A stretch of 64,000 nt of DNA from Alphaproteobacteria bacterium (lineage in GTDB: Bacteria > Pseudomonadota > Alphaproteobacteria > Micropepsales > Micropepsaceae), in the NCBI GenBank assembly GCA_016125165.1, contig WGMH01000003.1, forward strand, positions 248,001 to 312,000, given 5' to 3'. This document shows positions 1-64,000 of the stretch, one piece after another. The notes beneath the pieces are model-generated. The model searched no databases. It was not told the origin of the DNA and saw only the letters and a list, made by a program, of their open reading frames with translations. Made by a program: the position numbers and the translations under genes. The stretch's first letter is position 1. Each line of letters starts with the position of its first letter.

Positions 1-252
1 ACATTGAACCGTCAGGGCCCTGATGTCGGAACGCAGTATCGCAGCGTGATCTTCGCCAACTCGCCCGAGCAGAAAAGGATTGCGCAGGAACGCAAGGACG
101 CGGCCTCCGCGTCCGGCAACTTCCGTCGCCCGATTGTCACCACCATTGAAGACGCCGTGCCATTCTGGCCGGCGGAAGAATATCACCAGCGCTACTTCGA
201 GAAGAACGGCGGCTCGTGTCACGTCAGCTTTGCCGAGGTTGAGAACCAATGA
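1..252 (+). CDS. msrA: Peptide-methionine (S)-S-oxide reductase, C-terminal part (cut by left edge)
   Basis: The gene enters from the left edge in frame 1, so the catalytic-cysteine N-terminal half lies outside the window. The visible 83 residues carry two blocks typical of MsrA: GPDVGTQYRS near the start and PAEEYHQRYF about residue 58. The family reduces methionine S-sulfoxide in proteins, using thioredoxin as electron donor, in the cytosol. The TGA stop overlaps the ATG of the next gene (ATGA), so translation of the two is probably coupled. Identity is secure; nothing can be said about domains upstream, such as a fused MsrB. Confidence 0.93.
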   Translation, partial: TLNRQGPDVGTQYRSVIFANSPEQKRIAQERKDAASASGNFRRPIVTTIEDAVPFWPAEEYHQRYFEKNGGSCHVSFAEVENQ

Positions 253-2036
253 CATCAACGCGCGCGATTGCGGGAGCAGTTTTTCTTATGGCGACAACCA
301 TCATCTCCAACGTCTCCTATGGCGCGCAGACGCGCGGCGACCGTTATTCCGGTGCGCCGTGGGCCACGCGCTCTCCCGTGATCGCGCAACATGGCATGGC
401 CGCGACAGAACAGCCGCTCGCCTCCGAAATCGCCGTGAGCATCCTGAAGAAAGGCGGCAGCGCGGTGGACGCCGCGATTGCCGCCAATGCGGCCATCGGG
501 TTGATGCAGCCGGTGCTGAATGGCATCGGCGGCGATCTCTTCGCCATCGTCTACGATCCGAAGACGAAGAAGCTCTATGGCTATAACGGTTCGGGCCGCT
601 CGGCGAAGGGGCGCGATCTCGAAAAGCTGAAAGCCGAGATCGAAGCCGCCTACAAAAAAGCGGGGCAGCCCAACCGCGCGCACATTCCGCCCGTGGGCAC
701 GCTTCCCATCACCGTGCCCGGCGCAGTGGATGCGTGGTTCGCGCTGCACGACAAGTTCGGCAAGCTGCCGATGAGCGAAGTTCTGCAACCCGCCATCGAT
801 TATGCCAACAACGGCTTTCCCGTCACGCAGCTGATCGCGCTTTACTGGAAAGGCAACATGGCCGCGTTCAAGAAGAACGCCGCCCTGATCGAGGAAAGCG
901 ACAACGCCCGCCACACCTATCTGATCGCCGACAAGAACGGCGGCCACACGCCGGCCGAAGGCGAAATCTTCAAGAACCCCGACCTCGCCCGCACCTATTC
1001 GCTGCTCGCCGAAAAAGGCCGCGACGAATTCTACAAGGGCGGTATCGCGCAAACGATGGATGCCTACTTCAAGCGCATTGGCGGCGATCTTCGCTATGAA
1101 GACTTCGCCGAGCATCACGGCGAATGGGTCGATCCGCTCTCCGTGAACTATCGCGGCTATGACGTCTATGAGCTTCCGCCCAACGGACAGGGCGCGGCGG
1201 TTCTGCAGATGCTGCAGGTGCTGAAGGGCTTTGACCTCAAGAAGTCCGGCGCGGGTACCGCCGATACACTCACCGCCATGCTGGAAGCCAAGCGCCTCGC
1301 TTATGAAGATCTGGCGAAATGGTATGCAGATCCGGCGTTCTCCAACGTGCCGATGAAGGGCCTCCTGTCGGATGCTTATGCAGATGCGCGGCGCAAACTC
1401 ATCAGCGACAAGACCGCCAACCCGGAACTCGGCCCCGGCGATCCGAAGCTCTATGAAGGCGACACGATTTACCTCACCACCGCCGATGCGGATGGCATGA
1501 TGGTGTCGCTTATCCAGTCGAATTATCGCGGCATGGGTTCGGGCATCGTGGCCGACGGGCTCGGCTTCATGTTCCAGGATCGCGGCGAACTCTATTCGCT
1601 CGATCCGGCCTCGCCGAATGTCTATGCGCCGGGCAAGCGGCCCTTCCACACCATCATCCCCGCTTTCGTGATGAAGGATGGCCAGCCCTTCCTGTCGTTC
1701 GGCCTGATGGGCGGCGACATGCAGCCGCAAGGCCATGTGCAAATCCTCACCGGCATCATCGATTTCGGCATGAATGTGCAGGAAGCTGGCGACGCCGCGC
1801 GCTGGCGCCACTTCGGCAACGCCGAACCCACGGGCGAACCCTCGCAGGGCATCGGCACGGTGGAGATGGAGTCCGGCTTCAGCGAAGACGTGAAGGCCGA
1901 ACTGGAAAAGCGCGGCTACAAGGTCGTCCCCGGCACGGGAGGATTCGGCGGCTATCAGGCGATCATGCGCGCACCCAACGGCGTCTATTGGGGCGCATCC
2001 GAAATGCGCAAGGACGGCCAGGTGATCGGGTACTGA
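249..2036 (+). CDS. ggt: Secreted gamma-glutamyltranspeptidase-like Ntn hydrolase
   Basis: The 595-residue protein begins with a Sec signal peptide (hydrophobic about residues 8-25, probable cleavage near SYGA-Q), so it should act in the periplasm. It has the GGT layout: a large-subunit start with the GGSAVDAAIAANA block, then the autocleavage site. GGT enzymes split themselves before a threonine that becomes the nucleophile for hydrolysis or transfer of gamma-glutamyl groups. Here the likely nucleophile is Thr406 in the context GDT-IYLTTAD, not the TTHxSVVD of E. coli GGT. This resembles the YwrD-like branch, so the true substrate is uncertain. The ATG overlaps the msrA stop. Confidence 0.88.
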   Translation: MTSTRAIAGAVFLMATTIISNVSYGAQTRGDRYSGAPWATRSPVIAQHGMAATEQPLASEIAVSILKKGGSAVDAAIAANAAIGLMQPVLNGIGGDLFAIVYDPKTKKLYGYNGSGRSAKGRDLEKLKAEIEAAYKKAGQPNRAHIPPVGTLPITVPGAVDAWFALHDKFGKLPMSEVLQPAIDYANNGFPVTQLIALYWKGNMAAFKKNAALIEESDNARHTYLIADKNGGHTPAEGEIFKNPDLARTYSLLAEKGRDEFYKGGIAQTMDAYFKRIGGDLRYEDFAEHHGEWVDPLSVNYRGYDVYELPPNGQGAAVLQMLQVLKGFDLKKSGAGTADTLTAMLEAKRLAYEDLAKWYADPAFSNVPMKGLLSDAYADARRKLISDKTANPELGPGDPKLYEGDTIYLTTADADGMMVSLIQSNYRGMGSGIVADGLGFMFQDRGELYSLDPASPNVYAPGKRPFHTIIPAFVMKDGQPFLSFGLMGGDMQPQGHVQILTGIIDFGMNVQEAGDAARWRHFGNAEPTGEPSQGIGTVEMESGFSEDVKAELEKRGYKVVPGTGGFGGYQAIMRAPNGVYWGASEMRKDGQVIGY

Positions 2037-2044
2037 ATTCACCT

Positions 2045-2668
2045 ATGCGGGCTTTCCGAATACGTCACATGGCGGTCGCCGTACTGATGATCAGTACAAT
2101 CGCGGGCGCGCACGCCAAGGCGGGGACACTCGAAGACGCTATCGCAATTAAACCGCCCACAGGCGTTGTCTTGGGTCGCCAACTGGCAATGCGCATCACG
2201 TTGCGCAAGGACAGTTTCGACGTTTGCACGGCCCTGGAAAACACCGGGAGCGAGGATGTGTATGTCACCGCGAACGTCTCGCGGCAGATTTCAATCTGGC
2301 GGTACGACGAAGACGGAATCCCGGTCATTCACGAGCAGGACGGTTTCATCCCGCATTCGATGTGGATCCCGCCCTACTCTTGGGAAGAGCGGAGCTACTT
2401 CGAGGTGGAACCGCACGCCCGCTACGAGGTCTGCAAATCATACAGGTACGATAAAGACTTCCCCACCAACACTGTGCGCATCCAATCCAGGTTCCTGTCG
2501 TGGCTGAGGCACGATGCCAAGGTACCAGATGTCATGAAGAACATCTGGCAGAAATTTTCCGTCCGCCCGCTCTACGACGATGAGGTTCTCTACAGCAACA
2601 TCTGCACCCTGGATCGCGCGGCCAAGCTGGTCACATGCGCGCCGCAGGAACAGACAGCGGATCACTGA
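2045..2668 (+). CDS. Hypothetical exported protein
   Basis: I do not recognise this 207-residue protein. I chose the ATG 8 bases after the ggt stop because it gives a short basic N-terminus followed by a hydrophobic stretch and AHA-KA, a plausible Sec signal peptide; an in-frame ATG at 2069 is the alternative. The mature part is rich in Trp, Tyr and charged residues and has three cysteines, two near the C-terminus, so a periplasmic beta-rich fold is possible. Its 3' end overlaps that of the convergent ctaG-like gene by 7 bases. It may be co-transcribed with ggt. Confidence 0.7.
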   Translation: MRAFRIRHMAVAVLMISTIAGAHAKAGTLEDAIAIKPPTGVVLGRQLAMRITLRKDSFDVCTALENTGSEDVYVTANVSRQISIWRYDEDGIPVIHEQDGFIPHSMWIPPYSWEERSYFEVEPHARYEVCKSYRYDKDFPTNTVRIQSRFLSWLRHDAKVPDVMKNIWQKFSVRPLYDDEVLYSNICTLDRAAKLVTCAPQEQTADH

Positions 2669-3588
2669 ACGGCCTTCGCCGCCGCCTTCTCGTCGTTGAT
2701 CCGCATTGTGTTGAGCACGAGGATCAACGCCATCACGCTCATCATCGATCCGGGGATCCAGAGGATCAGCCCGCCATAGTGCTGATCGGAAATCGCGCTG
2801 ATGGGGAAGAAGCGCCCGCAGATGTCATAGACGGGATAGACGTCGCGGTTCGAGAGCGCCAGCAGCGCACCCGCCAGAATTTGCGGCGGCACCACAATGA
2901 TGGTGAGCAGCGCGCGCACCAGTGGGCTTACGCGCGCGGGCGGTTTGGGGCGAAGATCGAGCACGAGGCACCAGAAGAAGATGCCGTCTACCGCCATCGT
3001 CCAGTTCATCAGGTAATAGAGGTTTTCATCCAGCATCACGCGTACATGCAGCGGCGGATAGAGCCACATCCAGATCAGGCCGAAGAACAGAAGCGGCGCG
3101 ACAATCGGGTTCTGGATCACATTCACCACGCCGCGCACCGGTGCGGTGGTCAGAAGGCGTTTCAGGAACGCGGGCATTCCCGCCCAAACAACGCCGCCCG
3201 ATGCGGCGAGCGCAATCAGAAACGGCCCCAGATGATGCAGCACCAGATGCTGGAAACGGTGCATGAAGAACATGTGCTGCGAAAGAAAATCGTAATGCGT
3301 TTGCACCACCGCATACATCGCCACCACACCGATGAAGAAGAAGGCGCTCCGCCACAGCGCCGGGCGCTCATCGGCAGCGAGCCGCTTCAATCCCACCACC
3401 CACCATCCGAGCGTGAGCCCGAACAGAAGAAACACCGGCCATGAAAATTCCCATGGCATCCACACCGGCAATTCCGCCGGGTAATAGCGCACGAGAAAAT
3501 CCGTCACCGCGCCCACCGCGATGAGCGCGGCGAATGCGATCCATCCGGCAAGCGGGGATCGTGGGGGCGGGAGAACGGCGGTGGTCAT
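2662..3588 (-). CDS. Cytochrome c oxidase assembly factor, CtaG/caa3 type (multi-pass membrane protein)
   Basis: The 308-residue product has about seven hydrophobic segments joined by His-rich loops, with HRFQHLVLHHLGP near residue 140 and conserved WMWLYPP and MNWTMAVDG segments. These fit the caa3-type CtaG family (Pfam caa3_CtaG), membrane proteins needed to mature the copper centre of cytochrome oxidase. I placed the start at the ATG giving MTTAVLPPP; upstream in-frame sequence overlaps the divergent gene and looks non-coding. The Sco-like gene starts 104 bases away on the other strand, so two oxidase-assembly genes share a promoter region. Confidence 0.82.
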   Translation of the reverse strand: MTTAVLPPPRSPLAGWIAFAALIAVGAVTDFLVRYYPAELPVWMPWEFSWPVFLLFGLTLGWWVVGLKRLAADERPALWRSAFFFIGVVAMYAVVQTHYDFLSQHMFFMHRFQHLVLHHLGPFLIALAASGGVVWAGMPAFLKRLLTTAPVRGVVNVIQNPIVAPLLFFGLIWMWLYPPLHVRVMLDENLYYLMNWTMAVDGIFFWCLVLDLRPKPPARVSPLVRALLTIIVVPPQILAGALLALSNRDVYPVYDICGRFFPISAISDQHYGGLILWIPGSMMSVMALILVLNTMRINDEKAAAKAVQ

Positions 3589-3691
3589 GATCGGGCGCGG
3601 ATCATAGAGATTGCGCCGCAACAGGCGAAGCCCCTGGGCGGGGCGATTGGTCACAGGAAAGCGGCGCGCGAGGGGCGTAAAACCGCATCCC

Positions 3692-4258
3692 ATGATGCGC
3701 GCGTTTGCCCTGGGCCTCTTGCTGTTGCTTGCCGGTTGCGGCCAGCCCGAAGGCTGGCATGCCACCGACATCACCGGCGCCATGCCGAAGCTGAACTTCG
3801 GAACCATGATCCGCGCCAATGACGGCAAGCCCGTTACCGCCGCAGACTACAGTGGCAAGGTCACTGTGCTGTTCTTCGGCTACACGCATTGCCCCGATGT
3901 GTGCCCCTTCACGCTCTCCAATCTCACCAATGCGCTCGACAAGCTCGGCAGCAAACGCGATGACGTGCGCATTCTCTTCGTCAGCGTCGATCCGGATCGA
4001 GATACGGCGGGCGATCTGAAGAACTATGCGCATGCCTTCGCGCCACAGATCGATGCCCTCCGCGCCGATCCGAACACGCTTGTTTCCGCCGCGCGGCGCT
4101 ATCGCGTCGCCTATTCGGTGAAGAAAGGTCCGCCCTATGTGGTTTCCCATTCGGGGGCGGTGTTCTTCTTCGATGAAACGGGCCGCGCGCGCCTGGTGAC
4201 GACCGATGTGAACGATATCGATGCCGTCGCGGCCGATTTGAAGCGATTGCTGGGATAA
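3692..4258 (+). CDS. Sco1/SenC-type copper chaperone lipoprotein
   Basis: The 188-residue product starts with a lipoprotein signal (LLLLAGC, lipidated Cys16), so it should be anchored to a membrane facing the periplasm. The thioredoxin-like domain carries the Sco copper-binding set: CPDVC (Cys67, Cys71) and a distal histidine (His153 in VSHSG). Sco proteins deliver copper to, or keep reduced, the CuA site of cytochrome c oxidase. I chose the ATG that makes a proper lipobox; an in-frame extension to 3611 would bury it. The CtaG-like gene on the opposite strand supports a joint role in oxidase assembly. Confidence 0.9.
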   Translation: MMRAFALGLLLLLAGCGQPEGWHATDITGAMPKLNFGTMIRANDGKPVTAADYSGKVTVLFFGYTHCPDVCPFTLSNLTNALDKLGSKRDDVRILFVSVDPDRDTAGDLKNYAHAFAPQIDALRADPNTLVSAARRYRVAYSVKKGPPYVVSHSGAVFFFDETGRARLVTTDVNDIDAVAADLKRLLG

Positions 4259-4280
4259 ATCGCGCAATATTCGCAATGCC

Positions 4281-4309
4281 TTGCATTGTGGGGCATGCGC
4301 GCCTATATA
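4281..4309 (+). promoter_or_regulatory. Candidate sigma-70 promoter of the cold-shock gene
   Basis: TTGCAT at 4281-4286 and TATATA at 4304-4309 are 17 bases apart. Transcription from here would begin near 4316 and give a leader of about 150 bases before the ATG at 4468. Long structured leaders are usual for cspA-type genes, where they act as RNA thermosensors. I saw no obvious single dominant hairpin in the leader. Confidence 0.6.
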
Positions 4310-4467
4310 AGTCGTGCGACGGCGTTCCGTCAGATGAAGCGCACTGTTTAATTCCCGACTCGCATTGTGCGCGCCTGGCCGAAACAGCCTACCTTCGAAT
4401 CCTGATTGCGTTTGTTCGTGCGATGCAGACATCCGTCTGCGCGCAATCCGATGCACAAGGAGCAATC

Positions 4468-4671
4468 ATGGCTATCGGAACAGTGAAGTTTTTCAATACC
4501 AGCAAGGGTTTTGGTTTCATCGCGCCGGAAGGTGGCGGCAAGGACGTGTTCGTCCATGCCACAGCCGTCGAACAGGCCGGCATGCGCAGCCTCAATGAAG
4601 GCCAGCGCGTGTCGTTTGACATCCAGCCCGATGCTCGCGGCTCGAAGGCCGTGAACCTTCAGGCGGCGTAA
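4468..4671 (+). CDS. CspA-family cold-shock protein
   Basis: This 67-residue single-domain protein starts MAIGTVKFFN and has both RNA-binding motifs of the cold-shock fold, KGFGFI (RNP1) and DVFVHATA (RNP2). Such proteins bind single-stranded nucleic acid and act as RNA chaperones. An AAGGAG ribosome-binding site lies 5 bases before the ATG, which decides the start against the longer in-frame reading. A promoter about 160 bases upstream and a strong hairpin just after the stop suggest a monocistronic transcript. Whether it is cold-induced cannot be seen from sequence, since many paralogues are not. Confidence 0.95.
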   Translation: MAIGTVKFFNTSKGFGFIAPEGGGKDVFVHATAVEQAGMRSLNEGQRVSFDIQPDARGSKAVNLQAA

Positions 4672-4681
4672 AGCCGGATCG

Positions 4682-4712
4682 CGGGCGGCGGAGAAAACCT
4701 CTTCGCCGCCCG
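4682..4712 (+). terminator. Rho-independent terminator after the cold-shock gene
   Basis: CGGGCGGCG at 4682-4690 pairs perfectly with CGCCGCCCG at 4704-4712 (9-bp stem, 13-base loop), followed by a T-rich run (tattctt). It begins 10 bases after the stop codon. Confidence 0.75.
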
Positions 4713-4747
4713 TATTCTTGCAGGCGGAATTGCGGACAGGAGGCCCC

Positions 4748-5113
4748 ATGGCATTCGACAATCAGGCAGCAGCGGTCTCGTTCGAGCAGGCGGCGGAAAT
4801 CGCGATGCGGCGCACGCCCGCGGACCGCGCGATTCTGGATGAGCTTGTCCGCGTGCTTGCCGCCAATCCCAATGGTCTTCGCCGTTGGTCCGTGATGCGC
4901 GCCATCCGCAAGGAACGCGATCGAACCGGCCGCGAAGTTCCGCAGAAATTCGAAGACGAAATCGAACGCACGTTTCGCCGCTTCTGTGCGGTTGGCGATG
5001 TGGAAAAGCCCGATGCGGAGATCGATCCGGCGGCGCTGTTCTTCAAGCCGCGCGAAAAAGCCGGTGAAGTGTGGGCTCTGCTTCCGGGCCGCGCGTCCTA
5101 CGGCGAAGCCTGA
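4748..5113 (+). CDS. Hypothetical protein
   Basis: I do not recognise this 121-residue, highly charged, soluble protein. The start is fixed by a perfect AGGAGG at 4738-4743, 4 bases before ATG. The first two thirds look helical (RRTPADRAILDELVRVLAANPN, then an Arg-rich helix). The C-terminal quarter contains DPAALFFKP and EVWALLP. There are no membrane segments and only one cysteine. Composition and codon use match the neighbouring core genes, and the strong ribosome-binding site argues it is a real gene. It follows the cspA-like gene but is separated from it by a terminator. Confidence 0.7.
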   Translation: MAFDNQAAAVSFEQAAEIAMRRTPADRAILDELVRVLAANPNGLRRWSVMRAIRKERDRTGREVPQKFEDEIERTFRRFCAVGDVEKPDAEIDPAALFFKPREKAGEVWALLPGRASYGEA

Positions 5114-5430
5114 AGCCAATTCGGCCTTGCGGCGCATCCGCCCATTGAATTTTCGCAATTCGACACCATATCTCGCTAGGCGGTAACGCCAGCATGACAG
5201 GCGGCGGCTCTTCTTGCCGCGCATCGCCGTATCGCATCGAAAAATTGTTCTGGCGCAGCCGAGCGCCCTCACCTGCGCAGGTACGCATCGTATCGCGCGT
5301 TTGTGATTTGGGCGAAAGCCGCGCCGGGGTAAGGGCGGCGATGGAGCAGCGAGTGCGTATCGCCCGCAGGCTTCGTCGCCGCCCACCTCCCTTGCTTGCG
5401 CAACGCAACGCCGGAAAAAGGAGTCCGCAG
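5114..5430 (+). other. 317-base gap without a recognised gene
   Basis: Open frames here are short, have no ribosome-binding site and change frame. An imperfect GC hairpin (GGCGGC...GCCGC, about 5202-5223) may end the upstream transcript. Nothing else stands out. Confidence 0.5.
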
Positions 5431-5610
5431 ATGGCCAATATCACCCCCTTCCAACTCAGCCGCATTTACGCCGAAGGCTGGAACGCTGCCGGCAAGATGC
5501 GCGCGGAAGTCAGCCTCGATCCTGTGCAGGTCGCGGACGCCAACCCCTATGACAGCGAACCGCAGCGCACGCGCTGGCTTGAAGGCGTCGCCGGGGCCCT
5601 GCGCAAATAA
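5431..5610 (+). CDS. Small protein resembling ribosome modulation factor (RMF/CrpP-like fold)
   Basis: The 59-residue product follows a clear AAGGAG site 7 bases before its ATG. Its pattern, IYAEGWNAAGK followed by NPYDSEPQRTRWLEGVAGAL, matches the spacing of RMF, in which a GYxAG helix and a CPY...RxxWLxGW helix pack together. RMF drives 100S ribosome hibernation in gammaproteobacteria. About ten extra residues lie between the two blocks here, and the function of the alphaproteobacterial relatives is not established, so the name is a fold-level guess. It stands alone, about 75 bases before the hydrolase gene. Confidence 0.6.
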   Translation: MANITPFQLSRIYAEGWNAAGKMRAEVSLDPVQVADANPYDSEPQRTRWLEGVAGALRK

Positions 5611-5685
5611 GGCCCGCCGCCGATTGACCGGAGCGCGATTTGCGCCACCCTTGCGCGCATAACCCGCGCAAGGGATGCGAACGCC

Positions 5686-6567
5686 GTGACCGATATCATC
5701 GAAAAAACCTTCAATTTCCCGTCGGCAGACGGGCTCACCGTTGCGGCGTGGCGCTGGTCCAAGCCTGTTCCCGTGCGCGGCGTTCTGCAGATCGCGCATG
5801 GCATGGGTGAGCATGCGCTGCGCTATCGCGATGTGCTCGAACCGCTGATGGATGCGGGGATCGTGATCTATGCCAACGACCACCGCGGCCATGGCCGCAC
5901 AGCGCCCTCGCCCGCACAGCATGGCGATTTCGGCGAGGCGGGCTTCCCCGGCCTTGTCGAGGACATGGCGAAGCTCACCGCCATCGCGCGCGCGGAGAAT
6001 CCCGGCAAGAAACTCGTGCTGATGGGGCACAGCATGGGCTCGTTCGCGGCGCAGCTTTATGTGCTTGACCGTTCGCACGATATCGACGGGCTCGTGATCT
6101 CCGGCTCCGCTGCCATCGATCAGCTTGCCGCAGCCCTACCCACCGATCCGGAATCATCGGGGCTTGCCGCCTTCAGCAATCTGTTTCAGCCCGCGCGCAC
6201 GCCATTCGATTGGTTGAGCCGCGATGAAGCGGAAGTCGATGCCTATATTACCGATCCGCTGTGCGGGTTCTCCGCCACGCCGGAGTCAACACAATCGATG
6301 ATCGGCGCGATGTTCCGAAGCGTCGATCCCGCCGCGCTTGCGCAAATCCGCAAGGATCTGCCGGTCTATGTTTTCTCCGGCAGCCGCGATCCGGTGGGCG
6401 GCCCCGATCTCGCGTTCCTGAAAGTGTTTGTGCAGCGCTACCGCGACAACGGCCTAATCGTCACCACGGACTACTACTCCGATGGCCGCCACGAAATGCT
6501 GAACGAAACCAACCGCGATGAAGTGGTGGCGAATTTGAAGCGGTGGGTGCTGGGAATTGTGAACTAA
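5686..6567 (+). CDS. Alpha/beta hydrolase, lysophospholipase/monoacylglycerol lipase type
   Basis: The 293-residue protein matches the Hydrolase_4 (serine aminopeptidase S33) family used by lysophospholipases and monoglyceride lipases. It shows the HGMGEHALRY oxyanion-side block near residue 38, the nucleophile elbow GHSMGS with Ser116, an acid in SGSRDPVGG, and the catalytic histidine in GRHEML near the C-terminus. The start is GTG at 5686, giving MTDIIEKTFNF. There is no signal peptide, so it is cytosolic or peripheral to the membrane. It ends before a convergent hairpin repeat that separates it from lpdA. The physiological lipid substrate is unknown. Confidence 0.87.
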   Translation: MTDIIEKTFNFPSADGLTVAAWRWSKPVPVRGVLQIAHGMGEHALRYRDVLEPLMDAGIVIYANDHRGHGRTAPSPAQHGDFGEAGFPGLVEDMAKLTAIARAENPGKKLVLMGHSMGSFAAQLYVLDRSHDIDGLVISGSAAIDQLAAALPTDPESSGLAAFSNLFQPARTPFDWLSRDEAEVDAYITDPLCGFSATPESTQSMIGAMFRSVDPAALAQIRKDLPVYVFSGSRDPVGGPDLAFLKVFVQRYRDNGLIVTTDYYSDGRHEMLNETNRDEVVANLKRWVLGIVN

Positions 6568-6600
6568 GGCCTGACACATGGCCTTAAATCCAATCAAGGA

Positions 6601-6701
6601 TTGTCATGGCCCGCAAAAGCGGGCCATCCATGCGGCACAGTCACGTCCGTCAATTTTAGTGACGACCCCATCTGGATGGCCGGCTTTTGCGGGCTATGAC
6701 A
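6601..6701. repeat. Large intergenic palindrome between convergent genes
   Basis: The arms 6601-6630 and 6673-6701 are nearly perfect inverted copies. The left arm contains a smaller hairpin, GGCCCGC-AAAA-GCGGGCC (6608-6625). Related GGCC-rich palindromes occur at 60143-60225 and 62483-62502, so this looks like a dispersed repeat. Here it may serve as a two-way terminator for the hydrolase and lpdA. Confidence 0.8.
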
Positions 6702-6716
6702 GTATGGTTTGAGTTC

Positions 6717-8111
6717 TCATATATGCAACGCCCCGCCATCCGCCGCGAGCACGGCCTCGTGCATCATCTCGCTCAACGTCGGATGCGGGAAGATCGTGTG
6801 CGATAGCTCGGTATCGGTCAGTTCGCCCGTCTTTGCCACAACATAGCCCTGAATGAGTTCGGTCACTTCCGCGCCGATCATGTGCGCGCCCAGAAGTTCG
6901 CCCGTCTCCGCATCGAAGATGGTTTTCACAAGCCCATCCGGTTCGCCTAGCGCGATCGCCTTGCCGTTGCCGATGGCGGGGAATTTGCCCACCTTGATCT
7001 TACGCCCGCTCGCCTTCGCCTTCGCTTCTGTCATGCCGACGCTCGCCACCTGCGGCCAGCAATAGGTGCAGCCCGGCACATTCGACGTGTCGAGCGGATG
7101 CACGCCCTTCACGCCCGCGATGCGTTCGGCCACGATCACGCCTTCATGCATGCCCTTGTGCGCCAGCCATGGGGGGCCGACGAGATCGCCGATGGCCCAG
7201 ATGCCAGGAACGCCCGTCGCGCCCCATTTGTCGGCAACGACATGCGTGCGGTCCACTTTCACATCTGCAGTTTCCAGCCCGATGTTCTCCACATTGCCGA
7301 CAATGCCCACCGCCAAAATCGCGCGTTCGGCGGTGACGGTTTCGGTCTTGCCGTCCTTGCCTTTCAAGGTGGCGGTGATGCTGTTCGTGCCCTTTTCGAT
7401 CTTCTCGACGGTGGTCGAGACCTTGATCGTCATGCCCTGCTTCTTGAACGCCTTCTCCGCCATGGCGGAGATTTCCTCGTCTTCCACCGGCAGCACACGA
7501 TCCATCACTTCCACCACCGTCACCTCGGCGCCGAGTGTGCGATAGAAGCTCGCGAACTCGATGCCGATGGCGCCCGAACCGACGACCAGCAGCGATTTCG
7601 GGAATTCCTTCGGCACCATCGCCTCGCGATAGGTCCAGATCAGTTTGCCATCCGGCTCCAGCCCCGGCAGCGCGCGCGCCCGCGCACCGGTGGAAAGCAC
7701 GATGTTACCTGCGCCATATTCGGTGGCCTTGCCGTCCTTCGTCACGGTGATCTTGCCCTGCCCCGCCAGCTTGGCATCGCCCGCGATGACGGTGATCTTG
7801 TGCTTCTTCATCAGGAAGGCGACGCCGTTTGATAGCTGCTTCGCCACTGCACGCGAACGCGCCACGATCTTCGACACATCAAATTTGAAATTGTCGGCGG
7901 AAAAACCAAACTCGTTCAGCCGGTGCATCAGATGCCAGATTTCGGATGAGCGCAGCAGCGCCTTGGTCGGAATGCAGCCCCAGTTTAGGCAAATGCCGCC
8001 CAGTTCCGCGCGCTCCACGATGGCCGTTTTCAGGCCAAGCTGGCTGGCGCGGATGGCGCAGACATAGCCCGCCGGGCCGGAACCAATCACGATAACGTCG
8101 AAGCTGTTCAT
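6717..8111 (-). CDS. lpdA: Dihydrolipoyl dehydrogenase (E3)
   Basis: This 464-residue flavoprotein has the FAD-binding GSGPAGY motif at the N-terminus and the redox pair in GGICLNWGCIPTK (Cys41, Cys46). A central NAD-binding GSGAIGIEFA motif follows, and the catalytic HPTLSE histidine lies near the C-terminus. E3 reoxidises dihydrolipoyl groups of 2-oxoacid dehydrogenases with NAD+. It is the last gene of the pdhA-pdhB-pdhC cluster and so is most likely the E3 of pyruvate dehydrogenase, though E3 can be shared between complexes. Only 22 bases separate it from the DUF3667 gene upstream. Confidence 0.97.
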   Translation of the reverse strand: MNSFDVIVIGSGPAGYVCAIRASQLGLKTAIVERAELGGICLNWGCIPTKALLRSSEIWHLMHRLNEFGFSADNFKFDVSKIVARSRAVAKQLSNGVAFLMKKHKITVIAGDAKLAGQGKITVTKDGKATEYGAGNIVLSTGARARALPGLEPDGKLIWTYREAMVPKEFPKSLLVVGSGAIGIEFASFYRTLGAEVTVVEVMDRVLPVEDEEISAMAEKAFKKQGMTIKVSTTVEKIEKGTNSITATLKGKDGKTETVTAERAILAVGIVGNVENIGLETADVKVDRTHVVADKWGATGVPGIWAIGDLVGPPWLAHKGMHEGVIVAERIAGVKGVHPLDTSNVPGCTYCWPQVASVGMTEAKAKASGRKIKVGKFPAIGNGKAIALGEPDGLVKTIFDAETGELLGAHMIGAEVTELIQGYVVAKTGELTDTELSHTIFPHPTLSEMMHEAVLAADGGALHI

Positions 8112-8133
8112 GCTGTCACCAATCGAAAGGCGT

Positions 8134-9252
8134 TCAGGTTTCCGTCAGGCTGAGCAAAATTACTACACCCAACGCCGGAAGAACGAAGAAACAGATATAG
8201 ACGAAATTCACGCAGAAGAATTTCGTAACCGTCCAGGGCCAGCTTTCGCCATAGAAGCGCTTCATCGCCAGAAGAAAATATATGCCGCCCAGGAGCCCAA
8301 GCCCCACAAGCAGAATCTCACCAGGCAGAAACTGGGCCACCGCTGCGGCAAACAGCATCAACACAAAACCCGCCGAATGCAGGTTCAGCGACAGGATCAG
8401 GTGGTCCACAAAAAAGAAGCGTTTGCGCTCGCGGAAATAGAAAAGCGCAAGAAGCCCGGCATATACCGGCATCAGGATGAAGAGCACGCGCGGTATCCAG
8501 TCGCTCAGCGGCTTGTTCAGCACGGCGGGATCGCTAGATACGTGCTGGAACCCGGCAAACATCTTCGCGCCGAAACTGCCGGCTTCGTCCTTCTGAGCGC
8601 TCTCGGTCATGCGGTTCAGAACCTTGCGCGCGCCTTCGGGCAGAGACGAGTGCACCGCCCCCACCGGCAGGAAGAAATAGGGCTTCACCGTCACAGTTGC
8701 ATCGTTGTCGTTGCCCTTGTTTTTGGTATCGATCACGATTCCGGATTTCTTTTCCTGCTCCACAAGATCCTTGTTGATCTTGGCGTCTGGCCCAGCCTTC
8801 ACGGTCATCGTGCCGTCGGGCGAATAGCGAACCGTTCCGGTTTGATGCACCTCCACCTGCAACTGCATGATGGCGATATCGGTAATCGACAGGATCAGGA
8901 AGAACACCAGCGACACGAAGAAATAGAGCCGCACGGCGGGCACATAGCGCTGTGTGCGCCCTTCGCGAAATGCCGAAGGCAATTCGCCCGGCTGGGCAAA
9001 CAGCGCCTTGGCAGTACGCAACACGCGGCTGTCAAGGCTCGCAATGTCTTCCAGAAAATCGTGCATCAGGATTTTCAGCGAGCGGCGATGCGTATCGCGC
9101 TCCTGCCCGCACACCGCGCAATAGCGCCCGATCAGGATGGCACCGCAATTGGGACATTTGGCCGAATCCAGTCCCTCCGCTTCCAGCGCCGAAGCGGCCA
9201 GGTCCCATGCCCGATCCGGCACGGGTTCCAGCGATGTGCCCCGCTCGCTCAT
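8134..9252 (-). CDS. DUF3667-like zinc-ribbon membrane protein (second paralogue)
   Basis: The 372-residue protein has an N-terminal zinc ribbon (CPNCG ... CAVCGQ), a conserved block with RVLRTAKALFAQPGEL and AFREGRTQRYVPAVRLYFF, one membrane helix, a loop of about 150 residues probably outside the membrane, and about four C-terminal helices. This matches the DUF3667 family, whose function is unknown. It overlaps its upstream paralogue by 4 bases (ATGA), so the two are translationally coupled and probably arose by tandem duplication. It is embedded between pdhC and lpdA, which is unusual; no link to the dehydrogenase is known. Confidence 0.8.
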   Translation of the reverse strand: MSERGTSLEPVPDRAWDLAASALEAEGLDSAKCPNCGAILIGRYCAVCGQERDTHRRSLKILMHDFLEDIASLDSRVLRTAKALFAQPGELPSAFREGRTQRYVPAVRLYFFVSLVFFLILSITDIAIMQLQVEVHQTGTVRYSPDGTMTVKAGPDAKINKDLVEQEKKSGIVIDTKNKGNDNDATVTVKPYFFLPVGAVHSSLPEGARKVLNRMTESAQKDEAGSFGAKMFAGFQHVSSDPAVLNKPLSDWIPRVLFILMPVYAGLLALFYFRERKRFFFVDHLILSLNLHSAGFVLMLFAAAVAQFLPGEILLVGLGLLGGIYFLLAMKRFYGESWPWTVTKFFCVNFVYICFFVLPALGVVILLSLTET

Positions 9253-10394
9253 GTATCAAAGAAGCTCATGGCGATGGCCGTGGCAAGCGCTGGAATCAGG
9301 AAGAAGATCGTGTAGATGAACGAAACAGTGCCGAATTTCATCGTCGTCCAGAACCAGCCCTGCCGATAAAATCTCTTCATGGCAATGAAGATGTAAATCG
9401 TCATCGCCGCCAGAAATAGCAGAGCCACTGTACCGCCGCTCAATATCTGGGCCAGTCCTGCTGCGGCGATCAGCGCCACAAAGGTGAATGTGTGCACGCC
9501 CAGCGAAAATACAAGGTGATCCACGAAGAAGAACGTCTTGCGCTGCCGCCAATAGAAGATCGCCAGCAGCAAGGCATAGAGCGGCAACAGCAGGAACAGC
9601 GCGCGCGGAATCCAGGTGGTCAGCGGTCCGTTCAGCGCCGCGGGATCGGCAGCCAGCTTTTGGATGCCGCCATAGATGTGTGTCTGCAACCAGTTGGTGG
9701 TCTTCTCCATCTGTTTGCGTTCTTCGTCCGTGTCCGCAAACCCGACTGTGACGTTGATATTCTTCAGCCTTTCCTTCTCGGCGGGCGTCAGCTCCGCCTG
9801 AAACTTGCCGATGGGCGCGAAGAAATGCACATGCGTTCCAAAGCTGTACAATCCGCCCGGCCGGTCCGCCTTTTTGCGATCCACGGGTATGAGCTTCGGC
9901 AGCTTCTTCAGCGTTGCATCGTCGGGATCATAGGCGGGGTTCGCAATGAAGGGATTGCCCTGCGCATCGCGCGTCACTTTGACCGGCGTCGCCGTTACCT
10001 GAAGCTGCATCAGCGCCAGCCCGCTCAGCGAAAGCACCAGAAAGAAAATCAGCGATACAAAAAGATAGAGCCGGATCGCGGGCACGTAGCGGCGAGTTCG
10101 CCCTTCGCGAAACGCTGTCGCCAGTTCGCCTGGCTGCAGCACCAAAGCCTTCGCCGTGCGCAGCACGCGGCTGTCGAAGCTGATGATGTCGATGACCAGA
10201 TCGTGGACAAGCGCATACACCGAGCGCCGATGCGTATCGCGCTCCTGCCCGCACACGGCGCAATAGGGACCAATCAGCTTCGCGCCGCAGTTCGGACAGG
10301 CGCGCGTTTCCTCGCCGCGCGCGGCCAGTTCCGATGCCGCCACCTCCACCGCCGCGATGGTGCCGAGTTCAATAAGCCCTTCCAGATCGCTCAT
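9249..10394 (-). CDS. DUF3667-like zinc-ribbon membrane protein (first paralogue)
   Basis: The 381-residue paralogue of the next gene has the same parts: zinc ribbon CPNCGAKLIGPYCAVCGQ, the Arg-rich block with AFREGRTRRYVPAIRLY, one helix, a loop of about 150 residues and a C-terminal helix bundle. The extramembrane loops of the two have diverged strongly while the ribbon and helices are conserved, which suggests different partners or sensed signals. I took the ATG giving MSDLEGLIE; the longer in-frame reading runs into pdhC. Function is unknown. It lies 22 bases after the pdhC stop and is probably in the pdh transcript. Confidence 0.8.
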   Translation of the reverse strand: MSDLEGLIELGTIAAVEVAASELAARGEETRACPNCGAKLIGPYCAVCGQERDTHRRSVYALVHDLVIDIISFDSRVLRTAKALVLQPGELATAFREGRTRRYVPAIRLYLFVSLIFFLVLSLSGLALMQLQVTATPVKVTRDAQGNPFIANPAYDPDDATLKKLPKLIPVDRKKADRPGGLYSFGTHVHFFAPIGKFQAELTPAEKERLKNINVTVGFADTDEERKQMEKTTNWLQTHIYGGIQKLAADPAALNGPLTTWIPRALFLLLPLYALLLAIFYWRQRKTFFFVDHLVFSLGVHTFTFVALIAAAGLAQILSGGTVALLFLAAMTIYIFIAMKRFYRQGWFWTTMKFGTVSFIYTIFFLIPALATAIAMSFFDT

Positions 10395-10416
10395 GCGCCG
10401 CCCCCAGCCAAGCGCA

Positions 10417-11802
10417 TTACAATAACATCGAAGCGGGCTCTTCGATGAACTGTTTGAACACCTGCAGGAAGCGCGCCCCGGTCGCCCCATCGATCACGCG
10501 GTGATCGCAGGACAGCGTCACCGTCATCATGGTGGCGATGGCGAGCGCGCCTTTTTCCACGATGGGCCGTTGCTCGCCCATGCCCACGGCCAGAATGGCG
10601 GCATGGGGCGGGTTGATGACACCCGTGAACTGCTTGATCCCGAACATGCCGAGATTGGTGATCGCAAACGATCCGCCCTCGAATTCCTCCGGTTTCAGCT
10701 TCTTGGCGCGCGCCCGCTCGGCCAGCGACTTCACCTCGTTGGAGATGGTGGAAAGCCCTTTTCCTTCGGCCGCCATCACGATGGGGGTGATGAGCCCGAA
10801 ATCCAGCGCCACCGCCACGCCGATATCCGCGTGCTTGTGGCGCAGCATGGCGTTGTCGGTCCAGCTTGCGTTGACCTCGGGCACGCGCATCAGCGCCAGT
10901 GCACTGGCTTTCACCACGAAATCGTTGACCGAGAGCTTGAAACCGTTTTCCTTCGGGCTCGCCGCATTCAGCTTGGCGCGCATCGCCATCAATTCGTCGA
11001 TGCGGCAATCGATGGTCAGATAGAAATGCGGGATCAGCGTCTTGGCGCTCGTCAGCCGCCGCGCGATCGCCTTGCGCATGGAATCGTGTGGAATTTCCTC
11101 GAAGGTGCCATCCTTATAGAACAGCCGCGCATCCGGCAGCGGCGCGATGCCGGCAATCTGTGCGCCTGCGGCAGCGGGTACGGCCTGCGGCGCCGTTTTC
11201 GCGGGCGCTGGCGCGGCTTTCGTCACGCCGCTCTTTTCCGCCGCTTCCACATCGGCTTTTACGATGCGTCCACGCGGGCCGCTGCCCTGCACCGCCGCGA
11301 TGTCGATACCCGCATTTGCCGCCATGCGCTTGGCGAGCGGCGATGCAAACACGCGCTCCCCCTTCGCTTCCGGCGCGGCGGCAGCCGGTGCCGATGCAGG
11401 CTTTAGCGCTTCCGCCTTCGGGGCCTCCGCTTTGGCTTCGGGCGCCTTCACCTCCGGCGCTTTGGGTGCAGCAGGCTTGGCCGCTTCCTTGGTGACCGTT
11501 TCCTTGCTCACCGCATCCTTGATCGATGCCATCGCGGCGGAAATGTCCTTGGCGCTCTCATCATCGCCCAGCAGCACCGCGATGGGATCGTTCACCTTCA
11601 CGGCTTCGGTGCCCTCGGGAACGAGAATTTTTCCGATCACCCCTTCATCGATGGCTTCGAACTCCATCGTCGCCTTGTCGGTTTCGATCTCGGCCAGGAT
11701 GTCGCCGCTCTTTACCACATCGCCTTCCTTCACCAGCCACTTGGCGAGCTTGCCCTCTTCCATCGTGGGCGAAAGCGCAGGCATCAGGATGTTGGTGGCC
11801 AC
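10417..11802 (-). CDS. pdhC: Pyruvate dehydrogenase complex E2, dihydrolipoamide acetyltransferase
   Basis: The 461-residue protein has one lipoyl domain (Lys43 in [11 protein letters not shown]), a long Ala/Pro/Lys-rich linker, a peripheral-subunit-binding domain ([15 protein letters not shown] about residue 150) and a catalytic domain ending with the acyltransferase motif [13 protein letters not shown]. It moves acetyl groups from E1 to CoA. The start is GTG, overlapping by one base the TAG of the preceding GFA-type gene. The DNA of its lipoyl region is almost the same as that of pdhB. Confidence 0.97.
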
Positions 11803-12209
11803 TACGCACTCTCCAGCGGCTTGAGGTCGTCAATATTTTTTTCCCAGGCGCTGCCATCAAACTGGCGCGTCATCACCGAAGCGAACGCTTCCTGGTCGTC
11901 GAGACAGCGGAAATTGATGCTGTAACCATCGGGATGGGAACGCGGTACATAGAAAGACTTGATCCCGCACACCGAACAGAACAGATGCTTCGCCGATCCG
12001 GTGTTGAACTTGTATTCGGTCAGCTTGTCCTTGCCGGAAACGAGCTTGAAATCCTTCTTCGCCACGATCAGGTGCAGATAGCCCGTCTTGGTGCAGATCG
12101 AGCAGTTGCAGTCCACAAGCTCAATCTCATCCGGCGCGCGCACTTCAAACCGAACTGCCCCGCAATGGCAGCCGCCGGAATGGGTCGCGGGTTTCTTGCG
12201 CGCCGCCAT
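11802..12209 (-). CDS. GFA/CENP-V family zinc-binding protein
   Basis: The 135-residue protein has the cysteine pattern of the glutathione-dependent formaldehyde-activating (GFA, CENP-V) fold: CHCG near residue 14, CNCSIC near 34 and CSVCG near 78. The founding member was proposed to speed formation of S-hydroxymethylglutathione, but most relatives have no proven activity, so only the fold is claimed. It sits inside the pdh cluster between a small DUF5076-like gene and pdhC, touching pdhC by one base. It is therefore very probably co-expressed with pyruvate dehydrogenase. Confidence 0.83.
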
Positions 12210-12211
12210 GG

Positions 12212-12514
12212 TCAGTTCTCCATTGTCCGTCGCGCGTCGCTGCCTTCGTCGGGCCCCATCAACTGCTGGTCGAACTCAAGGCAGATGCGTTCGAGGATCT
12301 CGGATGGCGAAATATTTTCGTCGGACGCAAAGATGTGCGCGGCCTGCCGCGCCAGAGTCGCCAGCACGAGCCCCCACGTCTCCGGATCCTCGAAGGCGCG
12401 TTGCATCGCAATCGAAAGCCCGCCGTCACACAGGATGACGCGCAGGAATTCTTGTCCGCCCTTTTCATCAACTTCGGGCGGTGGAACCAACGGCGTGAAC
12501 GCAGCAGATGACAT
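12212..12514 (-). CDS. Small conserved protein, DUF5076-like
   Basis: A 100-residue acidic protein of unknown function. I chose the ATG giving MSSAAFTPLVPPPEV, 4 bases after the pdhB stop. Its features, an N-terminal Pro-rich stretch, EFLRVILCDGGLSIAM, a central Trp and a helical C-terminus, fit my memory of the small DUF5076 proteins of alphaproteobacteria, but I am not certain of the family number. Tight spacing on both sides (4 bases to pdhB, 2 to the GFA gene) places it in the pdh operon. A role near the complex is an inference from position only. Confidence 0.65.
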   Translation of the reverse strand: MSSAAFTPLVPPPEVDEKGGQEFLRVILCDGGLSIAMQRAFEDPETWGLVLATLARQAAHIFASDENISPSEILERICLEFDQQLMGPDEGSDARRTMEN

Positions 12515-12518
12515 TGAA

Positions 12519-13886
12519 CTAATCCCGGTAACAAACAGCCTTTGCGGCCTCGACGATATCTTCCACTGTTGGCAGCGCGAGCTTTTCCAGATTGGCGGCA
12601 TAGGGCATTGGCACATCCTTGCCGGTGACCTTGGTGGGCGGCGCGTCGAGCCAGTCGAATGCTTCGCTCACAACCTGCGATGCGATTTCCGAACCGATCG
12701 AACAGATCGGCCATCCCTGCTCCACCGTCACGATGCGGTTGGTCTTCTTCACGCTTTCGATCACGGTCGCGGTATCGAGCGGGCGCAGCGTGCGCAGATC
12801 GATCAGTTCGGCATCGATACCGTCGGCGGCCAGCTTTTCGGCAGCTTCCAGAATGAGCCCAACGCAGATCGAATGCGCCACCAGCGTCACATGCGTGCCC
12901 GCTTTCACCACCCGCGCCTTGCCGATGGGAACGATGTGATCGTCAACCTTTGGCACCGGGAACGAACGGCCGTAGCAGATTTCGTTCTCCAGAAAGATCA
13001 CCGGATTGGGATCGCGGATCGCAGCCTTCAGCAAGCCCTTCGCGTCCGCCGCGAAATAGGGCGCAATCACCTTCAGGCCGGGAATATGCGCGTACCAGCT
13101 CGAATAATCCTGGCTGTGTTGTGCGCCCACGCGCGCGGCGGGGCCGTTCGGCCCGCGGAACACGATGGGGCAATGCATCTGCCCGCCAGACATGTAACGC
13201 GTCTTGGCCGCCGAATTGATGATCTGGTCGATGGCCTGCATGGCGAAGTTGAAGGTCATGAATTCGACGATGGGCTTCAGCCCGCCGAATGCCGCGCCCA
13301 CGCCAAGGCCCGCAAAGCCGTGCTCGGTGATCGGCGTATCGATCACGCGCTCGGCGCCGAACTCTTCCAGCAGACCCTGCGATATCTTGTAGGCGCCCTG
13401 ATACTGCGCCACTTCTTCGCCCATCAGGAACACGGTCCCGTCGCGCCGCATCTCTTCGGCCATCGCATCGCGCAATGCTTCGCGCACCGTGATGGTCACA
13501 GCCTCTGTGCCGGCGGGCAGTTCGGCTTCCTTCTGCGCGGCGGCAACCGGCGCGGCAGGTTTCTTCTCGGCGGCAGGTTCGGCTTTCGCTGGCGCGGGCT
13601 TCTTCGCTTCGGCAGCTGGCGCGGGCGCAGCCTTTGCTGGTTCACCCTCACCCACCAGTTCGGCGATGGGATCGTTCACCTTCACGCCTTCGGTGCCTTC
13701 GGGAACGAGGATCTTGCCGATCACCCCTTCATCGACGGCTTCGAATTCCATCGTCGCCTTGTCGGTTTCGATTTCGGCCAGGATGTCGCCGCTCTTTACC
13801 GCATCGCCTTCCTTCACCAGCCATTTGGCGAGCTTGCCCTCTTCCATCGTGGGCGAAAGCGCAGGCATCAGGATTTGCGTGGGCAT
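12519..13886 (-). CDS. pdhB: Pyruvate dehydrogenase E1 beta subunit with N-terminal lipoyl domain
   Basis: The 455-residue protein carries a lipoyl domain (about residues 1-80, Lys43 in [11 protein letters not shown]), an Ala/Lys/Pro-rich linker to about residue 130, and then the full E1-beta transketolase-like domain starting [14 protein letters not shown]. An E1-beta with its own lipoyl domain is characteristic of alphaproteobacteria. With PdhA it binds thiamine diphosphate and decarboxylates pyruvate. The ATG begins exactly one base before the pdhA stop codon on this strand, a tight junction. The lipoyl-coding DNA is nearly identical to that of pdhC. Confidence 0.97.
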
Positions 13887-14897
13887 CTAGACCACCACGT
13901 CCGTGTAGAGTTCGTCCGCCGAAGGCTCGGGACTTTCGGATGCAAATTCCGCCGCTGTATTCACGATGGCGCGGATTTCCTTGTCGATGGCCTTGAGGTC
14001 GGCTTCATCCGCCTGTCCGCGGTCGATCATGCGCTGTCCATAATGTTCGATGGGGTCGCGCTTTTCGCGCACCTCCTGCACCTCTTCGCGCGTGCGATAC
14101 TTCGCCGGATCGCTCATCGAATGGCCGCGATAGCGATAGGTTTTCATCTCCAGGATGATTGGCCCGTTGCCTTCGCGGCACCACTGAATGGCCTTGCGTC
14201 CGGCGGCGTGAACGGCTTCCACATCCATGCCGTCAACTTCCTCACCGGGAATGTTGAAGGAAGAACCGCGCTTGTAGAAATGCGTTTCGGCGCTGGAGCG
14301 CGCCACGCTGGTGCCCATGGCGTACTGATTGTTTTCGATGATGTATACGACCGGCAGCTTCCACAGCTCGGCCATGTTGAAGCTCTCGTACACCTGGCCC
14401 TGATTGGCGGCGCCGTCGCCGAAATAGGTCAGGCACACCGCGCCGTTCTTCTTGTACTTGTTGGAGAAGGCGAGCCCGGTGCCGATCGGAACCTGCGCCC
14501 CGACTATGCCGTGGCCGCCGTAGAAATTCTTCTCCACGGAGAACATGTGCATGGAGCCGCCCTTGCCGCGGGAGTACCCGGTCACGCGGCCGGTCAGCTC
14601 GGCCATCACCCCCTTGGGATCCATGTCGCAAGCCAGCATGTGGCCATGGTCGCGATACGCGGTGATCACCTGATCGCCATCCCTCAGCGCGGCCTGCATC
14701 CCCACCACCACCGCTTCCTGACCAATGTAAAGGTGACAGAAGCCGCCGATCAGACCCATGCCATAAAGCTGGCCGGCCTTCTCTTCGAAGCGGCGAATGA
14801 GCAGCATGTCGCGATAGAATTTTCGGGCAAGATCTGAACTTGCCGCTTCAACGGCTTGGTCTTGCTTGGATTTTTGCGCCGTCTTGGCGTCAGCCAT
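13887..14897 (-). CDS. pdhA: Pyruvate dehydrogenase E1 alpha subunit
   Basis: The 336-residue protein has the thiamine-diphosphate motif GDGAANQGQVYESFNMA followed by the usual IENN, and the phosphorylation-loop region YRYRGHSMSDP. It pairs with PdhB to form the E1 heterotetramer that decarboxylates pyruvate and passes the acetyl group to lipoyl domains. It is the first gene of the cluster that continues through pdhB, two small genes, pdhC, two membrane-protein genes and lpdA. About 100 bases separate it from ftsB, so a promoter may lie there, but I see no convincing one. Confidence 0.97.
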   Translation of the reverse strand: MADAKTAQKSKQDQAVEAASSDLARKFYRDMLLIRRFEEKAGQLYGMGLIGGFCHLYIGQEAVVVGMQAALRDGDQVITAYRDHGHMLACDMDPKGVMAELTGRVTGYSRGKGGSMHMFSVEKNFYGGHGIVGAQVPIGTGLAFSNKYKKNGAVCLTYFGDGAANQGQVYESFNMAELWKLPVVYIIENNQYAMGTSVARSSAETHFYKRGSSFNIPGEEVDGMDVEAVHAAGRKAIQWCREGNGPIILEMKTYRYRGHSMSDPAKYRTREEVQEVREKRDPIEHYGQRMIDRGQADEADLKAIDKEIRAIVNTAAEFASESPEPSADELYTDVVV

Positions 14898-14995
14898 AAG
14901 GGTGTCCCTGGGCCATGATGCGCAGCGGTTGTGACAAGCGCCCGGAAGTTTGGCAAGGCTGACGATTAATCACTTAACGCTGTTCGGAGTTGCGC

Positions 14996-15307
14996 TCAGT
15001 GCGCTTTGCGCGGCACCGCAACTTCACCCGTTCCGCCGTCCATCAGCTGATCGCGCGCCTGTTCTTCGACGATGTCCGAATCGCCATGCGCCATCAGCCG
15101 AATGCGCCTTTCTAGGCGATGGCGCTGATCGCGCAGACTGGCAAGCTGCTCCTGCCGCACGGCAAGGCGCGCATTGGTATCGGCCAACGCCAGAACGCCG
15201 CGCGCCCCCCAGATGGCGTAATAGCCGAAATACAGAACCGCACCGGCGCAGATGGCGGGGAACACCATCGCCGCGAAGGCACGCGACACGCTTCGCCTGA
15301 TTCGCAT
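14996..15307 (-). CDS. ftsB: FtsB/DivIC-like septum formation initiator
   Basis: The 103-residue protein has a short basic cytosolic N-terminus, one membrane helix (about residues 10-32) and a coiled coil (RLAVRQEQLASLRDQRHRLERRI). This is the FtsB/DivIC layout used in the FtsQBL divisome complex. The start was set at the ATG giving MRIRRSVSRAF, just before the helix; an in-frame extension to 15412 is possible but lacks support. Position between eno and pdhA is the normal alphaproteobacterial arrangement, which strengthens the call despite low sequence conservation in this family. Confidence 0.85.
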   Translation of the reverse strand: MRIRRSVSRAFAAMVFPAICAGAVLYFGYYAIWGARGVLALADTNARLAVRQEQLASLRDQRHRLERRIRLMAHGDSDIVEEQARDQLMDGGTGEVAVPRKAH

Positions 15308-15480
15308 GTCCCACCGAATCACGTAGCGATTCGCGCGGTCAAGCGGAAAATGGTTAATGTCGAATACGTTGCGGTGCGGCTGTCCTGTGCGCGGACTCAC
15401 GCTCTTGGGCATTTCTGTGAATCGGTGACGCCTATTCCTATCGCAGAACCGTCACAAAGCGGAGGGCGGCCCCTCACAAT

Positions 15481-15786
15481 TCATCGCTCAAAGGCGCGCG
15501 CCGCCTCTTGAAAGGTAAGAGGCTTCCGGGCCGCATGGCGGACGTGGAGAATTTCCATGTCGGTGCGAACACGATAGTAAATCAAATATGGGTATGGCCG
15601 GACGGGAAACATCTGCACGCCCTTGCGAGAAATGATGTGCCCCAGGCCGGGATTCTCTCCCAGAAGTTCGACGATATATTCGATGCGGGCTATGACCAGG
15701 CGTGCCGCATGTTCATTGTCGGCGGCGATGTGTTCATAGATTTTTTCGAGCTGAGCTCGCGCACGCGGAAGATAAAGAACCCGCAT
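15481..15786 (-). CDS. RelE/ParE-type toxin
   Basis: The 101-residue basic protein has the ParE pattern: LPRARAQLEKIYEHIAADN in the first helices, NPGLGH in the middle and VRPYPYLIYYRV followed by ILHVRHAARKP at the end. ParE toxins typically poison DNA gyrase; other RelE-fold members cleave mRNA, and the sequence alone does not decide. Its ATG overlaps the antitoxin stop (TGATG), with an in-frame GTG one codon earlier as alternative. Antitoxin first and toxin second is the usual parDE order. The pair sits between eno and ftsB, normally adjacent, so it is probably an insertion. Confidence 0.85.
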   Translation of the reverse strand: MRVLYLPRARAQLEKIYEHIAADNEHAARLVIARIEYIVELLGENPGLGHIISRKGVQMFPVRPYPYLIYYRVRTDMEILHVRHAARKPLTFQEAARAFER

Positions 15787-16013
15787 CACCGGTGTCGATC
15801 AAAGAAGGCTTTCATCTCAGCGTCTGGAACGAATTCACCCCTGTCGGCTTCCGCAATCGCGTCATCAAGCTCGGCTTCGAGTTCGGGCGTCAGCTCGTGG
15901 TCACCTGCAGCCAGTTGCTCGATAGCCATGAGCATATCAGCGGCAAGCTCTTGCCTGTGCGCCGGCCAATTGCGCACGCGGTCAAGGACGGCTTCGATCT
16001 CTTCCCTATTCAT
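15786..16013 (-). CDS. Antitoxin of the ParE-type pair
   Basis: This 75-residue acidic protein lies directly before the ParE-type gene and overlaps it. Its N-terminal part (MNREEIEAVLDRVRNWPAHRQEL) and acidic C-terminal tail (LEAELDDAIAEADRGEFVPD...AFFDRHR) are typical of antitoxins whose tail wraps the toxin. The DNA-binding fold is not clear: no obvious ribbon-helix-helix or HTH signature is visible, so autoregulation cannot be asserted. The gene begins about 35 bases downstream of the eno stop and may be read from the eno transcript or its own weak promoter. Confidence 0.75.
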   Translation of the reverse strand: MNREEIEAVLDRVRNWPAHRQELAADMLMAIEQLAAGDHELTPELEAELDDAIAEADRGEFVPDAEMKAFFDRHR

Positions 16014-16046
16014 GTAACCGAGGCTACCACAGGTTACGCGCTGATG

Positions 16047-17375
<1,329 letters not shown>

Positions 17376-17539
17376 TCAAGGCAAGGCCCTGCGGCGGAAG
17401 ACCGGCCCCAAGGGGGCGCGCCGTCCCACTGGTCAGGGGCAAGGGGCAGTTCCACCCCTGTTCGCCACGAAAGAATTGGCGTTATCCTCTGGTCAAAGCC
17501 AGCGCGAATCCATTGCGCGGCGCCAAAGAGGGAAACGCT

Positions 17540-17950
17540 ATGTCGCTGGATACACCGGTGATGGCCTGGACTGCGCTCGTCACCATTCTGGCCTGTCTCG
17601 TCTACGCCTACATGGGCATCAATGTCGGCCGCATGCGCGGCAAGCACGGGGTCAAGGCCCCTGCCATGACTGGCCATGCCGAATTCGAACGCGCCGTGCG
17701 CGTGCATATGAATGCGCTGGAATGGCTGCCGATCTTTCTGGCCTCATTGTGGCTCGCCGCGTTCTATTTCCCGAGCTATCTGGTGCCGGGTCTCGGCGTG
17801 GTCTGGATTTTGGGCCGCATCGTTTACATGACCGGCTACATGGCCGATCCGGAAAAGCGCAGCATGGGTTTCGCCGTGCAGGCGCTCGCCGCGCTTGCGC
17901 TCCTGATCCTCGCTGTTGTCGGGATCGTCAGTGTGCTGATGATGATCTGA
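17540..17950 (+). CDS. MAPEG-family membrane protein
   Basis: This 136-residue protein has four hydrophobic segments and the MAPEG pattern: GRMRGKHGVKAP after the first helix, then FERAVRVHMNALEWLPIFL and GRIVYMTGY. MAPEG proteins (membrane-associated proteins in eicosanoid and glutathione metabolism) are often glutathione transferases in bacteria, but the bacterial substrates are mostly unknown. It is transcribed opposite to eno and converges on kdsA with only 13 bases between stops. The start at 17540 has an AGAGGGAAA upstream that can serve as a ribosome-binding site. Confidence 0.88.
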   Translation: MSLDTPVMAWTALVTILACLVYAYMGINVGRMRGKHGVKAPAMTGHAEFERAVRVHMNALEWLPIFLASLWLAAFYFPSYLVPGLGVVWILGRIVYMTGYMADPEKRSMGFAVQALAALALLILAVVGIVSVLMMI

Positions 17951-17963
17951 GGCGCTTAGGCGC

Positions 17964-18809
17964 TCAAAGCTTCTTGGCGATCTTGTCGATGGCGACGAGA
18001 TCGCCGAGCAGCGCCGGCACCGTGTTCAGATAGAGCATGTTCGGCGCATCGCTGATGCCGCGCTTTCCCGCGTCATCGGGATCTTCATGAGTTTCCATGA
18101 ACACCGCGGCCACGCCCACCGCCACGGCGGCGCGTGCAATGTAAGGCGCCATCTCGCGATTGCCACCGGATGAGGCGCCCTGCCCGCCAGGCTTTTGCAC
18201 GGCGTGCGTTGCGTCCATCACGATCGGTGCACCGAAGCGCGCCATTTCGGGCAGGCCCGTCATGTCGACGACAAGCGTGTTGTAGCCGAAGCTCGCGCCG
18301 CGCTCGGTCGCCAGCACATTGGGATTTCCCGCTTCCACCACCTTGCCGATGACATTCTTCATGTCCCACGGCGCAAGGAATTGTCCCTTTTTCACATTCA
18401 CGATCCTGCCGGTCTTTGCTGCCGCCACGATCAGGTCGGTCTGCCGGCACAGGAAGGCGGGGATCTGCAGAATGTCCACGACCTCGGCCACCACCGCACA
18501 TTGTTCGCGTTCGTGGATGTCCGTCAGAACCGGCAGGCCCAGGCTCTCGCGGATTTCCGCGAAAACAGGCAGCGCCTCTTTCAGCCCGATGCCGCGCTTG
18601 CCGACGGAGCTGGTGCGGTTCGCCTTGTCGAAGCTCGTTTTGTAAACGAGGCCCACGCCTGCTTTGGCCGCCATTTCCTTGAGCGCGGACGCCATTTCAA
18701 GCGCATGCGCGCGGCTTTCCATCTGGCAGGGACCCGCAATGATGGCGAGCGGCAGATCGTTTCCGAAGGTGACGGAACCGGCTTTGACATGGGCGTTGGG
18801 CGTGGTCAT
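17964..18809 (-). CDS. kdsA: 3-deoxy-8-phosphooctulonate synthase (KDO-8-P synthase)
   Basis: The 281-residue TIM-barrel enzyme condenses phosphoenolpyruvate with arabinose 5-phosphate to make Kdo-8-phosphate, the precursor of the inner-core sugar of LPS. Family blocks include IAGPCQMES near residue 25, YKTSFDKANR, the DIHE motif and FMETHEDPDDA near the end. A cysteine in GPCxxES is the mark of the metal-dependent type, unlike the Asn of the E. coli enzyme. Its neighbours kdsA-eno-pyrG are the common alphaproteobacterial grouping, here loosened by inserted genes. Confidence 0.96.
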   Translation of the reverse strand: MTTPNAHVKAGSVTFGNDLPLAIIAGPCQMESRAHALEMASALKEMAAKAGVGLVYKTSFDKANRTSSVGKRGIGLKEALPVFAEIRESLGLPVLTDIHEREQCAVVAEVVDILQIPAFLCRQTDLIVAAAKTGRIVNVKKGQFLAPWDMKNVIGKVVEAGNPNVLATERGASFGYNTLVVDMTGLPEMARFGAPIVMDATHAVQKPGGQGASSGGNREMAPYIARAAVAVGVAAVFMETHEDPDDAGKRGISDAPNMLYLNTVPALLGDLVAIDKIAKKL

Positions 18810-18878
18810 GCGGGCAATCTACCTTGCTTTCCGGAGCGCGTCCTGCTTTGCAACGTTCTCATACGGGAGCCAGTTGTC

Positions 18879-19217
18879 ATGGACAAGAACCGCAAACGCG
18901 AGATCGCCCGGGAATACCGCGAACGCGAGGTGCCGCGCGGCGTCTATGCCGTGCGCTGCAAGCCCACGGGCGAGGTGTGGGTTTCCGGCAGCCGCCGCCT
19001 CGATACGCAGCAGACCGCATTATGGTTTCAGCTGCGCACGGGCGGCATGCCAAACAAGGCGCTTCAGGTTGCGTGGAATGATCATGGCGAAGACGCCTTC
19101 GGCTTCGAGATATTGGAAACCGTGACCGACGACAACCCGCAACTGATCGACAGCCTCGTCAAGGACCGCGAACAGCACTGGCGCACCGAACTTGGCGCGC
19201 GCAAGGTCGTGGGCTGA
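18879..19217 (+). CDS. GIY-YIG nuclease-superfamily protein
   Basis: The 112-residue protein has GVYAVRC and VWVSGSRRLDTQQTALWFQLR, where GVY and VWVSGS correspond to the GIY and YIG strands of this nuclease fold, followed by ALQVAWNDHGEDAFGFEILE. This resembles a group of small stand-alone GIY-YIG proteins of alphaproteobacteria with no proven function. The YIG strand is divergent, so nuclease activity is doubtful. A GGGAGC lies 9 bases before the ATG. The gene converges on the polysaccharide export gene with 3 bases between stops. Confidence 0.75.
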   Translation: MDKNRKREIAREYREREVPRGVYAVRCKPTGEVWVSGSRRLDTQQTALWFQLRTGGMPNKALQVAWNDHGEDAFGFEILETVTDDNPQLIDSLVKDREQHWRTELGARKVVG

Positions 19218-19220
19218 ATC

Positions 19221-19988
19221 TCAGTAGCGGAGCGGCAGCAGCACCGACGATACCGGCTGCGCGATGGACAGCAGCGTCCAGATTCCGGATTCGCTCACCC
19301 GTACCGTATCGCCTGGATGGATTTGCGTGCTCTGGTCCACACGCAAACGTTCTTCCTTCAGCGCACCTTCGCGGCGCACATAGATGTAGGTATCGCTGGC
19401 CTTCTGCGTGAAGCCGCCCGCAACGCTGATCGCCTGCATGGCGGTCATGCCGTTGGCATAGGGATATTCGCCAGGGCGGTTCACTTCGCCCAGAATGTAA
19501 AACGGCCGGTACGACACGACTTCAACGCTCACCTTCGGATCGATGAGAAAGCCGTTCGCCAGCGCGAAGGAGATATTCTTTTCGAGCGCGCCCGCCGTCA
19601 TGCCGGATGCACTGATCTGCCCCACCAGCGGAAGCCGCAGCGTGCCGCTGGAATCCACGGTGAAATCGCCGGACAGATCGTCTTCATTGAAAACGGTGAC
19701 ATGCACCTTGTCGCCCATGCCGAGCCGGTAATCGAGAACCTGCGCCGTTGCAGGCGGCAGCGCGGGCATCTGCGCCGGATCGATGGCGGCGGTCTTTTCG
19801 GGGGCCGGCGCGGCAGTCCGTTGCTGTTCCGGCGGCAGTACAGGCTGCGAGAGCGGCGCCACGGACGTTTGCGCATCCATGTTGATGGATTTGTACGGCG
19901 AAGCCATCGCCACCTGCGCGGCGCAAAGCAGGAACCCCGCGCCCACAAGCGCGAAGTAAAGCCGGTGCGTGAGAAGAAAGCGGACCAT
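19221..19988 (-). CDS. Polysaccharide export protein, Wza/OtnA type
   Basis: The 255-residue protein has an N-terminal hydrophobic signal (about residues 8-29, AMA-SP), an Ala/Pro/Gln-rich spacer to about residue 80, a polysaccharide-export domain (YRLGMGDKVHVTVFNEDDLSGDF) and an SLBB-type soluble-ligand domain (FYILGEVNRPGEYPY). Such proteins form or line the periplasmic and outer-membrane channel for capsular or exopolysaccharide. It has no lipobox cysteine, unlike Wza, and no polymerase, Wzc-like or glycosyltransferase genes are nearby, so it is an orphan here. It lies between the GIY-YIG gene and a small unknown gene. Confidence 0.88.
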   Translation of the reverse strand: MVRFLLTHRLYFALVGAGFLLCAAQVAMASPYKSINMDAQTSVAPLSQPVLPPEQQRTAAPAPEKTAAIDPAQMPALPPATAQVLDYRLGMGDKVHVTVFNEDDLSGDFTVDSSGTLRLPLVGQISASGMTAGALEKNISFALANGFLIDPKVSVEVVSYRPFYILGEVNRPGEYPYANGMTAMQAISVAGGFTQKASDTYIYVRREGALKEERLRVDQSTQIHPGDTVRVSESGIWTLLSIAQPVSSVLLPLRY

Positions 19989-20120
19989 CCCCGCATTCTA
20001 TCCGCCCGATCTCTTAGAAAATCTTAAGCGTCGGATTAGCGTTAGCGGGGGGTTAATTCAGCAGCCAGTTTTCTATGTTCAATTTTGGCTCGGCGCAGGG
20101 TATCGGCCCAGCAGCATCAA

Positions 20121-20321
20121 CTATGCGCAGCAATTCGATGGAACCGGCCGCCAGCTTCCGGCCATCATGAACGCGGCGAAGGCAATGCGTTCAGAATGTT
20201 CGCCATCGAATTCGAGCAGTGCTTCACGACCATCATCAAACACTTCAATAACTCTAGCGCGGCCCAGGCTTCCTGGATCAACAGCCTCATATTCTTGGCC
20301 AAAACGAAAACGCATAGACAT
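20121..20321 (-). CDS. Small hypothetical protein
   Basis: A 66-residue protein (MSMRFRFGQEYEAVDPG...) of unknown function. The start is supported by GAGG 5 bases before this ATG; a longer TTG-started reading to 20342 is possible. The sequence looks like a small beta-rich protein (FRFGQEYEAV, RARVIEVFDDGREALLEF) and its codon third positions are G/C-rich, as in real genes here. It lies 36 bases downstream of pyrG on the same strand and could be read through from it. No homologue family comes to mind. Confidence 0.55.
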   Translation of the reverse strand: MSMRFRFGQEYEAVDPGSLGRARVIEVFDDGREALLEFDGEHSERIAFAAFMMAGSWRPVPSNCCA

Positions 20322-20357
20322 AAAGTCCTCATCGGGAATCAAATCAACTGAGGTATC

Positions 20358-22022
<1,665 letters not shown>

Positions 22023-22181
22023 TCAAGCGTAATTTTCGCGATCCACACGAAAAGATTTTTGCGTGCGAAATCGCCAGCAAAAACGATGCAATCGCTTGCG
22101 CGAACCTGCGCGAACGGCTCGCAAATGGCGCGCAACTGCAGGCGCGGCGAACCGGCACGCACAGGCGTTCCCGAATCGGGG

Positions 22182-22538
22182 TTACTGCGGTGAAGGAACC
22201 TTGGGGGCTTCCTGTTTGGCCGGGGCCGGGGCTGCGGGCTTGGGGCTCTGCGGGGCGCTCTGGCTGGCGGGGCTGGAGTCCAGAAGCGGGCTCTGCGGTT
22301 TGGATTTCAGCGCAACAAGCGTCAGGCCCAGACTGACCACGAAGAACGCCACGGCCAGAAAGGCTGTGGTGCGGGTCAGGGTGTCGGCCGCGCCACGCGG
22401 AGAGAACAGGCCGCCCAATCCGCCGCCACCACCGCCGCCGCCCATGCCAAGGGCGCCGCCCTCGGAACGCTGCAGAAGCACAACAATGATAAGTGCCACC
22501 GAAACGATGAGCTGGATGATAATGAGAACGGACTGCAT
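22182..22538 (-). CDS. secG: Preprotein translocase subunit SecG
   Basis: The 118-residue protein has two membrane helices (about residues 3-22 and 56-76) around a Gly-rich cytosolic loop (GGALGMGGGGGGGG) and the conserved LLQRSEGGALG block. A Pro/Ala/Gln-rich tail of about 35 residues follows, common in alphaproteobacterial SecG. It joins SecY and SecE in the inner-membrane Sec channel. The neighbours pyrG downstream and tpiA further upstream are the usual partners in this class, here separated from tpiA by a BrnT-type module and a receiver protein. Confidence 0.95.
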   Translation of the reverse strand: MQSVLIIIQLIVSVALIIVVLLQRSEGGALGMGGGGGGGGLGGLFSPRGAADTLTRTTAFLAVAFFVVSLGLTLVALKSKPQSPLLDSSPASQSAPQSPKPAAPAPAKQEAPKVPSPQ

Positions 22539-22619
22539 GGGCTCTCCCGGCCGCGGGCATTCGAGCCGCGGGTCTTAGACGAAAGGTGCCCCGGATGGAA
22601 GGGCGGGCGGGGGATTGCC

Positions 22620-23015
22620 TCAACGCCCGCGCCGGCCTTCCGGCAATGCCAGAGCCCGCGTCACTGCGTCCGGCTCGGCGGCAATCACTTTCAGAAGTGC
22701 CCGCGCCGGACCGGTCGGCTGGCGATGGCCCTGTTCGTAATTGCGCACCGTCTCCACGGTGAATCCGTATCGGGCCGCAAACTGCGCCTGACTGAGGCCC
22801 AGCCTGCGCCGTAGGCCTTTCACATCGATAGAAGATGGCGGGATCGCCCTGCGTGCCCGCGCCAGTTCCTTCGGCGTGAAGACCGGCGCGGTGTCTTCAT
22901 CCTGCGCGATCTGACTGGCGATTTCGGCTTCGGTGGTGCGGGCAATGCGCGCCCAATCCACTTTCGCCAAATCAACGTCCGCTCTGGTACGCCGCACGGT
23001 AGGCATCGGTTTCAT
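22620..23015 (-). CDS. HTH antitoxin partner of BrnT-type toxin
   Basis: The 131-residue protein has an acidic N-terminal half (WARIARTTEAEIASQIAQDEDTAPVF region) that resembles toxin-binding segments, then a Cro/C1-type HTH (LRRRLGLSQAQFAARYGF, VETVRNYEQGHRQPTGPA). Most BrnT partners (BrnA) bind DNA through a ribbon-helix-helix, so an HTH partner is a variant. Its ATG lies inside the toxin gene, overlapping by 44 bases; an ATG at 23006 is also possible. The palindromic operator before the toxin gene is the obvious target for autoregulation. Confidence 0.8.
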   Translation of the reverse strand: MKPMPTVRRTRADVDLAKVDWARIARTTEAEIASQIAQDEDTAPVFTPKELARARRAIPPSSIDVKGLRRRLGLSQAQFAARYGFTVETVRNYEQGHRQPTGPARALLKVIAAEPDAVTRALALPEGRRGR

Positions 23016-23253
23016 TCCTGTTGGCCTTGCGCAGACTGATGATCCTGCGCCGCCCCTCACGATCCACATACACGCAAACCAGTGCGATCCCACGTACCAT
23101 ACCGATGGAACGGACACGCACCTCGCCATAGTCGCGCCGCCGGTCCTGAACTTCGAGTGTCGGGCCGTCGAAAATCGCCATGGCAACATCGAATGGCAAT
23201 CCGCGTTCCTGCGCATTGCGCGCGCTTTTGAGCGAATCCCATTCGAATTGCAT
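22972..23253 (-). CDS. brnT: BrnT-family ribonuclease toxin
   Basis: The 93-residue protein begins FEWDSLKSARNAQERGLPFDVAMAIFDGP, which is the BrnT signature (FEWDxxKxxxNxxKHGVxF), followed by the RxxxxG...VVCVYVDREGRRRIISLRKANRNE core that forms the RelE-like fold. BrnT toxins cleave RNA. The toxin gene comes first and the antitoxin second, as in brnTA operons. There is no ribosome-binding site before the ATG; the promoter's -10 box ends 5 bases upstream, so the message is probably leaderless. Confidence 0.87.
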   Translation of the reverse strand: MQFEWDSLKSARNAQERGLPFDVAMAIFDGPTLEVQDRRRDYGEVRVRSIGMVRGIALVCVYVDREGRRRIISLRKANRNETDAYRAAYQSGR

Positions 23254-23258
23254 GCGGA

Positions 23259-23287
23259 ACTATACGTCGATGACGTATATACGTCAA
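23259..23287 (-). promoter_or_regulatory. brnT promoter with overlapping operator palindromes
   Basis: Read on the minus strand, TTGACG (23287-23282) and TATAGT (23264-23259) are exactly 17 bases apart. The spacer and both boxes are covered by two overlapping palindromes: TGACGTATATACGTCA (23271-23286, perfect) and TATACGTC-GAT-GACGTATA (23261-23279). Bound repressor would block polymerase directly. The predicted start site falls at or next to the brnT ATG. Confidence 0.78.
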
Positions 23288-23322
23288 TGACGCAATATTC
23301 GTTGCGCCGCGTCCTTGGGGGA

Positions 23323-24273
23323 TCAGCTCGCCATTGCCGTTTCGGTGCGGGCGCGCACCAGGGTCACCGTGGCATCGATCTCGGCCAGGTGTTCGGCGGC
23401 GGTGCGCTCTGGCGCAAACACCTGATGCAGGTTGAGCGCCGCATGCCCCAGAAGGTGCATGGACGCATTGCGGTCCACGCCTGCGGAAAGTCCTTCCAGC
23501 GCGGCGAGAATGGATTGGCACCAGTCGATCGCCGGTTCGAACTCCGTGCCCAGACAGCGCCGCGCGACGGATTTCGTCACCTCCTGCAGCTTTGTCAGAT
23601 CGACATCGAATTTGCCTGTGCCCGGAATGCTTGCCTGCATCAGCCGCCACAGCACGCAGATCTGGAACGCATCGCGGCGCAGCTTTTCGGAATTGAGCTT
23701 GTTCTTGGCCTCGCGCAATTCCGCTTCCAGGCGGATGGCCACTTCGTCGGCGGAAAGCCGGTCATGGGCCTTCATCTTCAGGGAATTGGGCGGCACGAAC
23801 AGTTCGACGCCGCTGTCTCGCGACGTATCCTTGCGCCGGTCCGGCCCGACATATTCCGATGTGATGACAAAGCCCTTGCGGCGCTCCACATGCGTCTTGA
23901 TGCGCGCGCCCAGAACGGCGGTGGAGAAGGGACGCAGCAGCAAATCGTCGGCGCCGGAATTCACGACGCGGCGCACGAGCTGGGTGTTGTTCTCCCACGC
24001 CGTCACGATGATCACGATGAAGGGATTGTATCCGGTGATGCCCTGCCGGAGAGACTGGATCACCCGGCACAGATCTTCGTCGCCGCCCTGCGCTTCACAC
24101 AAGGCCAGATCGGGCGGGCTGCGCTTGATGGCATCCTCGAAGGCTTCCAGCGTCGCCGCGGTTTCGATGTGGCGAAAACCGAGATTGTAGAGCGAGGCGC
24201 GCGTCGCCGCCCGGTTGGCCGAAACCGGATCGAAGACAAGCGTTTCCGTCGATTCATAACTGATGCGCGACAT
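23323..24273 (-). CDS. Receiver-domain protein with degenerate phosphorylation site
   Basis: The 316-residue protein has an N-terminal response-regulator-like domain (residues 10-125) and then an unclassified, mainly helical C-terminal part of about 190 residues, with the linker EYVGPDRRKD around residue 140. In the receiver, the phospho-acceptor Asp is replaced by Glu60 (PDLALCE), and the conserved Lys by Arg114 (LLLRPFS); Thr91 is kept. So it is probably a pseudo-receiver held in one state, or regulated otherwise. No kinase gene is adjacent. It lies between tpiA and the BrnT module. Confidence 0.75.
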   Translation of the reverse strand: MSRISYESTETLVFDPVSANRAATRASLYNLGFRHIETAATLEAFEDAIKRSPPDLALCEAQGGDEDLCRVIQSLRQGITGYNPFIVIIVTAWENNTQLVRRVVNSGADDLLLRPFSTAVLGARIKTHVERRKGFVITSEYVGPDRRKDTSRDSGVELFVPPNSLKMKAHDRLSADEVAIRLEAELREAKNKLNSEKLRRDAFQICVLWRLMQASIPGTGKFDVDLTKLQEVTKSVARRCLGTEFEPAIDWCQSILAALEGLSAGVDRNASMHLLGHAALNLHQVFAPERTAAEHLAEIDATVTLVRARTETAMAS

Positions 24274-24350
24274 GAGCCTGTGACGAGATGCTGCTATACC
24301 CTCGCCATCAGGATGCCCGCCACGCGTTAATGAAGCGTGGTCCCGGACGG

Positions 24351-25088
24351 TTAATCTTTTCGAGCCGCCGAAAAAATTGCCCCGAAATCCGCCGCTTTCA
24401 GGCTGGCACCGCCCACAAGTGCCCCGCCAACCTCCGCCAGCGCCAATATCTCTGCCGCGTTGGAGGGCTTTACCGAGCCGCCATAGAGAATGGGAACCTT
24501 TCGGGCGCCCTCCCCCAGCTGCGCGACCAGCCGGGCGCGGATGTGACCGTGCATCTGCACGATGTCGCCATTGGTCGGCACCTTGCCCGTGCCGATGGCC
24601 CACACCGGCTCGTAGGCGACCACCGTCGCCTCAATTGGTGCCCCGGACGGAACGCTGCCAGCCAGCTGCACGCCCACCACGTCGAGCGCCCTGCCCGCTT
24701 CGCGCTCGGCTTCCGTTTCGCCCACGCAGATGATGGCTGTGAGGTCCGCACGCCAGGCGGCTGTCGCTTTCGCGGCCACCGCAGCATCGCTTTCGCCATG
24801 ATACTGGCGGCGCTCGGAATGGCCCACGATCACAAAGCGCGCGCCCGCATCCTTCAGCATTTCGGCGCTCACATCGCCGGTGAACGCGCCGGAGATTTCG
24901 GCGTGGCAATCCTGACCGCCAATGGCGATGCGTCCCTTGGCCGCTTCGGCGGCCCGCGCGATCAGCGTTGCCGGGGGGCAGATCAAAAGGTCGGCATGGG
25001 CTGGGGCGTTGGCCGCAATCGATTCGATTTCCCCCAGCTGGGCGCCAAGGCCGTTCATTTTCCAGTTGCCCGCAATCAGTTGACGCAT
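24351..25088 (-). CDS. tpiA: Triosephosphate isomerase
   Basis: The 245-residue TIM barrel has all catalytic blocks: the Lys in GNWKMN at the N-terminus, His in VIVGHSERR, Glu in [12 protein letters not shown] and the phosphate-binding YGGSVKP. It interconverts dihydroxyacetone phosphate and glyceraldehyde 3-phosphate. It is divergent from the PpiD-like gene, with 80 bases between starts, and this divergence next to secG/pyrG is a typical alphaproteobacterial arrangement. Confidence 0.98.
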
Positions 25089-25168
25089 TTATGGCTCTTT
25101 GCTTGCCGTTCTTCGGCCCCCTCCCTATCATCCGCGGCCTTTTATCGCCACGTCTGGATCGGTCTTCA

Positions 25169-27052
25169 ATGCTTCAGGAAATGCGTAAATATGCGAGGTC
25201 TTGGGTGTCATCGCTGTTTCTCGGCATGCTCGCCCTCAGCTTTGCGGTGTGGGGTATCGCCGACGTGTTCACGGGCGGCAGCGAAGCGGCGCTCGCCACG
25301 GTGGGCGGCAGCAAAGTCACCCGCGCGGAATATCAGCAGAGCTACCAGCAGCAGACCCGCAACCAGCGCAATCCCGATGGCTCGCCGCTGACGCCCGACC
25401 AGATCAAGGAGCAGCAGATCCCGCAACAGGTTTTGCAGAGCCTGATCAGCCGCAAGGCGCTGGACAATGAGACGGAGCGCCTGGGCGTCGTCACCTCGGA
25501 AGCCGAGGTCGTCAAGCGGGTGAAGCAGATACCCGCCTTCCTTGGCCCCACCGGCACCTTCGACCACAACACGTTCCTGCAGCGTATCGATCCGCTCGGT
25601 TACACCGAGCAGAGCTTCATGGCGGCCGTGCGCGGCGATGCCACGCGCTCGCAGATTCTGAACGCCACCCATGCCGGCTTTGCCATCGCGCCGGGATATG
25701 CGCGCATGCTCTTCACCTATCTGAACGAGTTTCGCGCCGCCGAATATATCGTGCTGACGCCCGCCGATGCGGGCGATGTGGGCACGCCCACCGATGCGCA
25801 GCTTCTGGCCGAAATGAAGAAGCACGCCGACCGTTTCTCATCGCCGGAATATCGCGACGTCGTGGTGGCCTCCATCGGCCCGGACGATGTGATGAAGGAC
25901 GTGAAGGTCACGCCCGATCAGATCAAGCAGGCCTATGAGGAGCGCAAATCCACCTACATCGTTCCGGAAAAGCGCGACATCGAGCAGATCAAGTTCAACA
26001 GCGAAGCCGAAGCGCGCGATGCCCGCGCCAAAATCGAAGCGGGCACATCCTTCGCCGACATCGGCAAGATTCATGGCCTGCGCGCCGATGACCTGAAACT
26101 GGGCACGCTTGTCGAAGCCGACCTTGCCGAAGCGGGCAAGGAGGTTTTCGCATTGCCGGAAGGCGGCGTGTCGCAGCCGGTGAAGCGCACCTTCGGCTGG
26201 TTCCTCTATCGCGTGGCGAAGATCACGCCGGGCACCTCCAAATCGCTGGCCGATGCCACGCCCGAGCTGGAGAAGGAAATCGGCGGTCAGCTTGCACAGG
26301 CCCGCATTGGCGATCTGATGAATGCCTTCGAAGATGCGCGCGCGGGCGGTGCCAGCCTGGAATCGTCGGCGAAGAAAGTGGGGATGCATGTCACCCACAT
26401 TCCCGCGCTCGATGCCAAGGGCTTTTCGCCGGACAACCAGCGCGTCGCCCTGCCCGACGACTTGGATCTGATGAAGCAGATCTTCGCTGCCGATGTGGGC
26501 GAGGAAGGCGATCCGTTCGCCACCGTTGCCGGCAACACCTTCGTCTTGAAGGTCAATGGCGTCACGCCACCGAAGCTCTATCCGCTCGACAAGTCCCGCG
26601 CCGATGCCACCGCCTGGTGGCGCGCCGAGCAGCAGCAGAAAAACCTGCTCGAAAAGGCCGCCGCGCTCACCAAGCAGGCCAACAGCGATCAGACGCTGGC
26701 GGGCATTGCCGGGCGCATGAAGAAAACGCCGCAGCAGACATCGACTCTGCGCCGCAACCAGCGCACCCCGCCGCTTTCCGAGGAGGTGGTGAACAAGCTC
26801 TTTGCCGTGAAGGGTGGCACCGCGGTGTTCGGCACCGATGTCACCGGCGCCAATGTCATCATCGCGCGCGTCACCGGTGTGATTCATCCGCCGCTGCCGC
26901 TTGGCGATCCGCAATATCAGGCGGGCGTGGCGCAGATCGGTCAGGCGGTGGCGGGCGATCTGGACACCAGCCTTTCGGTGGCCGCGCGCAACGAACAGGG
27001 CGTGAAGATCAACGATGCGGCGGTCAATGCCGCCATGGGCGAAGGCCAATAG
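25169..27052 (+). CDS. PpiD-like periplasmic folding factor (SurA_N plus parvulin-like domain)
   Basis: The 627-residue protein is anchored by one N-terminal helix (WVSSLFLGMLALSFAVWGI, about residues 11-31). A SurA-N-type chaperone region follows (about 35-200, with TRAEYQQSYQQQ), then a parvulin-like domain (about 260-380, VPEKRDIEQIKF to FGWFLYRVAKI) and a C-terminal chaperone-like region. It should act on outer-membrane and secreted proteins in the periplasm. Prolyl-isomerase activity is often weak or absent in PpiD and cannot be judged here. The start is the ATG giving MLQEMRKYARSW. trpE begins 17 bases after its stop. Confidence 0.9.
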   Translation: MLQEMRKYARSWVSSLFLGMLALSFAVWGIADVFTGGSEAALATVGGSKVTRAEYQQSYQQQTRNQRNPDGSPLTPDQIKEQQIPQQVLQSLISRKALDNETERLGVVTSEAEVVKRVKQIPAFLGPTGTFDHNTFLQRIDPLGYTEQSFMAAVRGDATRSQILNATHAGFAIAPGYARMLFTYLNEFRAAEYIVLTPADAGDVGTPTDAQLLAEMKKHADRFSSPEYRDVVVASIGPDDVMKDVKVTPDQIKQAYEERKSTYIVPEKRDIEQIKFNSEAEARDARAKIEAGTSFADIGKIHGLRADDLKLGTLVEADLAEAGKEVFALPEGGVSQPVKRTFGWFLYRVAKITPGTSKSLADATPELEKEIGGQLAQARIGDLMNAFEDARAGGASLESSAKKVGMHVTHIPALDAKGFSPDNQRVALPDDLDLMKQIFAADVGEEGDPFATVAGNTFVLKVNGVTPPKLYPLDKSRADATAWWRAEQQQKNLLEKAAALTKQANSDQTLAGIAGRMKKTPQQTSTLRRNQRTPPLSEEVVNKLFAVKGGTAVFGTDVTGANVIIARVTGVIHPPLPLGDPQYQAGVAQIGQAVAGDLDTSLSVAARNEQGVKINDAAVNAAMGEGQ

Positions 27053-27069
27053 GGAAGCATGCAACCGCG

Positions 27070-28599
27070 ATGGCCATCGAACCTGACTACGCGGCCTTCG
27101 CGCCGGCTTACGATGCCGGACGTCCGCAGGCGCTCTACACAAAGCTGATCGCCGATCTGGAAACGCCGGTCTCGGCGTATCTGAAGCTTGCCACCGGCCG
27201 CGACAACGCCTTTCTCCTCGAAAGCGTTCAGGGCGGCGAAGCGCGCGGGCGCTATTCGATCATCGGCCTGAAGCCCGATCTCATCTGGCGCTGCCGCAAT
27301 GGCAAGGCCGAGATCAACACCAGCGCGCGCGCCAACCCCGATGCCTTCGTGCCCGATGCGGATGCCGATGCGCCGCTCACCTCGCTGCGCAAGCTGGTGA
27401 AAGCCACGCAGATGGAATTGCCGCGCGGCCTTCCGCCGATGGCTGCCGGTCTTTTCGGCTATCTCGGTTACGACATGGTGCGGCTGATCGAAACCAGGCT
27501 CGGCCCCGCCCAGCCCGATCCGCTCAATTTGCCCGATGCGATCCTTTTGCGGCCCACCCTCGTCGCCATCTTCGACAATGTGCGCGACGAGATCACGCTC
27601 GTTTCGCCGGTGTGGCCGGAAGCGGGACTGGACTCGCGCGCCGCTTATGCGCGCGCCTCCGAGCGCCTGATGGATGCGATTGCCGATATCGAGCGCCCCG
27701 CGCCCGCAAGCCCCGCGCCGCCCGAAAACCTGCCCGCGCTTACGCAGGCCGAATCCAACATCAGCCACGACGACTATCTCGCCATCGTGGAGCGCGCGAA
27801 GGAATATATCCGCGCGGGCGATGCGTTTCAGATCGTGCCCAGCCAGCGCTTCCGCCGCCCCTTCGCGCTTCCTTCCTTCGCGCTTTACCGGGCGCTCCGC
27901 CGTCTCAATCCGTCGCCCTTCCTCTATCACCTCGCCTTTCCGGGATTTTCCATCGTGGGATCGTCTCCGGAAATCCTCGTGCGCCTGCGCGATGGCACCG
28001 TCACCATCCGCCCCATCGCCGGAACGCGCCCGCGCGGCAAAACGCCGGAGGAAGACGCCGCCCTCGCCGATGAACTGATGCACGACGCGAAGGAGCGCGC
28101 CGAACATCTCATGCTCATCGATCTCGGACGCAATGATGTGGGCCGCATCGCCAAAACCGGCACCGTGAAGGTGACCGACAGCTTCTTCATCGAACGCTAC
28201 AGCCATGTGATGCATCTCGTCTCCAACGTGGAAGGCGAAATCCGCGACGGCCTCGACGCCATCGACGCCCTCGCCGCCGGCCTTCCCGCCGGCACGCTCA
28301 CCGGCGCGCCGAAAATCCGCGCCATGGAAATCATCGACGAGTTCGAGAAGGAACGCCGTGGCGGCGCCTATGCCGGCGCCGTCGGCTACTTCGCCGCCAA
28401 CGGCTCGCTCGACACCTGCATCGTGCTGCGCACCGCGGTGGTGAAAGACGGCATGATGTATGTGCAAGCCGGCGGCGGCGTCGTCGCCGACAGCATCCCC
28501 GAAGCCGAGTATCAGGAGACGGTCAACAAGGCGAAGGCGCTGATGGCGGCCGCCGAAGAAGCGGTGCGGTTCGCCAGCAGCGCGAAGCGGGGGCAGTAG
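27070..28599 (+). CDS. trpE: Anthranilate synthase component I
   Basis: The 509-residue enzyme has the N-terminal Anth_synt_I_N region (LLESVQGGEARGRYSIIG, which forms the tryptophan-feedback site) and the chorismate-binding domain with GSSPEILVRL, IRPIAGTRPRG and the metal-binding EKERRGGAYAGAVGY. It makes anthranilate from chorismate with ammonia supplied by TrpG. In many alphaproteobacteria trpE is followed closely by trpG; here about 5.8 kb of other genes lie between. I saw no Trp-rich leader peptide; it is probably co-transcribed with the PpiD-like gene. Confidence 0.97.
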   Translation: MAIEPDYAAFAPAYDAGRPQALYTKLIADLETPVSAYLKLATGRDNAFLLESVQGGEARGRYSIIGLKPDLIWRCRNGKAEINTSARANPDAFVPDADADAPLTSLRKLVKATQMELPRGLPPMAAGLFGYLGYDMVRLIETRLGPAQPDPLNLPDAILLRPTLVAIFDNVRDEITLVSPVWPEAGLDSRAAYARASERLMDAIADIERPAPASPAPPENLPALTQAESNISHDDYLAIVERAKEYIRAGDAFQIVPSQRFRRPFALPSFALYRALRRLNPSPFLYHLAFPGFSIVGSSPEILVRLRDGTVTIRPIAGTRPRGKTPEEDAALADELMHDAKERAEHLMLIDLGRNDVGRIAKTGTVKVTDSFFIERYSHVMHLVSNVEGEIRDGLDAIDALAAGLPAGTLTGAPKIRAMEIIDEFEKERRGGAYAGAVGYFAANGSLDTCIVLRTAVVKDGMMYVQAGGGVVADSIPEAEYQETVNKAKALMAAAEEAVRFASSAKRGQ

Positions 28600-28631
28600 C
28601 GGCCAAATACCAGCCCCAGCTCTGCCAAGCT

Positions 28632-28657
28632 TGAACAATTCGCTGTATTCTGTTCAC
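28632..28657 (+). repeat. 26-bp repeat, copy A (TGAACA-N13-TGTTCA)
   Basis: TGAACA, ATTCGCTGTATTC, TGTTCAC. It matches copy B at 43785-43810 at all but one base, and the match extends outwards (CCAAGCT before, G/C-rich GACGG-like after). An inverted copy C is at 45899-45924. It lies 32 bases after the trpE stop, at the left edge of an accessory stretch. Confidence 0.85.
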
Positions 28658-28782
28658 GCGACAGCGGTAACGTCGCCGAAGAAAGTCTAGCTGGCGGATC
28701 AGCGAAAACGGCGCTAGGACGCGGGATAATGTAGTTTCGGAACCTACTGCGAACTGTATCTCGCATTTTGTAAAGACTGAGA

Positions 28783-29565
28783 ATGCGCATGGCCTTCCCG
28801 CAGAACCTAGTTCGAGCCCACACCGAGAGCGAACGGCTCCGGGGTGAAAGCATTTCAGCAATCGAAGCTTCGGAAGACTTAAGCTTCCATGCTCATGTGA
28901 TAGAGCGCACGGCAAACCTGCTCTATTTTCTGGGGCACGATGGCGAAATCAAAAATGACGACGACCGCGTCATTCGCGTCCTCGGGTTTCGTGGCTACAA
29001 CGACGTTATAACGTCAGCAAATCTGATATTGGGTGGCTACTACCAGCCAGCCATGATGATAGCTCGTGACCTTCTGGAGCTTAATTTCTTGCTGGATGAC
29101 TTCACGCGCGACAAATCACAAATCGAAAAATGGCGTACTTTGCCTCCAAAGGAATACGACAAAATATTTAAGCCCGTACTTGTTCGCGATCGTCTGGATC
29201 AACTAGATGGTTTCAGCGGTTTAAAACGCGCAAGCATTTACAAACTGATTTCGAGCGTTGCGGGGCACCCGAGCCCCGCAGGGTTCCAAATGCTCTTGAG
29301 ACCTGACGGTAACTATTTTTGCGGACCATTTGTTGAGCCCAAGTCCATTGACGCCTGCTGGTCCGAACTCGCAAAGACCGTTATCCAAATTGGCGGTCAC
29401 TTTCAGAAATTTTTTGCGCTGACATCGAAGGAAGTCGTGATGGCGAAAGTTGAATATCTCGAACTTCAGAATCGCTGGCTGGAACGGTTTTTTGGAAAAG
29501 CCCCATTTGACGTAACCAAGATCGCAGAAATGCGTTCCATGGCTGACCAATTACCTCCCCGTTAG
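28783..29565 (+). CDS. Hypothetical protein, accessory region
   Basis: I do not recognise this 260-residue soluble protein. It looks mostly helical, with MMIARDLLELNFLLDDF in the middle, WRTLPPKEYDKIF after it and aromatic-rich QKFFALTSKEV and LQNRWLERFF helices near the end. The region is richer in A/T than the flanking core genes and has atypical codons, which suggests acquired DNA. It follows repeat copy A by about 125 bases and is followed after 8 bases by another unknown gene on the same strand, so the two probably form an operon. Start could also be the second Met. Confidence 0.65.
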   Translation: MRMAFPQNLVRAHTESERLRGESISAIEASEDLSFHAHVIERTANLLYFLGHDGEIKNDDDRVIRVLGFRGYNDVITSANLILGGYYQPAMMIARDLLELNFLLDDFTRDKSQIEKWRTLPPKEYDKIFKPVLVRDRLDQLDGFSGLKRASIYKLISSVAGHPSPAGFQMLLRPDGNYFCGPFVEPKSIDACWSELAKTVIQIGGHFQKFFALTSKEVVMAKVEYLELQNRWLERFFGKAPFDVTKIAEMRSMADQLPPR

Positions 29566-29573
29566 GACGCGCG

Positions 29574-29984
29574 ATGAGATTTTCTCACCCAGACGGAGGT
29601 CATTTTGAGATTCCAGACGACTGGTGGAGGGATGCCGGGATGGAAGCCGTCTCGCCTTCAAGGGATAGCTATCTATCAGAACTGGATGCGGATCATCCTT
29701 CATATCCGCTTCAAATAGTGAGTGTGAGCGAAATTGTTCCGTTCAGAAGAAGCGAAAGCGCGGAACTAGATTTTGGTGGCTTCGACCGTAAGCGCATGAT
29801 GAGTTTGCTTTCTGGTATTGCTTCGGATTCCGTAATTAAACCCGTGAAGCTCAAATCTTACACGGCAGACAATTCCGTATATCGGTACCAGCTTTATGAC
29901 GGAGCGCACCGATACCACGCTTCGATTGCAGCCGGGTTTAAGCTTATTCCCGGAATAGTGTGTCAGTGGGGCTTCGAGTGTTAA
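29574..29984 (+). CDS. Hypothetical protein with ParB/sulfiredoxin-like motif
   Basis: The 136-residue protein ends with YQLYDGAHRYHASIAAGFKLIPGI, which looks like the DGHHRxxA box of the ParB-N/sulfiredoxin fold; the preceding IKPVKLKSYTADNSVY would be the strand that usually reads PIxV. This fold binds nucleotides and, in ParB, works as a CTP switch or phosphotransferase; the role here is unknown. The gene starts 8 bases after the previous unknown gene and shares its A/T-richer composition. The pair may be one module inserted after trpE. Confidence 0.6.
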   Translation: MRFSHPDGGHFEIPDDWWRDAGMEAVSPSRDSYLSELDADHPSYPLQIVSVSEIVPFRRSESAELDFGGFDRKRMMSLLSGIASDSVIKPVKLKSYTADNSVYRYQLYDGAHRYHASIAAGFKLIPGIVCQWGFEC

Positions 29985-30142
29985 TAGAAGCGCCGAACAC
30001 TCCTCTAACTGCAAAGCGCCCCTTCAATCTCGTTCCAACATCGTCGCGCTAACGTGTGGCAATTAAGGGGAAATAATACCTATTTCCATGACCTTCCCAC
30101 ACCTCCCCTGCGCAATGCCAGCGCCCGACAGCAAACTTTAAC

Positions 30143-30405
30143 CTACAATATCGCTTCAATCCCTTTCCGCCGGATCACATTCAGAAGCACAAGCGCGGGA
30201 CCGCCCGGATTCTTGATCCCGCGTTAGCGTTGCGAGACGTAGCCTGTCGTCAAATTCAGACAATATGCGAACACGACCTGACTCATGCGCGATTGCTTGC
30301 GCATCGCGCGGATTTCGCGCGGGGTAACCGGCGCCGTCGGCGCTCCATATCGCCTGCCGTTTCCAGCAACGCCTTCGCGCGTTTCGTTTGCTTCGCCTTC
30401 GCCAT
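30143..30405 (-). pseudogene. Decayed HTH antitoxin gene (HigA-like)
   Basis: Reading the minus strand from 30405 gives MAKAKQTKRAKALLETAGDM, the usual start of a family of HTH antitoxins. The reading then shifts frame near 30345 into PVTPREIRAMRKQSRMSQVVFAYCLNLTTGYVSQ. After that a TAA at 30226-30224 stands where the family has the Glu of WERG. The same frame goes on as RGIKNPGGPALVLLNVIRRK to a natural stop at 30143. So there is one internal deletion with frameshift (about 30 family residues are missing) and one nonsense change. The gap 29985-30142 holds nothing I recognise. Confidence 0.8.
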
Positions 30406-30440
30406 CAGGCAATCTCCGTCAGCAACACATCGGTGTTTCT
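30405..30440 (-). pseudogene. Possible 3' remnant of the matching toxin gene
   Basis: Eleven codons ending NTDVLLTEIA-stop, with the TGA overlapping the ATG of the decayed antitoxin (TGATG), as expected for a toxin-antitoxin pair. Upstream sequence to 30492 no longer reads as a toxin. The stretch is very short, so this is only a suggestion. Confidence 0.3.
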
Positions 30441-30492
30441 AGTCCGCCTCCACCTCCACCGACATATGTCCCGCCCGGCGCTTTGGCGCGCG

Positions 30493-31230
30493 CTAACCCA
30501 GAAGCGCCGATGCGGCCCAGATCGCGCCCGCGCCCAGAAGCGCCAGCACCGCAACAAGGCCGTAAGCGCCCCGGCGCATGCCGATGAACATGCGCTTGAA
30601 TTCCTCCCGGTCGTTCACACGCGGAAACGGCGTTTGCGGAACCGGCACGTTCAAAAATTTGCACAAGGGCTCCCAGCCTTCGGCGGCCGAGAAGATCAGC
30701 AGCTTTTCCGGCGGCACCGCCGCCTTCACCGCTTCGATATGCGCGTTGTAGAACGCAATCGCGGCGTCGCGGTTTTCCATCGTGCCCTTGTGCGCGCGGT
30801 CCCAGATCAGGCGTTTCACCATGTCGTTGAACCTGCGCATCGGCGGAATGAAAAACGCCAGCAGCTTCGGCTCCCACATGCGCTGCGGCGCATAGATGGT
30901 TTCCATCGTGCTTTCATACCAGGCGTCCGGCCCCTTCGGGTGCACGTTCAGAAGCACCTTCGCATCGGGATAGGCCACCATCAGCTCGCGCCACACACAG
31001 CAGGCCGGGTTGTCCACCGCGGCGGTGTAGTCCGCGAACACCTCTTCCCAGTTGAATTGCGTGCCTTCGGGGGCGCTGGCCACCTTCTGCCAGAATTCCA
31101 CATGGCCCGCGTTCTTCGGCTTCCTCACTTCGAACATGTGGTAGCAGGGAAAGCCGATCTCGGTCAGCGCGGTGTAGGTGGACATGGTGCCGGTGCGGCC
31201 AAAGCCTGCGCCGATGATCTTCAATGGCAT
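30493..31230 (-). CDS. Sulfotransferase-family protein with C-terminal membrane helix
   Basis: The 245-residue protein starts MPLKIIGAGFGRTGTMSTYTAL, a P-loop-like site for the 5'-phosphosulfate of PAPS as in the Sulfotransfer_4 family, and has VLLNVHPKGPDAWYEST, where family members usually keep the 3'-phosphate site. A hydrophobic helix at the very end (about residues 222-243) would tie it to the membrane. Bacterial members are widespread but mostly without known substrate. It lies 20 bases downstream of the DUF1801 gene; in-frame sequence upstream of the chosen ATG overlaps that gene and was rejected. Confidence 0.8.
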   Translation of the reverse strand: MPLKIIGAGFGRTGTMSTYTALTEIGFPCYHMFEVRKPKNAGHVEFWQKVASAPEGTQFNWEEVFADYTAAVDNPACCVWRELMVAYPDAKVLLNVHPKGPDAWYESTMETIYAPQRMWEPKLLAFFIPPMRRFNDMVKRLIWDRAHKGTMENRDAAIAFYNAHIEAVKAAVPPEKLLIFSAAEGWEPLCKFLNVPVPQTPFPRVNDREEFKRMFIGMRRGAYGLVAVLALLGAGAIWAASALLG

Positions 31231-31250
31231 GCGAATCCCCCGATTGGTCC

Positions 31251-31670
31251 TTATGGTTTTGCGCGGTTCAACGCCGCCGCCGCGCGCACCAGCGCCTTGA
31301 ACGCTTTCTCGTTGATCGCCTGGCCTTCGGCAATATCGATGGCGCGGCGCACATTGCCGTCGAGGCTGGAATTGAACAGCCCCGCCAGATCCGGCAGCGA
31401 AGCGCCCTTGGCAAAGGTGAGCTTCACTTTGTCCCTGTAAGTCTCGCCCGTGCAGACGATGCCGCCCTTCTCCCACACCGGCACGCCGTCCGGATTGGAT
31501 GGCTTCTTCCACTTGCGCGTTTCGCTCACCCCCGGCACCGCTTCGGCAATGAGCGCGCGCACGCGGTTCAGAATGTCCACGCGCCAGTCCGCTGCGGGTC
31601 TGGAGGCTGGCGGCGGTGCTGCGGGGGCTTTCGCCTTCGGCTTCTGCGGCGTGCGCTTCGTTGCTTTCAT
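31251..31670 (-). CDS. DUF1801 (YdhG-like) protein
   Basis: The 139-residue protein has a Lys/Pro/Ala-rich N-terminal tail of about 30 residues and a compact domain with VPGVSETRKWKKPSNPDGVPVWEKGG, VKLTFAKGASL and RRAIDIAEGQAINEKAFKALV. These blocks match DUF1801, a small alpha/beta fold of unknown role that is common in bacteria. I took the ATG giving MKATKRTPQKPK; longer readings overlap the upstream gene. It sits between a deacetylase-like gene and the sulfotransferase-like gene, on the same strand and closely spaced. Confidence 0.78.
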   Translation of the reverse strand: MKATKRTPQKPKAKAPAAPPPASRPAADWRVDILNRVRALIAEAVPGVSETRKWKKPSNPDGVPVWEKGGIVCTGETYRDKVKLTFAKGASLPDLAGLFNSSLDGNVRRAIDIAEGQAINEKAFKALVRAAAALNRAKP

Positions 31671-31683
31671 ATCCAATATCCTA

Positions 31684-32748
31684 TCATCGACGGGCGAATG
31701 AGCGTGCATCCCGCTCCGCCTGAAGGCCGATGGCGGTCTGGACATCGACCAGCTCGAACCCTTTCAGTTCCACATCCCGGCTCCACGCCGCCACCGCCTT
31801 CAGCGTATCGGGGTGTGGGTGGCCAATGGCGATAGCAACGCCGTGCGCGCGCGCCACCCGCTCGGTTTCCGCCAGTTGCTGCAGGATCGCCCCCGGCGCC
31901 ACCGCATCATCCAGAAAGACATCGCGCATGCCCGAAGGCACCCCGATGATCCGCGCAATCTCCGCCGCCACCGATTGCGGCGCGGTACGGGAGTCGAGAA
32001 AGAACACATGCCGCGCCGAAAGCGCGCGCATCACCGCGATCACGCCCTCGCGGTCCTGCGTGAAGCGGCTGCCCATATGATTGTTCATGCCCGCCGCATT
32101 CGGCACGCGCTGAAAGGCCCGGTTCAGGCGCTCGCTGAGCTCATCGGCGGTCAGCGTGGTGAAGAGTGCATCCGGGCCGGGATTTTCGCGCCCTTCCGGC
32201 TCCATCGGCATGTGCAGCAGCACCTGATGCCCGCGCCTCGCCGCTACGCGTGCAAGCGCAGTGGCGTCTGGCGGGTAAGGCAGGAATGACAGCGTGATTT
32301 TCCGTGGCAGCGCAATCGCTGCGCGCGCCGCCTCAACATCAATGCCCACGTCGTCGATCACGATGGCGATGGCCGGGCGCGGCGCATCGGTTTGCCCCGA
32401 TGCGGAAAGGGCCGCTTCGCCATGTTCGCGAATGAAGGCCACGCGCTGCGTCAGCCAGTCAGGAAAGCCGCGTGCGGGAACCGGCGTTAGAACCTGGGTG
32501 GCATACCGTGTTTCGCCATGGGCCACATCCACCGGCATCACCATTTTTTCAGCCGGTCCGCTGGCGCCCGCCTGCGCCGCCATCAGTCCGGGCGGCAGCA
32601 ACATCTGCGCAAGCGCGGGCAAACCGCGCGCAGCGCTTGGGCCGGCCACAAGCAGAGCCACGCTCAAAAGCAGCCAGAACGCGGCCAGCGCCGATGATTG
32701 CACCGGGTCGCGCAGAAGCCATCGCCGAATCGATTCGATGCGCCGCAT
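31684..32748 (-). CDS. Divergent polysaccharide deacetylase family protein
   Basis: The 354-residue protein has one N-terminal membrane helix (about residues 20-40) and a NodB-like barrel with IAIVIDDVGID near residue 128, LLHMPMEPEG near 176, NNHMGSRFT near 222 and IAIGHPHPDTL near 320. These are the blocks of the divergent polysaccharide deacetylase family, related to carbohydrate esterases of family 4 and found near envelope genes in alphaproteobacteria. It likely works in the periplasm; the glycan substrate is not known. It ends 13 bases before the DUF1801 gene. Confidence 0.88.
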   Translation of the reverse strand: MRRIESIRRWLLRDPVQSSALAAFWLLLSVALLVAGPSAARGLPALAQMLLPPGLMAAQAGASGPAEKMVMPVDVAHGETRYATQVLTPVPARGFPDWLTQRVAFIREHGEAALSASGQTDAPRPAIAIVIDDVGIDVEAARAAIALPRKITLSFLPYPPDATALARVAARRGHQVLLHMPMEPEGRENPGPDALFTTLTADELSERLNRAFQRVPNAAGMNNHMGSRFTQDREGVIAVMRALSARHVFFLDSRTAPQSVAAEIARIIGVPSGMRDVFLDDAVAPGAILQQLAETERVARAHGVAIAIGHPHPDTLKAVAAWSRDVELKGFELVDVQTAIGLQAERDARSFARR

Positions 32749-32800
32749 GACCCAAGTGGAATCTCTGCCCCTTGGCTGTCAACGCATTGGCGCGGCGAAG

Positions 32801-34300
32801 CTATTTCATGGTCGGGATGACGAAGCTCGCATTCTCGCGCACGCCGCCCTTGGGCCAGCGCTGCGTCACGGTCTTGATGCGGGTCCAGAAGCGCACGCCT
32901 TCCGGGCCATGCTGGTTCACATCGCCGAAGGCACTGCGCTTCCAGCCGCCGAAGGTGTGATAGGCCAGCGGCACCGGGATCGGCACATTGATGCCCACCA
33001 TGCCCACCTGCACGCGCGACGCGAATTCGCGCGCCGCATCGCCATCGCGGGTGAAGATGGCAACGCCATTGCCGTATTGGTGCGTAGTCGGCAGCGCGAT
33101 TGCTTCGTCGAAATCCCTGGCGCGTGCGATCTGCAGAACGGGGCCGAAGATTTCGTCCTTGTAGGTCTGCATGTCTTTGGTCACGTGGTCGAACAGCGAG
33201 CCGCCGAGGTAGTAGCCGTTCTCATAGCCCTGAAGCGAGAAGTTGCGGCCATCGACCACGAGCTTGGCGCCTTCCTTCACGCCCATGTCGATATACTGCT
33301 TCACCTTCTCGCGGTGCTGTGCCGTTACGAGCGGCCCGTAATCGGCGTCCGGATCGGTCGAGATACCAACGCGCAGGCTCTCCACGCGCGGCTTCAGCTT
33401 GGCCACCAGCGCATCGGCCGTCTTCTCGCCCACGGGCACGGCAACCGAGATCGCCATGCAGCGTTCGCCGGCCGAGCCATAGCCCGCGCCGATCAGTTCA
33501 TTCGTCACCTGATCCAGATCGGCGTCCGGCATGATGATGGCGTGGTTCTTCGCCCCGCCCATCGCCTGCACGCGCTTTCCGTGCGCGGTGCCGCGCGAAT
33601 AAACATATTCGGCGATGGCCGATGAGCCCACAAAGCTCACCGCCTGAATGTCCGGGTCTTCCAGGATCGCGTCCACCGCTTCCTTGTCGCCGTTCACGAC
33701 CTGCAGCACGCCCGGAGGCCCGCCCGCTTCCAGAAACAGTTCGGCCAGCCGCATCGGCACGCCGGGGTCTTTCTCGGAAGGCTTGTTGATGAAGCAGTTG
33801 CCGCAGGCAATCGCCACGCCGAACATCCACATCGGGATCATTGCCGGGAAATTGAACGGCGTGATGCCGGCAACGACGCCGAGCGGCTGGCGCATGGAAT
33901 AGATGTCGATGCCCGGCCCCGCGCCTTCGGTGTATTCGCCTTTCATCAGGTGCGGAATGCCACAGGCGAATTCGATCACTTCAAGGCCGCGCTGGATGTC
34001 GCCCTTGGAGTCGGCGATCACCTTGCCGTGTTCCGCGGAAAGAATGCGCGCGAGCTCGTCCATGTTCTTTTCGACGAGCGCCTTGAAGTTGAACATCACG
34101 CGGGCGCGGCGCTGCGGGTTCACGGCCGACCATGCCGGGAACGCTTCCCGCGCCACTTCGACGGCCTTGCGCATTTCCGCGCGGCTCGCCAGCGCCACCT
34201 TGCCGGAGACCTCGCCAAGCGAGGGATTGAACACCTCGCCGAAACGTCCGGACGTTCCCGAAACCGCTTTTCCGGCGATGAAATGGCCATAGGTGTTCAT
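32801..34300 (-). CDS. mmsA: CoA-acylating methylmalonate-semialdehyde dehydrogenase
   Basis: The 499-residue aldehyde dehydrogenase has the catalytic cysteine Cys281 in GSAGERCMA, the NAD-binding FVGSSAIAEYVY segment and INKPSEKDPG, all typical of MmsA. It lacks the general-base glutamate motif of ordinary hydrolytic ALDHs, as expected for a CoA-dependent enzyme. It turns methylmalonate semialdehyde into propionyl-CoA in valine (and inositol) breakdown. It is divergent from trpG with 142 bases between starts and is not in an operon with other valine genes here. Confidence 0.95.
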   Translation of the reverse strand: MNTYGHFIAGKAVSGTSGRFGEVFNPSLGEVSGKVALASRAEMRKAVEVAREAFPAWSAVNPQRRARVMFNFKALVEKNMDELARILSAEHGKVIADSKGDIQRGLEVIEFACGIPHLMKGEYTEGAGPGIDIYSMRQPLGVVAGITPFNFPAMIPMWMFGVAIACGNCFINKPSEKDPGVPMRLAELFLEAGGPPGVLQVVNGDKEAVDAILEDPDIQAVSFVGSSAIAEYVYSRGTAHGKRVQAMGGAKNHAIIMPDADLDQVTNELIGAGYGSAGERCMAISVAVPVGEKTADALVAKLKPRVESLRVGISTDPDADYGPLVTAQHREKVKQYIDMGVKEGAKLVVDGRNFSLQGYENGYYLGGSLFDHVTKDMQTYKDEIFGPVLQIARARDFDEAIALPTTHQYGNGVAIFTRDGDAAREFASRVQVGMVGINVPIPVPLAYHTFGGWKRSAFGDVNQHGPEGVRFWTRIKTVTQRWPKGGVRENASFVIPTMK

Positions 34301-34442
34301 GCGAAAACCCCGTTTGTCTGGAATTGACTACGGGGCATATCGCGCCGCTGTGGCGGTTTGTCCAGCCCTTGCGGTCCGCGCGAGGCAGGGCGTCGCATCA
34401 AGTCCGTAGCGCCGCCAAAATCGGTGCTATAGATTGGCCCGC

Positions 34443-35030
34443 ATGCTGCTTCTGATCGATAATTACGACAGCTTCACCTACAACCTGTTCCATTATCTGG
34501 GGGAACTGGGGGCAGATGTGCATGTCGTGCGCAACGATCAGCTTTCGGCCTCCGAGGCGCTGGACCTGAAGCCGGAAGGCATCGTGCTGTCGCCTGGCCC
34601 CTGCACACCCAACGAGGCGGGCATCTGCATGGATGTTATCCGGCAGGCGGGCGGCAACGTGCCGATCCTCGGCGTGTGCCTCGGCCACCAGTCGATCGGT
34701 CAGGTCTATGGCGGCACCATCGTGCGCACCAAGGCGATGCACGGAAAGGTCAGCCGGATCCATCACACAGGTAAAGGCGTGTTCCGCGGTCTCAACAACG
34801 ATTTCGAAGCGACGCGCTACCATTCCCTCACCATCGCGCCCGAAAGCATGCCCGATGTGCTGGAAGTCACCGCCAGGGCCGATGACGGCGTCATCATGGG
34901 CGTGATGCACAAGCGTTACCCCGTGCATGGCGTACAGTTCCATCCCGAAAGCATCGCCAGCGAAAACGGCCACGCGCTCTTGCAGAACTTCCTCACGCTC
35001 GCGCGCGAGTTCGCCACCGTCCCGGCATGA
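34443..35030 (+). CDS. trpG: Anthranilate synthase component II (glutamine amidotransferase)
   Basis: The 195-residue protein begins LLLIDNYDSFTYNL and has the class I amidotransferase triad: Cys in GVCLGHQ, and His and Glu in QFHPES. It releases ammonia from glutamine for TrpE. PabA is nearly indistinguishable by sequence, and one protein may serve both pathways, but the overlap with trpD (ATGA at 35027) supports TrpG. It opens the trpG-trpD-trpC-moaC-moeA run, in which every junction overlaps by 4 bases. Confidence 0.96.
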   Translation: MLLLIDNYDSFTYNLFHYLGELGADVHVVRNDQLSASEALDLKPEGIVLSPGPCTPNEAGICMDVIRQAGGNVPILGVCLGHQSIGQVYGGTIVRTKAMHGKVSRIHHTGKGVFRGLNNDFEATRYHSLTIAPESMPDVLEVTARADDGVIMGVMHKRYPVHGVQFHPESIASENGHALLQNFLTLAREFATVPA

Positions 35031-36055
35031 GTGCATCCGCCTTCCATTCGGCGCTGGAAACAATCAGATCCGGCGGCAATCTTGGCGCGGATATGTCCGC
35101 TGCCGCGTTCGGCGAAATCATGTCCGGCACCATCAGCGAAGACGCGCTCGCCGATTTCCTGAAAACACTCGCGGCACGCAATCCCACCGTCGATGAGATT
35201 ACCGGCGCCGCGCGGGCCATGCGCGCCGCCATGCGCCGGATCAAGGCTCCGCCGGGCGCCATCGACCTCTGCGGCACGGGTGGTGACGGTCATGGCACGT
35301 TGAATGTTTCCACCGCCGTTTCGTTTGTGGTGGCCGCAAGCGGCGTGCCTGTCGCCAAACATGGTAACCGCAACATGTCCTCGCGCACTGGCGCCGCCGA
35401 TGTCCTCGAAGCGCTCGGCGTGAAGATTGATCTTCAACCGGAGGCCGCCGAGGCCTGTCTTTCCGAAGCCGGTGTCGTGTTTCTCTTCGCGCAGACCTAT
35501 CACCCGGCCATGCGCCACGTCGCGCCAGTCCGCAAGAAACTCGGCATACGGACGATCTTCAACCTGCTCGGCCCACTCTCCAATCCGGCCGGCGTAAAGC
35601 GGCAGCTTCTGGGCGTCTATGCCGATGCCATGATCGATCCGCTCGCCCATGTGCTCGCCGCGCTCGGCACCGAGAAAGCTTGGGTCGTCCACGGCGAAGA
35701 CGGCCTCGACGAAATGACCACGACCGCACCCACCCATGTCGCCGTACTCGATGGCGGCAAGGTAACCACAAAAACCGTCTCGCCCGATGCGATCGGTGTG
35801 CCGCACGCCACGCTCGCAAGCCTCAAGGGCGGCGATGCGCCCGAAAACGCTGCGGCTCTCACCGCGCTTCTGAGTGGCGCGCCGGGCTCCTATCGCGACA
35901 TCGTTCTGCTGAATGCCGCCGCCGCACTCGTCATCGCCGGAAAGGCCAGCGATCTGAAGGGCGGAGCCGCCCTCGCCGCTGATTCAATCGACAGCGGACG
36001 GGCAAAAGAAAAACTGGCACAGTTGGCAGAATGCTCGCACAGGGCCCGGCCATGA
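35027..36055 (+). CDS. trpD: Anthranilate phosphoribosyltransferase
   Basis: The 342-residue enzyme has the glycine-rich DLCGTGGDGHGTLNVST site that binds phosphoribosyl pyrophosphate, the KHGNRNMSSRTGAAD segment and NLLGPLSNPA. It joins anthranilate to phosphoribosyl pyrophosphate, the second committed step of tryptophan synthesis. The start overlaps the trpG stop and its stop overlaps the trpC start, both as ATGA, so the three should be translated in fixed ratio. Length and motifs are normal. Confidence 0.97.
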   Translation: MSASAFHSALETIRSGGNLGADMSAAAFGEIMSGTISEDALADFLKTLAARNPTVDEITGAARAMRAAMRRIKAPPGAIDLCGTGGDGHGTLNVSTAVSFVVAASGVPVAKHGNRNMSSRTGAADVLEALGVKIDLQPEAAEACLSEAGVVFLFAQTYHPAMRHVAPVRKKLGIRTIFNLLGPLSNPAGVKRQLLGVYADAMIDPLAHVLAALGTEKAWVVHGEDGLDEMTTTAPTHVAVLDGGKVTTKTVSPDAIGVPHATLASLKGGDAPENAAALTALLSGAPGSYRDIVLLNAAAALVIAGKASDLKGGAALAADSIDSGRAKEKLAQLAECSHRARP

Positions 36056-36840
36056 CCATTCTGGACCGCATCGCCGCCTACAAGCGCGAGGAAGTCGAAG
36101 CGCTGCGCGCGCGCCACGGCGAAGGCGATCTTGTCGCCGAAGCGCTTGGCGCCTCGCCCGTGCGCGGCTTTCGCGCGTCGCTCATGGCAGCACGCGCGGC
36201 TGGACGCTATGGCCTGATCGCGGAGATCAAGAAGGCCAGCCCCTCCAAGGGGCTCATCCGCGAAGACTTCGATCCCGAAGCGCATGCCCGCGACTATGAA
36301 ACCGGCGGCGCATCCTGCCTTTCGGTTCTCACCGATGGGCCGTCGTTTCAGGGTTCGGTGGAAGCGCTGCAATCCGCGCGCGGCGCGGGCAAGCTCCCCG
36401 TCCTGCGCAAGGATTTCATGATCGATCCGCTGCAGATCCGCGAGGCGCGCGCGATGGGCGCGGACTGCATCCTCATCATCATGGCGATGGTCGATGACGA
36501 AACCGCCCGCTTGCTTCTCGCCGAAGCGCGGCGCTGGAAGATGGATGCGCTGATCGAAATCCACAACGAGAGCGAACTGGAGCGCGCGCTCGAACTCGAT
36601 GCCGACATGATCGGCATCAACAACCGCGACCTCCACACCTTCCACACCGATCTGGCTGTCACCAAGCGCCTGGCCCCGCAGCTTCCGGACGATATTCTCG
36701 TCATTGCCGAGAGCGGGCTTTCCACGCCCGATGATCTGAAGGTGCTCGCCGATTCCGGCGTCACCACCTTCCTCATCGGCGAAAGCCTGATGCGCCAGCG
36801 CGATGTCGCCGCAGCCACAAAGACGTTGCTCGGCCTATGA
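36052..36840 (+). CDS. trpC: Indole-3-glycerol phosphate synthase
   Basis: The 262-residue TIM-barrel enzyme has [20 protein letters not shown] (substrate phosphate and catalytic Lys), [13 protein letters not shown], and the late [11 protein letters not shown] and VIAESGL blocks. It closes the indole ring from carboxyphenylamino-deoxyribulose phosphate. I placed the start at 36052, where ATG overlaps the trpD stop; an in-frame ATG at 36031 would extend it by 7 residues inside trpD. It is a stand-alone TrpC, not fused to TrpF. Confidence 0.97.
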
Positions 36841-37595
36841 TCAAGAAGCTCTCCCACCTCGACGAAAAAGGCGCGGCGCGCATGGTGGATGTTTCCGCCA
36901 AGGCGGCCACTGAGCGCGTTGCAAAGGCCGAAGCGATCATCGTCCTTTCCAAGGAAGCCTATGAGGCCGCCATCTCCGGCAACGCGCCGAAGGGCGATGT
37001 TCTCGCCACCGCGCGTATTGCCGGCATCATGGCGGCGAAGAAAACCTCCGATCTTATTCCCCTCTGCCACCCGCTCGCCATCACCGGCGCGGCGGTAGAA
37101 TTTGAGCGCATCGTGGAACGCCACGCGCTTCGCATCGTCGCCACCTGCAAGACCACCGGGCAAACCGGTGTCGAGATGGAAGCCCTCACCGCCGCCAGCG
37201 TTGCTGCGCTCACGATCTATGACATGGTGAAAGCCATCGATCATGGCGCTGTGATCGAAGGCGTCCGGCTGCTCGAAAAATCCGGCGGTAAAAGCGGTAC
37301 CTACCGCTCCACGGCGCAGGCACCCTCGCCAGCCCGCGCCAGGCCTGCTCCGATCATGCATGAAACCAGCGCGCCCAGGCCCGCCGCCCAGCAGGCGATT
37401 GCGCAGCGCGAGGCCTTCCGTGCCTTCATGGTGGCGAACCATCTGCGCGCCACCGAATGGGCGAAGCAGGCAGGCGTTCCCGCCGCTCAGATATATGCCT
37501 TCCTCACCGGCAAATCGCGCACCATCGGCACCGACACCGCTGAAAAGCTGGCGCGGGCCGCGCGCGTGCGCGTGGAGGATATGTTCGCGAAATGA
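36837..37595 (+). CDS. moaC: Cyclic pyranopterin monophosphate synthase MoaC fused to a C-terminal HTH domain
   Basis: Residues 1-158 are a complete Moa[15 protein letters not shown], the active-site lysine in PKGDV (Lys52), [20 protein letters not shown] and YDMVKA (Asp129). MoaC makes cPMP in molybdenum-cofactor synthesis. Ordinary MoaC ends there, but this frame runs on through an Ala/Pro/Arg-rich linker (about 159-188) into about 62 residues that look like a Cro/C1-type helix-turn-helix ([23 protein letters not shown]...[16 protein letters not shown]). The stop overlaps the moeA start, so the extension belongs to the gene. Function of the extra domain is unknown. Confidence 0.9.
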
Positions 37596-38785
37596 TTCCG
37601 GTTGCCGAAGCGCGCGAACGCATCGCCTCTGCCTTCAGGCCAACCGGCAGCGAAACGATTGCGATTGGCGAAGCGGCTGGCCGCGTTTTGGCGGAAGATG
37701 CGCGCGCGCGTCTCGGCCAGCCGCCTGCGCCAGTATCCTCCATGGATGGCTATGCCGTGCGCGCCGCAGATGCAGCCCATATTCCGGCAACATTGCGCGT
37801 GATCGGGTCATCGCCCGCCGGCCATCCCTTCGCGGGCAATGTCGGCAGCGGCGAAGCTGTGCGCATCTTCACGGGCGGCGTTGTGCCGGAAGGCGCGGAC
37901 AGCATCGTCATTCAGGAAGATACCGATAGCAGCGGCGATACCGTCATCGTAAAGGAAGCGGCAAAACATGGCCGCCACATCCGCGTGGCAGGGCTCGATT
38001 TCAAATCCGGCGAAGTTCTCGCCTCATCCCGAAAACGCCTGACGCCACGCGATCTCAGCCTGCTCGCGGCGGGCGATCTCGCACACGTTTCTGTGCGCAG
38101 GAAACCGCGCATCGCGTTCGTTGCCACCGGCGATGAACTTTCCCGCCCCGGCGACGCGCGCAAAGACGGCGGCATCGTCGCGTCCTCCGGCTATGGCCTT
38201 GGCGCGATGATCGCGCGATGGGGTGGCGAGCCTGTCGATCTCGGCATTCTGCCCGATACGGCGGAAGCCGTTGCCAGCATTCCCACGCTCGCGAAAAACG
38301 CGGACCTCATCGTTACGCTTGGCGGTGCATCCGTCGGCGACCACGATCTCATCCAGCGCGCGCTCGGCCCCGAAGGCTTCACGCTCGACTTCTGGAAGAT
38401 CGCGATGCGGCCCGGCAAACCGCTCATTTTCGGAAGCCTGCGCGGAACGCCGTTGCTCGGCCTTCCCGGCAATCCGGTGTCCACACTCGTTTGTGCGCTG
38501 TTGTTTCTGAAGCCCGCCATCGCCGCGCTGCTCGGCACCGCGTTCGAAGAACACCTCCTCGCCGCAAAACTCGAAACCCCTCTTGCCGCCAACGACAAGC
38601 GGCAGGATTACATCCGTGCACGGACGAATGTTGCAGACGGCATCCTCGCCGTCCGCCCCTTCACCGTTCAGGATTCCTCAATGCTCTCGATCCTCGCCGA
38701 AGCCGATTGCCTCATCGTCCGCTCCCCACACGCACCGGAAGCGAAGGCGGGCGACATGGTGCAGGTGTTGATGCTGGAGGATTGA
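37592..38785 (+). CDS. moeA: Molybdopterin molybdotransferase MoeA
   Basis: The 397-residue protein has the MoeA blocks: [12 protein letters not shown], the [19 protein letters not shown] domain, [13 protein letters not shown], the MPT-binding [11 protein letters not shown] and [12 protein letters not shown] followed by LPGNPVS. It inserts molybdate into adenylated molybdopterin. Its ATG overlaps the end of moaC, ending a five-gene overlapping run with the trp genes. That pairing of trp with mo genes and lexA next door is common in alphaproteobacteria. No clear terminator is visible in the 311-base gap that follows. Confidence 0.96.
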
Positions 38786-38992
38786 AGTTTTCGTGGCGAT
38801 CCCCATTTGCAGTTCTGCGCAGATGGCACCTGCGGGTCTGTAGGAGGTCCTACCCCTCCCCCCTCCTCAAAAAGCGCGTATTTTGAAAAACGACTATCTT
38901 CTTCTGCCGCAAGACATTTTTGGGAAAACCTGCCTGGGTGGCTGTTGGACAGCGCCGCAACCGCTGCGCCCCAAAACCCAACATCTTGCGCG

Positions 38993-39021
38993 TTGACGGC
39001 CCGATAGAACTAAAGTAGAAC
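38993..39021 (+). promoter_or_regulatory. lexA promoter with alphaproteobacterial SOS box
   Basis: GAAC-TAAAGTA-GAAC at 39007-39021 is, on the other strand, GTTC-N7-GTTC, the LexA site known from alphaproteobacteria. It overlaps a candidate promoter: TTGACG at 38993-38998 and TAGAAC at 39016-39021, spaced 17. LexA would thus repress its own gene. The rest of the 38786-39096 gap shows no gene. Confidence 0.82.
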
Positions 39022-39096
39022 GATTCTCCATGTTTCGGATTTGTTCGGGCCTGCTTCGGGCCCGCCGTCACAGCGGAATCCCACGGGAGACATGGA

Positions 39097-39843
39097 ATGC
39101 TGACCCGCAAACAATATGAGTTGCTCATGTTCATCCATGAACGGGTGCGTGAGACGGGCATTCCGCCCTCCTTCGACGAAATGAAGGATGCGCTGGATTT
39201 GAAGTCCAAATCGGGCATCCACCGCCTCATCACGGCGCTGGAAGAACGCGGCTATCTGAAGCGCATGGAAAAGCGCGCCCGGGCCCTCGAGATCATGCGC
39301 CTGCCGGAGAACATCGCCGACACGCAGCGCCCCGCCACCACGCGCAGCCAGGCCCAGCGCATCACCCATTCCACCGCGCGCCCGCTGCGCGCCGAACCCC
39401 GCATCCCCGCCGATGCGCGCAATGCTGGCAGCCCGCGCCCCGGCGTACGCGAAAGCGAGGGGGCGATGAATGTGCCTGTGCTTGGCCGCATCGCCGCCGG
39501 TACGCCGATTGAAGCGTTGCAGAACAAGGTGGCCGAAGTGCCCGTGCCGGGCAGCATGCTTGGGCGTGGCGATCACTACGCGCTCGAAGTCACCGGCGAT
39601 TCCATGATCAACGCCGGCATTCTCGATGGCGACACTGTCATCATCCAGCAATCCGATAGCGCCAACACCGGCGATATCGTCGTGGCATTGGTGGACGATC
39701 AGGAAGCAACCTTGAAGCGTCTGCGTCGTCGCGGAGACTCCATCGCACTTGAAGCGGCAAACCCGGCTTACGAAACCCGCCTCTATGGCGCGGATCGCGT
39801 GCGCGTTCAGGGCAAGCTGGTTGGCCTTATTCGCCGGTATTGA
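39097..39843 (+). CDS. lexA: SOS repressor LexA
   Basis: The 248-residue protein has an N-terminal winged HTH ([17 protein letters not shown] to [16 protein letters not shown]) and a self-cleaving serine peptidase domain. The cleavage site is Ala134-Gly135 in [10 protein letters not shown], with catalytic Ser169 (TGDSMINAG) and Lys207. RecA filaments trigger cleavage after DNA damage. It is about 45 residues longer than E. coli LexA because of an Arg/Ala/Pro-rich linker (about residues 75-122). A GTTC-N7-GTTC box lies 76 bases upstream. Its end overlaps the 3' end of convergent comEC by 17 bases. Confidence 0.97.
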
Positions 39844-41944
39844 AGCGCCGCCGTTTCGGGTTGGCGCTCCATGGCCGTTCACCGCGCGCAGCTTGCGCGG
39901 TTTCAACGACGATGGTTTCGCCAAGCGTGATGGCATAGGCGCCATTGCGGGCGACATCGAAGCGGTCGATGACGAGTTTGGGGCCACGGCAAAAATTGCG
40001 CGTGGGAATCGCGCTGATGACAATATCGGCGCTGGCGCAGTCTTCCTCCAGCGCCTCGGCGCGGATGACGAAGGCCAAAGTCCGGCCCTTCACGTTTCTT
40101 GCGACGCAGCCCATCGCATCGCAGGAAATATCACCGCCGGGTTTTGCGATAGATTCGGCCGGCAAGCGGGAATCCCCATCCCGTGTCAGCCAACTTTCGG
40201 CGGTAAAATCATCGGATGGTTCGCGCAGGAAGGCGAGACTTCCATCTTCCGTCCGCACCGCCACCGTCGCCGCATCGCGCGAAACAAGAATGTCCGGGCG
40301 CTCTTCGAAGGCTACGAATATCAGACCGGCAACAATTGAAATTGCACCGAGCCATCGCCACTTGTATCGCCAGAACGCGATCCACAGGCCGCCAAATGCA
40401 ATGAAGATCACCGCCATAACCGGCCATGCGGGTACCAGTGTCGTGGCTCCCGGCAGAGTGGAAACGGCATGCGCCACCCACAACATGGCGCCAACGCCCT
40501 TTCCCATCAGCCAAAGCGGCCAGTGGTCGAGACCAAATGGCATCGCCACCATTGCAGCGGTTGCTGCAGGCATGATGATGACGCCGACAATCGGCATCGC
40601 CGCGAGATTGGCGATAACGCCATATTGGGATGCGCGGTCGAAGTGATAGATGGCGAACGGCGCGGTCGCGAGGCCAGCCACAACGCTCGCAGCAACAATG
40701 CCCCATGCGTATCGGCGCAGTCTGCCGAGCAGGGTAAGCGGAACCAGATCAGGATCATGTGCGCACCGGACCTCTTCCCATTCGGCAAGCGCAATCAACC
40801 CGATCACCGCCCCGAACGACATCTGGAAGCCCGGTTCAATCACGCTTTCCGGCGCCAGCAGAAGAATGACGGCAATGGCAAAGGCGACGTTGCGCATCGT
40901 CAGCGCCGGACGATCAAATAAGATGGCAGTGAACATCAGCGCCAGCATAATGAAGGAGCGCTGCGCGGGCGCACCGCCGCCGCTGATGAGGTAGTAGAGT
41001 CCGGCACCGATCAACGCAGCAACCGCCGCCCATTTCTTGATCGGGTAACGCAAGGCAATGAAGGGAATGGCGGCGAGCAACGCACGTACGACCCAAAAGA
41101 AGATTCCGCCTGCCAACGCGAGATGCAGCCCGGAAATGGAAAGCACATGCGCAAGACCGGAATCGCGGAACGCATCCTGATCGTCTTCTGCAATCGCGCC
41201 GCGTTCGCCGGTTATCAGCGCTGCCGAGATCGCACCTTCTTCTCCTGGTAGCACCTCAAGAATACGATTGGTGATCGCGGTTCTCAGCCCCTGCTGCCAG
41301 ATGCCTACGCTGTCGCGCCAACCCGAAACATGCGCGCTGTCCAAAACCTTTGGTCTTCCATAGGCGTAGCCCACCGCGCCAATCTGCCGAAAGAATGCCC
41401 AGCGCCCGAAGTCATAATCTCCAGGCGCTGCGGGCGCTGGCGGCGGCATCAGCACCGCGCGGATTGATACCCGCTGTCCGGGCTCAACATCTCCGGCACC
41501 ATAGCGTACCGAAATCCGGATGCGCTTCGGCGTTTCCGCCGGGCTTCGCCGCGCAATGGTCAGATCTGTCAACGTCAGCCGGGTACCCTTCCCGTGTGGC
41601 TCCGCGATTTCTACGCGCCCCTCAATCGCCACCGGCCCCGTGCGATGCCAAACAACAGGTGCGGCGACGGTTTCGGTGCGCATTTTTGCGATGGCAAAAC
41701 CCGCAAGCAGGCAACCGATGAGCGACAGGCTGACACGCCAGCCGGCCTCCGGGCTGAGGGCGGCGACGGTGGCGCAAATGATGCCCGCCCCGCCCAAGCC
41801 CAGTGCGAAATAGAAGTTGGGCTCGCTGGCCAGCAGGAAGTACAGGCCGATGCCGCAGCCGAACGCCGGGGCGAGCCAAAGGGCCCAGCGGTCACGCTCT
41901 GCCAGGAAGGACCGCAGAAGCCATCCCGCCATCCGAATCCCCAT
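39827..41944 (-). CDS. comEC: ComEC/Rec2-family DNA-uptake channel protein
   Basis: The 705-residue protein has an N-terminal DUF4131-like region with membrane helices and an OB-like segment (about 1-200), and then the competence domain with [12 protein letters not shown] and [14 protein letters not shown] and about ten helices. About 160 soluble residues follow. That tail has no HxHxDH metallo-beta-lactamase motif, so the nuclease-like domain of Bacillus ComEC is absent, as in many alphaproteobacteria. It should carry single-stranded DNA across the inner membrane. It converges on lexA and is divergent from gltA; other competence genes are not in the window. Confidence 0.88.
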
Positions 41945-42008
41945 GTCCCTCCAAGGGATAAACCCTCCCCGCTCCAGGCATTCTGCGTAACATGAACGCG
42001 TTAGGCAG

Positions 42009-42038
42009 GTGACGTCGTTAACCGCATCGTCCTATAAT
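42009..42038 (+). promoter_or_regulatory. Candidate gltA promoter
   Basis: A consensus -10 box TATAAT lies at 42033-42038, with GTGACG at 42009-42014 as a -35 box 18 bases upstream. Transcription would begin near 42045 and give a leader of about 60 bases containing the hairpin at 42060-42080. Confidence 0.65.
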
Positions 42039-42059
42039 GTTGCACTGCAAGATATTCAG

Positions 42060-42080
42060 GGTGCCCGCCCGCCGGGCACC
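42060..42080 (+). promoter_or_regulatory. Perfect hairpin in the gltA leader
   Basis: GGTGCCCG (42060-42067) and CGGGCACC (42073-42080) form an 8-bp stem with a 5-base loop, ending 6 bases before the AGGAG ribosome-binding site (42087-42091). It could influence translation start or mRNA stability; no T-run follows, so it is not a standard terminator. Confidence 0.6.
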
Positions 42081-42103
42081 TTTGCCAGGAGCGGTTGAAG
42101 ACC

Positions 42104-43411
42104 ATGAGAGAGAGCAAAGCCAAACCCGCCGGAAAAGCCAATCTTTCCCTGAACGGCAAGGACTACACCCTGCCTGTTTTCAGCGGAACGGAAGGGCCTG
42201 ATGTCGTCGACATCCGAAAGCTCTATGGCGAAGCCGACGTGTTCACATACGACCCCGGCTTCACCTCCACCGCAAGCTGCGAAAGCAACATCACCTTCAT
42301 CGATGGCGACAAGGGCATCCTGCTCTATCGTGGCTATCCCATCGACCAGCTGGCAGAACATTCGAACTTCCTCGAAGTCTGCTACCTGCTGCTTTACGGG
42401 GAGCTTCCCTCTCCGCAGCAGATGAAGGAGTTCGATCACGCCATCACGCACCACACGATGGTGCACGAACAGCTGGCGCAATTCTTCCGTGGCTTCAGAC
42501 GCGACGCGCACCCGATGGCGGTGATGTGCGGCGTGGTGGGCGCGCTCTCGGCGTTCTATCACGACTCCACCGACATCAACGATCCGCGCCAGCGCGAGAT
42601 CGCAAGCCACCGCCTGATCGCGAAGATGCCGACGATTGCGGCGATGGCCTACAAATACACGGTGGGCCAGCCCTTCGTGTATCCGCTCAACAGCCTCGGC
42701 TACACCGACAACTTTCTGCGCATGACGTTTGCCGTTCCAGCCGACGAGTACAAGGTCAATCCGATCCTGTCGCGCGCGCTCGACACGATCTTCATCCTGC
42801 ATGCGGACCACGAACAGAACGCCTCCACCTCCACAGTGCGCCTTGCCGGTTCTTCGGGCGCCAATCCGTTCGCGTGCATCGCGGCGGGCATCGCCTGCCT
42901 TTGGGGCCCGGCGCATGGCGGCGCGAACGAAGCGGCGCTGAAGATGCTGGAAGAGATCGGCACCGTCGATCGCATTCCCGAATTCATCAAGCGCGCGAAA
43001 GACCCGAACGACAATTACCGCCTGATGGGCTTCGGTCACCGCGTCTACAAAAACTACGACCCGCGCGCCACCGCGATGCAAAAGCAGGCGCATGCGGTGC
43101 TCGACGAAGTGGGCGCGCATGACGACCCGCTTCTGAAAGTGGCGATGGAGCTGGAGCGCATCGCGCTGCAGGACGATTACTTCGTCTCCAAGAAGCTCTA
43201 CCCGAATATCGACTTCTACTCCGGCATCACCCTGAAGGCGCTGGGCTTCCCCACCTCCATGTTCACCGCGCTGTTCGCGCTGGCCCGCACGGTCGGCTGG
43301 ATCGCGCAGTGGAAGGAAATGCTGGAAGACCCGCACCAGAAGATTGGCCGCCCGCGCCAGATCTACACCGGCCCCCAGAAGCGCGAATACACACCGCTGG
43401 CCAAGCGCTGA
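42104..43411 (+). CDS. gltA: Citrate synthase
   Basis: The 435-residue type II citrate synthase has the active-site histidine in [10 protein letters not shown], the second histidine in [15 protein letters not shown] and the aspartate in PNIDFYSG. The N-terminal beta-rich part ([19 protein letters not shown]) is typical of the NADH-sensitive hexameric Gram-negative type. It condenses oxaloacetate and acetyl-CoA. The ATG was chosen, though a TTG 9 bases earlier is closer to the AGGAG site and remains possible. gltX, often next to gltA in this class, is absent. Confidence 0.97.
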
Positions 43412-43439
43412 TCGCAAAACACATTCGGGCCAACAAAAT

Positions 43440-43480
43440 AGGGGCGGAATCGCATCACGCGGTTTCGCCCCTGGTCTTTT
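43440..43480 (+). terminator. Rho-independent terminator after gltA
   Basis: AGGGGCG (43440-43446) pairs with CGCCCCT (43466-43472), and the stem can extend by GAA/TTT. GGTCTTTT follows. It begins 29 bases after the gltA stop. Confidence 0.7.
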
Positions 43481-43784
43481 CGCTACAAGCCGGCCCGCAG
43501 CGCGCCCTTTAAGGCCCACCAACACGCACCTTCGCTTCAACCGCCACGGTTTTGTGGATGCGAGACTTTCCCGCGCCACCCCCATCCCGATTCCACCGGA
43601 TGCACACGAGCTTGCACCCGAACCTGTATGGTCTCGTGCCCTGTTTCTAGAAGGCCGTATTCCTCAAGCATTGCTTGGGAGAGATAGGCTTAGATTCCTT
43701 GCGTTCAAGAGGTAGACACAACTTTTTCCAATGACTGGCCGGGCGGCGGCGTCCTAGCCAAGGCGGTGGCGGGCCGCTCCAAGC
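43481..43784. other. Gap between gltA terminator and repeat B without a recognised gene
   Basis: About 300 bases with no convincing open frame, ribosome-binding site or repeat. This is the stretch between the end of the core gene gltA and the edge of the recombinase unit. Confidence 0.5.
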
Positions 43785-43810
43785 TGAACAATTTGCTGTA
43801 TTCTGTTCAC
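43785..43810 (+). repeat. 26-bp repeat, copy B (left end of the recombinase unit)
   Basis: TGAACA, ATTTGCTGTATTC, TGTTCAC. It is in the same orientation as copy A (28632) and inverted relative to copy C (45899). It ends 26 bases beyond the stop codon of the DAC-like gene. Confidence 0.85.
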
Positions 43811-43836
43811 GGACGACGGATGAGACTGATTTGTCT

Positions 43837-45159
43837 TTAATTGGTGGTGGTTAGCCCCACCAAATCAACGTTCTTGCTAACATGAATATGGCCCTTCGTA
43901 GGAGACCATACAGCACTGACTGGCCCATCTTGCGAAACGACCAAGATCAAGAGATCGGGACATTGGCTCACGAGCTTAATTGCAGAACGATGCCTCATGC
44001 CAAATTGCTCGACATCGAGAGCATCAAGTTTTCCAAGACGATCATCTACCGACTCAAACACCTTTATGCTGTCGTTTAGCTCGGCACGAATCTCCACCCC
44101 AAAACCTCGCAGATGTAACTCCCTCGACAACATTATCGCTCCATCGCAACCAGCTAAGTCCGCGACCCACTTGATTGCTCTGGCCATATTGCCACACAAT
44201 TCGTCGAAATCTGCTCTATCTAGCAAGAGTTGACGGACCAGATCACGCACCCTTTTCATGCTCGCCGGCGGTCGTTTGCGCGTGGCTGAGTCCAAATCAA
44301 TCAGTTTGTGGTGCTGGTTGACGAACGAGATATATGACGATCTTAACCGATCCGAGTCCATTTTGTACTTCATACGCAAAACGCCGGATAATTCCCCGCT
44401 ATCGCACGGTGCAATAATGAGTGCTCCTCCGTGCCCCCTTGCACTCATCAAATTTGCAATGCCAGCATACGTGTTCCAAAGCGAGATTTTCTCGAACGCC
44501 TCCGCTTCCGGCAATTCCCTTTTTCGATTTATGGTGGGCCTTGTGAAATTCCCCGCCATTCCTTTTGTTGAGTCTGCTACATAGGATGTAAGTGCTCCTA
44601 CATATTTGCGCCCCCATCCGGCAATTTGACCGTCAATCAATGAAGCAATGTGTGTACCGCTGTGGTATACTTTAATAAGACCTTGCCGTGTAACTCGAGT
44701 GAGCAAACACTGTGGCGCGGAATATACGAATCCCGTACCTAACATTGCCTCATGCCAGGATGTTCCAAAGTCAACAATACCTACGATCTTTAGTTTTGTG
44801 CGATTCCACTCAACCCAAATCGCGGATGAAGCCGGATCTAGCGCGGGTGCGACTCGTCGAATCTCATTGGGAGAATAGTCTCGATACTTGGCAAATCGAG
44901 AGCAGCGGCCGATTTGGTCGGGAGCCTTGTCGTTCAATGGCGGGGTTATCGCTAGATTGAATTGTAAATATCTGCCTTCTTCGGGAAGCCCTGCTGCTGT
45001 AAAGGCATGTTCAAAGAGTGTCCCTAGTACCCGCTTCGGCGGACATTCCAATGGTTGAAAATCTATGGGCAGGTTTTTGACAAAAGCAAACCTTCTCTCC
45101 TCCATATATTTCCAGCGCTCGTTTACGCTGCGTGCTAGGTCGATTGGAAAAGCCGTCAT
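43837..45159 (-). CDS. Protein with diadenylate-cyclase-like (DisA_N/DAC) domain
   Basis: The 440-residue protein (from the ATG giving MTAFPIDLARS; a GTG at 45216 would add 19 residues) has no membrane segment. Its last third resembles the DAC fold of c-di-AMP synthases: DGAIMLSR (DGA, about residues 339-341), GMRHRSAIKLV (RHR, about 389-391) and LILVVSQDGPVSAV. In DisA and CdaA these motifs bind ATP and metal. The middle has RGHGGALIIAP, reminiscent of DAC-derived sensor domains found by comparative genomics (DACNV group). It may make a dinucleotide or only sense one. It follows the recombinase gene by about 75 bases. Confidence 0.65.
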   Translation of the reverse strand: MTAFPIDLARSVNERWKYMEERRFAFVKNLPIDFQPLECPPKRVLGTLFEHAFTAAGLPEEGRYLQFNLAITPPLNDKAPDQIGRCSRFAKYRDYSPNEIRRVAPALDPASSAIWVEWNRTKLKIVGIVDFGTSWHEAMLGTGFVYSAPQCLLTRVTRQGLIKVYHSGTHIASLIDGQIAGWGRKYVGALTSYVADSTKGMAGNFTRPTINRKRELPEAEAFEKISLWNTYAGIANLMSARGHGGALIIAPCDSGELSGVLRMKYKMDSDRLRSSYISFVNQHHKLIDLDSATRKRPPASMKRVRDLVRQLLLDRADFDELCGNMARAIKWVADLAGCDGAIMLSRELHLRGFGVEIRAELNDSIKVFESVDDRLGKLDALDVEQFGMRHRSAIKLVSQCPDLLILVVSQDGPVSAVWSPTKGHIHVSKNVDLVGLTTTN

Positions 45160-45233
45160 TGGCGCGCCCCATCTGATGCAAAAAGCACTTGGAGCAAGAC
45201 GATACCCCAAATTCACTGGTTGGCGCTTGAGGT

Positions 45234-45857
45234 TTATTTGTATACGTCGGTCGCGCTTTCAGGAATTGCGAGTTCTAACGAACTCCATGCTCGGCGAGCG
45301 AGATTTCGCTCCTCGTCGCCGATCGCGCTTGCGTAAATTGCCGTCGTCTCGATCCGCGCGTGACCGAGCCAGCGTTGGACAATGTTGAGAGGAATACCCT
45401 TCTGTCCCGCTTCGACGGCGAATGCGTGACGTAGCGATTTGGGCTTACAAAGGCCTTCGGCAATTCCCGCTTTCCGCATCACGGCCTTGACCACCTTCCA
45501 TCCATTTGTACGGCCCCAAGGCCAGAGGCGACCAACTTTTTCGATACCGTATACTGTAAGAAGTGGGATCAAAGCGCGAGGCACAGGCACGGCACGATAT
45601 ACCTGCTTTTTGCGCTGCTTCAGCGTCTCAAAAATGATCGCTTCGTCGGCAGTATCGACGCGGCTGACGGTCAATGCCAGCGCTTCGGATATTCGTGCCC
45701 CTGTGAACGCCAAGGTGAGGCAGAACGTTGAGATCGCTTCAGGCTCTTTGGACGCAGCATAGACAAACGCCAATCGTTCCCTCGCAACGAGATATTTGCG
45801 GTTGCCGCGTTGATCGAAGAGTACCGGTGTCATTGGCACAATCCTTTCGCCGACCAT
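45234..45857 (-). CDS. Single-domain tyrosine recombinase/integrase
   Basis: The 207-residue protein is only the catalytic domain of a phage-integrase-type recombinase: Arg55 in FTGARISEAL, a Lys near 80-84, KSLRHAF (Arg143; Lys140 where His is usual), LGHARIETT (His166) and the nucleophile Tyr175 in TTAIYAS. The N-terminal core-binding domain is absent, so it may bind short sites or need a partner. The start is uncertain (ATG at 45857 or 45833; no good ribosome-binding site). Repeat copy C lies 42 bases upstream, where a promoter would be, so the enzyme might also control its own gene. Confidence 0.87.
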   Translation of the reverse strand: MVGERIVPMTPVLFDQRGNRKYLVARERLAFVYAASKEPEAISTFCLTLAFTGARISEALALTVSRVDTADEAIIFETLKQRKKQVYRAVPVPRALIPLLTVYGIEKVGRLWPWGRTNGWKVVKAVMRKAGIAEGLCKPKSLRHAFAVEAGQKGIPLNIVQRWLGHARIETTAIYASAIGDEERNLARRAWSSLELAIPESATDVYK

Positions 45858-45898
45858 CGAAAAAATCGAGGCCGGACGATTGACGCCGGAAAGGAATA

Positions 45899-45924
45899 GT
45901 GAACAGAATACAGCAATCTGTTCA
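45899..45924 (-). repeat. 26-bp repeat, copy C (inverted, before the recombinase gene)
   Basis: On the minus strand: TGAACAGA, TTGCTGTAT, TCTGTTCAC. This copy is a perfect 8-bp inverted repeat around an asymmetric 9-base centre, the usual build of a tyrosine-recombinase crossover site. Copies A and B share the centre except for one base in A, and the right arm exactly. Confidence 0.85.
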
Positions 45925-45996
45925 ACCTCATGCGACACAGTTTCCGTTTGCCCGGCCTGCCTGTTTGCATGAGCGCGCCATCCACAATCGTGCGCC

Positions 45997-46034
45997 GTCA
46001 CCTGGGTTCGCCGCATACGCGGCGAATGACATTG
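45997..46034. repeat. Dispersed palindromic repeat before lpxB end
   Basis: GTCACCTGGG followed by the perfect 20-base palindrome TTCGCCGCATACGCGGCGAA (46007-46026). A close relative, GTCACCTGGG then TTTGCTGCATTCGCGGCGAA, lies at 62543-62576. It probably belongs to a genome-wide repeat family and may act as a terminator for lpxB. Confidence 0.7.
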
Positions 46035-46061
46035 AGGTTGCGACCGTAAAAGTGCGTCGCC

Positions 46062-47237
46062 TTATGTGCGCACAAACTCCAGCAGCGCCCGCGCCGCCCT
46101 GAGCGATGGGGCTTCGTCGCCGACGCCGAGCATCATGGTGGCGGCGGAGAGGGCCTTCTTCTGTTCCTCGCGTGCGGCCTGATCGCGGAACAGCGCCAGC
46201 ACCGCAGGCGCGATGAGTTCGGGTTTGCAGCGCTCCTGCAAGAACTCCGGCACCGCTTCGCGGCCAAGCAGGATGTTGACAAGCGTTGCATATTCCACCG
46301 CGATGAACGGGCGCATGAGGAACAGCGTGAGCCAGCCGACCTTGTAGGTGACGATCATCGGCAGGCCCGCGAGCGCAAGCTCTGTGGTGACGGTGCCCGA
46401 TGCGGCAAGCGCAACATTCGCGGCCTTGAAGGATGCGAATTTGTCTTCCTCGCCTTCCAGGAGATGCAGCGGCGCGGGCCAATCCGCCGTGAGTTCGCGC
46501 ACGCGCGCCGCAACATGCGGCACCACCGGCAGAACGCAGACGAGATCGGGCAAATCCTTTTTCAATCGCGCCACGGTTTCGCGGAACACCGGCAGCAGCA
46601 TCGTGACTTCGCTGACCCGGCTGCCGGGAAGCACGCAAAGCACCGGCGCGGTATCGGCGATGCCGAGGCGCGCGCGCAATTCCGGCCCGCCCTTCATGCG
46701 CGCCTGCCGCTCGATAACCGGGTGGCCCGCGAACACCGAATGCAGGCCATGCTGTTCGAAGAACGGCGCTTCGAACGGAAGAAGCGCGAGCACCAAGTCG
46801 AAATAACGCGACATCTTCCGCGCGCGATATTGGCGCGAGGCCCACACCTGCGGCGCGACATAGTTCACGGTGCGGATCTTCGGATTGCGGCGCTTGAGGG
46901 CGCGCGCGATGCGATGGGTGAAATCGGGGCTGTCGATCAGCACCACCGCATCGGGCTCGATACCGAGTGCATAATCGGTGGCTTCGCGCACGCGGCGGAG
47001 AATGGCGGGAATGCGCGGCACAACTTCGCGAAGGCCCATGACGGCGGTATCGTCGAGCGGGAAAAGACTCTTGAGTCCCTGCTTTTCCATCGCGGGGCCG
47101 CCGACGCCAACGATGCGTACATTCTCGCCCGCAAGCGCCTTCAGCCCCATCATCAATTCTGAGCCAAGCTGATCGCCCGAAGGCTCGCCGCAAACGAGCA
47201 TGAGGGTGAGCGGTTTTGCGAGGGCGGTGCCGGTCAT
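46062..47237 (-). CDS. lpxB: Lipid-A-disaccharide synthase
   Basis: The 391-residue glycosyltransferase (GT19) begins TLMLVCGEPSGDQLG and has VVLIDSPDFTHRIAR, VNYVAPQVWASRQYRA, LLPFEAPFF and LPGSRVSEV, all LpxB blocks. It joins UDP-2,3-diacylglucosamine to lipid X to form the lipid A backbone, at the inner face of the inner membrane. The start at 47237 gives MTGTALAKPL; a 24-residue in-frame extension is low-complexity intergenic sequence. It is the last gene of the long minus-strand envelope cluster and is separated from lpxI by a repeat-rich gap. Confidence 0.97.
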   Translation of the reverse strand: MTGTALAKPLTLMLVCGEPSGDQLGSELMMGLKALAGENVRIVGVGGPAMEKQGLKSLFPLDDTAVMGLREVVPRIPAILRRVREATDYALGIEPDAVVLIDSPDFTHRIARALKRRNPKIRTVNYVAPQVWASRQYRARKMSRYFDLVLALLPFEAPFFEQHGLHSVFAGHPVIERQARMKGGPELRARLGIADTAPVLCVLPGSRVSEVTMLLPVFRETVARLKKDLPDLVCVLPVVPHVAARVRELTADWPAPLHLLEGEEDKFASFKAANVALAASGTVTTELALAGLPMIVTYKVGWLTLFLMRPFIAVEYATLVNILLGREAVPEFLQERCKPELIAPAVLALFRDQAAREEQKKALSAATMMLGVGDEAPSLRAARALLEFVRT

Positions 47238-47253
47238 GCGGACGCCCCCCACC

Positions 47254-47292
47254 CGGCGCGCGCTGCGCGCCGACCTCCCCGCAAGGGGGAGG
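47254..47292. repeat. Two tandem GC hairpins between lpxI and lpxB
   Basis: CGGCGCGC-GCT-GCGCGCCG (47254-47272) and CCTCCCC-GCAAG-GGGGAGG (47274-47292) are perfect hairpins next to each other. The second matches the CTCCCCGCAAGGGGGAG type of element that is common between genes in alphaproteobacteria. Confidence 0.7.
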
Positions 47293-47393
47293 TGAAAGAC
47301 AATGCGCACGCGGAGGCGCGGAGGCGCGGAGGGAAGACCGCTTCGTCATCACACGGTCGCGAGCAATCATGCGAGCGATCCGGGTGACCTACT

Positions 47394-47451
47394 TTCACCT
47401 GCAGGTGAACAACTGGGTCGCCCGGACCTCGCTGTTCCGCTCGGCCGGGCG
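47394..47451. repeat. Palindromic repeat upstream of lpxB
   Basis: TTCACCTGCAGGTGAA (47394-47409) is a perfect 16-base palindrome. CGCCCGG (47419-47425) and CCGGGCG (47445-47451) form a second stem. The 47238-47520 gap contains only such repeats; I see no gene in it. Confidence 0.7.
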
Positions 47452-47520
47452 ATGACGGGAAATGAATGATGTCAGAACCACTCCGCGGCTCCGCGCCTGC
47501 GCGTGCGAACGTGGCGGTCA

Positions 47521-48360
47521 TCACGGCGTGGCCTCGAAACCCATGACGAACAATCCAAGACGATCCGCCGTTTCGACGATCTTTTCCTTGCGCATGAGAA
47601 GCGCGGCGCCCGCCTGCACCGCGATGCCCGCAAGGCCGCCCTCGGCGGCAAGCTCCACCGTGCGCACGCCGATGACGGGAAGATCGACGCGGCGATCCTG
47701 TTTCGGCTTCGGCGCTTTCAGAAGCACGCCGCGCCGCTTTTTTTCGGTGCCGCGCAGATTGGCGCCGAGTTCGGGAATGCGCTTCAGCATGGCATCGGTG
47801 CCTTCGGCCGCTTCCACCGCAAGCACAAGACCATCGGCAACGGCGGTGGCCTGACCAATATCGAGTTCGCCCAAGCGTTCGATCACCTGGCGCGCGAGCG
47901 CGATGTCGTTCAGCGCCTGTTCGTTCGGTTTGTGGCGGCCATAGACGCCGGATTGCGCGATGAGTTCGGGCGCGGCCTCCGCCGTTCCCACCACCGCGAA
48001 ACCTTCCTTCTCGAAAATGTCGAGCATGGCGCGGAGGATCGCATCGTCACCGCGCAAGGCGGCGGCGGCCACGCGCGCCACCGCGCCCATGCCGCGAAAA
48101 TCGAGCTTGAGCGCGGCAAAATCCGGGCGCGATACGCGGCCCGCGAACGTGACCCGATCACAACCGGCCTTCTTCAGCGCATCGAGCGTTTTGCCGAGCT
48201 GTCCGATGCCCGCCCATTCGCTTGCATAGCCCGCGAAATCGCCGCGTTCGGCCATGCTTTCAATGCCCATGACGAAAACATCGCGACCTTTCGCGCGCGC
48301 CGATTCCGCAATCGCCAGCGGCAATTCCCCGCCACCCGCGATGATTCCAAGCGTGCCCAC
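47521..48360 (-). CDS. lpxI: UDP-2,3-diacylglucosamine diphosphatase LpxI
   Basis: The 279-residue protein begins GTLGIIAGGGELPLAIAESARAKG and contains FAGRVSRPDFAALKLDFRG, GDDAILRAMLDIFEKEGF and the late LPVIGVRTVELAAEGGLAGIAV block of the LpxI (DUF1009) family. LpxI cleaves UDP-2,3-diacylglucosamine to lipid X by a mechanism unlike LpxH and replaces LpxH in alphaproteobacteria. Its place between lpxA and lpxB fits the pathway order. Three bases separate it from lpxA, so it is co-transcribed with it. Confidence 0.96.
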   Translation of the reverse strand: MGTLGIIAGGGELPLAIAESARAKGRDVFVMGIESMAERGDFAGYASEWAGIGQLGKTLDALKKAGCDRVTFAGRVSRPDFAALKLDFRGMGAVARVAAAALRGDDAILRAMLDIFEKEGFAVVGTAEAAPELIAQSGVYGRHKPNEQALNDIALARQVIERLGELDIGQATAVADGLVLAVEAAEGTDAMLKRIPELGANLRGTEKKRRGVLLKAPKPKQDRRVDLPVIGVRTVELAAEGGLAGIAVQAGAALLMRKEKIVETADRLGLFVMGFEATP

Positions 48361-48363
48361 GAT

Positions 48364-49173
48364 TCAATCCTCGCCATCGCCATCGGCGTGCGTGCGCGCC
48401 GGGCAGATGGGACGGTTCGGTTTGGCGAGGATGAAATCGGTGATGTCCCGCACTTCGGGCACATCCGCCCATTGGGCGGCGGCATCCAGGGCGGCATCCT
48501 TCGCCCTGCGCCCTTCCAGGAAGATGTAACGGAAGGCAGCGCGCATCGCATGAATGTTCGCATGCGGCACCTTGCGGCGACGCAGCCCGATGATGTTCAG
48601 CCCGCCAATGCGCACATGCAGGCCGATGGCGATGGCATAGGGGATCACATCGGTGGAAACGCCGGAAAGCCCGCTGATGAAGGCGAATTTTCCGACGCGC
48701 GCGAATTGCTGAACCGCGGCGAGACCACCGAAGATCACGCCATCACCGATCTCGGCGTGACCGGCGATCTGCGCGCCATTGGCGATGGTGACGTTGTTGC
48801 CGATCTGCGCATCGTGGCCGGCATGGCTGTAGGCCATGAAATAGCAATTGTCGCCCACGCGGGTTACGCCGCCGCCCTTCTTCGAGCCCGCGCTGATGGT
48901 GACGGCTTCGCGGATTTCGCAGTTCGCGCCGATGATGAGCTTCGTGCCGGTGGCATCGCCGCCCCGAATCTGCCCCGCGCCGCCAAGCACCGCCTGCGGA
49001 TAGACGATGGTGTTCGCGCCAATCTCCGTTCGCCCTTCGATGACGACATGGGAATGCAGCTTCACGCCATCGCCGAGCTTCGCGCCCGCGCGCACGAGCG
49101 AGAACGGACCGATTTCGGCACCGGCGCCGAGAATTGCGCCGTCTTCCACGATGGCGGTGGGATGAATGGACAT
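48364..49173 (-). CDS. lpxA: UDP-N-acetylglucosamine O-acyltransferase
   Basis: The 269-residue protein starts with the hexapeptide-repeat left-handed beta-helix (IHPTAIVEDGAILGAGAEIG and on) and has the catalytic-histidine region MAYSHAGHDAQIGN, then the C-terminal helical domain. It transfers 3-hydroxyacyl chains from acyl carrier protein to UDP-GlcNAc, the first step of lipid A synthesis. It lies one base after the fabZ stop in the order lpxD-fabZ-lpxA-lpxI-lpxB, the standard cluster with lpxI added. Confidence 0.97.
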   Translation of the reverse strand: MSIHPTAIVEDGAILGAGAEIGPFSLVRAGAKLGDGVKLHSHVVIEGRTEIGANTIVYPQAVLGGAGQIRGGDATGTKLIIGANCEIREAVTISAGSKKGGGVTRVGDNCYFMAYSHAGHDAQIGNNVTIANGAQIAGHAEIGDGVIFGGLAAVQQFARVGKFAFISGLSGVSTDVIPYAIAIGLHVRIGGLNIIGLRRRKVPHANIHAMRAAFRYIFLEGRRAKDAALDAAAQWADVPEVRDITDFILAKPNRPICPARTHADGDGED

Positions 49174-49174
49174 G

Positions 49175-49642
49175 TTACGCAGACGGCGCTTTGGAAATCA
49201 TGGCGCTGAATTCCGCTTCGGCGCATTTGACGCCATCGACATGCGCTTCGCCCGAGAATTTCCAGACGGGTCCGCGCCGCTGCATCGCCTTCACCGGCAT
49301 GACCAACATGCAGCCGGGGGTGACGGGCTTTCGGAATCGCGCCTTGTCGATGGCCATGAAGAAGACCCGGTGGCCCAGCGCTTCCGAACCCTGCGAATGC
49401 ATCACGAGCGCCCCGGCTGTTTGCGCCATCGCTTCCACGATAAGGACGCCCGGCATGATCGATTGCTGCGGAAAATGACCCATGAAATGCGGTTCGTTGA
49501 ACGAGACGGCCTTGTGCCCCACAGCACTTTCGAACGGCACAATGTCCGTCATGCGCTCCACCAGAAGAAACGGCCAGCGATGCGGGATCAGCCGCTTGAT
49601 CGCCTCGACATCCAGCACAAGTGGCGCGGTATCCGTCGTCAT
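49175..49642 (-). CDS. fabZ: 3-hydroxyacyl-[acyl-carrier-protein] dehydratase
   Basis: The 155-residue hot-dog-fold enzyme has LIPHRWPFLLVERM, the catalytic His in EPHFMGHFPQQSIMPGVLIVEAMAQ with its Glu, and MAIDKARFRKPV. It removes water from 3-hydroxyacyl-ACP in fatty-acid elongation and so competes with LpxA for the same substrate, which explains the clustering. The start at 49642 gives MTTDTAPLVLD one base after the lpxD stop; an extension of 59 residues upstream would run inside lpxD and was rejected. Confidence 0.97.
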   Translation of the reverse strand: MTTDTAPLVLDVEAIKRLIPHRWPFLLVERMTDIVPFESAVGHKAVSFNEPHFMGHFPQQSIMPGVLIVEAMAQTAGALVMHSQGSEALGHRVFFMAIDKARFRKPVTPGCMLVMPVKAMQRRGPVWKFSGEAHVDGVKCAEAEFSAMISKAPSA

Positions 49643-49643
49643 C

Positions 49644-50675
49644 TCAATCCTTCTTGCGGCGCTTGGCGAGCATGGAAATGGCCGCCACTTCGCGCGCCCA
49701 TTCGCGCATGGGCCGGGCGGGCGCACCGCCATAATCCTTTCCGCCCTCATATTCGCTGTTCGAGAACCCGCCGCGTGCGGCAAGCCTTGCGCCATCGCCA
49801 ATGACGGCATGATCGGCAACCGCCGACTGCCCGCCCAAAACCACGAAATCGCCCAGCACGCAACTGCCCGAAAGGCCGACCTGCGCCACGATCACGCAAT
49901 GGCGGCCGATCCGTGCGCCATGGCCGATCTGCACGAGGTTGTCGATCTTGGTGCCCTCGCCGATCACGGTATCGCCGAGCGCGCCGCGATCGATGGTGGT
50001 GTTCGCGCCGATCTCCACCTTGTCCTGCACGATGACGCGGCCGAGCTGCGGAATTTTCTCGTGCCCCTTCATGCTGGAGGCAAAACCGAAGCCGGGCGAA
50101 CCGATCTGCGCGCCGGGAAGGATCATCACCCTGTCACCGACATAGGCATGGGTGATGGAGACGTTGCTGCCAATCTCGCAATGCCGGCCAATGGCCACGC
50201 CGCGGCCAATCACGGTGTTGGGACCAAGACGCGTTCCCTCGCCGATTTCTGCGCCCGGTCCGATAACGACGCCCGGCGCGAGTGAAACATCCGGCGCCAC
50301 CTTGGCGCTGGGATCGACGCTGGTCTGCTGCGACCAGACGGCAAGCGCGCTTTGCGGGTAATACAGAAGTGCCGCCGCTGCGAATGCATGATTGGGTGAC
50401 GCGCACTCAAGCGCCATCAGGCTTTGCGAAACGCCTTCCGGCAGCGCGAAGCCCTTCGGCACGAAGACAAATGCCGCCTTCGACGCGGCGAGCGCCTTTG
50501 CCGCCTGTTTTCCGACACAGAAGGAAAGCTGACATGGCCCTGCACTGTCGAGGCTGCCCAGGTCGTGCACGAGGGCATTGCCGTCCGCATGAGCGGGAAG
50601 CATCGCGCCGGTGCGGCTGCAAACCTCAGCGAGCGTGAACGGACCCTTGTTATCGAAGAAGCGGGGATCTGCCAT
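49644..50675 (-). CDS. lpxD: UDP-3-O-(3-hydroxyacyl)glucosamine N-acyltransferase
   Basis: The 343-residue protein has the N-terminal uridine-binding domain (to about residue 105), a hexapeptide beta-helix with [21 protein letters not shown] and the catalytic-His region [13 protein letters not shown], and a short C-terminal helix. It adds the second hydroxyacyl chain in lipid A synthesis. It follows the ompH-type gene by 48 bases on the same strand, which is the common skp-lpxD-fabZ-lpxA order. Confidence 0.97.
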
Positions 50676-50723
50676 CGCGGAAAGACGCGGGGGCGGAAGG
50701 CAGAACCTTCCGCCCGCTCGCGA

Positions 50724-51329
50724 TTACTGCTGCGGCGCCTGCTGCTGCGGCGGCGGGCTAACCAGCGTGAACTTCGTGCTGGGCATCTTCTGATCGAGAC
50801 GCTGCACGGCAAGGCGCGTTACGTCCACATCAATGGTTCCCAACACAACCGCCTGGCGGTCGAGCAAAAGATTTGCGCCACGTTCGTTCATGATGCCCTG
50901 AAGCACCGGACCGAGCGCCTGCTCGACTTTCTGCCGCGCGACCAGAATGCTGTACTGAATCTGCTGCTGACGCGCATCGACCTTTTTCTGCAGCGCGGCT
51001 TCCTTGTTCTGGTAATCGCGTGCTTTGCGCTGTTTCACGTCCGGCGCGAGGATCGCGAGTTGCTGCTGCAGCGCCGCGCCTTCCTTGCGCAGAGAGTCAG
51101 CCTCACCCTTGAATTCCTTCTCGGCAGACTGGGTATAGGCCTGCACCTGCCGAGCGATGTCCTGTCCAACCTTCGAGGCGCGAAGGATGGCGCTGCGATC
51201 GATCACAAGGATCTTCGGGGCGGGGGTACCGTTGTTCTGCGCCAGCGCCGGAGTGGCGCCAAGCGCTGTGACAAGGCCCAGCGCGGCCGCAAGCAATGCC
51301 GACCGGGCGTACGACGTTTGGTTTTTCAT
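50724..51329 (-). CDS. OmpH/Skp-family periplasmic chaperone
   Basis: The 201-residue protein has a signal peptide (hydrophobic about 9-27, TPALAQ-NN), then the Skp core starting ILVIDRSAILRASKVGQDIARQVQ and a long coiled-coil of Gln/Lys/Glu-rich helices. A Pro/Gln-rich tail (PPPQQQAPQQ) ends it. Skp-type trimers hold unfolded outer-membrane proteins on their way to BamA, whose gene ends only 4 bases upstream. The start at 51329 was chosen because the signal peptide begins there. Confidence 0.88.
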   Translation of the reverse strand: MKNQTSYARSALLAAALGLVTALGATPALAQNNGTPAPKILVIDRSAILRASKVGQDIARQVQAYTQSAEKEFKGEADSLRKEGAALQQQLAILAPDVKQRKARDYQNKEAALQKKVDARQQQIQYSILVARQKVEQALGPVLQGIMNERGANLLLDRQAVVLGTIDVDVTRLAVQRLDQKMPSTKFTLVSPPPQQQAPQQ

Positions 51330-51333
51330 GGAA

Positions 51334-53706
51334 TTACAGTCCTGTTCCTGCGCTGAAGCGAATGATCTGAGTCTTATCATAGTCCTGCCGGATGAACGGC
51401 ATGCCTATGTCGATCTGGACGGGGCCGAACGGCGACTTCCAGCCGATGCTGAGACCGGCGGAGGCTCTTAGCGCAAGGCTGTCCTCCACGCACGGTGTGG
51501 TTTGACCTTTGAAGCACGTCGAAAGACCGGTACTGCCCGAAATGTGGCCCAAAGTGCCGAAATCCGTGAACAGCGAAGCGCTGATGCCGTAATCGCTGGG
51601 CAGGAAGTCGGGCAGCCGCAGTTCGAACGATCCGATCGCGTAAGCCTCGCCGCCGATGGCGTTTTGGCCGGAAGAGTTGAGTTGGCGCGGGCCAATGCCG
51701 GCCACGTCGAACCCGCGGAAAGTGTCGCCGCCCTTGAAGAATCGTTCGTTCAGCCGGACATCCTGTCCGCCATAGCCCGTGATGAAGCCGCCGCGCAGCA
51801 CCAGCTTGCCGACCAGGTCATCCCAGATGATTGGGTGATAAACGGCGCCAATCGTTTCGGTGCGCAGGTACTTCAATGAGCCTCCGAAGCCCGCGAAGTC
51901 CTGGCTCAGAGAGAAAACGAAGCCCTTGTTGGGGCGAATGGGATCGTCGAGCGTGTTGTAACCGTAGGTGTACCCCAGCGACGAGGTCTGGGACGTACCG
52001 GCCGCCAGCAGCACGGCATAGGGAGCGCCCGCATAGGGCGAGATATCGTCGATGCGGTACGTGTAACGAAGGCCCACGCTGCCGAATTCCGACGTCGGAA
52101 AGCCAATGCGGAAGCCTGCCGCGGTGGTGTCGCCGCGATACTGGGCCTGATCGAAATTGGTCACGACCTTGTAGAGGTCGATACCGGCACTCAGCGGACG
52201 ATCAAGGAAGTACGGTTCGGTAAAGCTGAACTGGAATTCCTTGCTGATCTGCGACATCGCAATGCTGGCGCGCACGGACTGGCCGCGCCCGAACAGGTTG
52301 CGTTCGGTGTAACTGAACTGGCCGACGAAGGAGCTTGTCGACGAATAACCGGCACCCAGAGACAGTTCGCCGGTCGACTGCTCGGTTAACGTCACGTTGA
52401 GGATCGTGCGGTCAGGTGCGGTACCCTGCACCGGCTTGATGTCCACGTCCTTGAAGAAGCCCAGTCCGCGAATGCGAGATTTGGAACGATCCATCATCAC
52501 GCGGTTGAACGCGTCGCCTTCCACCAGGCGGAATTCACGGCGGACGACCGAATCCAGCGTGCGGTGATTGCCGGTAATATTGATCTTTTCGACGTAGACG
52601 CGCGGACCCTGATCGATGTTGAAGATCGTCTCGATGGTGCGGGTGGTGCGGTCCCGCTTCACGCGTGGATGCACCTGTGCAAAGGCATATCCTTTGCCGC
52701 CAGCGGCATTCGTCAGTGCGTCAATGGACTTGTCGATCAGTTCCGCGTCGTAGATCGATCCCTCGACAATCGGCACGACAGCGCGCAGCGCTGACGGGTT
52801 CAATTCCTTGATCTTCGAATCGATGGCTACCTTGCTGAAGCGATATTGAACGCCCTCATCAACTGTGAAGGTGATATAAAAGCTCTGGCGATCCGGCGTC
52901 AGTTCCGCGACGGCAGATACGACGCGGAAGTCTGCATAGCCGCGCTTCAGATAGAAGCGACGAAGCTGCTCACGGTCATAAGCCAGGCGGTCAGGGTCGT
53001 AGTTGTCGTTCGTGGCAAGGAATTTCCACCACTCGGTGGTTTCGGTGGCAAGTTGGGCCCGAAGCGTGTCGTCATCAAACACCTTGTTGCCAAGGAAGGT
53101 AATGCGCGCGACGCCCGTGGTGGGGCCCTCGTTGATCGAGAAGATCAGGTCAACACGGTTTTGCGGACGCTGAATGATCTGCGGATCGACAGTGGCGGCA
53201 AATTTGCCGTTGCGGCGATAGAGTTCGATGATGCGTTGGACGTCGGATTGCACCTTGGCACGGGTGAATACCTGACGCGGCTTCAGCTGCACTTCCTTGG
53301 TCAGGTCTTTTTCGGAGACCTTGGAGTTACCCTCGAACTGCACCTGATTAAGGATCGGGTTTTCGACCACGTTCACCGTGAGCGTTGTTCCATCCCAATT
53401 GAACTTCACGTCGGCGAACAGACCGGTGGCGAAGAGCGTCTTCAGGGACCGGTCGATGACCTGCTCGTCATAGGGTTCGCCCTGACGAAGCGCGAGATAG
53501 GACAGAACCGTCGCGGGCTCGATACGCTGCGTTCCCTTCACCACAATCTGCTGGATCGCCGGGCCTGCCGGAACCGGGGTCGTGGTGGACTGGGGACTGA
53601 ACGTCGTCGTTTGCGCCGCCACAGGCGGAATCGCGAGCAGGACCGACAAAGTCGCTGCAGAAGCCACGCGCAAACAGCGGGCGAGGAAGGGGGCACCAAA
53701 GCTCAT
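51334..53706 (-). CDS. bamA: Outer-membrane protein assembly factor BamA
   Basis: The 790-residue precursor has a signal peptide (to about residue 31, PVAAQ), five POTRA repeats (about 45-430; e.g. IQQIVVKGTQRIEPATVLSYL and VEKINITGNHRTLDSVVRREF) and a C-terminal 16-strand barrel with the conserved loop blocks FFKGGDTFRGF and AGLSIGWKSPFGPVQIDI. It inserts outer-membrane proteins. It lies between rseP and the Skp-type gene, the canonical context. Confidence 0.97.
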   Translation of the reverse strand: MSFGAPFLARCLRVASAATLSVLLAIPPVAAQTTTFSPQSTTTPVPAGPAIQQIVVKGTQRIEPATVLSYLALRQGEPYDEQVIDRSLKTLFATGLFADVKFNWDGTTLTVNVVENPILNQVQFEGNSKVSEKDLTKEVQLKPRQVFTRAKVQSDVQRIIELYRRNGKFAATVDPQIIQRPQNRVDLIFSINEGPTTGVARITFLGNKVFDDDTLRAQLATETTEWWKFLATNDNYDPDRLAYDREQLRRFYLKRGYADFRVVSAVAELTPDRQSFYITFTVDEGVQYRFSKVAIDSKIKELNPSALRAVVPIVEGSIYDAELIDKSIDALTNAAGGKGYAFAQVHPRVKRDRTTRTIETIFNIDQGPRVYVEKINITGNHRTLDSVVRREFRLVEGDAFNRVMMDRSKSRIRGLGFFKDVDIKPVQGTAPDRTILNVTLTEQSTGELSLGAGYSSTSSFVGQFSYTERNLFGRGQSVRASIAMSQISKEFQFSFTEPYFLDRPLSAGIDLYKVVTNFDQAQYRGDTTAAGFRIGFPTSEFGSVGLRYTYRIDDISPYAGAPYAVLLAAGTSQTSSLGYTYGYNTLDDPIRPNKGFVFSLSQDFAGFGGSLKYLRTETIGAVYHPIIWDDLVGKLVLRGGFITGYGGQDVRLNERFFKGGDTFRGFDVAGIGPRQLNSSGQNAIGGEAYAIGSFELRLPDFLPSDYGISASLFTDFGTLGHISGSTGLSTCFKGQTTPCVEDSLALRASAGLSIGWKSPFGPVQIDIGMPFIRQDYDKTQIIRFSAGTGL

Positions 53707-53759
53707 TCGCTCGTCTCAGACTCATGCCGCCGGGAGGGGAACCCGGCGCGGTTTTGCCA

Positions 53760-54899
53760 TCAGAACAGTTTCAGCCGGACGAGGTCATTCCAGGTTGCCA
53801 GAACCATCAACCCCAGCATGACCGCCAACCCCAACCTAAATCCCACGTCCTGGACCCGTGCGCCGAGCGTACGTCCCAAAACCGCTTCGCATCCATAATA
53901 CAGAAGGTGCCCCCCGTCGAGGATCGGAATCGGAAAAAGGTTTACCAGGCCGATGCTTACCGAAATGAGAGCTGCTATCCAGAATAGCCCATAGAGACCT
54001 TCGGAAGCCTGTTGCTGGGTTACCGAAGCGATCCCCAATGGCCCGCTCAGCTGGCTGGTATCGGAGCGACCCGTGAAGATGCGGCCGAGGTAGGTCATGG
54101 TCAGGCTGACCCGGGCCCAGCTCTCGCCAACTCCCGCTGTCACCGCTTCGAACGGGCTCATCCGGATATAGGCGAAGTTCTGTTCGCTCTGGTCCGGCGC
54201 TACCCCGATTCCCATGATCGTGGTCTTGGCGCCGAAAATGTCCTCGGTCTCGATGCGACGAGGCTGGATAGTGAGACCTGTCTGGCCGCCCTCGCGGTCT
54301 ACCACCATGGAAAGCGGCTTGCCCGTGCTGGCGCCTACAATCTGCTGCAGGTCGGACCAATACGTGGTCTTGATGCCATCTATGGACAGGATGTGATCCC
54401 CTGCCCGCAGCCCCGCTTCGGCGGCGGGTGATTTGGGCGACACCGCGCCAATATAGGTGGAAAGGGTGCGGGCGCCGACAACGCTGAAAAGCAACGCGAA
54501 CAGAACAATGGCCAGCGCGAAATTGGCGAACGGACCGGCCGCAACGATCAGGGCGCGCTGATAAAGCGGCTTGGTCGGAAAGGCGTGCACACGTTCCGCC
54601 GCAGGCAGTTTCTCCACCTTCTCCATGTCGGGCATGGAGGCCGCGTTCTCATCGCCCAGGAATTTCACGTAGCCGCCAAGCGGTATCCACGAGACTTTCC
54701 ATTCGGTTCCCTTGCTGTCCGTCCAACCGAAAATCTTGCGGCCGAATCCGATGGAGAACGTTTCGACCTTCACGCCAAAGGCGCGGGCTACGAGGAAGTG
54801 TCCCAGTTCGTGAAAGAACACAACAAAGGTGATCAGAAAGATAAACGCCGGAAGGCCGACCGGTGCCCAATGCAGTAGATCGTTCAATGCTGCCAGCAT
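53760..54899 (-). CDS. rseP: Site-2 intramembrane metalloprotease RseP
   Basis: The 379-residue protease has the zinc motif HELGH in the first helix (FVVFFHELGHFLVARAFG), one PDZ domain (about residues 130-210, AEAGLRAGDHILSIDG) where E. coli RseP has two, and the LDGG motif in PIPILDGGHLLYY near the C-terminus. It cleaves anti-sigma factors and signal-peptide remnants in the inner membrane. The AAGGAG site at 54910-54905 is followed by GTGATGATG; I took the second ATG for correct spacing, but the first is possible. Confidence 0.95.
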   Translation of the reverse strand: MLAALNDLLHWAPVGLPAFIFLITFVVFFHELGHFLVARAFGVKVETFSIGFGRKIFGWTDSKGTEWKVSWIPLGGYVKFLGDENAASMPDMEKVEKLPAAERVHAFPTKPLYQRALIVAAGPFANFALAIVLFALLFSVVGARTLSTYIGAVSPKSPAAEAGLRAGDHILSIDGIKTTYWSDLQQIVGASTGKPLSMVVDREGGQTGLTIQPRRIETEDIFGAKTTIMGIGVAPDQSEQNFAYIRMSPFEAVTAGVGESWARVSLTMTYLGRIFTGRSDTSQLSGPLGIASVTQQQASEGLYGLFWIAALISVSIGLVNLFPIPILDGGHLLYYGCEAVLGRTLGARVQDVGFRLGLAVMLGLMVLATWNDLVRLKLF

Positions 54900-54926
54900 C
54901 ATCACTCCTTGCACACAACCGTTACG

Positions 54927-56126
54927 TTACGCCGCCATGTTGCGGCAAAGATCTGTGGCGATGGCGCGCGCGCGGCCATCAATTTCCAGTACAGATTCCA
55001 GACTGTCCGCACTCTGGTTGGTCAGCACGCGATCACCGCAGGACAAGGTATCTTCGACGATCCGCGCGATGTCCATGAAACCGATGCGCCGCGCCAGAAA
55101 CGCTTCCACGGCTATTTCATTGGCCGCATTCAAAATGTTAGGCGCGGCCCCGCCCGCGCGCAAGCAATCGGTGGCAAGCTTCAGACAGCGGAAACGCGTC
55201 ATATCGGCCTGTTCGAAGGTTAACTGCGCGACAGACGCAAGATTGAGCCGTTGGGCGGGCGAATCGATGCGTTCCGGCCAGCCCAACGCGTGACTGATCG
55301 GCGTGCGCATGTCCGGAGCGGAAAGGTGCGCCAGCATCGAGCCATCGGCGTAACTGACAAGGCAATGCACCACGGACTGCGGATGCACGATCACATCGAG
55401 TTGATCCGGTTCAAGCGCGAACAGATATTGAGCCTCAATCAGCTCAAGGCCCTTGTTCATCAGCGTGGCGCTATCGACAGAGATCTTTGCGCCCATCGAC
55501 CAATTGGGATGCGCGACTGCCTGCTCCGGCGTGACGTGCGTCATGCGCTCTGCAGTCCACGTGCGGAAGGGGCCGCCCGATGCGGTTAGCGTGACCTTTT
55601 CGATGGCGTGCGCCTGCGCGAAATCCAGCAGTTGAAACGCGGCATTGTGTTCGGAATCCACCGGCACGATGCGCGCACGGGTGCGCGCCAGAACCGCGCG
55701 GAAATATTCACCTGCCGCTACAATGCACTCCTTGTTGGCGAGCGCGATCGTGGCGGAACGCTCTGCAGCGGCAAGCGCAGGCTCCAGCCCCGCGGTGCCG
55801 ACGATGGCAAGCATCGCAATATCCGATGGGCGCGCGGCGGCTTCGATAATGGCCGCCCTGCCCGCTGCCGCCTCGATACCAGTGCCTTCCAGGCCCCGCT
55901 TCAGTGCATGGAAATGTGTCTCATCCCCGATCACGGCCATGCGCGGGCGAAACGCATGCGCCTGCTCGATCAGCGCATTCACGTTCGATTGTGCGGTCAA
56001 GGCTTCAAGCGGAAACGCAAAAGCGCCATGGCGATCACGCGCATGGCGCAAGATATCAAGCGTGGAACAGCCGATGGAGCCCGTGCTGCCGAGCACGGTG
56101 AGACTGCGCGTCAGAGCGCCGCTCAA
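54927..56126 (-). CDS. dxr: 1-deoxy-D-xylulose 5-phosphate reductoisomerase
   Basis: The 399-residue enzyme has the NADPH-binding GSTGSIGCSTLDIL motif, ALANKECIVAAGE, the metal-binding VPVDSEHNAAFQ and the flexible-loop block TASGGPFRTW. It makes MEP in the non-mevalonate isoprenoid pathway, which supplies undecaprenyl phosphate through the nearby uppS. The ATG overlaps the cdsA stop by 4 bases. It is 27 bases ahead of rseP on the same strand. Confidence 0.97.
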   Translation of the reverse strand: MSGALTRSLTVLGSTGSIGCSTLDILRHARDRHGAFAFPLEALTAQSNVNALIEQAHAFRPRMAVIGDETHFHALKRGLEGTGIEAAAGRAAIIEAAARPSDIAMLAIVGTAGLEPALAAAERSATIALANKECIVAAGEYFRAVLARTRARIVPVDSEHNAAFQLLDFAQAHAIEKVTLTASGGPFRTWTAERMTHVTPEQAVAHPNWSMGAKISVDSATLMNKGLELIEAQYLFALEPDQLDVIVHPQSVVHCLVSYADGSMLAHLSAPDMRTPISHALGWPERIDSPAQRLNLASVAQLTFEQADMTRFRCLKLATDCLRAGGAAPNILNAANEIAVEAFLARRIGFMDIARIVEDTLSCGDRVLTNQSADSLESVLEIDGRARAIATDLCRNMAA

Positions 56127-57091
56127 CCGAACGCTCCGAATAGCGGATCGATGCCAAGAACGAAGATGGCGATCGCAGCCGTCGTCGCAACGAACAACGC
56201 CGAGTCGATGCGATCCAGCATTCCGCCGTGACCGGGTATGAGACCACCGCTATTCTTGATGCCCTTGCTGCGCTTGACCCAGGATTCGAAAAGATCGCCC
56301 GCATGACCAGCCAGAGCCAGAACCACGCCGAAGATCGCGGCGCCCTCGGCATCGCCGCCCAGCACCGCAACAATCGCGGATGCGATCAGAGCAGGCAGCA
56401 GCGTGCCACCAATGAACCCGGCCCAGGTCTTGTTCGGGGAGATCTTCTTCGCCAGCTTCGGGCCGCCGATCAGCTTGCCGAAAATCAGCGCACCGGAATC
56501 CGCAGCCCAGGTGATGAGGAAAACCTCGAACACGATCCATCCGCCATGCGGCTGGTAATGATCGAGAGCAACCATCGAAAGCGCCGGAACGCCAAGGTAA
56601 AGCGGTGCAATGCCATTCCACAGTTCCGATTTACCGCGCAGGTGAGCAACGCCTGCTGACAGTCCGGCACCCGCCGCCAGTATGGCCAGCGACCACAGCC
56701 CAGAATCGCGCGGCCACAGCGCAAAGACTGCAAGCGCCGCGAGCACAATTGCGCCCGTGAGAACGGTTTCCACACCGAAGGATGGGCCCGCAACAAGGCG
56801 GTGCCATTCGCGCCCCGCCGTGACGGCGATGAGCCCGACAAATCCCGCAAAATAGAACCCGCCGAAGGACAGTGCGGTGATCGCCAGAACCGCCAGCAAG
56901 ACACCAAACAAAACGCGCACGGGCCATTCCCAGGGACTGGCCGGGGTCTGCAGCTCAGGTTCCGGCTTGGGGAGAACGGCTTCCATCGGCAAGGGCTCAA
57001 TGGCGGCAAGCTGTGCCGGATCGGCGGCAACCAGTTCGGCCTCGTGATCAGCGGTGATGCCCATGGGCAGGATCTCTGAAGCACCGCTCAT
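56123..57091 (-). CDS. cdsA: Phosphatidate cytidylyltransferase
   Basis: The 322-residue membrane protein has about eight helices and the CdsA signature near the C-terminus (SWVKRSKGIKNSGGLIPGHGGMLDRIDS), preceded by AADSGALIFGKLIGGPKLAKKISPNKTWAGF. It makes CDP-diacylglycerol, the precursor of the main phospholipids. A soluble Ala/Glu/Pro-rich N-terminus of about 50 residues precedes the first helix; it is longer than usual. The start overlaps the uppS stop by 4 bases (ATGA). Confidence 0.95.
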   Translation of the reverse strand: MSGASEILPMGITADHEAELVAADPAQLAAIEPLPMEAVLPKPEPELQTPASPWEWPVRVLFGVLLAVLAITALSFGGFYFAGFVGLIAVTAGREWHRLVAGPSFGVETVLTGAIVLAALAVFALWPRDSGLWSLAILAAGAGLSAGVAHLRGKSELWNGIAPLYLGVPALSMVALDHYQPHGGWIVFEVFLITWAADSGALIFGKLIGGPKLAKKISPNKTWAGFIGGTLLPALIASAIVAVLGGDAEGAAIFGVVLALAGHAGDLFESWVKRSKGIKNSGGLIPGHGGMLDRIDSALFVATTAAIAIFVLGIDPLFGAFG

Positions 57092-57816
57092 GCCACGGGC
57101 TCCGGCGAGAGCGCGCCGAAGCGCCGCTCGCGTTGGGTATAGGCCTCCAGCGCCTCGCGGAATTGCGCGGGCGAAAAGTCGGGCCACAGCGTTTCCACAA
57201 AAACGAATTCCGAATAGGCTGCCTGCCAGAGCAGGAAGTTGGAAAGACGGCGCTCACCACTGGTGCGGATGATGAGATCGGGATCCGGAAGTCCGCGCGT
57301 GGATAGCCGCGCGGCAAAGGACTCGGGCGTGATGGATTTGGGATCGAGTTGTCCGGAGACGGCTTCCTCCGCCATCGCACGGGCGGCGGCGGCAATCTCT
57401 TCCTGCGCCCCATAATCGAAGGCGAATGTGAGGTTGAGGCCGGTGTTTCCCGATGTGCGGCGTTCGCCATCCTCAATCATGGCCAGGATGTCGCTGGCGG
57501 CGCGGCTGCGGTTGCCAATGATCCGCATACGGACATTACGCGCGACCAGTTCGTCGACATCTTCGCTGAAATAGGTCCGGAACAGACCCATGAGGTGGCT
57601 CACCTCGGTAGGCGGACGCTTCCAGTTTTCGGACGAGAAAGCATAAAGCGTCAGGCAGGAAAGCTGCATGTCGATGGCGGCGCGCACGATATTGCGCACG
57701 GCAGAGACGCCCGCCACATGCCCCGCGGCGCGCGGCAGGTGGCGCTTCTTTGCCCAACGGCCATTGCCATCCATGATGATGGCGACGTGCCGCGGCAGGC
57801 TCTCCGTTTCGGCCAT
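57088..57816 (-). CDS. uppS: Undecaprenyl pyrophosphate synthase (cis-prenyltransferase)
   Basis: The 242-residue enzyme has HVAIIMDGNGRWAKKR with the catalytic Asp, the hydrophobic-tunnel segment, FSSENWKRP and the C-terminal PDLIIRTSGERRLSNFLLWQAAYSEF. It chains isopentenyl units onto farnesyl diphosphate to make the C55 carrier for peptidoglycan and LPS. The frr gene ends 52 bases upstream, and cdsA overlaps its stop. Confidence 0.97.
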   Translation of the reverse strand: MAETESLPRHVAIIMDGNGRWAKKRHLPRAAGHVAGVSAVRNIVRAAIDMQLSCLTLYAFSSENWKRPPTEVSHLMGLFRTYFSEDVDELVARNVRMRIIGNRSRAASDILAMIEDGERRTSGNTGLNLTFAFDYGAQEEIAAAARAMAEEAVSGQLDPKSITPESFAARLSTRGLPDPDLIIRTSGERRLSNFLLWQAAYSEFVFVETLWPDFSPAQFREALEAYTQRERRFGALSPEPVA

Positions 57817-57867
57817 GTCTCTCCCTAAGCGTTTCCTGCCCGCAGGGTGCCCTTTGTGGGCCCCATC

Positions 57868-58428
57868 TTATACCTGCATGATTTCCTTTTCCTTGGCCTG
57901 CAGGTCTTCGTCGATTTTCTTGATGTGCGCATCGGTGAGCTTCTGCAGCTCGTCGGCCAGCTTATGCTGCTCGTCCTGACCGATGACGTGATCCTTTTCG
58001 AGCTTCTTGCCGTGCTCAAGGCCGTCACGGCGCACATTTCGGACCGCGACACGCGCCTGCTCGGCATATTTGGAGGCAATCTTGGAAAGTTCCTTGCGGC
58101 GCTCCTCGTTCAGCGGCGGGATCGGAATGCGGATGAGCTGGCCATCGCTCTGGGGATTGAGGCCCAGGCCCGCATCGCGGATCGCCTTGTCCACGGCCTT
58201 GACCATGCCCTTGTCCCACACCTGAACGGTGATCATGCGCGGCTCCGGAACACTGATGGAGCCAACCTGGTTGAGGGGCATCGAGGAGCCATAGGCGTCT
58301 ACCTGAACCGGGTCGAGCAGGTTCGCGGATGCGCGACCGGTACGCAGGCCGGACAGTTCCTTCTTGAGGGCCTCCACGGCACTATCCATGCGGTGGGTGA
58401 CATCCTTCTTCAGATCAGCGGGCGTCAT
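57868..58428 (-). CDS. frr: Ribosome recycling factor
   Basis: The 186-residue protein has the three-helix-bundle pattern of [29 protein letters not shown], a beta-rich head ([22 protein letters not shown], then [16 protein letters not shown]) and a C-terminal helix. It splits the post-termination ribosome together with EF-G. It follows pyrH by 30 bases, in the standard rpsB-tsf-pyrH-frr order. Confidence 0.98.
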
Positions 58429-58458
58429 GGTTGTTCCTCCTGCCGGTTGACACCGACA

Positions 58459-59184
58459 TTAAACCTGTTCGCGGATGATGGTGCAGCGCCCTTTGCCCTG
58501 CAGAACGTCGCGGAACGAGCCGCGATCATGAATCGAAAACACGATGATGGGGATGCCATTGTCACGCGAGAGGCTGACAGCGGACGCATCCATTACCTGA
58601 AGATTGCGCGCCAACACCTCATGATAGCTCAGAAAATCGTACCGCTCCGCCTTGGGGTCTTTCTTGGGGTCAGCCGAGTAGACGCCGTCAACTTGGGTAC
58701 CCTTGAGCATGGCATTGCAGCCCATTTCGGCGGCACGCAGGGCAGCGGCAGTGTCGGTTGTGAAGAAGGGATTGCCCGTTCCGGCAGCGAAAATCACCAC
58801 CCGGCCCTTCTCCATGTGGCGGATGGCGCGGCGGCGGATATAGGGCTCGCAGACCGTGCTCATCGGAATGGCCGATTGAACGCGGCTGGGGATGCCCTGC
58901 CGTTCGAGCGCCGCCTGCATCGCGAGCGCGTTCATCACGGTCGCCAGCATGCCCATATAGTCGGCAGTGGCCCGTTCAATACCTTTGGCCGCGCCCGCAA
59001 GGCCGCGAAAAATGTTTCCGCCGCCAATCACCATGCAGATCTGGGAACCGGCATTGACCGCATCGCGCACGTCGGCAGCGATGCGGTCCACCGTGTCAGT
59101 ATCGATCCCGAAGGACTGGGTGCCCATCAAGGCCTCGCCGGAGACCTTCAAGAGGACGCGGCGATACTTCGGTTCGGCACCCAT
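58459..59184 (-). CDS. pyrH: UMP kinase
   Basis: The 241-residue amino-acid-kinase-fold protein has [14 protein letters not shown] at the start, the glycine-rich [35 protein letters not shown] and the [16 protein letters not shown] nucleotide-binding loop. It makes UDP from UMP and is usually controlled by GTP and UTP. Length is normal for the family. It lies 17 bases after tsf and 30 before frr. Confidence 0.98.
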
Positions 59185-59201
59185 GCAAGTCCTCCGGCGG
59201 G

Positions 59202-60122
59202 TTAGTGCCCGGCCATCTTGGCGACTTCGTCGGCAAAGTCGCTATCGACCTTCTCGACGCCCTCGCCCACGGAATAGCGCACAAAGCCCGTGAGTTCGAT
59301 GGGGGTGCCAAGTTCCTTGGCAGCCTTTTCCACCACCTTGCTGATCGGGGTTTCGCCATCGATGACGAAAACCTGATTCAACAGGACGGCTTCCTCATAG
59401 AACTTGCGCATGCGGCCTTCGATCATCTTTTCGACGACATTGGCCGGCTTGCCGGACTGGGCCGCAATGTCGCGCTGAACGGCGCGTTCGCGTTCCAGAA
59501 TATCCTCGGAGACGTGTTCCGGCGTCAGCGCGATCGGAGCGGCCGCGGCCACATGCATGGCAATCTGCTTGCCAAGCGCCATAAGCTTGTCGGTATCGCC
59601 GTGCGACTTGAGAGCCACGAGCACGCCGATCTTGCCCAGTTCCGGACCAGCGGCATTGTGCACATAGCTTGCCACGACGCCGTGATCGACGCTGATGGCA
59701 GTGGCGCGGCGCACGCTCATGTTTTCGCCGATCTTGGCGATAAGTTCCTTGAGGGTGGAATCCACCGTGCCGCCGCCCATGGGTTTGGCCAATAGCTTCT
59801 CGGCATCGCCACCCGCTTCAAGCGCAAGGCCCGCTGCGGTCTTCACGAAATCCTTGAACTCGTCGTTGCGGGCGACGAAATCGGTTTCGGCATTCACTTC
59901 CACAAGGGCGGCAGCGTGCTTATCCACCGCAATGCCGATGAGGCCTTCGGCGGCCACGCGGCCAGCCTTCTTCGCGGCCTTGGAAAGGCCCTTCTTGCGC
60001 AGCCAGTCGATGGCCGCTTCCATATCGCCGCCGCTCTCGGTCAACGCCGACTTGCAATCCATCATGCCCGCGCCGGTCTTGTCGCGCAGGTCTTTCACCA
60101 TCGCTGCGGTGATGTTGCTCAT
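59202..60122 (-). CDS. tsf: Elongation factor Ts
   Basis: The 306-residue protein has the N-terminal UBA-like helix pair with [19 protein letters not shown], the [13 protein letters not shown] block that meets EF-Tu, and the dimerisation region with a C-terminal module. It recharges EF-Tu with GTP. I took the ATG giving MSNITAAMV; upstream codons are intergenic. It is preceded by a large palindromic repeat and then rpsB. Confidence 0.98.
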
Positions 60123-60142
60123 CTCAGACTCCATTCTGTTTC

Positions 60143-60225
60143 GTCATGGCCGTGTTCGCTTTGGCGATCCATCGGCGCCATCTGGGATGGGCTGATGGAT
60201 GGCCGGGACAAGCCCGGCCATGACG
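60143..60225. repeat. Intergenic palindrome between rpsB and tsf
   Basis: An imperfect long inverted repeat (arms about 60143-60172 and 60195-60225) with the perfect inner hairpin GGCCGGG-ACAAG-CCCGGCC (60201-60219). The outer sequence, ATGGATGGCC...GGCCATGAC, is shared with the palindrome at 6601-6701. Inside an rpsB-tsf transcript it could lower read-through or protect the rpsB 3' end. Confidence 0.75.
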
Positions 60226-60242
60226 GACTTGTCCTTAAGCCT

Positions 60243-61031
60243 TTAGGCCGGGGCGCCAGCTTCTTCGGAAGCCGCAGCGACCGGCACATCATCCGTGGCC
60301 GGTGCTTCGGATTCGCCGACATCCACACCTGAAGCCAGCTGGCTTGCGGAGAGGCCGTCGATCACGGAACGCGCCACCAGATCGCAATACAGCGCCAGCG
60401 CGCGGGCCGCGTCGTCATTGCCCGGGATTGGATAGGTGATGCCATCCGGATCGCAGTTGGAATCGAGGATCGCAACCACCGGAATGCCCAGCTTGCGGGC
60501 TTCGGCAATGGCGATGGATTCCTTGTTCGTGTCGATCACGAACAGCATGTTCGGAAGGCCGCCCATTTCCTTGATGCCGCCAAGCGAACGCTCCAGCTTG
60601 TCGCGCTCGCGCAGGAGACCCAAAAGTTCTTTCTTCTTCAGGCCCGAACTGGCGGCGGAGTTCAGCGTTTCCTCGATGTTGCGCATGCGCTTGATCGAGC
60701 CGGAAATTGTCTGCCAGTTGGTGAGCGTGCCGCCCAGCCAGCGATGGTTCACATAATACTGCGCGCAGCGCTTCGCGGCAGCTGCAACAGGCTCCGACGC
60801 CTGGCGCTTGGTGCCGACGAAGAGGATGCGGCCGCCACCGGCCGCCACTTCACGCATGGCGACGAGCGCCTGGTGCAGCAGGGGAACGGTCTGCGTGAGG
60901 TCGATGATGTGAATGTCGTTGCGCTTGCCGAAGATGAAGGGGGCCATTTTCGGATTCCAGCGCTGCGAGCGATGGCCGAAATGGGCGCCTGCTTCGAGCA
61001 GCTGACGCATGGTGAAGTCTGGCAAAGCCAT
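60243..61031 (-). CDS. rpsB: 30S ribosomal protein S2
   Basis: The 262-residue protein starts [20 protein letters not shown] and has [20 protein letters not shown], the [12 protein letters not shown] block and the PDMLFVID-like segment ([13 protein letters not shown]). It is an essential small-subunit protein. A Glu/Ala-rich C-terminal tail of about 30 residues is typical of alphaproteobacteria. A structured leader lies 30 bases upstream and a strong promoter beyond it. Confidence 0.98.
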
Positions 61032-61061
61032 GATATTCAGTCTCCTTTACCGGTTAGCCAG

Positions 61062-61134
61062 ACGCCTGAGATACCCCCTTATCGGAGGCACCGGACGGGG
61101 ACGAAGGAACACCCTCCGAAACCCACTCAGGCGT
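61062..61134 (-). promoter_or_regulatory. Structured rpsB leader RNA (candidate S2 autoregulatory site)
   Basis: On the minus strand ACGCCTGAG (61134-61126) pairs with CTCAGGCGT (61070-61062), and inside it TCGGAGG (61119-61113) pairs with CCTCCGA (61088-61082). Both stems are perfect. The fold lies between promoter and gene, where S2-binding leaders sit in other bacteria. Confidence 0.65.
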
Positions 61135-61148
61135 GCGAGATGGCCGGG

Positions 61149-61177
61149 CTTATAGGGGACCCGCCCGGCTGGAGCAA
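61149..61177 (-). promoter_or_regulatory. Candidate rpsB promoter
   Basis: On the minus strand TTGCTC (61177-61172) and TATAAG (61154-61149) are spaced 17. The start site would be near 61142, just before the structured leader. Confidence 0.7.
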
Positions 61178-61273
61178 GACCCTTGGTAAAGATGGGAAAT
61201 TCAACCGGTTGCAAGGCTGACATGCGCGTTTGACCGCGTGCGGCCCGCGCTCCACTTGCTCTAGTGTCGACGC

Positions 61274-62470
61274 ATGAGCCCGCATTCCCCGATCCGCCCG
61301 CAAATCCTCGCCCTTCAGCAAAACGGCATTGGCGCCGTCTCCTCCCTCGCCTTCGGCGAGCCGGATGTGATCGCGCTGTGGTTCGGGGAGACCGATGTCG
61401 TCACCCCACCCTTCATCCGCGAGGCTGCCAAGAAAGCCCTCGACGACGGCCGGACCTTCTACAGCGGCCCGCGAGGGCTTGCCTCGCTGCGTTACGCGCT
61501 CGGCGACTACTATGGCCGCATCATCGGACGAAAGATCGACGTCGAGCGCATCTCGCTACCCGGCGCGGCGACGCTCGCGGTGGTGACGGCGCTGCAATGC
61601 GTTGTGCAGACCGGCGACAATGTGGTGATCGTATCGCCGATCTGGCCAAGCATCTTTCAGGCAGTCGAGATGGTGGGCGGCATTCCGCGCTTCGTGCGAC
61701 TGGAAGAGAACTGGCAGGCCTCGCCGCCGCGCTGGGATCTGAACCTGCAAAAGCTGTTCGACGCCTGCGACGAACGCACCAAGGCGATCTTCGTGGCCTC
61801 GCCCGGCAATCCGACGGGCTGGGTGATGACGCGCGAAGACCAGCAGGCGGTGCTCGACTTCGCGAGGCAGCGCGGCATCGCCATCATCGCCGACGAAGTT
61901 TACGGCACGCTTGTTTACGACGGTAGCGAGCACGCGCCTTCGTTTCTGGAAATCGCGGACGAAGACGACGACGTGTTCGCCATCGGTGGCTTCTCCAAGG
62001 CGTGGGCGATGACGGGCTGGCGCATGGGCTGGGTGGTGCATCCCAAGAAGCTCGACCAGCAGATGAGCGTGATGTGCATCGCCAACAACACCGGGCCCAC
62101 GAGCTTCGCGCAATTCGGCGGGCTGGCGGCGCTGACGCCGGAAGGCGATGCCTTTCGCAAGGATCTGATCGAACTGTGCCGCAAAGGCCGCGATACGGTG
62201 ACCGATTTCATCGGCGCGCAGAACCGCATCCGTTGGATGAAGCCTGAGGGCGCATTCTACGGCTTCCTGCAAATTGATGGAATGAAAGACAGCCTTCGCT
62301 TTGCCAGCGATCTGGTACGTGAGGCGCGCGTGGGCGTTGCGCCGGGTTCGGCCTTCGCGCCGCCCGATGATGCGGCCAGCGACACCTATATCCGCATCTG
62401 TTTCGGGCAAGACCGCGCACGATTGGAAATGGGGTTGCAGCGCCTTGGCGAAGCGGCGGCGCGGATGTGA
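61274..62470 (+). CDS. PLP-dependent aminotransferase, class I/II
   Basis: The 398-residue fold-type I aminotransferase has YSGPRGLASLRYAL (residue 63), SPGNPTGWV (near 176), IADEVYG (Asp207) and the PLP lysine Lys242 in GGFSKAWAMTGWRMGW; the substrate-binding Arg is in YIRICFG near the end. It transfers amino groups in amino-acid metabolism, but the substrate cannot be read from sequence. It is divergent from rpsB and ends in a repeat-containing gap before convergent dnaE. Confidence 0.92.
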   Translation: MSPHSPIRPQILALQQNGIGAVSSLAFGEPDVIALWFGETDVVTPPFIREAAKKALDDGRTFYSGPRGLASLRYALGDYYGRIIGRKIDVERISLPGAATLAVVTALQCVVQTGDNVVIVSPIWPSIFQAVEMVGGIPRFVRLEENWQASPPRWDLNLQKLFDACDERTKAIFVASPGNPTGWVMTREDQQAVLDFARQRGIAIIADEVYGTLVYDGSEHAPSFLEIADEDDDVFAIGGFSKAWAMTGWRMGWVVHPKKLDQQMSVMCIANNTGPTSFAQFGGLAALTPEGDAFRKDLIELCRKGRDTVTDFIGAQNRIRWMKPEGAFYGFLQIDGMKDSLRFASDLVREARVGVAPGSAFAPPDDAASDTYIRICFGQDRARLEMGLQRLGEAAARM

Positions 62471-62482
62471 TCTATGGTGTTA

Positions 62483-62576
62483 TGGCCCGCAACTGCGGGC
62501 CACCCAGTTGAAGCATACACAACTTTTCAAGAACGAAACGGTGTCACCTGGGTTTGCTGCATTCGCGGCGAATGCC
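62483..62576. repeat. Two dispersed palindromic repeats between convergent genes
   Basis: TGGCCCGC-AACT-GCGGGCCA (62483-62502) is a perfect 8-bp hairpin like the one at 6608-6625. GTCACCTGGG plus TTTGCTGCATTCGCGGCGAA (62543-62573) matches the repeat at 45997-46026. They lie between the 3' ends of the aminotransferase and dnaE and may terminate both. Confidence 0.75.
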
Positions 62577-62596
62577 AATTCGTAACTTTGTGTTTC

Positions 62597-64000
62597 CTAA
62601 ACCGTCTCGACCGCCGAAACGCCAGGCAGCGATTTGATGGCACCGCGCAGAGCGCCGGTAACGAGCTGGCGCTGCGGGAGTTTGATCTCCACTTCCTGAC
62701 CGTGTTCGCCAGGCACCACGATAGTAACGATGCCTTTGCCGGGCGTTTTCAATTGCACGGCGATGGCGTTGAGGCCCGTCATGTTCTCCAGATAGATGCG
62801 CAAGCCCTCGCCCGCATCGGCAGCGGCCTTTTCGAGATCGGACACCGAAAGCGCGCGCAGCTTCAGTTCCTCGCCTTCCCATGTGGCGTTCACTTTCAGC
62901 AGCACGGACTTGCCAGCTTCCAGCAGCGGGCGCGAGGCCTGCAACACTTCAGGGAAGAACATCACTTCATACATGCCGGTGGGATCGGAGAACGACACGA
63001 ACGCATAGTTCTGGTCGTTGCGGCCGCGCCGCTCGGATTTGCGGATGATCGTGCCTGCCATCACCGGCTGCGAGGAAGAGCGGCGGTCCTCCAGAATTTG
63101 CGCATAGGTCGCAGCCTGAAGGCGCGTGAGCGCGGTGCGGTAATTGTCGAGCGGATGGCCCGACAGATAAAAGCCGATGGCGCTGAACTCTTCGCCGAGG
63201 CGCTCATGCGGCAGCCAATCTTCGGTGAGCAAGAGACGCAGGTCATTATCTTCCGGTGCGACATCGCCAAAGAGCGTGGACTGGCCGGTCTCCCGCTCGC
63301 GCGCGGTGCGGGCGGCATCGCTCAGTATGGCATCGGCGGATTCCACGAGCTGGCGGCGGTTGGGATTGAGGCCGTCGAACGCGCCCGCCTTCGCCAGGCT
63401 TTCAAACGCACGCTTGTTGACGAGCTTGGGATCGACCCTCCGCGCGAAATCGCCGATGGACTGGAACGGGCCCTCCGCCGCGCGCAGGTCGGTGACGTGA
63501 TCCATCGCCTGACGGCCAACACCTTTCACCGCGGCAAGCGCATAGAAGATCACCTGCTTTTCGTGATCGCATGTGAACGGTGCGGCAGAACGGTTGATGT
63601 CCGGCGGTAACACCTTGATGCCAAGCCGCTGTGCTTCCTGACGGAAGATATTGAGCCGGTCCGTGTTGCCGATATCGAGCGTCATCGAGGCGGCGAGAAA
63701 TTCCACCGGATAGTTCGCCTTCAGATAGGCTGTCTGGTAGGCCACCTGCGCATAGGCCGCGGCGTGGCCCTTGTTGAAGCCATAACCGGCAAATTTGGCG
63801 GCCTGTTCGAAAATGGAATCGGCAATCGACGGCAGAATGCCCTTCTCGCTAGCGCCCTTGACGAAGCGATTGCGATGAACCGCCATTTCACTGGCGATCT
63901 TCTTGCCCATCGCGCGGCGCAGCAGATCGGCTTCGCCGAGCGAATAGCCGGCAAGTTCGCGCGCAATGTTCATGACGTCTTCCTGATACGTCATGACGCC
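62597..64000 (-). CDS. dnaE: DNA polymerase III alpha subunit, C-terminal part (cut by right edge)
   Basis: The gene starts beyond the right edge; about 468 C-terminal residues are visible. They include the end of the polymerase core (GEADLLRRAMGKK, FAGYGFNKGHAAAYA, AYLKANYPVEFLAA), the tandem helix-hairpin-helix region (GVGRQAMDHV, KRAFESLAKAGAFD) and the OB-fold (PVMAGTIIRKSERRGRNDQNYAFVSF). It is the replicative DnaE type: PolC would carry an inserted exonuclease, and DnaE2 lacks some tail blocks. It copies the chromosome as part of the Pol III holoenzyme. Confidence 0.96.
   Translation of the reverse strand, partial: GVMTYQEDVMNIARELAGYSLGEADLLRRAMGKKIASEMAVHRNRFVKGASEKGILPSIADSIFEQAAKFAGYGFNKGHAAAYAQVAYQTAYLKANYPVEFLAASMTLDIGNTDRLNIFRQEAQRLGIKVLPPDINRSAAPFTCDHEKQVIFYALAAVKGVGRQAMDHVTDLRAAEGPFQSIGDFARRVDPKLVNKRAFESLAKAGAFDGLNPNRRQLVESADAILSDAARTARERETGQSTLFGDVAPEDNDLRLLLTEDWLPHERLGEEFSAIGFYLSGHPLDNYRTALTRLQAATYAQILEDRRSSSQPVMAGTIIRKSERRGRNDQNYAFVSFSDPTGMYEVMFFPEVLQASRPLLEAGKSVLLKVNATWEGEELKLRALSVSDLEKAAADAGEGLRIYLENMTGLNAIAVQLKTPGKGIVTIVVPGEHGQEVEIKLPQRQLVTGALRGAIKSLPGVSAVETV

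Follow-up and report, generated by a model that had tools for sequence, protein, structure and literature searches.

What kind of unit lies between gltA and lpxB in the 64,000-nucleotide stretch of alphaproteobacterial DNA analysed here (the window), and is it mobile? An initial annotation had noticed a tyrosine recombinase at this place, next to a protein resembling diadenylate cyclases (DACs); the two flanking gene names are taken from it, and their fit to the open reading frames (ORFs) was judged by eye. The unit consists of the following features.

43785-43810, plus strand: distal terminal site, with outer arm TGAACAATT, centre TGCTGTA and inner arm TTCTGTTCA(C)
43837-45159, minus strand: passenger gene for a 440-aa DACNV-DAC protein with the motifs DGA, GMRHRSA and SQDG
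45234-45833, minus strand: 199-aa tyrosine recombinase, catalytic domain only
45899-45924, minus strand: proximal terminal site, inverted copy of 43785-43810 with an identical centre, 65 bp ahead of the recombinase start

We consider it probable that this unit (43785-45924) belongs to a family of self-contained cassettes, in which a minimal recombinase between inverse core sites would bring about inversion or exchange and a passenger gene would pay the host. This reading draws on the anatomy of the unit, its recurrence, the matched centres of its sites, the varied passengers beside related recombinases and its absence from the locus in relatives, all of which are observed.

The cassette is a 2.1-kb (2140 bp) unit composed of the recombinase gene, the DACNV-DAC gene and a 26-bp inverted site at each end. 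Both genes are on the minus strand inside the arms, with 74 bp between them. Read inwards, the distal end is TGAACAATT-TGCTGTA-TTCTGTTCA and the proximal end TGAACAGAT-TGCTGTA-TTCTGTTCA. The two 26-nt arms are complementary at 24/26 positions (92%) and separated by 2088 nt; with uniform bases, about 0.0014 such inverted pairs are expected by chance per 64 kb. Every 26-mer end is a complete core site of the tyrosine recombinase type, with palindromic arms (TGAACA...TGTTCA) flanking the centre. The G+C content is 0.51 in the cassette vs 0.63 in the flanks. Thus the frame of inverted 26-bp repeats, the two same-strand genes between them and the A/T-richer DNA were all found as initially described. 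The initial annotation had not noted the palindromic ends of each 26-mer or the further copy of the site at 28632-28657.

The recombinase matches the Pfam family Phage_integrase (4.1e-17). Its length of 199 aa is counted from the start common to the alignment of relatives, and start and stop codons were checked. Among 18 aligned sequences R47, R135, H158 and Y167 are invariant and K72 and K132 invariant or almost so; we take these to be the catalytic residues of the tyrosine recombinase family, whose set R, K, K/HxxR, H, Y is present. A profile of the 18 relatives aligned with XerA/XerD chains over their C-terminal part alone (e.g. 138-302 of 317 residues). Hence the core-binding domain is missing from the recombinase, in agreement with its initial description as a one-domain enzyme.

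gltA was found in 60 of the 69 genus genomes, and 30 loci, including that of the window, were fetched. In the other 29 stretches the end of lpxB is visible in 25 and not in four. The distance between the ends of gltA and lpxB is at most 150 bp in 21 of these 25 relatives and 236-911 bp in the other four, vs 2650 bp in the window, of which the cassette makes up 2140 bp. None of the 29 stretches contains the recombinase. The cassette between gltA and lpxB is therefore an insertion, at the position proposed initially, and the pair is not fixed at gltA in the relatives; fixation there would have spoken against its mobility. The relatives are too diverged at gltA-lpxB for the exact junction to be placed. 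One could also suppose that the DAC-like gene belongs to the native core genome and that the repeats are there by accident. This is hardly credible: we found nothing in its favour, the other 99 relatives have no homologue of the protein and no member of the DAC family (the control was detected in 11/14), and of the 385 genomes examined in the class two have DACNV, the window's own among them. From the same DAC and DACNV searches, no other DAC-type enzyme was seen in the window's genome.

The search for relatives of the recombinase at E <=1e-15 gave 37 matches spread over 19 of 100 genomes, one of which is the window's. The matches outside the window's genome are all covered by 34 wider loci that were fetched, which gives n=35 together with the window. 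An inverted site pair is present at 20 of these 35 loci and delimits elements of 742-5635 bp, in which one site starts 72-91 bp before the recombinase and the other ends 0.65-5.5 kb downstream (the 20 do not include the matches at L064 and L066, which looked like chance; a decayed pair is present in L064). At <=6 mismatches exactly two sites were found per fetched locus; the window has a third, 15 kb off. Six of the 20 elements (742-754 bp) contain the recombinase alone and look like insertion sequences, and the other 14 carry passengers. Some elements sit within larger islands. A gene reading by eye as relaxase-like lies upstream of four of them (L044, L046, L048, L052), and a lipoprotein gene occurs at three places in the 69 genomes, each at most about 0.6 kb from such an element; the searches with these two genes gave no clean empty site. 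A pattern search for the sites matched in 16 of the 69 genomes, the reversed control pattern giving one match. One genome (G021) has a 1045-bp site pair enclosing a 291-aa ORF, with no recombinase match.

In a wider set of 100 recombinase loci, from which 16 duplicate loci had been removed beforehand, a strict rule gave 26 long and 9 short inverted pairs, compared with 7 at 334 control anchors. No pair was found at 61 of the 100 loci, and 5 of the 39 matches look like chance (L074 and four rows labelled 'other'). The strict filter missed pairs detected earlier at L055, L057, L139, L146, L149 and L202. A second scan flagged 32 of 80 loci, of which L157, L158, L160, L162, L168, L187 and L198 (G+C-rich, chance-like) and the local pairs at L171 and L208 were not counted as cassettes. 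Outside these genomes, the same plan is found in records labelled Robiginitomaculum (L146, L152, L180), Rhodobiaceae (L186), Rhodospirillaceae (L149), Rhodospirillales (L139), Oceanibaculum (L213), Formivibrio (L143) and Verrucomicrobiales (L202, L207) and in an assembly labelled Patescibacteria (L148); since many of these are metagenome bins, the hosts are unsure. On a tree of 97 recombinases the cassette label, set by hand on 29 rows from the pair scans, requires 12 changes (at least 8 of them forced) vs 25.1 after shuffling, and none of 500 shuffles was as low. A clade of 47 rows, rich in Acetobacteraceae plasmid-type sequences, is free of it. The label is clustered on the recombinase tree, yet the labelled rows do not form one clade.

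The passengers vary. The recombinases of L043 and L044 are each 82% identical to that of the window and sit at other loci with unrelated passengers. Those of L043 are a CAP12-type TIR protein (Pfam 2.4e-25; PADLOC 'Effector, TIR' 2.9e-29) and a nucleoside phosphorylase (5.3e-11), those of L060 match GmrSD_N (4.2e-25; NsnA model 1.3e-52) and FRG (5.2e-23). L045 carries an HNH_5 match barely above the cut-off, L046 an HTH_3 match below it, and L048 a 983-aa protein with cold-shock domains (3.3e-15) and an AAA match below the cut-off. The passengers of L044, L054/L183, L143, L149 and L202 gave no strong match. By eye, the passengers of L067 are sugar-related and those of L059 and L072 are secreted proteins. 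Since the passengers differ among the cassettes, the DAC-like gene is one of many and not a fixed partner of the recombinase; the idea of a recombinase-DAC pair as a fixed unit has to be given up, as related recombinases carry other passengers at other loci. With this amendment, the layout recurring around other passengers and the absence of the recombinase from the gltA stretches of 29 relatives support the small mobile cassette suspected in the initial annotation.

For 12 of 13 sites examined singly, G+C is lower in the first 500 bp on the inner side than on the outer side. The inner sides of three of these sites hold SIR2 (ThsA model 6e-22), TIR (SpbK model 1e-29) and AAA_15 proteins, and the inner-side genes of three further ones (L217, L219, L220) gave no strong match. 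PADLOC models matched at E <1e-18 at 4 of the 16 loci scanned (L043, L060, L218, L222), a bare count without a background rate that implies no enrichment; the passengers of L052, L057, L059, L067, L072, L073, L186, L216, L223 and L225 were left out of the scan.

Strand exchange between two sites requires equal spacers. Over the 20 elements, the central 8 bp of the two ends of one element differ by 3 mismatches in total, and 5000 permutations of the centres, which ignore kinship, averaged 85.9 and never fell below 44. In the same elements the outer nine columns have 29 mismatches and the inner nine 16. Across elements the centres vary (TGCTGTA, TGCCGTA, TGAGGCA, TGGGGGA, TGGCCGA, TGCCGAA and others), several elements having TGCTGTA. 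As centres are matched within a cassette and varied between cassettes, only like cassettes would exchange.

Dif modules are not known to carry a recombinase of their own. They resemble the window cassette in that a module lies between two inverse core sites with equal spacers, a likeness that for the cassettes is one of sequence. The complete cassettes differ from them in having their own recombinase inside, like, near-palindromic arms and one module per locus. In Acinetobacter, dif (pdif) modules are described as genes between inverse tyrosine-recombinase core sites, where single modules are replaced by others and recombining sites need identical or nearly identical spacers (PMC13141974). The same account gives them host XerC/XerD, two distinct arms, a 6-bp spacer and a location mainly in plasmid arrays (PMC13141974); chromosomal dif modules in Acinetobacter were reported in 2026 (PMC12907356). 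Its own recombinase and like arms place the cassette outside the definition of dif modules. The Acinetobacter dif module is the nearest known system, and by analogy the cassette would work as a dif module does, but with a recombinase inside.

A possible course of events is that the recombinase pairs the two ends of its own cassette. Since the sites are inverse and their spacers equal, conservative recombination between them would produce inversion; simple end-to-end excision is excluded by the inverse orientation of the sites. If a second molecule offered a like site pair, two crossovers in succession could replace one cassette by the other, a course that has been modelled for dif modules (PMC13141974). 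To enter a new locus for the first time, a cassette would depend on one like site there or on a different route, such as a single-stranded or circular copy.

Alternatively, the recombinase might do no more than invert its own segment to turn genes on and off, the unit as such not being mobile. FimB/FimE-type invertases, which likewise have about 200 aa and no core-binding domain, act on a short promoter segment that adjoins the recombinase gene and turn it over. Size, domain content and inverse sites of the window cassette are alike, and the matched centres would suit such a switch as well; in the window cassette, however, recombinase and passenger both lie between the sites. Two DNA-invertase models matched the recombinase (1.5e-8 and 5.9e-8), but both fell far short of their cut-offs and were weaker than the matches to XerA/XerD models. 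Loci of sister recombinases (L058, L061, L063, L065, L066, L068, L070, L071, L171), where two inverse palindromic sites with matched centres lie 129-148 bp apart upstream of the gene, look closer to the Fim plan than the window cassette does. Several of these loci have a small divergent gene (MANxYEAK-like, by eye) beginning on the opposite side. Yet among 8 short pairs from different genomes no flipped state was seen (forward z up to 8.7, reverse never >2.0), two of 28 short-segment comparisons leaning slightly to reverse with z <2. Furthermore, 12 of the 20 elements have a promoter-like motif (GTATAC or TATCGG) at most 30 bp beyond their proximal end, and no element has it beyond the distal one. 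The proximal-only motif and the lack of a flipped state in the short pairs disfavour frequent inversion. As related recombinases also stand beside different passengers at unrelated loci, and units of about 745 bp with the recombinase only exist, we regard a mere phase-variation switch as improbable.

No flipped, excised or empty form of the cassette was seen, the window element itself being represented by a single assembly state. The window element is among the 8 of 20 that lack the proximal promoter-like motif, and its copy may be silent. It might even be an inert relic in which the DAC-like gene is merely carried along, all the more as decayed recombinase copies are present in the window's genome and elsewhere (L051, L064, L224, L226). 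Both ORFs are open, however, the active-site residues are kept and the centres are identical at both ends, and we think this rather unlikely.

Mobility could also be that of a classical transposon, the terminal repeats being element ends and a circular or single-stranded copy being integrated as in RIT (recombinase in trio), SE (strand-biased circularizing) or GInt elements. This would suit the minimal insertion-sequence-like units, the genome with seven recombinase matches (G034) and the hairpin that the proximal site could form when single-stranded (-5.6 kcal/mol, z -4.1), the window's two distal-type sites reaching just -2.5 kcal/mol (z -1.4 and -1.9). RIT and SE too have terminal inverted repeats. 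Against it, both arms and the centre are repeated inversely, whereas an integrated circle leaves direct attL and attR, and there is one recombinase, not two or three. On balance a transposon of this type is not the likely explanation, and the exchangeable cassette remains our preferred reading.

Attachment sites attL and attR left by phage- or ICE-type integration are direct repeats. Such integration was rejected because the 20 elements are inverse-oriented, although these were selected by an inverse-pair search, the direct-repeat scan covering 17 loci without long pairs. A DDE insertion sequence is ruled out by the tyrosine recombinase; a target-site duplication was not seen by eye in any of the 20 elements. 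RIT elements are described with three tyrosine recombinases of 315-410 aa in terminal inverted repeats of 28-34 bp that are partly palindromic (PMC3414803, PMC10214605, PMC8138268). The window cassette shares with them the recombinase inside terminal inverted repeats, and differs by its one recombinase of about 200 aa with a passenger. SE is described with four core genes (two integrase genes and two more), imperfect repeats of 13-19 bp and differing 6-bp sequences beside the two ends, and both SE and GInts are tyrosine-recombinase elements with inverted ends and chromosomal targets (PMC10214605); the cassette has one recombinase and one passenger instead of four core genes. Recombinase count and gene content thus do not fit membership in RIT or SE.

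Searches of an incomplete open-access library gave no title or abstract that describes a one-recombinase cassette with inverse sites. Tentatively, and with less confidence than in the cassette reading itself, one may see here a new class of mobile elements: autonomous inverse-site cassettes with one catalytic-domain-only recombinase, a swappable passenger and built-in addresses, the passenger in the window being a stand-alone nucleotide-cyclase immune gene. If so, recombinases of about 200 aa, which are easily filed as fragments or resolvases, would point to the ends of small gene cassettes in Alphaproteobacteria and in the assemblies labelled Formivibrio (one) and Verrucomicrobiales (two). 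This would be a simple way to find passenger genes, including unknown defence genes, and the cassettes would make it possible to study by experiment how one module flanked by inverse sites moves, a process that has been modelled for dif modules.

The 440-aa passenger protein of the window cassette matches DACNV (PF21751) at residues 38-129 with 7.7e-16 and 58.5 bits, above the cut-off of 27, and DAC (PF02457) at residues 382-416 with 8.8e-05 and about 22.5-23 bits, below the cut-off of 27; only the second half of the DAC domain is recognised. DGA and RHR are present in this order, with methionine in place of the threonine usual before RHR. The only match among PDB sequences is a diadenylate cyclase chain (9g69, E 0.69), and the AlphaFold2 model from single-sequence input has a pLDDT of 29.8, too low to show the fold. 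The DAC likeness noted initially is thus borne out by the sequence, which supports kinship of the protein to DAC. One homologue was found in a plasmid record, and none was confirmed in genome_contigs (20 stretches), viral_contigs (129 stretches) or phages.

It was compared with 19 DACNV homologues from 20 fetched loci (L274-L293). DGA is kept in 18 of the 19, and the last arginine of RHR is missing in 18, being kept in L291 alone among them and also in the window protein and a Hymenobacter plasmid protein. Canonical diadenylate cyclases have SEE at the position of SQDG, which is common to the window protein, the Hymenobacter protein, L291 and nearly all of the 19 homologues. The homologues without the last RHR arginine may be sensors and not cyclases. 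Some of their genomes have up to three matches each. In the Hymenobacter monticola plasmid (L002, 5572-9098) the DACNV-DAC gene lies 68 bp after a gene for a patatin-like phospholipase, an adjacency that suggests a signal-effector pair; by eye, no such neighbour was seen at the 20 DACNV loci of the phylum.

Possibly, the DAC-like protein pays the host as a nucleotide cyclase triggered by stress or phage, or as a nucleotide sensor. In the phage-defence system DS-2, the predicted catalytic residues of a diadenylate cyclase are described as needed for defence, and this DAC is accompanied by cGAS and a phospholipase (PMC13092281); the DAC-like gene is alone in the window cassette. Because a diadenylate cyclase is needed in that validated system with CBASS genes, a role of the passenger in nucleotide signalling or sensing for defence is at most a fair guess. 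CBASS itself was rejected for the cassette, whose two proteins include neither a CD-NTase nor a CBASS effector.

At <=3 mismatches, the 3.04-Mb assembly (95.6% complete) contains only three copies of the site, namely the two ends of the cassette and a further one in the window.

28632-28657, plus strand: third, solitary distal-type site, 32 bp past the stop of an ORF reading by eye as trpE
28783-29984, plus strand: two G+C-poor ORFs inward of the solitary site (one of 260 aa lacking any Pfam match, the other of 136 aa with ParB_N below cut-off)

No inverted partner of the solitary site was found within 28660-31500. The ORFs reading by eye as trpE and trpG (28599-34434) are 5.8 kb apart. The solitary site and the two G+C-poor ORFs between trpE and trpG make a second, decayed cassette at 28599-34434 likely, of which these two ORFs were probably the passengers.

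Two C-terminal fragments of the same recombinase, 91% and 79% identical, were seen on another stretch (L013, contig C1 of G000, 8424-8657 and 11333-11458). They sit amid genes that read as metal-related, and the first adjoins a site copy with four mismatches. One site at 11103 of L047 and one at 1501 of L121 lie at the end of, or 174 bp past, ORFs reading by eye as P4-type integrases.

Eight of the 20 elements and 4 of the 11 labelled ones checked have an outward ORF of at least 80 aa whose start lies no more than 30 bp from the distal end. Such ORFs were seen 11-25 bp off the distal site of L048, L052, L054, L057, L060, L067, L069, L073, L149, L152, L180 and L186. Nine of the twelve start 13-18 bp from the distal end, and their beginnings are often lipoprotein- or export-like.
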